IMG/VR virus record: IMGVR_UViG_3300045996_000919
Coordinates: 1 to 33,713 of that record
DNA from: a virus
Strand: one strand, 5' to 3'
Length of the DNA: 33,713 nucleotides
The translations under genes and the position numbers were made by a program. The notes under the pieces are model-generated. The model did not search any database. It had not been told where the DNA came from and saw only the letters and a program-made list of their open reading frames with translations. Below are positions 1 to 33,713 of the stretch, one piece after another (the first letter of the stretch is position 1; every line of letters begins with the position of its first letter).

Positions 1-75
1 CCTTCCAGCGCAAAAGAAGGTCACTTAATCGGAATCGAATTAATTCAAAACGCTAACACTGGTCAAGCTGTATAA
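1..75 (+). CDS. 3' end of an early phage protein (partial)
   Basis: Frame 1 is open from the first base to a TAA at 73-75, giving a 24-residue C-terminus that ends IELIQNANTGQAV. The start lies outside the window. It runs in the same direction as the HNH and replication genes that follow after a 29-bp gap, so it is probably the preceding gene of the early operon. The fragment is too short for me to recognise the family. Confidence 0.5.
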   Translation, partial: PSSAKEGHLIGIELIQNANTGQAV

Positions 76-104
76 TCCCCCTTAGTAAAAAACTTATTTA
101 ATGT

Positions 105-530
105 ATGGCAAAACAAACTTATTCAGAAAAGCTTCAGGATAGAAGATGGCAAATGAGAAGGGTTGAAATCTTACTACGGGATAACTTCACCTGTGTTAAA
201 TGCCAGGATTCGACTAATAAACAGGTCCATGTTCACCATAAAGAATACAGGAAAGGTTTAGATCCCTGGGATTATACCGATTCAGAACTCGAGACTTTAT
301 GTAAGGACTGCCACGCTAAAGAACATGATCTTATCCCGGATAACGAACCTGAAAGGAAATACAATCACTTCCTTTTATACAGAGCCAGCGAACCCGTTCA
401 ATTGATTAACGAACATATCAATAGCCTTCAGGAGAAACTTAAAGAGGATATCCCGGATGAGCTTCAGGAAGAGATTTTAAAGAACATCATTTATTTACAC
501 GAACAAAGAAAACAATTTTTAGCCGCTTAA
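105..530 (+). CDS. HNH endonuclease-like protein
   Basis: A 141-residue protein with an HNH-type zinc-supported nuclease core: C30xxC33, then the paired histidines VHVHHKEY at 42-48, then C66xxC69H70 and H74. The residue order (Cys pair, HH, Cys pair, His) is the usual His-Me finger arrangement. Residues 85-141 are charged and helical with no recognised domain. It sits seven bases before the replication initiator in the early operon, not beside the terminase as many phage HNH proteins do, so a role in packaging is less likely than a nuclease role in replication or recombination, or selfish homing. The nuclease fold is well supported; the role is inference. Confidence 0.75.
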   Translation: MAKQTYSEKLQDRRWQMRRVEILLRDNFTCVKCQDSTNKQVHVHHKEYRKGLDPWDYTDSELETLCKDCHAKEHDLIPDNEPERKYNHFLLYRASEPVQLINEHINSLQEKLKEDIPDELQEEILKNIIYLHEQRKQFLAA

Positions 531-536
531 ATTTTT

Positions 537-1211
537 ATGGCAAACCGCATACTTAGAGATTGGACCGATTCCGATAAAATAAACAACCTTTCAGTACACG
601 CTGAAAGATTCTTTACCAGACTTATAATGAAAGTTGATGATTACGGGCGCTTTTTTTCTGACCCTAGATTGTTAAAAGCCAATTTGTTTCCTCTTTTACT
701 TGATTCAATTCGTGAAGCCGATGTTACCCGTTGGATGGCTGAGTGCCAAAAGGCCGGACTAATCGTTATCTACGAAATCAAAGGCAAAGGGTATTTACAG
801 ATTGAAGTCTTTAAGCAAACTCTTAGGCAGAAAAAAGAGCGTTACCCGGGCCCTGAAAAATCTGCTACGCAATTGCATAGCAATAGTACATCAATTGCTC
901 CTCCTGAAACAGAAACGAAACAGAAACTAGAAACGAAACTAGAACCCCAATTTTTTACAAAGATAGGTTCTGAGACTTTTAACAAAAAGGTTTCCCAGGT
1001 TCTGGACCAAGAGTACAGAAGTATGCTAGAGATTCATTTAATGGGAAAATTGAAAGGATTGAAAGAGGTAGACGTTCTTAGGACTATGGATATTGAATTT
1101 GCAAACTACCATTTTGAGGACGTTAACCATTTAAACAATGCTCTTAAAGGCATAGGACCTAAGATCAAAGTAGTTCAGGTATCAACCGTTAAATCCGTAG
1201 AATTAAAATGA
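537..1211 (+). CDS. Replication initiator-like protein (helicase-loader position)
   Basis: A 224-residue protein. Residues 1-105 look like the winged-helix N-terminal domain common in phage replication proteins (pattern RDWTDSDKINNLS ... DDYGRFFSDPRLLKANLF ... W..E....GLI..YE.KGKGYLQI). A low-complexity Thr/Glu/Lys linker follows at about 112-140, then a helical C-terminal region. Its ATG-stop overlap with the DnaB-like helicase gene (ATGA at 1208-1211) implies translational coupling. By analogy with lambda O or DnaD-type proteins it would bind the origin and bring in the helicase. The origin itself is not identified. I infer the role from architecture and position, not from a catalytic motif. 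Confidence 0.65.
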   Translation: MANRILRDWTDSDKINNLSVHAERFFTRLIMKVDDYGRFFSDPRLLKANLFPLLLDSIREADVTRWMAECQKAGLIVIYEIKGKGYLQIEVFKQTLRQKKERYPGPEKSATQLHSNSTSIAPPETETKQKLETKLEPQFFTKIGSETFNKKVSQVLDQEYRSMLEIHLMGKLKGLKEVDVLRTMDIEFANYHFEDVNHLNNALKGIGPKIKVVQVSTVKSVELK

Positions 1212-2521
1212 CCGACATCGAATCGAGAGTTTTAGGGGCTATGCTCATGGAGCCTGAGTTATCTACGGATGCTTTGGATATCCTAAAGCCTGAGCATTTT
1301 AGTGACCCGGATCTTTCCACAGTTTACAAAGCTGTACACAAACTTTATACGAATAAGCAGGATATTGACCTGGTTACTGTTTGTGAGGAGCTTAAGAAAA
1401 TGGGAGTGATAGAATCGCTGGGCGGGTATTACTTTGTTTCCTCCTTAACGAATAAAATTGCAAGTGCCGGACACATCGAAGCCCATGCCAGGATAATTCA
1501 GCAGGAATTTCTTAACCGTAAAATAGCCGAAATACTCAATAGGGCTAACTATAAGCTATCCGAACCTCAGACCGACCCCTTTGAACTTATCACGGAAATT
1601 GAAGGCAACCTAAGCAGTTTAATCGGGGGAGTGGTTCAAAACAAAATATCTCGGGTAGATGAAGTAAGGGATATTGTTATCTCGGAAAACAAAGAAGTCT
1701 TAAAGTCAGGTAGGCGGTCTGGGATTCCTTGTTCAATTGACCGGCTCAATAATCAAACAAACGGCTGGCAGAAAGGTGACCTTGTTATTATGGCTGGTCG
1801 CCCGGGTATGGGAAAGACTTCAGCAGCTTTGGACTTTGTTCTTTATCCTGCACTTAACGGACGGGCTACGGCAATGTTTAGTCTCGAGATGAGCAAGGAA
1901 CAGTTAACCGGGAGAATCCTTTCTATAATCAGCAGTCTTAACGTTCAGTCGATTATTAATAAAACAATGGATGCCGGGCAGATCCTTTACCTGGAAAACC
2001 AAGCTCAGGTATTAAACGGAGTCCCGTTATTTATTGATGATACGCCCGGGATAACCTTATTCGATTTAAGGAACAAGGCCCGGAAGCTTAAGAGAACCCA
2101 AAACATTGAATTGATTGTAGTTGACTATTTACAGTTAATGAATGGTGAGAATAAAAGGAACGGGAACCGGGAGCAGGAAATCAGTAATATTTCAAGAGGA
2201 CTTAAGGGATTGGCAAAAGAACTTCAGGTCCCGGTAATAGCCTTATCTCAATTATCCCGGGAGTGTGAAAAAAGACCAGACAAGAAACCAATGCTTTCAG
2301 ACTTAAGGGAATCGGGAGCTATTGAACAGGATGCAGATATGGTGATATTCAACTTTAGACCTGAGTATTACGGAATGGATACTTATCAGTTAGGTATGGA
2401 AGAAATACCAGCAGACGGTTTATTCATGTTCATTATCGCAAAGTTCAGGAACGGATCGCCTGGAGAAGTACGGGCCCGGTTCGTTAAAGAAAATACAATG
2501 ATTACAAATTATAACGTCTAA
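1208..2521 (+). CDS. dnaB-like: Replicative DNA helicase, DnaB-like
   Basis: A 437-residue protein close to full bacterial DnaB length. Residues 1-105 match the DnaB N-terminal domain (IESRVLGAMLMEPE near the start, DLVTVCEELKK at 54-64). The RecA-like domain carries Walker A GRPGMGKT at 197-204, FSLEMSKEQL at 224-233, Walker B ELIVVDYLQLM at 301-311, and the ALSQLSRECEKRPDKKP / LRESGAIEQDADMV region typical of DnaB motifs 3-4. All key residues appear intact. As a hexameric 5'-3' helicase it would unwind phage DNA at the fork. Possession of its own helicase indicates theta-type replication independent of the host enzyme. Start overlaps the preceding stop by four bases. Confidence 0.95.
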   Translation: MTDIESRVLGAMLMEPELSTDALDILKPEHFSDPDLSTVYKAVHKLYTNKQDIDLVTVCEELKKMGVIESLGGYYFVSSLTNKIASAGHIEAHARIIQQEFLNRKIAEILNRANYKLSEPQTDPFELITEIEGNLSSLIGGVVQNKISRVDEVRDIVISENKEVLKSGRRSGIPCSIDRLNNQTNGWQKGDLVIMAGRPGMGKTSAALDFVLYPALNGRATAMFSLEMSKEQLTGRILSIISSLNVQSIINKTMDAGQILYLENQAQVLNGVPLFIDDTPGITLFDLRNKARKLKRTQNIELIVVDYLQLMNGENKRNGNREQEISNISRGLKGLAKELQVPVIALSQLSRECEKRPDKKPMLSDLRESGAIEQDADMVIFNFRPEYYGMDTYQLGMEEIPADGLFMFIIAKFRNGSPGEVRARFVKENTMITNYNV

Positions 2522-2552
2522 TAAGAGAAGGTAAAATAAAAGAATTGGTAGG

Positions 2553-2768
2553 ATGAATTATTGGAGAATGGATATTAACCAGAAGATTAACGTTAAAAGC
2601 TGGTACTATAACGAAGAAGGGTCTGTTATGGATAATTCTTACATGACTCACTTTCCTTACAATTTTGACCGTCCGTGTTTTGGTAAAAAGATGTTCAGGT
2701 CAAAAACCAAATATTGCGGGATAGACATTTTTAAAAACAAACCAGATCAATTAACCCTTAGTATATAA
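2553..2768 (+). CDS. Hypothetical early protein, 71 aa
   Basis: A small protein rich in aromatic, Asn and Lys residues, with two cysteines (42 and 55) but no recognisable motif, membrane segment or signal peptide. It lies 31 bp after the helicase gene and 31 bp before the next small gene, on the same strand. An internal ATG at residue 6 (2568) is an alternative start. I do not recognise the family. Confidence 0.45.
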   Translation: MNYWRMDINQKINVKSWYYNEEGSVMDNSYMTHFPYNFDRPCFGKKMFRSKTKYCGIDIFKNKPDQLTLSI

Positions 2769-2799
2769 ACAACAAACAACACTCAATCTATTTTAAATT

Positions 2800-3009
2800 A
2801 TGGCAATTACAATTATCATCCTAGCTTATGTAGCTAGTGTATTTCTGAACAGGTGGCTTAATAAAATAATGTATAAAAAATTTGATACTCTAATACTTCC
2901 AAGCCTGTGGTTTTCGTCATTTTTATGCACAGCCGTCTTTTTAATTGGATTTGCTATGGAGAGCGTAAAGCCGAAAGAAAATTGGTTCACTGGCAAAAAT
3001 TGGAAATAA
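2800..3009 (+). CDS. Small two-helix membrane protein, 69 aa
   Basis: Two hydrophobic segments, about residues 2-17 and 31-52, separated by a basic loop (NRWLNKIMYKK), predict a small inner-membrane protein with the loop in the cytoplasm. The C-terminal tail is polar. It lies in the early region, away from the lysis genes, so a holin role is not favoured. It could be a host-takeover or superinfection-exclusion protein, but nothing in the sequence decides this. Confidence 0.5.
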   Translation: MAITIIILAYVASVFLNRWLNKIMYKKFDTLILPSLWFSSFLCTAVFLIGFAMESVKPKENWFTGKNWK

Positions 3010-3038
3010 CCCCAACCCCCTTAAATAAAACAGTATAT

Positions 3039-3437
3039 ATGGAAAAGAAGATTAAAACAGCAGAATACAGGATTAAAATTGTCGATGAGGAATATAATCG
3101 GCTTGTCAAGGTTCTTGATAAGAATAATTTTTCTTATTGGCTATCCCTCTCCACCCCTGTATCAGAAGTGCCAACGGATTTGAGGAAATATATTGACGGA
3201 AAGTTTAAGTATGATTCGATAGGACAGTATGTTTGGATTGTAGATAAAACAGGAGGGCATCAGAAATTTGCAGACTTACGGGGATGGGGAGCCATTCAAA
3301 ATTTATTCAAAAAAAAGAACGGGGAAATTGATTTAAAAGCCGCTGAGGAATTTCAGGACAAAGTTGGGGAATGGCTTGTTTCTGTTTTAAATAATTCGTT
3401 ATCCTCTAAACTATCAGAAGGTAATACAAACAAATAA
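3039..3437 (+). CDS. Hypothetical early protein, 132 aa
   Basis: I chose the ATG at 3039 because the longer reading frame overlaps the upstream membrane-protein gene and encodes an implausible N-terminus there. The predicted protein is soluble and charged, starts MEKKIKTAEYRIKI, and has a Trp/Gly-rich middle (ADLRGWGAIQNLF) followed by a helical C-terminus. No recognised domain. It is preceded by the C-rich gap seen after several stops in this operon. Confidence 0.5.
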   Translation: MEKKIKTAEYRIKIVDEEYNRLVKVLDKNNFSYWLSLSTPVSEVPTDLRKYIDGKFKYDSIGQYVWIVDKTGGHQKFADLRGWGAIQNLFKKKNGEIDLKAAEEFQDKVGEWLVSVLNNSLSSKLSEGNTNK

Positions 3438-3446
3438 AAAAAAAAT

Positions 3447-3542
3447 ATGAAAAAAACATGGCCACGATACTTCTCAAAAGTTTGGGAGGGTAATATCAAT
3501 AACGAGACTTTAACCAACAATATATATGCGAAAGAAGACTAA
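3447..3542 (+). CDS. Possible 31-aa small protein
   Basis: ATG at 3447 opens a short frame starting MKKTWPRYFSKVWEGN and ending at TAA 3540-3542, overlapping the next gene by 17 bp. It would fill an otherwise empty 88-bp gap, and the Lys/Trp/Arg-rich start looks protein-like. A frame this short can easily arise by chance, so I list it as doubtful. Confidence 0.25.
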   Translation: MKKTWPRYFSKVWEGNINNETLTNNIYAKED

Positions 3543-3801
3543 AACAGAATTGGAACAAGCAATAAGGTTGCTAGATGATATTAGGATTATTGTTGTTAAG
3601 GAAAACTTTCATAGTCGGCTTGAAGAAAATCTCCACGAAGTTCAACAGTTAATTTTTAAGCATCAAGACAAATCCCTCTCGGAAATACCAACAGATGAGG
3701 AGATAGACAGTGAATTTCCTTTAGACGAAACATTTACTGATACCAAATATGCTTTAAACATGGGTAAAAGACAAGGTGCAAAATGGATGCGAGATTTATG
3801 A
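3526..3801 (+). CDS. Hypothetical coiled-coil early protein, 91 aa
   Basis: Predicted to be largely helical: residues 7-55 show heptad-like spacing of Leu/Ile, followed by an acidic stretch (DEEIDSEFPLDE). It ends YALNMGKRQGAKWMRDL, a C-terminal pattern (basic-Gly-x-x-Trp-Met) that I associate with small phage and prophage hypothetical proteins next to DUF551-type genes. The stop overlaps the next start (ATGA at 3798-3801), so the two are probably co-translated. Function unknown. Confidence 0.55.
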   Translation: MRKKTKTELEQAIRLLDDIRIIVVKENFHSRLEENLHEVQQLIFKHQDKSLSEIPTDEEIDSEFPLDETFTDTKYALNMGKRQGAKWMRDL

Positions 3802-4268
3802 AAACAGTAAGACTGGAAGAAACAGAAAATAGGAGAACGCTTCACATAGGAAGTTATTTCGTTGACCTGAACGAGTCAGAGTATCGGGAATTAGTTAAAA
3901 TATTTTTAGGCAAACTATCAGGTACAATAGATGAAGGAGAAATTGACTGGGGTAAGGTGTTTAGCGACTGGCAAAAAAAATATTTTACCGTTAAAGACGG
4001 GCCACATTATAAAAAACAGGACTTCGTAGATTATTTGAAAGAAAATTATTCATGCCTCCCTATAAAGAAAGAAGGGGAATGGATTAGTGTTGAAGAAAGA
4101 TTGCCAACAAAATCAGGGAAGTATTGGGTTTACAGGAAAGGATGTGAAAAACATCATTTTGAAAAATGGAATGGGTCAGGTTGGGCTTACAACAAAATTG
4201 ATATTACCCATTGGATGCCCTTACCAAAAGCACCTGAATTTATTAAATCTAAGGAGGAAGGAAAATGA
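3798..4268 (+). CDS. DUF551 domain protein
   Basis: I chose the ATG at 3798, which overlaps the previous stop as ATGA, over an in-frame ATG 15 bp upstream. The 156-residue product has an unassigned N-terminal half and a C-terminal DUF551-like domain at about 94-146: EWISVEERLPTKSGKYWVY ... ITHWMPLPKAPE, with the family's W-I-S-V-E-x-x-L-P start and T-H-W-M-P-L-P end. DUF551 proteins are common in phages and prophages and have no established biochemical role. The stop overlaps the next start (4265-4268). Confidence 0.7.
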   Translation: MKTVRLEETENRRTLHIGSYFVDLNESEYRELVKIFLGKLSGTIDEGEIDWGKVFSDWQKKYFTVKDGPHYKKQDFVDYLKENYSCLPIKKEGEWISVEERLPTKSGKYWVYRKGCEKHHFEKWNGSGWAYNKIDITHWMPLPKAPEFIKSKEEGK

Positions 4269-4465
4269 AAGATCAAATTAAGCACATCGAGGATTTAGGA
4301 AACTTCTTAGTAAAAGCTATGGATTGGTGGAATGATCTATCGGGAGAGGACAAAATATTTAGACTTGTGGCTTATAAACTAGCATTTGGTATAGATATAA
4401 ATTACCCGACAGAAGATCAGATCATGGAGTTGTTCGCCTTGGAAGTTAAAATGAATGAAAAATAA
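4265..4465 (+). CDS. Hypothetical early protein, 66 aa
   Basis: A small, acidic, probably helical protein (IEDLGNFLVKAMDWWND) coupled to the DUF551 gene by an ATGA overlap. No signal peptide or membrane segment. No family recognised. Confidence 0.5.
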   Translation: MKDQIKHIEDLGNFLVKAMDWWNDLSGEDKIFRLVAYKLAFGIDINYPTEDQIMELFALEVKMNEK

Positions 4466-4490
4466 CCCCCACAAACAAGTAAGTAATACT

Positions 4491-4745
4491 ATGACAAGAG
4501 AAGAAGAAATACAAGAATCAAAGATCCTGTTTAAAAAAGAATATGGCGTAATGAAGGGTGTAATAATAGCTTCTATATTAGGCGGATTCGTAGCCTTTGG
4601 ATTTGTTATGCAGGATAACTCAAAGCGACACAATCAAAAACTAAACCAACTTAAATACGAATCCCGCACCAAAGACTCTTTATACAGAGAAGCTAATACT
4701 AGATTAATTAACCATAAGAATAAATGTAACTGTGTTTGTTTATGA
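4491..4745 (+). CDS. Single-pass membrane protein, 84 aa
   Basis: I prefer the ATG at 4491 to the in-frame ATG at 4455, because the latter overlaps the upstream gene and adds a polar leader of 12 residues. There is a charged N-terminus, one membrane helix at about residues 21-40 (GVIIASILGGFVAFGFVM), then a basic helical region and a cysteine-rich end (CNCVCL). The topology is probably N-in with the tail outside. Function unknown. The stop overlaps the next start. Confidence 0.5.
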   Translation: MTREEEIQESKILFKKEYGVMKGVIIASILGGFVAFGFVMQDNSKRHNQKLNQLKYESRTKDSLYREANTRLINHKNKCNCVCL

Positions 4746-4978
4746 AAGATGCAAGATTAGGACAATACCTTCTATGGGAAGGAAAGCCAGCTAAAATAGT
4801 TGCAGAGGTTAACAGTCGAATGGTTGTAGTTGAACTTCTGGAAAACTGTAAATGTCCTCACTGTAAAGGGGATTTAGGAAAGGATCAAACCTATGTTGTC
4901 GTCAGCTCTCCAATGTTTCAGAACGGAGCAGAACGAATGGAATCTATAACCGATGATCCAACACTAATCATAAGTTAA
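4742..4978 (+). CDS. Small protein with CxC/CxxC zinc-ribbon-like knuckle, 78 aa
   Basis: The ATG at 4742 overlaps the preceding stop (ATGA). The N-terminal half looks like a small beta-barrel (GQYLLWEGKPAKIVAEVNS). The segment NCKCPHCKGDLG holds three closely spaced cysteines, which could bind a metal with a further partner, although no second CxxC pair is seen. No family recognised. The next gene follows after 49 bp in which I see no feature. Confidence 0.5.
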   Translation: MKDARLGQYLLWEGKPAKIVAEVNSRMVVVELLENCKCPHCKGDLGKDQTYVVVSSPMFQNGAERMESITDDPTLIIS

Positions 4979-5027
4979 TGCTACAAATCCTAGCACTAAG
5001 TAAAGTATCTTATTATTAAATTTTATT

Positions 5028-5216
5028 ATGACAGATGAATGGTTCAAAGAAAAAGGATTCGAGAAGCTTAACTGGGGATGGTACAAAGATGGGTTTATTT
5101 TTCGGTCGGGTGGCCTTGTAAAATGTTATCCAGGAACAAAAGAGCCTCATTATACAGTAGCAATTAATATTAAAACAGAAGAAGAATTAAGAAAAGTTTG
5201 GAGGCAACATAAATGA
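5028..5216 (+). CDS. Hypothetical early protein, 62 aa
   Basis: A small soluble protein with an aromatic, Gly-rich N-terminus (EKGFEKLNWGWYKDGFIF) of a type seen in many small phage proteins, and a helical C-terminus. It overlaps the homing-type endonuclease gene by four bases. Function unknown. Confidence 0.5.
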   Translation: MTDEWFKEKGFEKLNWGWYKDGFIFRSGGLVKCYPGTKEPHYTVAINIKTEEELRKVWRQHK

Positions 5217-5776
5217 GGCCAGAATTAAAAGCGATACAGGGTTTTGAGGATTACACCTGTGATATTTACGGAAATGTATATTCTAAACGATGTAAATTAA
5301 AGCAGGGTTTTCGGAACGGATATACTTGTGTGTCTTTAAGGAAAAACAAACAGACAATAACAAAAAGTGTACACCGAATTATTGCGGAATGTTTTTTACC
5401 AAATCCAGAAAACAAGTTTTATGTTAACCACATCAATGGTGTTAAATCAGACAATAGGGTTGAAAACCTGGAATGGGCAACGCCAAAAGAAAACGCCCAA
5501 CACGCTGCTATAAATGGTTTATGTAATCCGCCTCCAATGAATAGAACAGACTTGTCTATGCCAGTTATTCAGCTAACAATGGAAGGAGATAAAATCAAAT
5601 TATATCCTAGCATGAATGAGGCATCAAGACAAACCGGAATAAGCACAAGGTGGATAGGCGCCTGTGTTAATGGAGGATCTTATCGGATAAGTGGAGGAGA
5701 GAAAAAATGGATTAATTGTAAAACCGCCGGAGGTTACAAATGGAAATCCGTAAAAACAGAAATAGAGAAGTATTAG
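5213..5776 (+). CDS. HNH homing endonuclease with NUMOD4 and NUMOD1 domains
   Basis: A 187-residue protein with three parts in order: a NUMOD4-like DNA-binding domain at about 5-50 (IQGFEDYTCDIYGNVYSK), an HNH nuclease core at about 54-95 (VNHINGVKSDN with H73, N81, then NRVENLEWAT), and a NUMOD1-like helical DNA-binding segment at about 117-176 (YPSMNEASRQTGISTRWI). Free-standing enzymes of this type cut specific DNA sites and spread by homing in phage genomes. It sits in the early operon with an ATGA overlap to its left, so it is expressed with its neighbours. No intron or interrupted gene is seen nearby, so it is probably a free-standing mobile gene. Confidence 0.85.
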   Translation: MRPELKAIQGFEDYTCDIYGNVYSKRCKLKQGFRNGYTCVSLRKNKQTITKSVHRIIAECFLPNPENKFYVNHINGVKSDNRVENLEWATPKENAQHAAINGLCNPPPMNRTDLSMPVIQLTMEGDKIKLYPSMNEASRQTGISTRWIGACVNGGSYRISGGEKKWINCKTAGGYKWKSVKTEIEKY

Positions 5777-5778
5777 TT

Positions 5779-6057
5779 ATGGAGAGAATAAATTTTAATT
5801 TAAATCAACACATCTTAGTTAAGCTTAAAGATGAGGGGTTCGAGCATTGGAAAAAAGCCTATAATGAGGTTTTGCCAGATCAATTTAAAAAGCCATTGTC
5901 GTACTTTAAAAATATGGAAAAGGACGGGTATGTAAGATTTCAGGCTTGGGACTTTATGAGACTGTTTGGAGAAACTATTACGCTCGGAGTTGAGCCTCTG
6001 TTTTATCCAGATATAATAATTCTGCAACTGAAAGGATCTGAACTGCTTAATTCTTAA
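5779..6057 (+). CDS. Hypothetical early protein, 92 aa
   Basis: I chose the ATG at 5779, two bases after the endonuclease stop. The upstream in-frame ATG lies inside that gene. The protein is soluble, with INFNLNQHILVKLKDEGFEHW at its N-terminus and a Phe/Trp-rich middle. I do not assign a family, although the start resembles other small phage proteins of unknown function. It is the penultimate gene of the early plus-strand run. Confidence 0.5.
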   Translation: MERINFNLNQHILVKLKDEGFEHWKKAYNEVLPDQFKKPLSYFKNMEKDGYVRFQAWDFMRLFGETITLGVEPLFYPDIIILQLKGSELLNS

Positions 6058-6068
6058 TAGCCGTAGTT

Positions 6069-6248
6069 ATGGGATTAACGCCAATGCAGCCGTACAAATT
6101 TAAAAAAGGAGACATAATTAGTGTTTCAGATAAAATATATCCTGATCGGGCAGGTATGTATGAGGTTGTTGATGTTGAGAATAAAAGCAGTGGTCAGGTA
6201 GTAACCATAAAAATTCAAGAAACAAAAACCCCTCCAATTAAAGAGTGA
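6069..6248 (+). CDS. Small SH3-like hypothetical protein, 59 aa
   Basis: ATG at 6069 to TGA at 6246-6248. The sequence KFKKGDIISVSDKIYPDRAG ... YEVVDVENKSSGQVVTIKIQ looks like a small beta-barrel of the KOW/SH3 type found in many short phage proteins. It is the last plus-strand early gene and converges with the lysis cassette, with only seven bases between the two stops and no visible terminator hairpin. Function unknown. Confidence 0.55.
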   Translation: MGLTPMQPYKFKKGDIISVSDKIYPDRAGMYEVVDVENKSSGQVVTIKIQETKTPPIKE

Positions 6249-6255
6249 AGGTAAT

Positions 6256-6786
6256 CTAATTCTTAATGGCGTTTATCGCTCTCGTTCCTTCCTTAACCGA
6301 TTCATAAGTGGCAAATAAAGCTATGATTCCGTTCTTCTGCCGCTTCTGTTTTTTTACTTCTTTTTTAAGATTGGCAATCTCCGTAGAATCGTTTCTGTGC
6401 TGTTCCTGATAGTCCACAAACAAACTAGAATCCTGTTTAATTACTTCTTTTAAAGAGACTATGGTAGATGAATCTTGTTTTATTATTGAATCACAAAGGT
6501 TAATTACAACCGGAATAACAGAATCACAAGGTAGCTGAGGATTGTTTTTAATTTCTTCTTTTGCTTTTCTCCAACGGGTAATATAAACTATACGGACTGA
6601 ATCTTTTCTCTCAGACTCTTTCTTAAGCTCATCCCTTTTTAAAAGTCCTGTCCTTATCTTTTCTTTAAGAGGTTCTGCTTTCTTGACAGGTTCAGAATCA
6701 CACCCCCTGAAAAGCCAAAACAATACCGCCAATAAAACAGCAATACCAAGTAAGGCAAGGGCTTTTCTATTGTCCGGCTGGATCAT
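6256..6786 (-). CDS. Spanin-like membrane-anchored coiled-coil protein
   Basis: I chose the ATG at 6786 (176 aa). An in-frame TTG lies 24 bp further upstream. An N-terminal membrane helix at about residues 9-27 (ALALLGIAVLLAVLFWLF) is followed by a long, charged, coiled-coil-like region with KEVIKQDSS and EIANLKKEVKKQKRQK. This is the layout of an inner-membrane spanin (Rz type) that disrupts the outer membrane in the last step of Gram-negative lysis. It is the last gene of the lysis cassette, 20 bp overlapping the putative holin. I found no separate outer-membrane lipoprotein partner. The role is inferred from topology and position. Confidence 0.55.
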   Translation of the reverse strand: MIQPDNRKALALLGIAVLLAVLFWLFRGCDSEPVKKAEPLKEKIRTGLLKRDELKKESERKDSVRIVYITRWRKAKEEIKNNPQLPCDSVIPVVINLCDSIIKQDSSTIVSLKEVIKQDSSLFVDYQEQHRNDSTEIANLKKEVKKQKRQKNGIIALFATYESVKEGTRAINAIKN

Positions 6787-7030
6787 TTCTTTTGCCGTTC
6801 TTAAAGTCAATTATATTCTGAATGGTTACTATGCCTAAACAAAGTAAAGCAAGGAATAACCAAGCGTATAAAGCGTGTAACTGATCTGCTTCGGCTAATT
6901 TGTATTTGGTAACATAAGCACCCATTAAAACAGCGAAAAGAGCCGTTAATTTTCTTCCCGAATATCCTAAAGTCGTATTATCGAGAGAAGCAAATAGCTT
7001 AGTTACAAAAGGGATTTTGGGTATTTTCAT
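6767..7030 (-). CDS. Putative holin, two membrane helices
   Basis: An 87-residue protein with hydrophobic segments at about 28-42 (LTALFAVLMGAYV) and 54-72 (LYAWLFLALLCLGIVTI) and a charged C-terminus (DFKNGKRNDPAGQ). Size, two-helix topology and its position immediately after the amidase gene (ATGA overlap at 7027-7030) fit a class II holin that makes the membrane lesion for endolysin release. The small membrane protein at 7443-7604 is a competing candidate. No family-level match is claimed. Confidence 0.55.
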   Translation of the reverse strand: MKIPKIPFVTKLFASLDNTTLGYSGRKLTALFAVLMGAYVTKYKLAEADQLHALYAWLFLALLCLGIVTIQNIIDFKNGKRNDPAGQ

Positions 7031-7446
7031 TTGATGTCTTTATATTCAATTATTGCGTTAAACTGAGGGCAAGCCTTTCTAGCTTTTTCGTACTTATATT
7101 TAAACCACGCATCCCTGTGACCGAGAATTTCAGCTTTAGGATATTTGGCTTTCCACTCTGAAATGATTTGTTTTAGTTCGTACTTCTGAGCATCCGTTCT
7201 ATTGTCACCGTCTTTTCCTCCAATCCAAGAAACATGAAGACCGTATTTATTAAAATCACCTCCGACACCGTTACTTATTGCGGAGTCTTCCAGTAATCTT
7301 GTTTTGTTACCGTATCTGTCAATTAAAATGTGATAGCCTGGATTTCTCCAACCTAAAACCTCTTTCCAGTATTTTTGAATGGCTTCAACTGTTGCGTCTT
7401 GAGGTGTAGCGGTACAGTGAACAAAAATGTATTTTATCTCCCTCAT
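7027..7446 (-). CDS. N-acetylmuramoyl-L-alanine amidase endolysin
   Basis: A 139-residue amidase_2/PGRP-type lysin, similar in size to T7 lysozyme. Zinc ligands are visible: H10 in IFVHCTAT, H110 in ILGHRDAW and C126 in RKACPQFN. The substrate-side motif GWRNPGYHILIDRYG is at 32-46. The enzyme would cut the amide bond between MurNAc and the stem peptide. There is no signal peptide, so release depends on a holin. It is flanked by two small membrane proteins and followed by a spanin-like gene, which completes a lysis cassette. Confidence 0.93.
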   Translation of the reverse strand: MREIKYIFVHCTATPQDATVEAIQKYWKEVLGWRNPGYHILIDRYGNKTRLLEDSAISNGVGGDFNKYGLHVSWIGGKDGDNRTDAQKYELKQIISEWKAKYPKAEILGHRDAWFKYKYEKARKACPQFNAIIEYKDIK

Positions 7447-7604
7447 ACCCTTCTACTTTCTTTATACCATTTATAAATAATAAAACCTAGCGAAGCTGCT
7501 GAGACTAATATTTTTAAAGCAATCTCAATATCCAATCCAATAGCATAAATAGCTCCCGCCCCGATTCCGGCTACTTCAAACGTTTCTCTTATTGTGTCTT
7601 TCAT
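7443..7604 (-). CDS. Small membrane protein in lysis cassette, 53 aa
   Basis: The ATG at 7604 and the TGA at 7443-7445 overlap both neighbours by four bases (ATGA on each side), which strongly supports this short gene. It has two hydrophobic stretches, about residues 11-25 (VAGIGAGAIYAIGL) and 28-46 (ALKILVSAASLGFIIYKWY), and a basic end (KESRRV). It may be the holin, an antiholin or a pinholin partner of the 6767-7030 protein. The sequence alone does not say which. Confidence 0.65.
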   Translation of the reverse strand: MKDTIRETFEVAGIGAGAIYAIGLDIEIALKILVSAASLGFIIYKWYKESRRV

Positions 7605-7804
7605 TTTGAAACAACTACTACCCCTAAAGGCTGGCCTTGAATAGTTAGACTTATTGCATTACCTCCCAAAGCAGGAGAGAGAACTAAATTTCTTGATTCA
7701 AGAATAGAATTGATTGCTTTGATAGCCTCTTCAATTTCCTGCTTCCTGATTTCGGAAAGTCGCTTTACAAGATCTTCCTTTGTTGGTTCTGTGTTTTTTT
7801 TCAT
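7601..7804 (-). CDS. Hypothetical protein between fibre and lysis genes, 67 aa
   Basis: I chose the ATG at 7804, two bases after the tail-fibre stop. A longer frame runs back into the fibre gene and is not credible. The product begins MKKNTEPTKEDLVKRL, has a helical N-terminal half, and a hydrophobic C-terminal half (AISLTIQGQPLGVVVVSK). It could be a fibre-assembly or lysis-accessory protein. Its tight coupling to the next gene places it in the same late transcript. Confidence 0.5.
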   Translation of the reverse strand: MKKNTEPTKEDLVKRLSEIRKQEIEEAIKAINSILESRNLVLSPALGGNAISLTIQGQPLGVVVVSK

Positions 7805-7806
7805 AA

Positions 7807-9684
7807 TTAAACTGTTTCGTATGTTATTACTCCGGCTACTTGTTTTGTTCCAACGGCAGACCATGAGCTACTTGTAAGCATTGTTCCTTGAATGGTCATG
7901 GTTGTACTATTGGCTGTTGTGAATCCGTTTGAAGCTCCCTTAGTCCCGTTGTTATCTACTGCTAAAATTGATACCTGATTTTCACCTACATTATTTGCGG
8001 CCGCGAACGGAAGTGTTATTGTACATGTTGTAGCATTAGATGTACCTGTGAAAAAGACTTGAAGAATACAAATCTTTCCAATCTTCATGTATCTTGAATT
8101 TAAGTAAGTCACCGATCCCGAATATCCGGTCGCCGCCAAAGAGCTGCCATAGTTCGTCCAGGTAAGGGCCATGTCGCCATTAACTATTGAACTAGTGAGT
8201 GCCAATTTCGAATAAGCGATTGCTGCCGAAACTGAAACGTCAGCATTAACAAGAGATCCCGTTAGACTTAGTTTTGAGTAAGCAATAGCGGCAGAAGCCG
8301 AAATATCAGCGTTAACAATCGAACCGCTCAAACTTAATTTTGAATAAGCAATCGATCCGGCCAGCATCGCGTTTGTAACTGATCCTGTGTCTCCGGTAGA
8401 AATTAAGGTGCCAGATACGTTAGGAAGAGTATGTGTTCTGTCTGCTGTTAAACTTGCAAGACTTAAATTAGATTTATAAGCAATAGCAGGAGAAAGAATA
8501 TCAAAACCGTTTCTTGATGAATTGGTTTTAAAATATCCTGTTATAACACTATTCTCCTCAATCTCAAAACCTGCTCCTGTTGCAGATCCTGCAGCCCCGT
8601 TATAATTAAGAGTGATTAATTTATCAAGTACATACTGATTAGCAGCATACTCATAAAGGGCAGTTCCTAAAATATTAACCGTAGCTCCTGATCTTCCTAT
8701 ATTAATTACGTCTGCATTTCCCGTACCAATATTAAGAGTGTCTGTACCTCCTGTTGCGATAACATCTAAGCTTCCAGAATAAAGATCTGTAAACGAACCA
8801 CTACCTACACAATGTAGTTTATAAGTTGGTGAGCTTGTTCCTATACCTACATTAGCGTTATCTCCTAAGACAATAGCGTTGGAGACTGAAACTTGAGCAT
8901 TGTAACCGATTGCTGTAGCATTCGTAAGATTTCCTGAACTTGCATTAGAGCCATATCCCAAGAACGTATTATAATCGCCGGTTGTAATTCCTAAACCAGA
9001 ATTGTGACCAATCGCTACATTTTGAGAACCTGAGATGTTGTTGTATAAGGCTTGCAATCCAATAGAAGTATTATCTGTTCCTATTGTATTACTATACATG
9101 GCCGTATAACCTATTGCTATGTTATGGTCACCTGAAGTATTTGAATTTAGGGCTAATGTACATATCCCTACATTTCCAAATCCTGAAGTGTTATTAATCA
9201 ACGTTGCTACACCTATCCCGACATTATCATATCCTGTAGTGTTGTTGATTAATGAAGAAACTCCAACGGCAGTATTGTTGTATCCTGTCGTGGTGTTTTT
9301 TAAAGCTTCGCTTCCAATACCTGTATTCTGAACGCCAGTGGGGTTTAATAAAGCACTAAGTCCGGCAGCAAAGTTATCAGTAGAATTAGGCAAATGAATG
9401 AGTTTAGAACCGCCATATTCAATACGGTCCCCGCTTGAAATATTTATGTTCTTTCCTGAAGTAGTATTACCAGCAGTTAAGACTTGGTTTAAAGTGCCAT
9501 TAGTTGAAATAATGAAATAAGCTAAGTCATTCCATGCTGTTACTCCGTCACCTACTTTAAACTGAGTATAAACACCAGCATTAGATTCAAATCCTATTTG
9601 TCCTGATAATAATACTGGATTGTTGTCGGTCCAATTTGCGGCCGTGTCCCTTTTGTGTTGAACGCTTGCTGTTATTATACTCAT
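7807..9684 (-). CDS. Tail fibre / receptor-binding protein with YadA-like repeats
   Basis: A 625-residue protein. The N-terminus (VQHKRDTAANWTDNNPVLLSG ... FKVGDGVTAWNDLAY, about 8-57) resembles the N-terminal domain of phage Mtd-like and related fibres and probably attaches to the baseplate. Residues 115-251 hold eight 17-residue repeats of TTGYDNVGIGVATLINN type, like trimeric YadA-head/left-handed-roll repeats. VGIGTSSPTYKLHCVGSG follows, then 22-residue repeats (IAYSKLSLTGS) and a beta-rich tip. It is likely a trimeric fibre that binds the host surface. No C-terminal self-cleaving chaperone with recognisable catalytic residues was seen. Confidence 0.85.
   Translation of the reverse strand: MSIITASVQHKRDTAANWTDNNPVLLSGQIGFESNAGVYTQFKVGDGVTAWNDLAYFIISTNGTLNQVLTAGNTTSGKNINISSGDRIEYGGSKLIHLPNSTDNFAAGLSALLNPTGVQNTGIGSEALKNTTTGYNNTAVGVSSLINNTTGYDNVGIGVATLINNTSGFGNVGICTLALNSNTSGDHNIAIGYTAMYSNTIGTDNTSIGLQALYNNISGSQNVAIGHNSGLGITTGDYNTFLGYGSNASSGNLTNATAIGYNAQVSVSNAIVLGDNANVGIGTSSPTYKLHCVGSGSFTDLYSGSLDVIATGGTDTLNIGTGNADVINIGRSGATVNILGTALYEYAANQYVLDKLITLNYNGAAGSATGAGFEIEENSVITGYFKTNSSRNGFDILSPAIAYKSNLSLASLTADRTHTLPNVSGTLISTGDTGSVTNAMLAGSIAYSKLSLSGSIVNADISASAAIAYSKLSLTGSLVNADVSVSAAIAYSKLALTSSIVNGDMALTWTNYGSSLAATGYSGSVTYLNSRYMKIGKICILQVFFTGTSNATTCTITLPFAAANNVGENQVSILAVDNNGTKGASNGFTTANSTTMTIQGTMLTSSSWSAVGTKQVAGVITYETV
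8168..8392 (-). repeat. 22-residue repeats near the fibre tip
   Basis: About three units containing IAYSKLSLTGS(I/L)VNADxS lie in tandem and are recognisable at DNA level (for instance GAATAAGCAAT and GAGTAAGCAAT blocks). They probably form a coiled or beta-helical shaft between fibre domains. Confidence 0.6.
8932..9342 (-). repeat. Eight 17-residue (51-bp) repeats in the tail fibre gene
   Basis: Residues 115-251 of the fibre consist of eight 17-aa units of the form TTGYxNxxIGxxxLxNN, with a conserved Gly/Asn pair. DNA copies are degenerate, so the repeat is ancient rather than a fresh tandem expansion. Confidence 0.75.
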
Positions 9685-9821
9685 AATTCAACTATAGAAT
9701 AAGGATAAGTAGTGGTAGAGCTTGTTCCTTCGTCAATGCCTGTAATTATTAATCCTACTTTTGGAAACTCTACCTCCACTTCCAAAACAGAATCAATTAT
9801 TTCAACCGTAACTTCTATCAT
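9681..9821 (-). CDS. Small structural-cluster protein, 46 aa
   Basis: ATG at 9821 and TGA at 9681-9683 overlap both neighbours by four bases. The product (MIEVTVEIIDSVLEVEVEF ... YSIVEL) is acidic, beta-rich and contains a Thr/Ser run. Position between baseplate/fibre genes suggests a small fibre connector or chaperone, but no family is recognised. Confidence 0.55.
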   Translation of the reverse strand: MIEVTVEIIDSVLEVEVEFPKVGLIITGIDEGTSSTTTYPYSIVEL

Positions 9822-10192
9822 GTTAGTGAGCTAGAGTTAGCAGTAGTTGTTAAAGTGTCAATCTCAGAATACCCGCCAAGATTTTGACGGGAAGAAATAA
9901 ATTCCGATCCTGCAACCAATCTTATTCTAACCTCCGCATAAAGTTTACCGGCCGGAGCCGATTTAGTGAGTTCTCTGTTAAGTACTATATCAATTTTACC
10001 GGCAGCCGAATTGTAGACTGTGATCGCATAAGGTCCGGTATTAGTGTTTTTATACGTCTTTAAAAGCTCTTTTTCTCCCTTGTTTTCACGATATATATAT
10101 ACCTCATAAGCGTTAAGGGCAGCGATAACATACGGACTTCCCGCAGAATCATTTAACGTTAACCTTACCTTTATATCACTATTCTGAATCAT
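9818..10192 (-). CDS. Beta-rich baseplate/fibre-associated protein, 124 aa
   Basis: The sequence begins MIQNSDIKVRLTLND and is rich in alternating hydrophobic strands (YEVYIYRENKGEKELL, KLYAEVRIRLVAG). This suggests an immunoglobulin-like or BppU-N-like beta-sandwich used to attach fibres to baseplates. It is coupled by ATGA overlaps to the genes on both sides. The fold assignment is tentative and based on strand pattern only. Confidence 0.5.
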   Translation of the reverse strand: MIQNSDIKVRLTLNDSAGSPYVIAALNAYEVYIYRENKGEKELLKTYKNTNTGPYAITVYNSAAGKIDIVLNRELTKSAPAGKLYAEVRIRLVAGSEFISSRQNLGGYSEIDTLTTTANSSSLT

Positions 10193-10851
10193 TGTACAGT
10201 ATATGTGTAGTAAAGAGTGATATTAGAATTTCCCGCAGAAGGATCGCCGGTCGCTACCTTAGCTCTTAGTGCCGCATTTTCAACCAAAGTGATATCATTT
10301 GTCACGGCTGCTATTTTATTTTTTGATGCTGCGCCAAGTAAAAAGTCAGTTAAAGAAAACACAACTCCTCCTCCCGCAATTTCTACCTGTAAAGTTCCGT
10401 TAACTGTATATTCTACAGAGTTAAAAGTCATAACAGCCCTAAAAGAATTAGGAACGATAGTCTTACTGGCAATAGCGGAAACCAAAGTAACTGGAGTAGC
10501 GTTTAAAGTAAGAACTGCGGCCGTTTCTATTGTAGTGGTTCCTGAATAAGCTACGTAGCCTTTAAAATCCCAATCTGAAGCGGAGAAAGATCCTGTAACA
10601 GCAGGATCAGTATTAGCCTTATACCACTTGTAATCATAAATCACATAAGCACCTGAATAATATTGAACAGTAGCATCCCATTCCCTCACAACGCCTCCTA
10701 AAAGATTAGTGTCTGAAATTTTATTTAATGCACTGTCATTAAGATTGACTAACTCGTTTCTTAAATCTTCAGGCGTAATATCCCCAGAAGTGTTATCCGG
10801 AAGGTTAGCCGCTATACTTGCTGCGTTATCTGCTCTTGATTGTTCTGCCAT
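10189..10851 (-). CDS. Tail fibre-type protein with a carbohydrate-binding-like module
   Basis: A 220-residue protein. Residues 1-50 are helical and polar (DITPEDLRNELVNLNDSALNKI), like the baseplate-proximal part of many fibres. Residues 58-94 hold a CBM5/12-like module: W58 DATVQYYSGAYVIYDYKWY with a closing SDW at 92-94. The rest is Thr/Val-rich beta structure ending ITLYYTYTVQ. The module is also found in the proteins at 22837-23517 and 27274-28251. Role in glycan binding is inferred from the aromatic pattern. Confidence 0.6.
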   Translation of the reverse strand: MAEQSRADNAASIAANLPDNTSGDITPEDLRNELVNLNDSALNKISDTNLLGGVVREWDATVQYYSGAYVIYDYKWYKANTDPAVTGSFSASDWDFKGYVAYSGTTTIETAAVLTLNATPVTLVSAIASKTIVPNSFRAVMTFNSVEYTVNGTLQVEIAGGGVVFSLTDFLLGAASKNKIAAVTNDITLVENAALRAKVATGDPSAGNSNITLYYTYTVQ

Positions 10852-11156
10852 TATGAAGAAGATGTAGGTGAGTAGAATCCGGGACCAAAGCCAACAGAGA
10901 ATCCACCGGTAGTAGTCGAAGTTGTAAGAGGATACCTCGTATTAATATTTATGCTATTTGTAGAATAGTGTTTCACAACATCATTACTTTGCTCCTCATA
11001 GTTAATGGTCAGTCCCCGTAGGTTATTGACCAATAAATTAGGAATGGTATCCGGGTTAAGTTTACAAAGCTCAATAGCTTTTGTAGGGTCCCCGTAAAGC
11101 TGTAAAGCTAAATCGAATAGGGTTTGCCCTTCTCGAATTAAATATGTTCTAATCAT
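10851..11156 (-). CDS. LysM-domain tail protein (gpX-like)
   Basis: A 101-residue protein with a LysM-like domain at about 2-52: TYLIREGQTLFDLALQLYG, then DPTKAIELCKLNPDTIPN and LRGLTINY. Small LysM proteins of this kind (P2 gpX and relatives) are found in contractile-tail baseplates next to the hub protein. The C-terminal 45 residues are Ser/Thr/Gly-rich. It overlaps the gp25-like gene by eight bases. The LysM call is good; its exact place in the baseplate is inferred from gene order. Confidence 0.75.
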   Translation of the reverse strand: MIRTYLIREGQTLFDLALQLYGDPTKAIELCKLNPDTIPNLLVNNLRGLTINYEEQSNDVVKHYSTNSININTRYPLTTSTTTGGFSVGFGPGFYSPTSSS

Positions 11157-11457
11157 CGTATCCCGGTCTTGAAAAATCTATCCAAAATTGAAAGTCCTTA
11201 ACAAAAAGCTGCTTAATTTTTAATCCATCAGCTTCGTGCTGCACCATTAACTCCCGTTTCATAATCTGTTCGGTTCCGCTTGAGCCCTGGTATTTTTTAA
11301 TACCCATTCCAGCAAAAGGAAAGAACTTCCACGATCCTATATTGGTATTCATTAATAATATACTTGCCTGTTGATCGCTTGGTCCTTTTTTAAAGTCACC
11401 ATTTGAAATAACCAGATCAAGATCATCATCGAGTAAATAGTCTTTAGCCGTTGCCAT
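11149..11457 (-). CDS. Baseplate wedge protein, gp25/gpW/gp46-like
   Basis: A 102-residue protein with the pattern LLDDDLDLVISNGDFKKGPS then ILLMNTNIGSWKFFPFAGMG. The 'D-L-x-x-x-x-G-D-F ... G-S-W-K-x-x-P-x-x-G-x-G' signature is typical of small wedge proteins of Mu (gp46) and T4 gp25/P2 gpW-like systems. These link sheath to baseplate. It lies between the spike and LysM genes, as expected for a contractile tail. Confidence 0.75.
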   Translation of the reverse strand: MATAKDYLLDDDLDLVISNGDFKKGPSDQQASILLMNTNIGSWKFFPFAGMGIKKYQGSSGTEQIMKRELMVQHEADGLKIKQLFVKDFQFWIDFSRPGYDD

Positions 11458-11962
11458 GCTTAACAGTTGTGTTTTCTAATTCTACTTTTGTAGTAGGCGT
11501 TAAAGTCTGAGTGTCCAAAGCTGCGGGAACTGCTGTTGCTTGGGATCCAGAAGTTACGCCCCCATGCGTGTGAGCGTTGTATAATAGTAAGTGCTGATTA
11601 AAAGCTTCTTCCAAATTGTTCAGCTTATCAACTAGCTCCTGTATTTTAATTAATCCTCCGTTCTCATCTCCGTTTAAAAGGATAGAATCAACTTCTGAGA
11701 ACATTGAGATATATCCTGTCTCATTACTCATAAAGCTGACAATTACCACAGATCCGACTTTAGGAACTATTAAAAATCCAGTCTTATTATCAGCCATTAA
11801 CCTAATGTTCAGTAAATCGGCTTTACTCTCATCAACCGGAAGACAGTAAGCTGTTTTCTTAGTTAGATCAACTGAATCAATAGTACACGGAAGACAATAG
11901 TATTGATCGGTGTCCTCCACGATCTTTTTAAGGGCTGCTTTTATGGTGCTTTTTTCGCTCAT
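11444..11962 (-). CDS. Baseplate puncturing spike protein (gpV/gp45-like)
   Basis: A 172-residue protein. Residues 20-95 look like the OB-fold of gpV-type spikes (VPKVGSVVIVSFMSNETGYI). A short helix follows at about 104-128, then NAHTHGGVTSGSQATAVP. The H131-x-H133 pair is the kind of HxH motif that holds an iron ion in the trimeric spike tips of P2 and Mu. It would pierce the host outer membrane. It overlaps the hub gene by four bases and the wedge gene by 14. Confidence 0.8.
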   Translation of the reverse strand: MSEKSTIKAALKKIVEDTDQYYCLPCTIDSVDLTKKTAYCLPVDESKADLLNIRLMADNKTGFLIVPKVGSVVIVSFMSNETGYISMFSEVDSILLNGDENGGLIKIQELVDKLNNLEEAFNQHLLLYNAHTHGGVTSGSQATAVPAALDTQTLTPTTKVELENTTVKHGNG

Positions 11963-13047
11963 ATCTTATTCCCTATTTCAATTCTTTGCTTATATCCGTT
12001 CTGATCGAAAGTTTCGCTTACACTTGTCACCAGATAATCTCCGTCCTTCTCAGGAAATTTCTTACTTGTAAGTGATGCAACGTCACCGGCCTGAATCGGA
12101 TAATAACCGAATGTTGTAAACGATCCCCTATAACCGTCGAATCTTCCGTTTAAAAGTTCCTCTTCTGCTAATTTTTTAAGATCAGGTTTGGGAAGTGTAG
12201 TCCCATCCCAATAAAAGTGAAGTGTTCTCTGCGCTCCGTCCGTATCTCCAACCGTCACCTCTTCAAAGGTGTTATTAAGACCCATCAACTTAGCTACGAC
12301 TTTTAATGATACTTTATCGGCTAACTGATATTGGAGGTCTGAGTCATCAATGATAGCCCAGGGAACAGTTTTATTAAACTCGTACTTATAAGTATTTGTG
12401 TTAGCAGCGTCATACTGAAACCCTACAATTAACTTCTCATTTCTGAACCTCGCATAAAGCCCGTACTTGTCTTTAAGCGTCTCGAATACTTTAGCTATTG
12501 AAACGTTAGTAAATAGAAGGAGGCCTAAGTTTACATCAGGACATTCATAAGTCCAATCCTCGCCACTCTCACCAAGGCAATAATCTAAAAGTCCTTTTAA
12601 AGTGATCGACTCGCCTATCGTTCTTGGGTTTTTAAGAGGTTTTTTACTGATCTTTCCCTTAGAAGTTCGCCCATAGTAGTAAGTAATTCTTTTCTGAGGA
12701 TACGTGATACTTGAGTTCTTTAATTGGTACATATGATCCTGACAAGAAACCTCTACGGGAATTTTAGCACTTATGCCAGAAATCCAACCATTGAACCTTA
12801 GATATAAATCCGGATAATAGCCTTGGTAAATTTTAATACTATCGCCTTGCTGAAAGATTGGATCTGGTTCTGCAAATAGATTCCTTCCTTGAAACTTCCC
12901 AGAATAAGGAAATGTTACTTTAGCGGTATCGGTTAAATCTTCTACGCTTGTGTTGTGTTCAATACCGTGTAAGTGGTTATTGAAAACGTATTCGTCCCCG
13001 TTTTCTTTTGTTATTACGACTTTACTATGTAACCTTAAAAGCCCCAT
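11959..13047 (-). CDS. Baseplate hub protein, late control D-like
   Basis: A 362-residue protein with the features of the P2 gpD/T4 gp27-like hub: VEDLTDTAKVTFPYSGKF near 35-53, GDSIKIYQGY at 68-77, WISGISAKIPVEVSCQDH, and a C-terminal AGDVASLTSKKFPEKDGDYL with VTSVSETFDQNGYKQRIEIG at the end. The trimeric hub connects the tail tube to the spike encoded next. The gene abuts the upstream 13048-13707 gene and overlaps the spike gene, as in other contractile tails. Confidence 0.8.
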   Translation of the reverse strand: MGLLRLHSKVVITKENGDEYVFNNHLHGIEHNTSVEDLTDTAKVTFPYSGKFQGRNLFAEPDPIFQQGDSIKIYQGYYPDLYLRFNGWISGISAKIPVEVSCQDHMYQLKNSSITYPQKRITYYYGRTSKGKISKKPLKNPRTIGESITLKGLLDYCLGESGEDWTYECPDVNLGLLLFTNVSIAKVFETLKDKYGLYARFRNEKLIVGFQYDAANTNTYKYEFNKTVPWAIIDDSDLQYQLADKVSLKVVAKLMGLNNTFEEVTVGDTDGAQRTLHFYWDGTTLPKPDLKKLAEEELLNGRFDGYRGSFTTFGYYPIQAGDVASLTSKKFPEKDGDYLVTSVSETFDQNGYKQRIEIGNKI

Positions 13048-13707
13048 TTATAAAAACATTGGAACAGATACAGAAGAGGTTTTACCTTTATTGTTTTGGT
13101 TGTATTCTACTTCAAAAGGAATATCAGATACACAAGGAATAGAGAATAAAATAGCATTACGAGTTCCTTCAATTTGCGTAAAGGTTGGTTCACCGGTCAC
13201 AACGATTGAGAAAATCTCAAAATAAGACAGGAAATTAGAAGCTACTTTTAAAGGAACTGGCGCTCTGCAAAACTCAAATAACTGTCTTGTCTCGAGCTCA
13301 GGAGGAGTGTTAGCGTGTTTATTAATTAACATTCCGGATAAAGTGATCGAGTAATCCCCTAATCCTATATATTCTTTAACCGTTCCGTCAGATCCAGTTA
13401 TAGGCGTAGTAATTACATTTTTCACCATGCTTACAATGTGCATACAGTTTTGCAACTGCATTTTCCCAATTCCAATGTTCTTTCCATCACTACTTCGGGT
13501 GTAAACCAAAGAGTCAAAAGTCACCGTATCAAAAACAGGCAGGCCCATCCAATTAGTTGCATCAGGACGATTGGCTTGTTCAATAGCCATATTAGCCTCG
13601 TCAACCTTAAAAAAGATTGGTTGAACTAACTGCTGTCCATTGGATTTAAGGATAAGCTTAGCCTGTCCTTCAGGGTTTGGAAGTTGTTTAGGTACGATTA
13701 AATCCAT
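13048..13707 (-). CDS. Baseplate/tail protein upstream of hub (DUF6046-like)
   Basis: A 219-residue beta-rich protein lying between tape measure and hub, where P2 has gpU and Mu gp43. Features include MGLPVFDTVTFD, a GLGDYSITLSGMLIN strand region, and a C-terminal hydrophobic stretch. The overall look is of DUF6046, a phage family I associate with Bacteroidota phages, but this is from memory of pattern. A tube-initiator or gpU-like role is inferred from gene order only. The neighbouring lipoprotein gene starts 19 bp away, in the opposite direction. Confidence 0.55.
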   Translation of the reverse strand: MDLIVPKQLPNPEGQAKLILKSNGQQLVQPIFFKVDEANMAIEQANRPDATNWMGLPVFDTVTFDSLVYTRSSDGKNIGIGKMQLQNCMHIVSMVKNVITTPITGSDGTVKEYIGLGDYSITLSGMLINKHANTPPELETRQLFEFCRAPVPLKVASNFLSYFEIFSIVVTGEPTFTQIEGTRNAILFSIPCVSDIPFEVEYNQNNKGKTSSVSVPMFL

Positions 13708-13726
13708 TTTTTTATATCTTAGCTAT

Positions 13727-14026
13727 ATGAAAAAATTAATCCTTTTTGGACTACTAGTCCTGCTAGGTTGTTCCTCTCCAAGTTTTCAAGAAATGTATGA
13801 GGGTGCGTGGACTTCTGCAGATGGTAAAGATTTTGCAAACATAGCCGCAACGCTCGGAAAGAACGGCATACCGTCTTGTGGAGAATTTTACTACAAAAAG
13901 AACAATGTGTATGATCAAGAGTACCTGACCGCCTGCACAGACGATGGAACAAACTGGACATATTATTTTGTATGGCCTTCAGAAAACAAGGTTGTTTCAT
14001 GTGAAGAAAAAATAAAGCATCCATAA
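13727..14026 (+). CDS. Opposed lipoprotein gene inside the tail cluster (moron candidate)
   Basis: The ATG at 13727 starts a 99-residue protein with a lipoprotein signal: MKKLILFGLLVLLGC, lipobox LLGC with Cys15. An in-frame longer start lies inside the opposite-strand gene and would ruin the signal peptide. The mature part has three further cysteines and a Trp/Tyr-rich end (TYYFVWPSENKVVSCEE). It sits in opposite orientation between the tape measure stop, which it abuts, and the hub-cluster start. That is the position of a separately expressed 'moron'. Phage lipoproteins of this size often block superinfection, but nothing in the sequence proves that. A weak -7-like TATCTTAG lies at 13715-13722. 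Confidence 0.8.
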   Translation: MKKLILFGLLVLLGCSSPSFQEMYEGAWTSADGKDFANIAATLGKNGIPSCGEFYYKKNNVYDQEYLTACTDDGTNWTYYFVWPSENKVVSCEEKIKHP

Positions 14027-15610
14027 TTAATGTGTCATTGCAATATTATTCCCATCATTAGCGACTTCCGCTAACATATTGCCCAGCTTCTGTTTTATCT
14101 TATCGAACCCTTCTGTTACGTTTGTAGAGTGTAGCTCAAACGTTTCAACCATCTTACCTATATTTATTGTAATGCTTTGAGGTCTAACAGCAGATATTTC
14201 GGTGGAAGAACCAACGGAGGAGGAAGAAGATCCCCCGCTAGCCTTACCACCTTTAGCCGAAGCTAATGTGTTCTTATTTGCAAACTGACTAACTAATCCT
14301 TTTTCATCAGATAAAGCCGAGAGTTCGCCTCTGTACTCTTTTAATTGATTTTGTAAAGTGAAATTTTCAGGATCTTTAGCTAACCTGGATTCAAGTGAAG
14401 AAATACTTGACTGAATGCTTTGTCTTTCTTGTTGGATAGCTGTTTGCATGGCCTTCTCCTTGCTCATGCCCATCTTTGTATAAGATTCTGCTAATCGATT
14501 AACCGATTCAATCTCAGTATTTACTCCGGAGTCAAACTTTCCCTTTCCTGATTTTATATCCTGCCATTCCTGATAAGAACTTATAGCGCCATAAATAGCA
14601 ACTCCCAAAGCAGCAAATCCAGCAGTCAATAATCCTACTGTTCCTAAAGTTGTACCAAGAGAAAGTGTGAGCATTTGGTTTGCTGTGGTTGCCAAAGACA
14701 TTGCGGTCTGAACTCCGCTTACCACTGCGCTCATGCCTTTGAATGCAATTATAGTTGTACCTAGCACACCTGCAAGTTTTACAACCGTTACAATAGTTTC
14801 TTTATTCTCTTTTAAGAACGATGCTATTCCCTTTGTAGCCTTTATGATCTCTGGCAAAAACTCAGTTCCTATAGTAACTTTTAACCTTTCCCATTCGGTA
14901 TTCATTCGGTTAAGATTGGACTGTAAACTATCTGTAGCTGTTCCTAGCTTTCCTCCGAATGTTCGCTCTAACTCTGCTCCAAACTTTGGTAAAAACTCTT
15001 CAGACACAACCTCGCCCTTCTTCATCATTTCCCCTAATTGCATTGTAGAAACGCCCATTGCCCGGGCAGCAATTTGAAAAGCTCCTGGAATCCGTTCGCC
15101 TAACTGCCCTCTTAACTCTTCCGCAGAAACCGTTCCCTTTGACATCATTTGTCCTAAAGCAAGAAAAGCCCCTTCTGTCTGTTCACCGCTTAATCCCATT
15201 ACAGTAGCGGCTTCTGAAACTTGTTTAAATACAGTATTTGCTTTATCTCCTTCTAAGGCTGTGCCCATTAAAGCACCTGAGAAAGTTTTATAACCTCCAT
15301 AAGCTGCGTTAATATCTAGGCCTAAGCGATCAACCTGTTCATTTAAAAACTTAATATTTGCGGCTCCTGCAGATGCGCTTCCGGATGCAGAATTAATAGC
15401 GTTATTGAAAGATTGAAATTTAGCAGTTGTTTCTACTATGTTTTTACCAAGAGATGCTACCGCAATAGTTCCAATAACCGAGGATATACGAGAACCAAGG
15501 CCGGACATAGCCGAATCCATCCGCTTAGTTTCGGCTGCGGCCCCTTGCATTTTCTTTGAAAAAAGATCCTGAAGGGATAATCTATATTTTAACTCTTTAC
15601 TATCACTCAT
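14027..15610 (-). CDS. Tail tape measure protein
   Basis: A 527-residue protein with the tape-measure N-terminal domain: the FNNAINSASGSASAG region, then QTEGAFLALGQMMSKGTVSAEELRGQLGERIPGAFQIAARAMG and LGEMMKKGEVVSEEFLPKFG around 160-215. A hydrophobic, Gly/Ala-rich region at about 270-345 probably interacts with the host membrane on DNA ejection. The C-terminal part is Gln/Ser-rich and helical. At roughly 0.15 nm per residue, the length would suggest a tail near 80 nm (an estimate). It follows the frameshifted chaperone, as in most tailed phages. Confidence 0.9.
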   Translation of the reverse strand: MSDSKELKYRLSLQDLFSKKMQGAAAETKRMDSAMSGLGSRISSVIGTIAVASLGKNIVETTAKFQSFNNAINSASGSASAGAANIKFLNEQVDRLGLDINAAYGGYKTFSGALMGTALEGDKANTVFKQVSEAATVMGLSGEQTEGAFLALGQMMSKGTVSAEELRGQLGERIPGAFQIAARAMGVSTMQLGEMMKKGEVVSEEFLPKFGAELERTFGGKLGTATDSLQSNLNRMNTEWERLKVTIGTEFLPEIIKATKGIASFLKENKETIVTVVKLAGVLGTTIIAFKGMSAVVSGVQTAMSLATTANQMLTLSLGTTLGTVGLLTAGFAALGVAIYGAISSYQEWQDIKSGKGKFDSGVNTEIESVNRLAESYTKMGMSKEKAMQTAIQQERQSIQSSISSLESRLAKDPENFTLQNQLKEYRGELSALSDEKGLVSQFANKNTLASAKGGKASGGSSSSSVGSSTEISAVRPQSITINIGKMVETFELHSTNVTEGFDKIKQKLGNMLAEVANDGNNIAMTH

Positions 15611-15842
15611 CTTTTATTCCTAAAAGCTCGTTATCTGATTTTATCAATCTTTCCCTTGCATCAGCGTTTACTTCCCTTTGCCCTGTAAACTCTAAAACCC
15701 AATTAATCTGCTCAACTCTCCGACACCATTCAGTATCGGTCATCTTTTCAGCTTCCTTGTGTTTACCTTTATAAAAAAAAAGCAGAGCATCGTTCCGTTC
15801 AAACTCGCTCTGCCTTAATAGTACCCGTTGTTTTGCTAATTT
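15603..15842 (-). CDS. -1 frameshift extension of the tail assembly chaperone (gpE'-like)
   Basis: This frame has no start near its beginning and is entered by a -1 slip at 15842-15848 from the upstream chaperone gene. It adds 79 residues beginning KLAKQRVLLRQSEFERND, rich in charged helix, and ends IKDE with TGA at 15603-15605, eight bases inside the tape measure gene. The fused product would be 187 residues. The pattern of a chaperone gene plus an out-of-frame helical extension, directly before the tape measure, is the standard tail-chaperone arrangement (lambda G/GT, P2 E/E'). Internal initiation at the ATG at 15743 cannot be excluded. Confidence 0.75.
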   Translation of the reverse strand, partial: KLAKQRVLLRQSEFERNDALLFFYKGKHKEAEKMTDTEWCRRVEQINWVLEFTGQREVNADARERLIKSDNELLGIKDE

Positions 15843-16165
15843 TTTTTTAAGATAGCTGTATGAACCTGTAGCATTTCGGTAACTGCAGGATCACAACTCA
15901 TAAGGGCATAATCGTTAGTGTGAAGGATTTCGGGAGAGTCACCGGCAATATGCAAGTTTTTAATCGCTGCATAAACCGCTTTAAGTCCTCCTTCTTTCTT
16001 TAGAACCTTTTCGATCAATCCCCTAACAGTCATGTCAGGTTTTCTTAAAAAGAACGTAGCTGTTTTTGTAGTATCATCCTCATCTAAAAAAGCGGTAATC
16101 ATGTTATGCCTTACGCCTTTTTCCTTGAGTTCCTTTTCTGTTTTTTCGATTTCTTCCTGTGTCAT
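15836..16165 (-). CDS. Tail assembly chaperone (gpE/gp41-like)
   Basis: A 109-residue, mostly helical acidic protein between tail tube and tape measure: KTATFFLRKPDMTVRGLIEKVLKKEGG and an Asp/Met-rich C-terminal half ending ILKKN. It would coat the tape measure during tail assembly. The unshifted product ends at TAG 15836-15838, and the frameshifted product continues as described in the 15603-15842 entry. The assignment relies on order, size and the slippery site. Confidence 0.75.
   Translation of the reverse strand: MTQEEIEKTEKELKEKGVRHNMITAFLDEDDTTKTATFFLRKPDMTVRGLIEKVLKKEGGLKAVYAAIKNLHIAGDSPEILHTNDYALMSCDPAVTEMLQVHTAILKKN
15842..15848 (-). promoter_or_regulatory. Programmed -1 frameshift slippery site A_AAA_AAA
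   Basis: The mRNA reads TTA AAA AAA AAT TAG in the chaperone frame, so the heptamer A_AAA_AAA sits in the right register just two codons before the stop. A -1 slip enters the long open extension frame. The following bases were not folded, so a stimulatory stem-loop is not shown. Confidence 0.75.
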
Positions 16166-16184
16166 TTTTCTTCCTTTTTTTATG

Positions 16185-16616
16185 TTATGATTTGTATTCG
16201 ATATTGGAGATTACAAGATCAACATCTACTATAATGGCCCCGTCACCGGTAGCGGCCTTACGTCCGTTGTTTTTAAATCTTGCATTTTTCAAAACGTGAA
16301 CCTTAGTTACATAAGCTGAATCAACATAAGTAACGATAACGTCAAATTCCGGAATCTCCTGGATGCGCCTAGTGGTAGGCACAAGATTTTGAAACGCAGA
16401 TAAAGTACTTGCCAAGAATGAAATCTTAGCCGTAGGATTTTGTTTTCCGTGTACCCTTGCGTTAACCGCTGATCCTGCAGCGTGAACGTTTTGGATATCC
16501 TGATCGTCCGTATATTCAATAGAAGTGAAGCCGGTCATTAACTGACCCATAATCACTACCTGAATGTCTGCGTGTTCTTCGGCTTTACCGTTTATTAATG
16601 GTTGTAGATAATACAT
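16185..16616 (-). CDS. Tail tube protein
   Basis: A 143-residue beta-rich protein located directly after the sheath and before the chaperone, the fixed place of the tube gene in contractile tails. Features include MYYLQPLINGKAEEHADIQV, GFTSIEYTDDQDIQNV and a C-terminal GAIIVDVDLVISNIEYKS strand pair. The GKQNPTAKISFLAS segment is compatible with the tube fold. I identify it mainly by position and size. Confidence 0.7.
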   Translation of the reverse strand: MYYLQPLINGKAEEHADIQVVIMGQLMTGFTSIEYTDDQDIQNVHAAGSAVNARVHGKQNPTAKISFLASTLSAFQNLVPTTRRIQEIPEFDVIVTYVDSAYVTKVHVLKNARFKNNGRKAATGDGAIIVDVDLVISNIEYKS

Positions 16617-16618
16617 GA

Positions 16619-18178
16619 TTAATTAGTTATTGCTGTTGTGAAACCTACGTTAACTTCAATGGCCCTTGCCACGCCTGCAGGAAGAAGCTGTACTACTATT
16701 TCAAGAGTTGAAGTAGATACTACGTCCTGACTTGCATCAACGCTAGCCTTTCCTTTACTTAATTCACCGGCTGCAATCATTTGCTCTAGTGCTTTTTGAG
16801 CAAGAGATTCAAAATAAGTTACAGTAGCCTGCGTGAGTGTTCCGTCTTCGTTCGCATAGGTATTAGATCCCAATGCCGGAAGAAGATTAGCCCTCATTAA
16901 TCGGATAGCCTTGTCAATCGTTCTGTTTCTTTCGATATAACGATAGTCAGAGTTAGTAGCTGTTGCCGTGTGAGAATCATTCCAGTAACTGCCGGTGAAA
17001 TCAATTTCTTTCTTAGCGAATACGTAACCGTAAGCGTCAAGATTTGTAATAGTTCCGGTAGCTAAAGCGGTATAATATTGACCGTTTGCAAAAGCTACAG
17101 TCTCTAGTTCTACTCCGTTTGAAACGTTGAATTTGTCGATCCAGGCAATATCTTCCTGAACAGCAGCCAAAGAAACACAACCAAGAGCAGCACCAACAGA
17201 ACCAATAGATTTAGCTGTTGCTTTCCATAACTTGTATCCTTGTGCTGCACCGTCCTGAGCGATAGTAACAGTAACGTTAGGCGCTGTAAGAAGGTGTAGG
17301 TTCGTGTAATTTGTAGTGCTTGTAAGATCAGTATAAGTAGAGTATTCTGACTGATAAACCGCTGATAAAGGACGGTAGTTGGTTGCAAGGGTAGTTAAAA
17401 CACCTTGTAATGTAGTTGCCTGAGAAGCTGCAAAAGCAGTGGTTTTTTGGTAAATACCAATCTGTCTCATTTCTCCGCTTGCATAATTCTGCATTAGGGT
17501 AACTGAGGCGAAAGTTGTTGCATCAGAAGTAGCGTAAACACCTACATATAACTTTCCTTTAGGCTGTAACCTGAAGTACTCACTAATATGGTAATGCATG
17601 ATGTCAAGCTCAGAAGCTACACCAGCCACTACGTTTTGTGTAAGGGTTCCAGCAACTGTTCCTGTAATTGTTACCGTGTAAGGCGTCCCGGAATTTAAAA
17701 ACACTCCTTGTCCTGCAACTGCAGTAATAGTTACTGTAGCTGTAGAAGATGTAGCGGTAAATCCGTGAATATAAGTACGAGCATTAATGGCGTTTTTAAT
17801 CGCTGTCGCTGCAGTAGTAGTGGTTGTTGCGTCACCTGCGATAAAAGTGTAATCACAAAGCGTAACAGTTCCTAAAGAACTAATAGCTGAAAGAGGATTG
17901 GTAGAGTCAATGGTAGCACAAGTGATTTTTACGTTATCTCCTGTTGCTCCTGCACCTGTTACCAGGTAAGTAGCTGTCGATTTTGTTTCGTCTGAAGATG
18001 TGTTAGTGATGCCAAGATCTTCAGCACCTTCAACGGAGTAAACAACCTTTATACGGTCAGAAGAACTAAAGCCACTAGGTAACGTACCGGAATAGAACAA
18101 TAATCCAGAAACGTGGTCCGACCCGGCTAATGGTGTGTTAGTCCCTCCCTCACCTTTATTGATAACTAAACTGTTCAT
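16619..18178 (-). CDS. Contractile tail sheath protein (DUF2586-like)
   Basis: A 519-residue protein. The N-terminus LVINKGEGGTNTPLAGSDHVSGLLFYSG is typical of phage sheath proteins in Bacteroidota. A Thr/Ala-rich inserted region spans about 60-190. The C-terminal part has WNDSHTATATNSDYRYIERNRTIDKAIRLMRANLLPALG, the conserved sheath core before the C-terminal arm, and ends VEVNVGFTTAITN. It forms the contractile outer tube. The one-base stop/start overlap with the upstream small gene and close spacing to the tube gene support an operon. Confidence 0.85.
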   Translation of the reverse strand: MNSLVINKGEGGTNTPLAGSDHVSGLLFYSGTLPSGFSSSDRIKVVYSVEGAEDLGITNTSSDETKSTATYLVTGAGATGDNVKITCATIDSTNPLSAISSLGTVTLCDYTFIAGDATTTTTAATAIKNAINARTYIHGFTATSSTATVTITAVAGQGVFLNSGTPYTVTITGTVAGTLTQNVVAGVASELDIMHYHISEYFRLQPKGKLYVGVYATSDATTFASVTLMQNYASGEMRQIGIYQKTTAFAASQATTLQGVLTTLATNYRPLSAVYQSEYSTYTDLTSTTNYTNLHLLTAPNVTVTIAQDGAAQGYKLWKATAKSIGSVGAALGCVSLAAVQEDIAWIDKFNVSNGVELETVAFANGQYYTALATGTITNLDAYGYVFAKKEIDFTGSYWNDSHTATATNSDYRYIERNRTIDKAIRLMRANLLPALGSNTYANEDGTLTQATVTYFESLAQKALEQMIAAGELSKGKASVDASQDVVSTSTLEIVVQLLPAGVARAIEVNVGFTTAITN

Positions 18179-18480
18179 TATTTTTTACGTTTTTTTGATC
18201 CCTTTGATTCAGAATCGTTAGCCTCGTTTGTCTCTTGAGATTTTTCTACCACTTCAGACTCTAAAGAATCTTCAGTAACGATTTTGCCGTCTTTCTTCAC
18301 GACTACCATTTTTTTCTGAGATAGAACTGGATGCTCCATTGCTTCGTCCAAAGTCATTTCTAAATACACAGCATGGTCTTTTACATCAACCACGATGTTA
18401 GAATGATCTTTATTCATGTACCACTTAGCAATATCTTTAGCGAGTTCTAAATCGCTAGGCTTTTTGTTTTTGTCGATCAT
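18178..18480 (-). CDS. Hypothetical protein between capsid and sheath, 100 aa
   Basis: I chose the ATG at 18480 (MIDKNKKPSDLELAKDIAKWY); a longer frame reaches back into the terminator hairpin region. The C-terminus is a charged, low-complexity tail (SQETNEANDSESKGSKKRKK). The middle (YLEMTLDEAMEHPVL) resembles small proteins found after capsid genes in Bacteroidota phages. It could be a head-tail connector accessory or a capsid-stabilising protein. The role is unassigned. Confidence 0.6.
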   Translation of the reverse strand: MIDKNKKPSDLELAKDIAKWYMNKDHSNIVVDVKDHAVYLEMTLDEAMEHPVLSQKKMVVVKKDGKIVTEDSLESEVVEKSQETNEANDSESKGSKKRKK

Positions 18481-18483
18481 TTG

Positions 18484-18510
18484 AAAAATTATAAAGGGGC
18501 ACAAGGCCCC
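18484..18510 (-). terminator. Hairpin with T-rich tail after the major capsid gene
   Basis: On the minus strand, GGGGC (18510-18506), a five-base loop and GCCCC (18500-18496) are followed by TTTATAATTTTT. The stem is short (5 bp, extendable by weak pairs). It lies nine bases past the capsid stop and may act as a partial terminator or mRNA 3' end that raises capsid expression over the tail genes downstream. Confidence 0.5.
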
Positions 18511-18518
18511 GTTAATTA

Positions 18519-19457
18519 TTAAGCTGCCTGGATAAGTGCTGCTACACCTTTCTGATCGGTACGAAGCTTAGAAGCTCCATGCATTACCTCTGCCGAGAAT
18601 AATGATCCGTAGTACTCAGGTTTTCCGTTACCGTTTGAACCGGCATCGTAATAAGGAGTGATTGATCCTAAAGCGTGAGCAACAAAGCGAGGATGGTAAG
18701 CAAGTACTGCTCCGTTATCGTCAGTAGCTGCGGTGTAAGTACCGTCACCGTTGATAGTTTTAATAACTGGCGTACCAGTGTTATCGTAAACAAGAACTTC
18801 CGGACGAACATAGATATCGAAGCCCATTAAACGTGCAACTACACCATTAGGAGCAACAGCAGATCCGAATTGATAAGCTTGTACGATACCAGAAATGTTT
18901 AGGATATCATTGTTGTAGATAGAAGCAGGAACAACAAGCACACGGTTATCTTGCGGAATGTTATCGTTATCAAGAATTTTCTTAAGGTTTGTTACGTCTT
19001 GGATGGTAACCATTTTGCGAGTACCATTAGCGGTAGAGTTAATTAAGTTACCTGCAGATGTAGATCCAGTAGTACGAACGATTCTGGAAGAACCTGAAAC
19101 AGCCCAAGAGTAAAGAGTCTGAGTAGCTACAACATAAGCCAATGATTCATTCATGTTCATCAAAATAGAATCACGCTTGTTGTAATTAATTTGTAACTCC
19201 TCGATACTTTGAATTAGTACCGGATCAGTAGTGTATTGATTTAAGTTATAAGTTAACTCAGTATCAGTACGACTACCAATTGAGGCAGGGAGTACAGAAC
19301 GATTCTTTTCAATTGCTGCTGCAGCTCCAGCTTGTGGAACGTGAACTGTTTTGTATGAAACGAACTCGCTATGATCGGTTGCGCGCTTCATAAAGTCATT
19401 ATTCATGTACAGGTTATCCTGTATGTACTGACTCCAATATTCTTTTTGTAATGCCAT
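18519..19457 (-). CDS. Major capsid protein (HK97-fold type)
   Basis: A 312-residue protein with features usual for HK97-type capsid proteins of this size: an N-terminal helical region (KEYWSQYIQDNLYMNNDFM), a variable loop rich in Ala and Asn, the helix-rich middle (MVTIQDVTNLKKILDNDNIPQDNRVLVVPASIYNN), and a C-terminal domain (LGSITPYYDAGSNGN ... KPEYYGSLFSAEVMHGASKLR). It follows the protease gene as expected. A hairpin after its stop supports high expression. There is no N-terminal delta domain of obvious scaffold length, which fits the scaffold-like tail on the protease protein. Confidence 0.85.
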   Translation of the reverse strand: MALQKEYWSQYIQDNLYMNNDFMKRATDHSEFVSYKTVHVPQAGAAAAIEKNRSVLPASIGSRTDTELTYNLNQYTTDPVLIQSIEELQINYNKRDSILMNMNESLAYVVATQTLYSWAVSGSSRIVRTTGSTSAGNLINSTANGTRKMVTIQDVTNLKKILDNDNIPQDNRVLVVPASIYNNDILNISGIVQAYQFGSAVAPNGVVARLMGFDIYVRPEVLVYDNTGTPVIKTINGDGTYTAATDDNGAVLAYHPRFVAHALGSITPYYDAGSNGNGKPEYYGSLFSAEVMHGASKLRTDQKGVAALIQAA

Positions 19458-19478
19458 GTTGCTTGTTTTTTCTTGTTT

Positions 19479-19889
19479 TTAGTCGATTTTTATTACTCCG
19501 GTATTCAGGTAATTTGTTCCGTCATAAACGAATGTGAATAGATGTGATTTTGCCGAAGTCATAGTGTAAGAGGCCATTGTAATGCCTGTAGAACCTGTTA
19601 CTACACGGGTAGCGGCTGTTGCTCCGTTTACTACCTTTACATAAAGAATAGCGCCGGACTTAACACCTGAGTTAATTGTAGCTCTCAACACAAGACTAGT
19701 ATCTACTGTGATCGCTGCGTAAACTGCCGTATTCGAGCAAGTCAGCGGAGTCATTGTAGTGGTTTTGGTAGTGTTAGTGAAAGCAGTTACCGATTGCATT
19801 GAACCGGCAGGCCAGCGAACTGAAGCCTGGGCGTTTGATTCAACTGTGAACGCTAAACAGATTGCGATTAGAGCTATGATTTTTTTCAT
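19479..19889 (-). CDS. Signal-peptide protein between protease and capsid genes
   Basis: The ATG at 19889 lies one base after the protease stop. A longer frame reaches back into that gene and is not credible. The 136-residue product starts with MKKIIALIAICLAFTVESNA, a classical Sec signal (basic n-region, hydrophobic core, polar Ser-Asn-Ala-Gln-Ala cleavage region at 18-22). The mature part is Thr/Ala/Val-rich and beta-like (GVKSGAILYVKVVNGATAATR). Its slot, between protease/scaffold and major capsid, is where head decoration proteins are usually encoded, but a cytoplasmic capsid part should not carry a signal peptide. An exported phage protein or a retained N-terminus are both possible. Confidence 0.65.
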   Translation of the reverse strand: MKKIIALIAICLAFTVESNAQASVRWPAGSMQSVTAFTNTTKTTTMTPLTCSNTAVYAAITVDTSLVLRATINSGVKSGAILYVKVVNGATAATRVVTGSTGITMASYTMTSAKSHLFTFVYDGTNYLNTGVIKID

Positions 19890-19890
19890 T

Positions 19891-21012
19891 TTATTTGTTT
19901 GGTTTAAATTCTGCGTTATACAATGCGTCAAATTGCTCCGGAAACTCATTAGCCATTTTTTGAAGTCCTTTAGGATCTTTTTTGCCCCAATCAGAGTATT
20001 TCCATGATGAGCGGTCTTCTGTTGAACCTAAAGCGTTAGCTACTTTTGAAGGATCAAAGATTTTTTTAGCCGGAGTGGCCGTACTTACCTTGTCGTAAAT
20101 GTTTTTTATGAACTCGAAAGACGAACGAGAAACAGATGCGTTAGCGATTAGGGCCGCCTTTTCATCTTCTTTAATTTTCTTATCAGCAACAAGCTTGTTA
20201 GCGTAATTAGTAACGTCTTCTTTCAAAGCGTTCTTTTCAGCCTCAATAGCATCGTTTTTTTCTTTTTCAAGAGCAGTTACCTTAGCTTTTAAGGCCTGGT
20301 TCTCTGTTTTAATAGCTTTGATTGCCTCTAAGGTTGCGTTCTCTGGCGCTGCCTTATCAATACCAAGCTCGTTATTGATGTTTTCCATTTGTGGTTTTTT
20401 GGTTAGAAACTCATTGTATATTTTCTCCATTTCGAATACGTTGGTAATCTTTGGAGCTTTTACTTTTTTCTTTGTGGAAATAACCTCGTCGATGATTTTA
20501 TGCTCTAAGCATTGCTTTGCATTCATCCAGGTTTCCTTCGCCATCATTGCGACTATCTCATCATTGGATTTTCCGGTACGGTTGGTTAGGATAGTAGCGA
20601 TAGACTCATTGAATACATCCATCACTTTCTTTTCAGCCCCGCCTTTAGTATCTACTGCGTTATGAATCATGAAAATCCCGTTATCAGCCATATAGCACTT
20701 ACGGCCAGATACAGCGATAGTAGCAGCAGCCGAAGCAGCAATACCGTCTATGTAGCACTCACAAGGAACTTTTGAGTTAAGGATAGAAGCCTGAATAGCC
20801 ATAGCGTCTAACACACTACCGCCTCCTGAATTAATCCTTACATTGATTTTATTGGTACAAGTGGCTAGATATGCCATCTCGTTAGCGAAATCGGAACCGT
20901 TTACTCCATCTACATAATTTCCCATCTCATCACGGGCAGAGCCGATACGCTTATAAATGCGGATTTCGGCAACCTCTTCAGAAATGTTATTTATGTACTT
21001 GAAATTATCCAA
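19891..21012 (-). CDS. ClpP-like prohead protease with scaffold-like C-terminus
   Basis: A 373-residue protein beginning at a TTG codon (21010-21012); an upstream stop directly abuts and no ATG exists before Met30, while the beta1 strand EIRIYKRIG at 16-24 is needed for the fold. The catalytic residues are Ser94 in GIAASAA, His117 in FMIHNAV and Asp175 in HKIIDEVI; GGGS is at 63-66. Residues about 195-370 form a charged helical region (IETENQ-type coiled coil near 225-275) likely to act as scaffold, perhaps also made from an internal start at Met195 or Met209. Mature proteolysis of the head is inferred from family knowledge. Confidence 0.88.
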   Translation of the reverse strand: MDNFKYINNISEEVAEIRIYKRIGSARDEMGNYVDGVNGSDFANEMAYLATCTNKINVRINSGGGSVLDAMAIQASILNSKVPCECYIDGIAASAAATIAVSGRKCYMADNGIFMIHNAVDTKGGAEKKVMDVFNESIATILTNRTGKSNDEIVAMMAKETWMNAKQCLEHKIIDEVISTKKKVKAPKITNVFEMEKIYNEFLTKKPQMENINNELGIDKAAPENATLEAIKAIKTENQALKAKVTALEKEKNDAIEAEKNALKEDVTNYANKLVADKKIKEDEKAALIANASVSRSSFEFIKNIYDKVSTATPAKKIFDPSKVANALGSTEDRSSWKYSDWGKKDPKGLQKMANEFPEQFDALYNAEFKPNK

Positions 21013-21073
21013 TTAGTTGTATTTGTAAATAGTTGTATTGTTAAACTATTGTGAATAAAATAAAACTACTTTA

Positions 21074-21116
21074 CAAAGATTGGTCAAGTAAAAGGGGTAC
21101 TTTTAGAATTAAATAT
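21074..21116 (-). promoter_or_regulatory. Candidate late promoter, copy 1 (upstream of capsid operon)
   Basis: On the minus strand, ATATTTAATTCT (21116-21105) is followed after exactly 23 bp by AATCTTTG (21081-21074), which fits the Bacteroidota -7 box TAnnTTTG at five of six defined positions. It lies 61 bp upstream of the protease start. The 12-mer and the 23-bp spacing recur at 28258-28300 and 30010-30052. The 12-mer also lies only eight bp before the opposed 21124 gene. Confidence 0.6.
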
Positions 21117-21123
21117 TTTCTTA

Positions 21124-21507
21124 ATGAAGATTCGTTACAGCATCGAAGAGAAGCGCTCAATCCTAGACAAACAGATTGCAGAAAAAATCCCAAATGAAAT
21201 GATAAGTATTACCTACGGTATAGATGTTTCTACTCTGTACTATTGGAAAAAATCCTTAGGGTATGATCTCAGAGAAGATGTAATTGAAGAAAGAAAAAAA
21301 GCAGATTTTATTAGTGTGCAATTTCAATTAAGAGGAAATAATAAATCTTATTTTTTGGAAGATTGTTTGAGAAGAGATTGGCCCGAAGCAAGAATGGCAA
21401 GACAGATATTTGATTTTTATTACTCTATAATGAGCAACCGACCAGATTTGCAAGGGAAGGAAATGACAGAAATTAAAACCTACATTCTTAAAAACATACC
21501 TTTATAA
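21124..21507 (+). CDS. HTH-type protein in opposed four-gene cluster, 127 aa
   Basis: The N-terminal part looks like a helix-turn-helix of the transposase-OrfA type: RYSIEEKRSILDKQIAEKI (4-22) then SITYGIDVSTLYYWKKSLG (28-46). The C-terminal part is charged and helical (PEARMARQIFDFYYSIMS). It is the first of four plus-strand genes set between two minus-strand structural operons. It could be a DNA-binding regulator, for instance of the neighbouring late promoter, but the HTH call rests on spacing only. There is no DDE nuclease domain, so it is not a transposase. Confidence 0.6.
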   Translation: MKIRYSIEEKRSILDKQIAEKIPNEMISITYGIDVSTLYYWKKSLGYDLREDVIEERKKADFISVQFQLRGNNKSYFLEDCLRRDWPEARMARQIFDFYYSIMSNRPDLQGKEMTEIKTYILKNIPL

Positions 21508-21707
21508 TGAGTACAATTAATCTGCCGGATAACGCCACAGAGCAACAAGAAAGAAACTATATTGACTTTGAAACTAAAAAGTTCTTGCATAGGCTTAATA
21601 AATTAAATTTAAAATGTAAGCACGTAAGAGTAAAAGACGTTAAGATATTATTTGAACATCCGACACCTGTTAAGGCTAAACTATGGTTTCAGTTCTGGAA
21701 GAAATAA
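21507..21707 (+). CDS. Hypothetical small protein, 66 aa
   Basis: Its start overlaps the previous stop as TAATG (21505-21509), and its stop overlaps the next start in the same way. The protein is basic in its second half (LNKLNLKCKHVRVKDVKI) and ends KAKLWFQFWKK. No motif recognised. Perhaps a nucleic-acid-binding partner of the HTH protein. Confidence 0.5.
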   Translation: MSTINLPDNATEQQERNYIDFETKKFLHRLNKLNLKCKHVRVKDVKILFEHPTPVKAKLWFQFWKK

Positions 21708-21817
21708 TGCAGGACGAATACGAATCCCAATATCTTTTTAGTAGTGAAGAAATAGAGAGAAGATTAGGTTTAGAATCTTTCTATCCTACTTATCCGAGTG
21801 AACCAATAAATAAGTAA
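21707..21817 (+). CDS. Small protein, 36 aa
   Basis: ATG at 21707 overlaps the preceding TAA (TAATG) and the frame ends at TAA 21815-21817, three bases before the next gene. The product is acidic (QYLFSSEEIERRLGLE). An upstream in-frame ATG at 21683 gives eight more residues. The tight coupling supports translation, but its short size keeps confidence modest. Confidence 0.4.
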   Translation: MQDEYESQYLFSSEEIERRLGLESFYPTYPSEPINK

Positions 21818-21819
21818 AC

Positions 21820-21999
21820 ATGAAGGACGAATCAATAAATCCAAATCCGACAGCCTCTTATGGAGAGGTGAAAGAGGAGTTCAAAATACCAGTTAAAGTA
21901 ACGATAAATTCAAATGATTACGAGTGGAATAACATTAGAATACTTCTTAACGGTATGCCGGTGTCTGGCTCATATATGATTTTTGATGATAAAGATTAA
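21820..21999 (+). CDS. Small beta-rich protein, 59 aa
   Basis: ATG at 21820, TAA at 21997-21999, converging with the stop of the minus-strand fibre gene (4-bp overlap). The sequence IPVKVTINSNDYEWNNIRIL and GMPVSGSYMIFDD suggests beta strands. It is the last gene of the four-gene plus-strand group. No family recognised. Confidence 0.5.
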   Translation: MKDESINPNPTASYGEVKEEFKIPVKVTINSNDYEWNNIRILLNGMPVSGSYMIFDDKD

Positions 22000-22835
22000 A
22001 TCTCAAAATACTCATAAACAGCATTGACAATATCAATGCCGAAGGATCCTGATAAGCTCTTAAATTGAACTTTTATTGTGGTGTTTGGTGCAATATCTCC
22101 TAAGTAAGAAGCCGTAAACGATTGTCTCATTTGTGCGAAATTCGCTCCTACATCTAACTGCCAGAAAGCATATCCTGAATCTAAATCTGTAGTTGTAGTA
22201 AGGTTGTAAATCTTTGCTTCGCCTCCTGCGCCTATATGAGTTCCGGTAATATGGAAATGCCCCTTCAACCTTATGCAGATCTTTCTTGTTTTCCCATCAT
22301 TTGGAGTTGTAAAAGTCAAGCCTGTAGCATCTGCATAGGTTGTAGTTGCGTTTGTTTGAGAGGCTAATGTTAATCTTCCGCTTATTTTCTTAGCCGGTTT
22401 CCATAAGCTAAAATCTTTGGTTCCAGTACCCGTTCCTGCCTGGCTGATAACGAACTTATCTATTCTATGAACATTATTCATAGTTCCGTCCGTGTTCTGC
22501 ACAGGATCACCGGATTGAAAAGTTGAAATATCAAGAGAACCAATAAGTACATTAGTGCCTGATATGGTTCCAGAAGCTGCGGCTACTTCGTAAATCTCAC
22601 CGTTATAAAATACTGCTCCCTGTGTAACCGAAAAAGCATTACCAGCACCCGAGAAACTTCCTGTTAATACACAACCCCAAAGAATAACCACATCGTTAGT
22701 AGTGTACCCATCGTTAAGAATGGCTCTTACTGTGCTGTTGATTGTCTCAGTTTGGCTTTCTTTTAAATGGTCAATGGATCTGCCTAAAAACGGTTGGCGA
22801 GAGGTTGAAGTTGATGTATTTAGTATTTTTTTCAT
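21996..22835 (-). CDS. Tail fibre / virion surface protein, 279 aa
   Basis: The N-terminus LGRSIDHLKESQTETINSTV (17-36) is of the kind that joins fibres to baseplates. The middle is beta-rich and includes GAVFYNGEIYEVAAASG, a pattern seen in phage fibre proteins that carry an immunoglobulin-like or lectin-like fold. The C-terminus (NTTIKVQFKSLSGSFGIDIVNAVYEYFEI) resembles fibre tips. It is transcribed with the 22837-23517 and baseplate J-like genes, one base apart, well away from the main fibre at 7807. Confidence 0.65.
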   Translation of the reverse strand: MKKILNTSTSTSRQPFLGRSIDHLKESQTETINSTVRAILNDGYTTNDVVILWGCVLTGSFSGAGNAFSVTQGAVFYNGEIYEVAAASGTISGTNVLIGSLDISTFQSGDPVQNTDGTMNNVHRIDKFVISQAGTGTGTKDFSLWKPAKKISGRLTLASQTNATTTYADATGLTFTTPNDGKTRKICIRLKGHFHITGTHIGAGGEAKIYNLTTTTDLDSGYAFWQLDVGANFAQMRQSFTASYLGDIAPNTTIKVQFKSLSGSFGIDIVNAVYEYFEI

Positions 22836-22836
22836 G

Positions 22837-23517
22837 TTAGTATGTGACTATGTTGTATAATGCTCCGGCAGAGTTGTACCTATCTGCAATTTCCTTTACC
22901 ATGTTTTCCCGATTTGTAGCTGTTGATCCTAATGAGGTGTAAAGCGCCAAAGGAACGTTAATAGTAAAAGCGTATTGATTAAGTGAATAAGAAGTACCTA
23001 AAAATTGCTTTTGATTGGTATTGGTTCCAAGCTCTCCAAGGTCCGTAACCCCATCAACTCCCAGGTAAAATCCATTTATATCTATTGTATTTCGTGTGAT
23101 ATAAATTGTAGGGAGGGTAGTAGCTGTGGTGTTTAAATAAAGATTAAGAACGTATTCAAATAACATCTTTTGGTTATTGAATTTTACTCTCGAATCAGCC
23201 CCTACGAAATCATTGCATATTAATAACCAGGTGTCCTCATTTTCAAACGGCACGACACCAGTGCTTCCTTCTAAGGCTTCGTAAATCTTAATCCCGTATC
23301 TTACTTTATCTCCGGTTGTGTAAGTGACTCCGCTATTCCATTTCGCTACAGTTAAATACCCCTTTTTAAAGCTTTTGGTATTGGCAAACGTATCATTGAA
23401 CTTCCTTTGTATAGGATAAGTCAAGGTGTATAACCAAGCTAACCGGATTGGCTTTCTGAGTAACGGAGGCGTTAACTGATCTACTATTATTTTATTATCA
23501 AATAAGTAAATTGACAT
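22837..23517 (-). CDS. Tail/baseplate protein with carbohydrate-binding-like module
   Basis: A 226-residue protein in the position of gpI-like tail proteins (after J). The N-terminus PLLRKPIRLAWLYTLTYPIQ fits the helical baseplate contact of that group. At 60-97 it carries W NSGVTYTTGDKVRYGIKIYE ... DTWLLI, the same module as in the 10189 and 27274 proteins. The C-terminal half (TRNTIDINGFYLGVDGVTD) is beta-rich. Function as a fibre anchor is inference. Confidence 0.55.
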   Translation of the reverse strand: MSIYLFDNKIIVDQLTPPLLRKPIRLAWLYTLTYPIQRKFNDTFANTKSFKKGYLTVAKWNSGVTYTTGDKVRYGIKIYEALEGSTGVVPFENEDTWLLICNDFVGADSRVKFNNQKMLFEYVLNLYLNTTATTLPTIYITRNTIDINGFYLGVDGVTDLGELGTNTNQKQFLGTSYSLNQYAFTINVPLALYTSLGSTATNRENMVKEIADRYNSAGALYNIVTY

Positions 23518-24362
23518 TACGCAACGATATAATTAACGGTGTCTGCTAACATATTACCGGGGGTTGTTTCAGGAATAATAACTCCCGCAACAGTATCCCA
23601 TCTTAAAGCATTGTATCCAGTACCTGTGATATCAAAAATTGTAGTAGCACTTGCCAATGGTACGGTGTGCGCCCTTGCTTTGATTGTGTATATTTTAATA
23701 TCCTTTACTCCGGATACATCTTTAATAGCTTCCTGTAAGTCGGAAATAATAACAGATCCGTCAAATTCAAGATTTGCTAAATAATTTGTGATCGCTTCCT
23801 CTACGCTGCTTTGAATGGAAGAGGTGTACTGTCCATCATAATAAATATCCGCTACAAAGTATAGTTTATCACTTACTAAGTTTATTACGGTGTAACCCAT
23901 ATCAGCAGGGAGAATGTTATTTAAGTACCCTACCAAACTTGAATAAATAGCAGAAGCAATAGTGCTGCTTGTTCCGTTTACTTTAATCTTTACATTCTTA
24001 TTCAGGTCCGTTTTAACAGAGCATTTCTTTACAGCATGTAAAGTATCGTCAATAGTAGGATAGGTTAATTCATCATCAATTACCTGAAGGATTTGAGGAT
24101 TAGTAGATGAGTATTGGAAGTGGTTTAAAACTTTGTTCTTTATCCAAACTGGTGTAGCTGCAGAAGCCTTAGCGATCTTTTCGTCAATCTCAGCCGCTTG
24201 TTCATCCATTAACTGCTCGTGCAAGTTAATTTGAGTGGCTATAACGCCTTTCCAGAGCGTGTAATCAGCAGTTTGGGAAGGGCTGTTTAAATCTGTAAGT
24301 TCTGTATGGGTTGCTTGTTCTGCATCCATCAGGGCAACTATTGTATCTGTACTTCTAGCCAT
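23517..24362 (-). CDS. Baseplate J-like protein
   Basis: A 281-residue protein with a polar helical N-terminus, a middle LADMGYTVINLVSDKLYFV-like strand region, and an AVEEAITNYLANLEFDGSVIISDLQEAIKDVSGV-type segment that matches the wedge-forming part of baseplate J proteins (about 185-225). Ends NYIVA. It lies next to the gpI-like gene. It is shorter than many J proteins and lacks the clear N-terminal signature, so I rate the call as probable. Confidence 0.6.
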   Translation of the reverse strand: MARSTDTIVALMDAEQATHTELTDLNSPSQTADYTLWKGVIATQINLHEQLMDEQAAEIDEKIAKASAATPVWIKNKVLNHFQYSSTNPQILQVIDDELTYPTIDDTLHAVKKCSVKTDLNKNVKIKVNGTSSTIASAIYSSLVGYLNNILPADMGYTVINLVSDKLYFVADIYYDGQYTSSIQSSVEEAITNYLANLEFDGSVIISDLQEAIKDVSGVKDIKIYTIKARAHTVPLASATTIFDITGTGYNALRWDTVAGVIIPETTPGNMLADTVNYIVA

Positions 24363-24868
24363 TAAATATCAATTTCTGTTGTTATTTCAATATCATCACG
24401 AGTAACCGGCACATCCACCGTAGCGGTTTTGTATTGTGTTTGAGCATCGTAATCCATGCAGTTCTGACACAAATAAGATTGTCCGAAAATCAAAATACCA
24501 TCGTATTCTATCTCCATTTCTTCTCCGTTCCTTAAGAATCTTCCTATGTGGGTAGTTCCAACCGGTTCAAACCTGTGATATTTCTTAAATATTCTTTGCT
24601 TTAATTCTAGGCACTTTTCATAATCGGTCCCCGTGTAGTGATCGAATCCAGCCATTAACGTAACGAGCAAGTCATACATCTGGATCCCTGAGTTTCCCCC
24701 GATATTTTGAAAGTTGGAAGCTTCCATCCTAATGAATACTGCAGGCATGAGAAACCCATCTTCCTTTCGGTAGTTGCTAAATTGATCTCTCCATGCATCA
24801 ACGGTTTTTATCCCGTCAATGGTCTTGACTAAATCAACTGTTTCCCTATATACTATTAACTGACTCAT
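24362..24868 (-). CDS. Neck / tail-completion protein, 168 aa
   Basis: Sits between the Mu G-like protein and baseplate J, where Mu has gp37-type tail terminator or neck proteins. Pattern: LMPAVFIRMEASNFQNIGG, MYDLLVTLMAGFDHYTG, and IFGQSYLCQNCMDYD with a CxxC. The beta-alpha layout and length suit a tail-terminator fold (lambda gpU/T4 gp15 type), but I recognise no diagnostic motif. Confidence 0.5.
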   Translation of the reverse strand: MSQLIVYRETVDLVKTIDGIKTVDAWRDQFSNYRKEDGFLMPAVFIRMEASNFQNIGGNSGIQMYDLLVTLMAGFDHYTGTDYEKCLELKQRIFKKYHRFEPVGTTHIGRFLRNGEEMEIEYDGILIFGQSYLCQNCMDYDAQTQYKTATVDVPVTRDDIEITTEIDI

Positions 24869-25275
24869 CTTTGAGCGAACTGTATTCGCCTATCGAGTTT
24901 GAATAAAATTTTCTTGTTCAACTTCCTGCTGTTTCCTACAAATTGACGTTTAGGCATCCCTTTCAATCCTTCGTTGTGTCTGTTTGCATAAGCTAACGGA
25001 GAAATGATGAACACCGATAATTTGCCAGCTTTCCTTTTTAAGAGTGATCGCCTTAAAGCGCCAGACTTAACCAGGATAGCCCTGCCAGAATCCCGCTTTC
25101 TTTCTCTTTTTCTTCCTTTCCAATGCTCTACCCCGTTATCATCAAAGCCCTGCTTTGTAAAATTTCTGGTATAGAAATTAACCGCCTCAACGCCTGCTAT
25201 ATCAGAGAAGTTGTTGATCTCCTTTTCAGCCCTTTTTATAAAGTCCTCTATTTTCTTCGCCTCGTTAAATCTCAC
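24865..25275 (-). CDS. Virion morphogenesis protein (Mu gpG-like)
   Basis: Starts at GTG (25273-25275), overlapping the upstream stop as GTGA. The 136-residue protein has the family's motif set: IAGVEAVNFYTRNFTKQGF, WKGRKRERKR, ILVKSGALRRSLL, and SPLAYANRHNEGLKGMPKRQF. The pattern 'L-x-x-S-G-x-L-R-R-S' then 'Y-A-x-x-H-x-x-G' is typical of phage virion morphogenesis proteins such as Mu gpG. It acts in head assembly or head-tail joining. Confidence 0.8.
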   Translation of the reverse strand: MRFNEAKKIEDFIKRAEKEINNFSDIAGVEAVNFYTRNFTKQGFDDNGVEHWKGRKRERKRDSGRAILVKSGALRRSLLKRKAGKLSVFIISPLAYANRHNEGLKGMPKRQFVGNSRKLNKKILFKLDRRIQFAQR

Positions 25276-26081
25276 GGTATCGGTAAATTGAAGTTGTTTC
25301 TTGCAAGCATTTTATCCTTCGGTTCTACTTTAAAATATGGGTGCTTAGGACTAAATACTATCCTGTCTTTACCTGGATTCATCATAAAAATGTCCGGTAC
25401 GTCTTTAGGCTGTTTGAATCCCTTCAGATTTGTTTTTTCTACCCCATCATCTCCTTGTAAAACCGTACACCTACAATTCCATCCATTGGGAGGCATATAG
25501 TTATTCCAAAACTTATCGTCTACTGGCCTTGAAATGTTATTAAGCGCTGCATGAGTGGGCCTCACCCTTCCATCTCCAACCGTGTGATAAGTAAGCATAG
25601 GATATAACTCGCTATTCTTTTCAAATTCCATCCATTGAGAAGCGGATCTGCTTTGTGCAATAGCCGAATTATACTCAGCCTGTAAATACTCTTCGTTATA
25701 CCGTACTAAAACATCTTTGGCTTTCTTTTTAAAGTCTGAAAAGCTTCGGATTTCATTCTTTTCTCGGTAAACTAAAAGATCAACCACTTCCCTAACTTCC
25801 TGATAGGTCTTAGCGCCACTAAACACATAAACGTTTCTTCGTAAATCAAAGAGCATTTTATAATCTGCGGATCCGAATTGAACTTCATTTATGTCCTTTC
25901 CAAATCCTAAAGACACACCTTCCGAGAGCTTACGGGCTATCAGTTGGTATGTATTAAAGTCAAGTTTTTGCGTTGTTATAACCCCTGCCGCAATCCCTTG
26001 TATTAATCTTTCATAATCCTCTTCAGTAAAAACATTCAGAGGTTCCTTATACTTATTTTCAACATCACAATACCCACACAT
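25272..26081 (-). CDS. Mu F-like head morphogenesis protein
   Basis: A 269-residue protein with the SPP1 gp7/Mu F-type core at about 160-215: TVGDGRVRPTHAALNN, then PVDDKFWNNYMPPNGWNCRCTV. The 'V-R-x-x-H ... W-x-x-x-x-P-P-N-G-W-N-C-R-C' pattern is diagnostic. It is a minor head protein that binds the portal in this family. N-terminal MCGYC could bind metal with the CRC residues or be chance. It overlaps the portal gene by one base and the Mu G-like gene by four. Confidence 0.88.
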   Translation of the reverse strand: MCGYCDVENKYKEPLNVFTEEDYERLIQGIAAGVITTQKLDFNTYQLIARKLSEGVSLGFGKDINEVQFGSADYKMLFDLRRNVYVFSGAKTYQEVREVVDLLVYREKNEIRSFSDFKKKAKDVLVRYNEEYLQAEYNSAIAQSRSASQWMEFEKNSELYPMLTYHTVGDGRVRPTHAALNNISRPVDDKFWNNYMPPNGWNCRCTVLQGDDGVEKTNLKGFKQPKDVPDIFMMNPGKDRIVFSPKHPYFKVEPKDKMLARNNFNLPIP

Positions 26082-27274
26082 TATTTATAGTATAATTCGA
26101 GTGCGTTCTTCACCTGTTCAATTCCTTCTTTTTGCTGCTCAACAACCGGTATAACTTCCGATCCATACCTTTCTAAGATGTATTCAGGAGACATTGTAAA
26201 CTTTCCGGTCTTAATCAATTCAATATCGATTTTACTGTGATCGAGGATAGTTAACTTATCAGCCTCTTCAGCTACTATCCGGTCATTCTCATCAAGTAGG
26301 CCGTGTTTAGCAAGGAAAGGGATAAGCTGGTAGTTATTCACTCCTTCTATAAAGTATTCGTCTGATTCTCCGACTGCATTTAATACTCGCTCCTGCACCT
26401 CAGCAGATCCCACATAAGATTTTTCGTCAATAGTTCCGGTTTGGTTAAGGATGAGTTTAGCGATCTCGGAGTTTACCCGATTAATCATTGCATCAAAGAC
26501 GTTGTAAGCGTCCTGTTTAGCTGATTCCAAAAACTCCACGATATCTTCAGTGTCAAAAACCGCCCAAGGTGAAACACCCCAATCATTCATCATGCTTTCA
26601 GCGTTCTTTCTGGTTCTCTCGTCCCTTACATTAGTTTTTACATATCTGAAAGGTGTTCCGAATTTGTCCTGGTATTCTGCCCATGCTCCAAAAGCTGAAG
26701 TCTTCCAAATAATTAGAGGAGCCGCTTTAAGCAGTAATCCTAAATCCTTTGGTTTTCCTACACCTATTAACCAATCTTCGTAACCATCGGATAAATAACT
26801 TTGTCCTTCGGTATCTCCCCACGACTTTACTACTATGGCTTTTTCAGGCTTTACAAACTGACGAGGGACCAATTCAACGCCTTTAAACTCGTCTCTTACA
26901 AGCTCATCGAACTGAATTAACGAATGTCCCCAATAAATTGAATCTAAAGCCAGATCGAGAAAATCCCTAAACCATTTCTTCCGGATGATTTTTGTTTTTT
27001 CTTCATTTACCTTCCCATCCAAACTGACTACGTTGAACTTCTTGGATAGTGTTAAATTCTTTCTTTGTTGAATTACTGCAGACAAATGATTGTCATTAAC
27101 AGTATTGATATAAATTTGATATAGTGTGTATCGCTGAGGGTTTAGATAGTTCTCAGCAGCTACAACTGCGCTTTTATAATTGCTTAAATCATTCCTTTGC
27201 CTGTATATTTGAACGGGCATTGGGACGTACTTAATAATCTCCTCCGGTTTATTTGTCTTTTGTTTCTTTGCCAT
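26081..27274 (-). CDS. Portal protein (DUF935, Mu gp29-like)
   Basis: I chose the ATG at 27274 (397 aa), which overlaps the preceding stop. A TTG two codons upstream is not needed. Features of DUF935: HLSAVIQQRKNLTLSKKF (65-82), DLALDSIYWGHSLIQFDEL, VPRQFVKPEKAIVV, a FGTPFRYVKTNVRDERTRKN segment with AWAVFDTEDIVEFL-like middle, and INRVNSEIAKLILNQTGTI. The dodecameric portal is the DNA gate and head-tail joint. It lies between the gp36-like connector and the F protein, as in Mu-like heads. Confidence 0.85.
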   Translation of the reverse strand: MAKKQKTNKPEEIIKYVPMPVQIYRQRNDLSNYKSAVVAAENYLNPQRYTLYQIYINTVNDNHLSAVIQQRKNLTLSKKFNVVSLDGKVNEEKTKIIRKKWFRDFLDLALDSIYWGHSLIQFDELVRDEFKGVELVPRQFVKPEKAIVVKSWGDTEGQSYLSDGYEDWLIGVGKPKDLGLLLKAAPLIIWKTSAFGAWAEYQDKFGTPFRYVKTNVRDERTRKNAESMMNDWGVSPWAVFDTEDIVEFLESAKQDAYNVFDAMINRVNSEIAKLILNQTGTIDEKSYVGSAEVQERVLNAVGESDEYFIEGVNNYQLIPFLAKHGLLDENDRIVAEEADKLTILDHSKIDIELIKTGKFTMSPEYILERYGSEVIPVVEQQKEGIEQVKNALELYYK

Positions 27275-28251
27275 TACCAAAGTTGATTGTCTTGAGATTT
27301 ACGGGAATTACCATATGAAATAGATAGTCCCTGAATTGGTAATATCTCAGGAAGACTAGCATTGTCCTTTCCGGATGCTACTCTTTTTAGCCAGCCAATA
27401 GCGCCTCCAAGTTCTTGAGGGCTGTTACCATTGTAAGCTTCTTTTATAAGATCCGACACATTACGAGCCGGTATTGATCTTTCAAAATGATACCTGGTTA
27501 TATCCAGTAAGTACCGAACGATTAATGGATTTCTGTTATCTCCTTTAGTCCAATAAGGACGAGTTGCCGAAGCTGTGAAATAAGTTGCGTTAGTAGGGAG
27601 GTTGCCGGTTGAGTTTAAGATGCATGTGTACATCACATCTTCATAAACCACTTTTACACCTACTGTATAAGCTACTTCAGGATGGAAAAATATATCCGGA
27701 TTCTTACCCGTTATAGAATAGCTTGTGCCTGATCCCCAAATTCCCGAATCTGAATCAGGTGTAATATTAGTATTGGCTATTACACAGGTATAAGTTTTGT
27801 CTAAATACCAAACCTGATCTCCTACGGCATAATCAGTTTCATTGTCCCATTCATCAACCGGAAGAGTAACGTAATAAAGACTAAGGTTATCTGTAATGTA
27901 AATCCAGTAGGTAACATTAGTTGGTACAAACCCTTGAGAGGTTAGGATGCATTGATAAATCTTATCATCATAAACTACTCGGTTTCCAACAGAATAAGAA
28001 GTTGCTTCGCTCCAATCATCTTCTGTGTATTCAACAAGCTTCTTTCCTTTATATACAAGGGTGGTATCAAATACTGTAGTATTAGTAAATATTTGGTCAA
28101 TGATGTAGCGCTGTGAAAGCTTGCTAATCATTTCTTCCTGACCCACTTGTTCAGCGTTCAGCCATTCAGCATAATTATCTTCGATCAACTCTCTTAATGC
28201 ATCAGAAAGTGTGACTCTTAGATAATCTTTATCCCTTAATAGCCTTGCCAT
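27274..28251 (-). CDS. gp36/DUF1320-like connector with three inserted carbohydrate-binding-like modules
   Basis: A 325-residue protein. Residues 1-60 (MARLLRDKDYLRVTLSDALR ... ISKLSQRYIIDQIF) and 240-300 (NPLIVRYLLDITRYHFERS, NVSDLIKEAYN ... AIGWLKRV) together match the small Mu gp36-like (DUF1320) connector that normally is about 140 aa. In between, at about 80-116, 135-172 and 190-225, are three modules of W(x5)YxxGxxVxYxxxxY type (WSEATSYSVGNRVVYDDKIY; WDNETDYAVGDQVWYLDKTY; the third lacks the first Trp). It lies between terminase and portal, and has its own upstream candidate promoter. Confidence 0.7.
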   Translation of the reverse strand: MARLLRDKDYLRVTLSDALRELIEDNYAEWLNAEQVGQEEMISKLSQRYIIDQIFTNTTVFDTTLVYKGKKLVEYTEDDWSEATSYSVGNRVVYDDKIYQCILTSQGFVPTNVTYWIYITDNLSLYYVTLPVDEWDNETDYAVGDQVWYLDKTYTCVIANTNITPDSDSGIWGSGTSYSITGKNPDIFFHPEVAYTVGVKVVYEDVMYTCILNSTGNLPTNATYFTASATRPYWTKGDNRNPLIVRYLLDITRYHFERSIPARNVSDLIKEAYNGNSPQELGGAIGWLKRVASGKDNASLPEILPIQGLSISYGNSRKSQDNQLW

Positions 28252-28257
28252 AAGGAG

Positions 28258-28300
28258 GCAAGTTCACAAGAAGTTAGAGTTAAATTTTAGAATTAAATAT
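28258..28300 (-). promoter_or_regulatory. Candidate late promoter, copy 2 (upstream of connector-portal operon)
   Basis: On the minus strand, ATATTTAATTCT (28300-28289) is followed after 23 bp by GAACTTGC (28265-28258), a weaker match to the -7 consensus than copies 1 and 3. It occupies the 52-bp gap between the terminase stop and the connector start. If this -7 is used, the leader before the ATG would be very short. Confidence 0.5.
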
Positions 28301-28303
28301 GTT

Positions 28304-29710
28304 CTAAAGGCGTTTGCTACTTGACTGTTGGTTGTGTCCGAATTGTCGCTTGTATGAATCAGAATCACCATGCTGGAATTTATGGTACTCGGACTGAAAA
28401 GCTGAACACATTAAATAATCTGTGAGATCAGTAATATGTCCAAACTTCTGGTAAGATATTCCGGTTCGTTCGTCTCGATCAAGTTTCTTGTCCTTTCTTC
28501 CGTCCGAAGCTTCTTTGGTTTGTTCAAAATCCATAATTGCCTCATGTAAATCTTTGTGTATACTAAAGTGTATTCCCTCGTATCTCGATTCCAGTACCCT
28601 ATTAAAGAACTGGCCTCTCATAACTACTGAAGGATTTGATGAAGAAACTCTAAGTAGTGGATTGAACTGCGAAAGTTCGTTTTCTATAATCCTAAAAAAA
28701 TTGTGTCCCTTTTCAAGTTTAACATCTTCCTTTTTACTTGTAGCGTCACCATAAATAAACAACCCTGCTTTGTGATGAATGTACTTTAAGGCAAATTCCC
28801 TACAAACTGATTTAATAGTATTGTTTGGTGTACGGCCTAGTATAAGATCGATCATATGGACCGTTTTTCCGACTATCTGAAACACGCCACATGGCAAATA
28901 AGGATGTACGTTCTCATCCCAGCTAATATGCAAGGCTAGGTTAGGGTTATAAAGATGTGTTCCGGTGTGTTTTTTACTGTCGAACTTCTTATAAAACTCG
29001 CCTCCTGTTTTCGGCACAGCGTCCCAATCGCCAAACAATAAACGGGCCTTATCGTATTCGTTCATCTTAGAAAGTGATTCCTTGTACAGCTTCAAAAACC
29101 CCTCATCAGGATTATCTTCTACCGTTGCTCTGATATACTTTTGATAAGGCTTTAGCTTAATGTACTCTCCACCTGGTTCTTTGATGTACTTTTTCTTTAT
29201 CCAGTTTATATTCGGGTTACAGGTTAAAAGGATTTTAGGGACTAGTCCGTAATCCGATAGCATCCAGCGAATACGGGAATTAATAATATCGAAAGCCTTT
29301 TCTGTAATCTCGCCAGCCTCGTCAATAAAAGCGTCTGTAAATTCGGTTGATCCTAAACTTTCAAAATTGGGATCCGAAGGCTCTTGCTTTAGTTCTTTAA
29401 ATACGGTACGTGACCCATTCGCCCAATTAATAACCATGTCCTGAGCATTAAACTTAAAATCTATTCCGGAACGATAGCCCATTAATTGAGCTACTTTAAG
29501 ATAAGTGATAAGGGTTGATTCCTTTATTGACTTAAGTTCCTTTCTTCCAATAAAACCTCGGGATCCGGCATAAGTTACCCGTTGCCTTATGTGCCAAAGA
29601 CAACCTAAATAAGACTTCCCGCCCCCTGCAGCTCCTCCGTATAATATTTCAGTAGTGGTAGTATCGGTTAGGTAATGCCAGGCAAGACTTTGCTTCTTAC
29701 TCAGCTTCAT
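28304..29710 (-). CDS. Terminase large subunit
   Basis: A 468-residue packaging ATPase/nuclease. Walker A GGAAGGGKSY is at 25-34, and Walker B with catalytic Glu is at 125-133 (TDAFIDEAGEI). The nuclease half has acidic residues in LHISWDENVHPYLPCGVFQIVG, GLFIYGDATSKKEDV, and HITDLTDYLMC near the C-terminus. It overlaps the small-subunit gene by 14 bp. It cuts and pumps DNA through the portal. Family-level packaging type (cos versus headful) cannot be fixed from the sequence. Confidence 0.93.
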   Translation of the reverse strand: MKLSKKQSLAWHYLTDTTTTEILYGGAAGGGKSYLGCLWHIRQRVTYAGSRGFIGRKELKSIKESTLITYLKVAQLMGYRSGIDFKFNAQDMVINWANGSRTVFKELKQEPSDPNFESLGSTEFTDAFIDEAGEITEKAFDIINSRIRWMLSDYGLVPKILLTCNPNINWIKKKYIKEPGGEYIKLKPYQKYIRATVEDNPDEGFLKLYKESLSKMNEYDKARLLFGDWDAVPKTGGEFYKKFDSKKHTGTHLYNPNLALHISWDENVHPYLPCGVFQIVGKTVHMIDLILGRTPNNTIKSVCREFALKYIHHKAGLFIYGDATSKKEDVKLEKGHNFFRIIENELSQFNPLLRVSSSNPSVVMRGQFFNRVLESRYEGIHFSIHKDLHEAIMDFEQTKEASDGRKDKKLDRDERTGISYQKFGHITDLTDYLMCSAFQSEYHKFQHGDSDSYKRQFGHNQQSSSKRL

Positions 29711-29987
29711 TAAAAGGTAAGATTTGAATTACTGGAGCTTGGATTTTCTCTCCATCCGTTTTAACGTCTAATTGCTTAGGCATGAAGTAAGGAGCCAGTT
29801 TTGAAAAACAGAGAATGTAATTGAATGGGGACTTAGCCCTTATTTTATCGAGAGCGTCTTTAACATTGGAGATTTCACCCTCCATGATGTCCTTGAAAAT
29901 TTCACGTGCTTCTTTGGTGACTTTGTTGGGAGTGCCCTTCTTCTTTCCTCCGGTCTTTTGGCCTCCGCTTCTTCCTTGAGTTGCCAT
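29697..29987 (-). CDS. Terminase small subunit-like protein
   Basis: A 96-residue basic protein upstream of the large subunit. The N-terminus is Gly/Lys-rich (GRSGGQKTGGKKKGTPNKVT), followed by a helix TKEAREIFKDIMEGEISN and a KLAPYFMPKQLD segment. This pattern is frequent in small terminase-like proteins of Bacteroidota phages. It would recognise the packaging site. It is the first gene of the leftward late region and has a candidate late promoter just upstream. Confidence 0.75.
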   Translation of the reverse strand: MATQGRSGGQKTGGKKKGTPNKVTKEAREIFKDIMEGEISNVKDALDKIRAKSPFNYILCFSKLAPYFMPKQLDVKTDGEKIQAPVIQILPFNEAE

Positions 29988-30009
29988 ATCTATAAAAATC
30001 TATTATAGA

Positions 30010-30052
30010 CAAAGGTCAGGAAGAGGAAGGAAGAGGTTTAAGAATTAAATAT
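30010..30052 (-). promoter_or_regulatory. Candidate late promoter, copy 3 (upstream of terminase)
   Basis: On the minus strand, ATATTTAATTCT (30052-30041) is followed after 23 bp by GACCTTTG (30017-30010), five of six matches to the -7 box TAnnTTTG, then 22 bp to the terminase small-subunit ATG. It lies in the 92-bp gap between terminase and integrase genes. Same 12-mer and spacing as copies 1 and 2. Confidence 0.6.
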
Positions 30053-30079
30053 GTTTGAAATTATACAAAATGTATTATA

Positions 30080-31264
30080 CTAATTGAAGAAAGGATGTTC
30101 TGAGGCTTTCAGAGCGTTTTGTAGTTTGTCAATCCTGAGATACTTTTCAAGTACAGTAATGCTTTTCCAGCCTCCCATTAACTGTAGGGACTTCAAATCT
30201 ACATTACCATGCTTTACCATGCTTAAATAGTAATTGGTAGCCATTGATCTTCTGGCTGTGTGAGTAGTGATAAAGTTGTACTTCTTAGCAGTTATCTTTT
30301 TAACCTTGCCCTTTTCTATTTTAGTAATCGTTACCAAGCTTTCGATACCGGCCTCCTTTCCGATTTCCTTTAACTTCCAATTACTCTCTTGATTTGTGGT
30401 AGGGGGTAGCTTGTACTTATACTTTTCCAATATCTCAACGGATCTTTTAAATAGCGGAATTGTGGCGCTGTTCTTTGTTTTCTCATGGACCACTGTTGCA
30501 AAGTAAGTATTGTCTTTTTTACTGATATCTCTTTTCTCTAGGTTGATTGAGTCCCCAAACCTTAAGAATAAGTTATAGCTTAAGAAAAACCGATTACGTT
30601 CTGCCTCGAGATGTTCGGGGAGTTCTGCATCCATGATAAGATTAATTTCTCTTTCTGTTAAGGCGATAGCGTCCGACTCCTGATAAGAGGCTGTGAAGTT
30701 TACGTACTGATTGTTTGAATGGTACTTACTTCCTTTCTTCATTATAACCTTTAGAACCTTTATGGCTTTGGCTATCGTGTTCTCTCCGTACTTGGTCCTT
30801 AAGAAAATTACATAATCATCGTAAAACTTTTCGTTAATGTCCTTCCAGTTTAGTTTAGGATCAAAGTCACTCAAGTATTTAGTGTATGTGAAGTAACTCT
30901 TAATTGTATTGGGCGAGAAGGATTGGCCTTTATTCAAAACCTTTCCGGACTTTATATCTTGACAGTACTGATTGATGAATCCAAACAAACTCAATTCACC
31001 TTTATCTTCCCGTAATTCACTAACTGTTATATTTCTTTTGCTTAACCAGGTAGATTCAAGTTCCGATATTTTAATGTTCAACTCCGCATTAATCCGGTCA
31101 GCGTTCGGCCTTCCCTTTTTTACTTTCCCCTTGTCCCAATCTTCCTTCCTGACATAATACTCAGTAGGTATAAGATCCTTCTTCCCATGATTATAAATGT
31201 ATATCTTTACCTGCCTTGTGCCGTCTGTCTTTTCATGGTGTCCGAGTATAGGCTTAATAATCAT
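30080..31264 (-). CDS. int: Tyrosine integrase
   Basis: A 394-residue site-specific recombinase. The N-terminal arm-binding part (TRQVKIYIYNHGKKDLIPTE ... VRKEDWDKGKVKK) is typical of Bacteroidota integrases; a SAM-like core-binding domain spans about 92-185; catalytic residues are R235 in LFLRFGDSI, K262 in HEKTKNS, H335 and R338 in THTARRS, W366 in place of the usual His, and nucleophile Y375 in LEKYLRI. Trp at the penultimate position is tolerated in this family. It would catalyse attP x attB recombination. The 246 bp upstream contain direct repeats suited to arm sites. Confidence 0.93.
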   Translation of the reverse strand: MIIKPILGHHEKTDGTRQVKIYIYNHGKKDLIPTEYYVRKEDWDKGKVKKGRPNADRINAELNIKISELESTWLSKRNITVSELREDKGELSLFGFINQYCQDIKSGKVLNKGQSFSPNTIKSYFTYTKYLSDFDPKLNWKDINEKFYDDYVIFLRTKYGENTIAKAIKVLKVIMKKGSKYHSNNQYVNFTASYQESDAIALTEREINLIMDAELPEHLEAERNRFFLSYNLFLRFGDSINLEKRDISKKDNTYFATVVHEKTKNSATIPLFKRSVEILEKYKYKLPPTTNQESNWKLKEIGKEAGIESLVTITKIEKGKVKKITAKKYNFITTHTARRSMATNYYLSMVKHGNVDLKSLQLMGGWKSITVLEKYLRIDKLQNALKASEHPFFN

Positions 31265-31287
31265 TGTAGAAATATTGTAGAAAAAAT
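31262..31287 (+). repeat. Left pair of TTGTAGAAA repeats (candidate integrase arm sites)
   Basis: ATTGTAGAAAT begins at 31263 and TATTGTAGAAAAAAT follows at 31273-31287, an 11-bp offset. The second copy is identical over 15 bp to the one at 31482-31496. Position at the integrase start and spacing fit arm-type binding sites that could also autoregulate the gene. This is inference from repeat structure. Confidence 0.5.
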
Positions 31288-31404
31288 ACTAATAAACGGT
31301 GCTAAAAATTGGGCAACAATAATAAACAGAAAATCCTTCAAACCCTAATAAAATCAACGGTTAAGGGTGTAAATTGTTGAAGCACACAGTAGAGAAAGTT
31401 TTTC

Positions 31405-31427
31405 AAAAAATAGCCCCGTACGGGCTA
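31405..31427 (-). terminator. Leftward intrinsic terminator before integrase
   Basis: On the minus strand TAGCCC, a five-base loop and GGGCTA form a 6-bp stem (31427-31411), followed by TTTTTTG (to 31405). It would stop leftward transcripts, for example from the repressor-lipoprotein unit, before they enter the integrase gene. Confidence 0.6.
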
Positions 31428-31441
31428 CAAAAAGAACTCAG

Positions 31442-31475
31442 AACCACTTGTAAATCAGGTGGTTTTTTGTTTTTG
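31442..31475 (+). terminator. Rightward intrinsic terminator without an upstream gene
   Basis: AACCACTTG (31442-31450), loop TAAAT, CAGGTGGTT (31456-31464) forms a 9-bp stem with one G-U pair, followed by TTTTTTGTTTTTG. No plus-strand gene lies between the integrase start and this hairpin, so it has nothing obvious to terminate. It may be the part of attP that matches the end of a host gene. Confidence 0.65.
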
Positions 31476-31481
31476 TGGAAC

Positions 31482-31496
31482 TATTGTAGAAAAAAT
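31482..31496 (+). repeat. Right copy of TATTGTAGAAAAAAT repeat
   Basis: Exact 15-bp match to 31273-31287 in the same orientation, 194 bp apart. The two copies bracket both terminators and any attP core. Confidence 0.55.
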
Positions 31497-31510
31497 GTAA
31501 ATTAAATATT

Positions 31511-31810
31511 ATGTATGTGTATTTATTCCATCCAAAAGGAACTGAAGTTTTTGGTGTCAACGAAAACTATTTTGACTACCTATTAGATTCCGATGATCCT
31601 ATTTCTTCGGAAGTTCTCGACATGTTCCAAATACCGAGTGTGCCAGGTTGGTTTTGCGGAAAACATGAGGCTAGAGGACTAATGGAATTTCAAACTTCAG
31701 AAACTGAATTTTATTTTAGAGATCCGGTCCGTAACGAATTAGTCGCTGTATTCAATTTAATATACAAAGAGCCAGGGCGGTTATACTATAAAAATGCACG
31801 ATTGAAGTAA
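31511..31810 (+). CDS. Hypothetical protein, 99 aa
   Basis: Starts at the ATG 31511, 14 bp after the right repeat. Begins MYVYLFHPKGTEVFGVNENYFDYLL and contains SDDPISSEVLDMFQIPSV; no signal peptide or membrane segment. It abuts the stop of the opposite-strand lipoprotein gene. It may be expressed independently in lysogens, but no family is recognised. Confidence 0.6.
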   Translation: MYVYLFHPKGTEVFGVNENYFDYLLDSDDPISSEVLDMFQIPSVPGWFCGKHEARGLMEFQTSETEFYFRDPVRNELVAVFNLIYKEPGRLYYKNARLK

Positions 31811-32335
31811 TTATTTAACACTTAGTCCTTCAACGTTAAAATTAAAGGTAACATTTCCCTCATCATAGAACATGGCCTGGACTTTCAGGATTTTCGCCTT
31901 TTTCAGTTTTTCAATTATGCGCTTTGAAGAGTTCAAGAACACTATATCGGAACTGCCATCGGCTGCTGGATTATAAGTGACGTTAATCGGCTTTTCTTCA
32001 TCAAATTTCAGTTTTATGAAGTCATTATTGAATGGGGAAACAAACTGTCCTTTATCTATTCTCAATATCACTTCCTTTTTACCGTTTTTATTCCTAAGTG
32101 TGACAAACATGTGTGAGCCGCCTTCGTAAGGAAATTTAAACACAGCGTAATTCAAAGACATCACTTCCGCGAATTGACTTTTTTCTTCCGTCATTTCATC
32201 ATTTTCTATCCAATATTGCCACTTAGTTAAATCGACTTTTGGCGTTTCTTTCTGCATTACCGCTTCGTAATCTCTATCGGCTGCAGGTTCGGTGCAGCTC
32301 GATAAAATAAATAACAGAATGATTGCTTTTTTCAT
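31811..32335 (-). CDS. Lipoprotein co-directional with the repressor
   Basis: A 174-residue protein with a lipoprotein signal MKKAIILLFILSSC (Cys14), then a polar mature chain: KWQYWIENDEMTEEKSQF, VFKFPYEGGSHMFVTLRNKNGKKEVIL and a beta-rich end. It begins seven bases after the repressor stop on the same strand, so it is likely made from the repressor transcript in the lysogen. That suggests lysogenic conversion, such as blocking related phages at the envelope, but no function is proven by sequence. Residues after Cys (TEPAAD) do not show a clear surface-export signal. Confidence 0.8.
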   Translation of the reverse strand: MKKAIILLFILSSCTEPAADRDYEAVMQKETPKVDLTKWQYWIENDEMTEEKSQFAEVMSLNYAVFKFPYEGGSHMFVTLRNKNGKKEVILRIDKGQFVSPFNNDFIKLKFDEEKPINVTYNPAADGSSDIVFLNSSKRIIEKLKKAKILKVQAMFYDEGNVTFNFNVEGLSVK

Positions 32336-32341
32336 TGGCTG

Positions 32342-32977
32342 TTAATAATGGGAATCTCTTACGGGACCGTGAGCTTTGTATAAGGTTTGGATGTCGTTTT
32401 TATGAATGTCGATATCATCGTAATCTTTAGTATTATAACTGCGAAGGATTAAATGGTTGCTGTCTTTTCCCTTTCGTATAATTTTGACAAATCTATTACC
32501 GCCTTTGGTTACAATGCCATAAGGATGTCCGAAGTCGATGTGCGACATATCCTGTTGCGGCTCTAATCCTATCACATCACCCGCAGTAAACATTGGAAAC
32601 ATCGAATTTCCTTTTACAGTTACAAAAGCAATACAATTTCTAAAACCAGCCATATAGATATAACCAATGACCTTTTCTGGGAAGTCTTTGAAGTGCGTAA
32701 CATCGCCGGCCGCAAAATCAACATCATAAACCGGGACACCCTTTTGGATTACCGCTATGTTGCTTTCCGCTAATGGGCCTTTTTCAAATATATCTGGGCT
32801 TACATTTGTAAACTCGCAGAATTTGGTAATAATGTGATCCGGCACATCAGGTCGACCAAACCACTTATACAGGGTTGTTCGGCTAATCTCCATACCCTCG
32901 GCTATCTCTACGAGACTGTGTTCTTTGTTGTTTATAACCAAGAACTCTAAAATTTTTCCTTTATGAACGTCAGGCAT
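32342..32977 (-). CDS. CI-type repressor with S24 self-cleavage domain
   Basis: A 211-residue protein. An N-terminal helix-turn-helix at about 21-40 (SLVEIAEGMEISRTTLYKWF) binds DNA; the C-terminal LexA/S24 domain has the Ala90-Gly91 cleavage site (VDFAAGDVT), catalytic Ser125 (KGNSMFPMF) and Lys165 (RFVKIIRKG). DNA damage would trigger RecA-aided autocleavage and induction. It faces the operator region at 32978-33076, from which it should repress the rightward early operon. The gene start ATG is at 32975-32977. Confidence 0.9.
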   Translation of the reverse strand: MPDVHKGKILEFLVINNKEHSLVEIAEGMEISRTTLYKWFGRPDVPDHIITKFCEFTNVSPDIFEKGPLAESNIAVIQKGVPVYDVDFAAGDVTHFKDFPEKVIGYIYMAGFRNCIAFVTVKGNSMFPMFTAGDVIGLEPQQDMSHIDFGHPYGIVTKGGNRFVKIIRKGKDSNHLILRSYNTKDYDDIDIHKNDIQTLYKAHGPVRDSHY

Positions 32978-32988
32978 TTACATTAAAG

Positions 32989-33060
32989 TTTACAAATGTT
33001 AATATCTTTCACTTGCATTTGTAAGCTTACATAGCTTACATTTGTAGTGTATTCATACAC
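32989..33060. promoter_or_regulatory. Operator/promoter region between repressor and early genes
   Basis: Three copies of a CATTTGTA-like site: TTTACAAATG at 32989-32998 (inverted), GCATTTGTAAG at 33015-33025, and ACATTTGTAG at 33038-33047. The last includes a perfect -7 box TACATTTG (33037-33044), with TTG at 33013-33015 21 bp upstream as -33. GTAAGCTTAC (33021-33030) is a perfect palindrome and GTGTATTCATACAC (33047-33060) has perfect 6-bp arms. Repressor binding here would shut the early promoter. Confidence 0.7.
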
Positions 33061-33076
33061 CAAATATACAAAATAA

Positions 33077-33307
33077 ATGAAACTACCAAAGAAGATACAA
33101 AAAATATGGGCAGCAGAGGTCGAGGACTTTGGTTACGCAGCGATTTGCTCAGAAGCTGAAATAAACTACAGAACCTTTAAAAGGGCAATTCAAAAGGGTG
33201 AGTGCAAGCCATACATATACGATACTGTAAATGCTGCCCTCCTCAGGTTGAGAAAGAAGAGAACTGACAAAGAGAAGAAATTACAAATCCAAGACGATTT
33301 AAACTAA
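33077..33307 (+). CDS. First early gene, Cro-position protein, 76 aa
   Basis: Begins at the first ATG (33077) after the early promoter. The N-terminal half (LPKKIQKIWAAEVEDFGYAAICSEAEINYRTFKRAIQKGE) looks helical and could form a helix-turn-helix; the C-terminus is basic (RLRKKRTDKEKK). Its position opposite the repressor suggests a Cro-like antirepressor, but the HTH is not certain. It overlaps the next start by one base. Confidence 0.55.
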   Translation: MKLPKKIQKIWAAEVEDFGYAAICSEAEINYRTFKRAIQKGECKPYIYDTVNAALLRLRKKRTDKEKKLQIQDDLN

Positions 33308-33537
33308 TGACGCGCAATGGACTACTAACACCGGTTGAGGCTCTTGAAATTTTAGGGATTTACAACCCTGAAGGAAAAGCAAAGCCAAACACCGATTATC
33401 TGACAAGGCTTAATAAGAGAAATCTTTTAGCGCCTATAAAGTTAGGAACAAAAACTTTCAGGTATAAGATGTCCGACTGTCAGAGGCTTTTAAAAATGGT
33501 TGAGGAAACCGGATTAAATCTAACACTCAAACCATGA
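33307..33537 (+). CDS. MerR/excisionase-like small DNA-binding protein, 76 aa
   Basis: Pattern LLTPVEALEILGIYNPEGK ... YLTRLNKRNLLAPIKLGTKTFRY resembles the winged-helix of excisionase and MerR-like small phage proteins ('L-T-x-x-E-A-L-x-x-L' then 'Y-L-x-x-L-x-x-x-x-x-L-x-x-x-x-x-G ... R-Y'). It may act as excisionase or an early regulator. Start is the ATG at 33307 (TAATG with the previous stop). Confidence 0.65.
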   Translation: MTRNGLLTPVEALEILGIYNPEGKAKPNTDYLTRLNKRNLLAPIKLGTKTFRYKMSDCQRLLKMVEETGLNLTLKP

Positions 33538-33656
33538 TCATCATCTACACAGGCTTATTGGGATTAGTTATTGGATTCTTTATTGAATACAGACTATCTA
33601 AAAAAGAAGAGAAAAGATACTATAAGTATAACGGTAAAAATTGGGAGGTAAAATGA
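33534..33656 (+). CDS. Small single-pass membrane protein, 40 aa
   Basis: ATG at 33534 overlaps the prior stop (ATGA), and TGA at 33654-33656 overlaps the next start (ATGA). The N-terminus is a membrane helix (MIIIYTGLLGLVIGFFIEY, 1-19), followed by a basic tail. The double overlap supports it being real. Function unknown. Confidence 0.55.
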   Translation: MIIIYTGLLGLVIGFFIEYRLSKKEEKRYYKYNGKNWEVK

Positions 33657-33713
33657 AAACGTTTAAATCAAAAGAACACTTAGAAGGAATGATTGAGGTA
33701 TTTATTTACCTGT
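33653..33713 (+). CDS. 5' end of an early protein (partial)
   Basis: ATG at 33653 opens a frame that runs out of the window: MKTFKSKEHLEGMIEVFIYL. It overlaps the previous stop by four bases and is open to the end. No family can be assigned from 20 residues. Confidence 0.5.
   Translation, partial: MKTFKSKEHLEGMIEVFIYL

Follow-up and report, generated by a model that had tools for sequence, protein, structure and literature searches.

A Mu gp36-type head-tail adaptor with nested CBM5/12-type modules, possibly a modular glycan-binding collar, in a contractile-tailed phage of the Bacteroidota host group

Decoration of the phage neck is usually pictured as a matter of separate whisker or fiber proteins. 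The head-tail adaptor itself, represented by gp36 of phage Mu, is a dodecamer that sits between the portal and the tail terminator and joins the portal clip through its C-arm (PMC11915804). The adaptor of phage R4C bears a peripheral accessory domain that is connected immediately ahead of the first of two tube-domain helices and rests against the capsid; the authors of that study noted contacts between this Ig-like attachment domain and the major capsid proteins and considered it stabilizing, with a role in adsorption being unlikely (PMC10276861). The phage 812 adaptor carries a beta-sandwich on the outer neck surface that contacts the capsid and lines the channel with a beta-hairpin (PMC12886913), and a channel-lining hairpin is also found in the TP901-1 adaptor (PMC10747895). 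Accessory domains on adaptors and carbohydrate-binding modules (CBMs) on neck fibers are both already known, and the adaptor described below is less unusual as a decorated neck protein than its initial annotation had suggested.

The window analyzed here is a 33.7-kb (33,713 nt) virus record with its phage genes on the minus strand. Pfam searches revealed the gene order TerL (terminase large subunit, positions 28304 to 29710; Terminase_3, E = 3.2e-12), adaptor (P0001, 325 aa, 27274 to 28251), Mu-type portal protein (26081 to 27280; Portal_Mu, E = 5e-61), Mu F-like head morphogenesis protein (25272 to 26081; Phage_Mu_F, E = 4.9e-15), and a Phage_tail_S-type neck/tail-completion protein, with the sheath, baseplate hub, and major head protein encoded elsewhere in the window. 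The position of the adaptor gene between TerL and the Mu-type portal is equivalent to that in related phages. The window phage is contractile-tailed, has Mu-type head genes, and is a phage of Bacteroidota. Inspection by eye also showed, alongside the Mu-type head genes, a tyrosine-integrase-like gene (30080 to 31264, minus strand) and a LexA/CI-like repressor gene (32342 to 32977, minus strand), which suggest an integrating rather than transposing lifestyle, in contrast to those of fF4 and Peternella.

On the basis of profile comparisons, gene order, and models, the 325-aa protein is well supported as a head-tail adaptor of the Mu gp36/DUF1320 type. A profile of 24 insert-bearing sequences aligns with a profile of 67 no-insert gp36 proteins at 99.8% probability (hhalign, E = 2.5e-30), the large gap falling at the insert. 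The PF07030 domain is recognized in all 67 members of the no-insert family and in 22 of the 24 insert-bearing ones (best E = 1.2e-7). In Pfam searches the window protein itself has no PF07030 match at E ≤ 1, whether its insert is kept or removed, so its gp36 membership derives from its kin and from profiles. The no-insert family matches Mu gp36 (E = 4.1e-9) and the PDB chains 9khx and 5ydn by profile, and the only probability-1.00 PDB matches of its core model are Mu gp36 (9knu, 9khx, 5ydn) and the JBD30 adaptor 8rka (TM 0.57 to 0.62). The model of the window adaptor (pLDDT 76, pTM 0.70) has helices in the N-terminal half of the core (residues 1 to 56, 28084 to 28251), which hhalign assigns to the no-insert family; the C-terminal half with the C-arm (residues 237 to 325, 27274 to 27543) is likewise aligned by hhalign and matches the head-tail adaptor family phrog_195 (E = 0.0022). 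The whole model resembles a BFVD entry named “Bacteriophage Mu, Gp36” and a similar protein (TM 0.68 to 0.71; 0.68 over length for the former). The connector identity proposed in the initial annotation has held up. By inference from Mu, the adaptor would form a 12-fold ring between the portal and the tail.

Alignment to no-insert orthologues places an insertion at about residues 57 to 236, with nearly all of the length difference falling between the conserved RYD..IF and GD.RN motifs. An insertion splitting the connector is therefore real, and at ~180 residues it is slightly larger than the ~170 first claimed. Two copies of the pattern W(x5)YxxGxxVxYxxxxY, starting at residues 80 and 135, are exact, whereas in the one at residue 189 Phe takes the place of Trp; not one of 20,000 composition shuffles contains even a single match. 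The Pfam CBM_5_12 domain is found in three stretches of the window adaptor, modules A to C (E = 3.2e-13; 49.9 bits against a cut-off of 26.2), and in all 24 insert-bearing members of the alignment. The module fold superimposes on the chitin-binding domain of chitinase C (2d49) with an rmsd of 1.1 over 47 columns; module C is poorly modeled (pLDDT < 50). The CBM5/12 (chitin-binding-type) fold of the inner modules is thus well supported, in agreement with their first description as carbohydrate-binding-like. The count of three W-motif modules needs amendment in that only two match the motif exactly and a fourth, divergent module surrounds them.

This outer module begins with two strands (residues 57 to 78, 28018 to 28083; conserved F61, Y67, L72, and Y75) and is interrupted in its beta-hairpin by module A (residues 79 to 122, 27886 to 28017; 61.0 bits with the inner-module HMM). 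Its third strand (residues 123 to 132, 27856 to 27885) is followed by module B (residues 133 to 175, 27727 to 27855; 51.6 bits), a continuation (residues 176 to 187, 27691 to 27726), module C near its end (residues 188 to 227, 27571 to 27690; 49.1 bits), for which the only counterpart among the surveyed loci is in L210, and the terminal piece (residues 228 to 236, 27544 to 27570).

The same nesting is seen in the close kin of the window, where the outer pieces enclose an inner A and, after the third outer strand, an inner B. Joined in order, the outer pieces of these kin match the inner-module profile over its full length (profile-profile probability 90%, E = 1.5e-6), and those of the two-module kin do so at 92.8% (E = 3.8e-7); wrong joining orders score lower, and none of 50 column shuffles exceeds 7%. 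With an HMM built solely from inner modules of other phages, the two-module sequences of L054, L056, and L082 with the inner module removed score 13.6 to 21.9 bits, as high as none of 200 shuffles, while L061 fails. The spliced outers of the long family are weak in this test, and that of the window does not outscore shuffles; it therefore counts as a fourth module by descent, through its kin. From the profiles of the kin, the outer module can be assigned to the same CBM5/12 fold family.

Natural variants tell the same story. The ~46-aa insert class consists of one module standing alone. In the two-module class, a complete inner module sits within the beta-hairpin of such a module, whose N- and C-terminal parts lie on either side of it. 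In 16 pairs of single- and two-module inserts, including lotta8-2 versus FPSV-S1, the best alignment is obtained when the excision is internal, and in about half of them it falls at the outer hairpin itself; when the excision was left unconstrained, the strength of the inner modules confounded the scan. Within the three-module clade, L043 and L045 keep B, lack A, and have a continuous outer hairpin, and in most comparisons with them the match is better after excision of A than of B; one nested module has apparently been lost here. The agreement of the profile-profile test with these variants settles the nesting. The tandem arrangement read from the motifs at first was rejected, as the outer pieces fit the module profile best once the inner modules are excised and the remainder is joined in order. 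Most likely, insertion of the outer module came first, and its loops later received the other modules.

How widespread these states are was gauged in 160 portal loci, 80 from viral and 80 from genome contigs, a survey biased toward the kin of the window because the loci are the best matches to a portal alignment. The alignment was needed, as neither the window adaptor nor the window portal gave a match when searched as a single sequence against viral contigs. In these loci, insert lengths change stepwise, from near 0 (most gut Bacteroidales) through ~45 to 53, ~89 to 103, and ~134 to 146 to 181 to 184 residues (the window and L210), and the natural states are none, outer, outer+A, outer+B, outer+A+B, and outer+A+B+C. 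Loci with the same number of modules tend to group on the portal tree, along which the number changes about 12 times. Among annotated relatives, the orthologues from fF4, p00, and Peternella_1 have no insert (139 to 141 aa; the last annotated as DUF1320/adaptor), and those from lotta8-2 (190 aa, PF07030) and FPSV-S1 (228 aa, DUF1320) bear one. In 395 genomes drawn from one phylum, the adaptors are nearly all of the no-insert length. An assembly artifact or chance chimera was rejected, since the architecture recurs in L210 and dozens of other contigs. With relatives carrying from none to four modules, the insertion loop gives the impression of an exchangeable collar encircling the neck of the virus. 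As a separate observation, the major capsid protein of the no-insert Bacteroides phage p00 (L008) is annotated in GenBank with a BACON domain, another carbohydrate-associated fold on the virion surface.

Other sequences also occupy this loop. Three loci (L070, L091, and L168, the last from Hymenobacter) have Pro/Ala-rich inserts of 70 to 83 residues instead of clear modules, and the adaptor at L063:641-1615 has a 192-residue insert in which the outer-plus-A arrangement precedes an additional domain of another kind. Such tolerance of unrelated inserts at one site is what would be expected if duplication and recombination simply added modules to a permissive loop, as a mosaic selfish expansion with little function. 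This explanation appears improbable given the signs of constraint on the insert. Between close relatives, omega is 0.07 to 0.38 in the insert and 0.03 to 0.11 in the core (one pair has no amino-acid change), and the invariant residues of the insert are largely aromatic, including Y67, Y86, Y99, W116, Y141, Y154, W172, P219, and W234. The terminal Trp residues of A, B, and the outer module (W116, W172, and W234) are invariant in all 24 sequences. At the same time, mean identity is 46% in the insert against 58% in the core, and 268 of 276 pairs show the lower value in the insert. Purifying selection acts on the insert, which nevertheless evolves faster than the core.

The module is not confined to the adaptor. 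A 226-aa protein (22837 to 23517, minus strand) encoded next to the J-like baseplate wedge has a single CBM5/12-type module within its N-terminal half (about residues 49 to 104), as do its homologues in about 20 related loci, including L015, L017, L023, L026, L030, L033, L037, L043, L050, L072, and L085. A module-like stretch, WDATVQYYSGAYVIYDYKWYKA, was also seen by eye in a tail-region protein (10189 to 10851, minus strand), with no match by Pfam or the inner-module HMM.

The insertion point, just before the penultimate long helix, is equivalent to the entry at the first R4C tube-domain helix, and the channel-lining hairpin is the next loop. By analogy with the R4C and 812 adaptors, the insert therefore most likely lies on the outside, near the head. 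The hairpins of TP901-1 and 812 raise the alternative of a DNA gate, with the insert projecting into the channel or into the stopper/terminator interface. We regard this as very improbable: the channel hairpin lies between the last two helices and not in the insertion loop, and a channel of about 28 to 30 Å is too small for 12 × 180 residues. Placement in the channel was rejected on these grounds of topology and size.

The reading we favor, at roughly even probability, is that the CBM5/12 modules on the gp36-type adaptor form a 12-fold collar for weak, multivalent adhesion to glycans. Twelve adaptor copies would make up the ring linking portal and tail in this contractile-tailed phage, and the adaptor loop before the penultimate helix would have become a docking site for modules of the CBM5/12 fold. 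With four modules per adaptor, a 12-fold ring would bring the total to 48 on each virion. Facing outward beneath the head, they may adhere weakly and multivalently to host capsule or envelope glycans or to environmental polysaccharides (chitin, mucus), perhaps aided by the single module of the baseplate-side protein. Glycan binding is assumed here from the fold; a literature search on the chitin-binding Trp of ChiA1 found nothing. Adhesion is best supported because of the CBM5/12 folds, the conserved terminal Trp, the variable copy number, the faster evolution, and the tail-side module. It is weakened by the case of A-1(L), in which a CBM on the neck fiber showed no binding to the host (PMC10966104).

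The main rival, which we consider possible but clearly less probable, is head-neck reinforcement: the peripheral modules would be struts to the capsid or to neighboring subunits, using the CBM fold as a compact, stable block that binds no sugar. The capsid contacts of the Ig-like domain in R4C, whose authors doubt an adsorption role (PMC10276861), and of the beta-sandwich in 812 (PMC12886913) are precedents, and purifying selection fits struts equally well. However, none to four copies among related phages with the same core would be odd for an essential strut, the same type of module recurs in the baseplate-side protein, and the insert diverges faster than the core. A third possibility, that the insert is a device for binding the primary host receptor and acts in infection like a tail fiber, is improbable. 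CBM5/12 modules are common in phage tail fibers (matches to phrog_5073 and phrog_9851, and fiber or baseplate matches in Agrobacterium phage 7-7-1 and Milano); still, the neck sits well away from the tail tip, the insert is absent from many related phages, and the window has a separate fiber-like gene (7807 to 9684) with an Mtd_N domain. The product of this minus-strand gene combines the N-terminal Mtd_N (major tropism determinant) domain with YadA-head-like repeats.

Taken as a whole, the idea of the adaptor ring as a modular glycan-binding collar that arose through recursive insertion of CBM5/12 into CBM5/12 at three sites is tentative, falling somewhat short of even probability. If it holds, a phage could tune the number of binding modules on its neck without adding a fiber gene, as the head-sealing ring itself seems to bear a variable nested set of sugar-binding-type modules. 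The natural variants with none to four modules offer a ready comparative system for what neck decorations do, as well as a clear case of a domain repeatedly inserted into its own kind. Relatives of the window adaptor are already in UniProt, one under the gp36 name, and our literature search, incomplete in coverage, found no description of CBM5/12 modules nested within each other inside an adaptor.

The window adaptor shares its core fold, C-arm position, and portal-adjacent gene with Mu gp36/PF07030 (5ydn, 9khx, 9knu) and the JBD30 gp41 adaptor (8rka), neither of which has a module insertion; its sequence is too diverged for PF07030, which does match its kin. Two proteins of uncultured Caudovirales phages, A0A6J5R4Q7 (“Bacteriophage Mu, Gp36”) and A0A6J5SUR1 (both in BFVD), are near full-length structural matches whose names reflect annotation transfer. 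The DUF1320 proteins of the Winoviridae Flavobacterium phages lotta8-2 and FPSV-S1 share both gene place and insertion loop with the window adaptor and carry one or two divergent modules, uncalled by annotators, compared with four in the window, whereas the fF4 and Peternella_1 orthologues have no modules. Like the proposed arrangement, the R4C Ig-like and 812 outer beta-sandwich adaptors have an accessory beta domain at the neck periphery; however, these domains are of a different fold and single copy, and that of R4C is N-terminal rather than nested in a loop. The neck passage structure (NPS) of TP901-1 and the neck fibers of A-1(L) also display carbohydrate-binding modules around the neck, but as separate neck-attached fiber proteins, whereas here the modules are inside the adaptor chain. 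Finally, the modules share their fold and the W..Y..G..V.Y....Y signature with the chitin-binding domains of ChiA1 (1ed7) and ChiC (2d49) and, unlike those domains, have no enzyme partner and are nested in one another.
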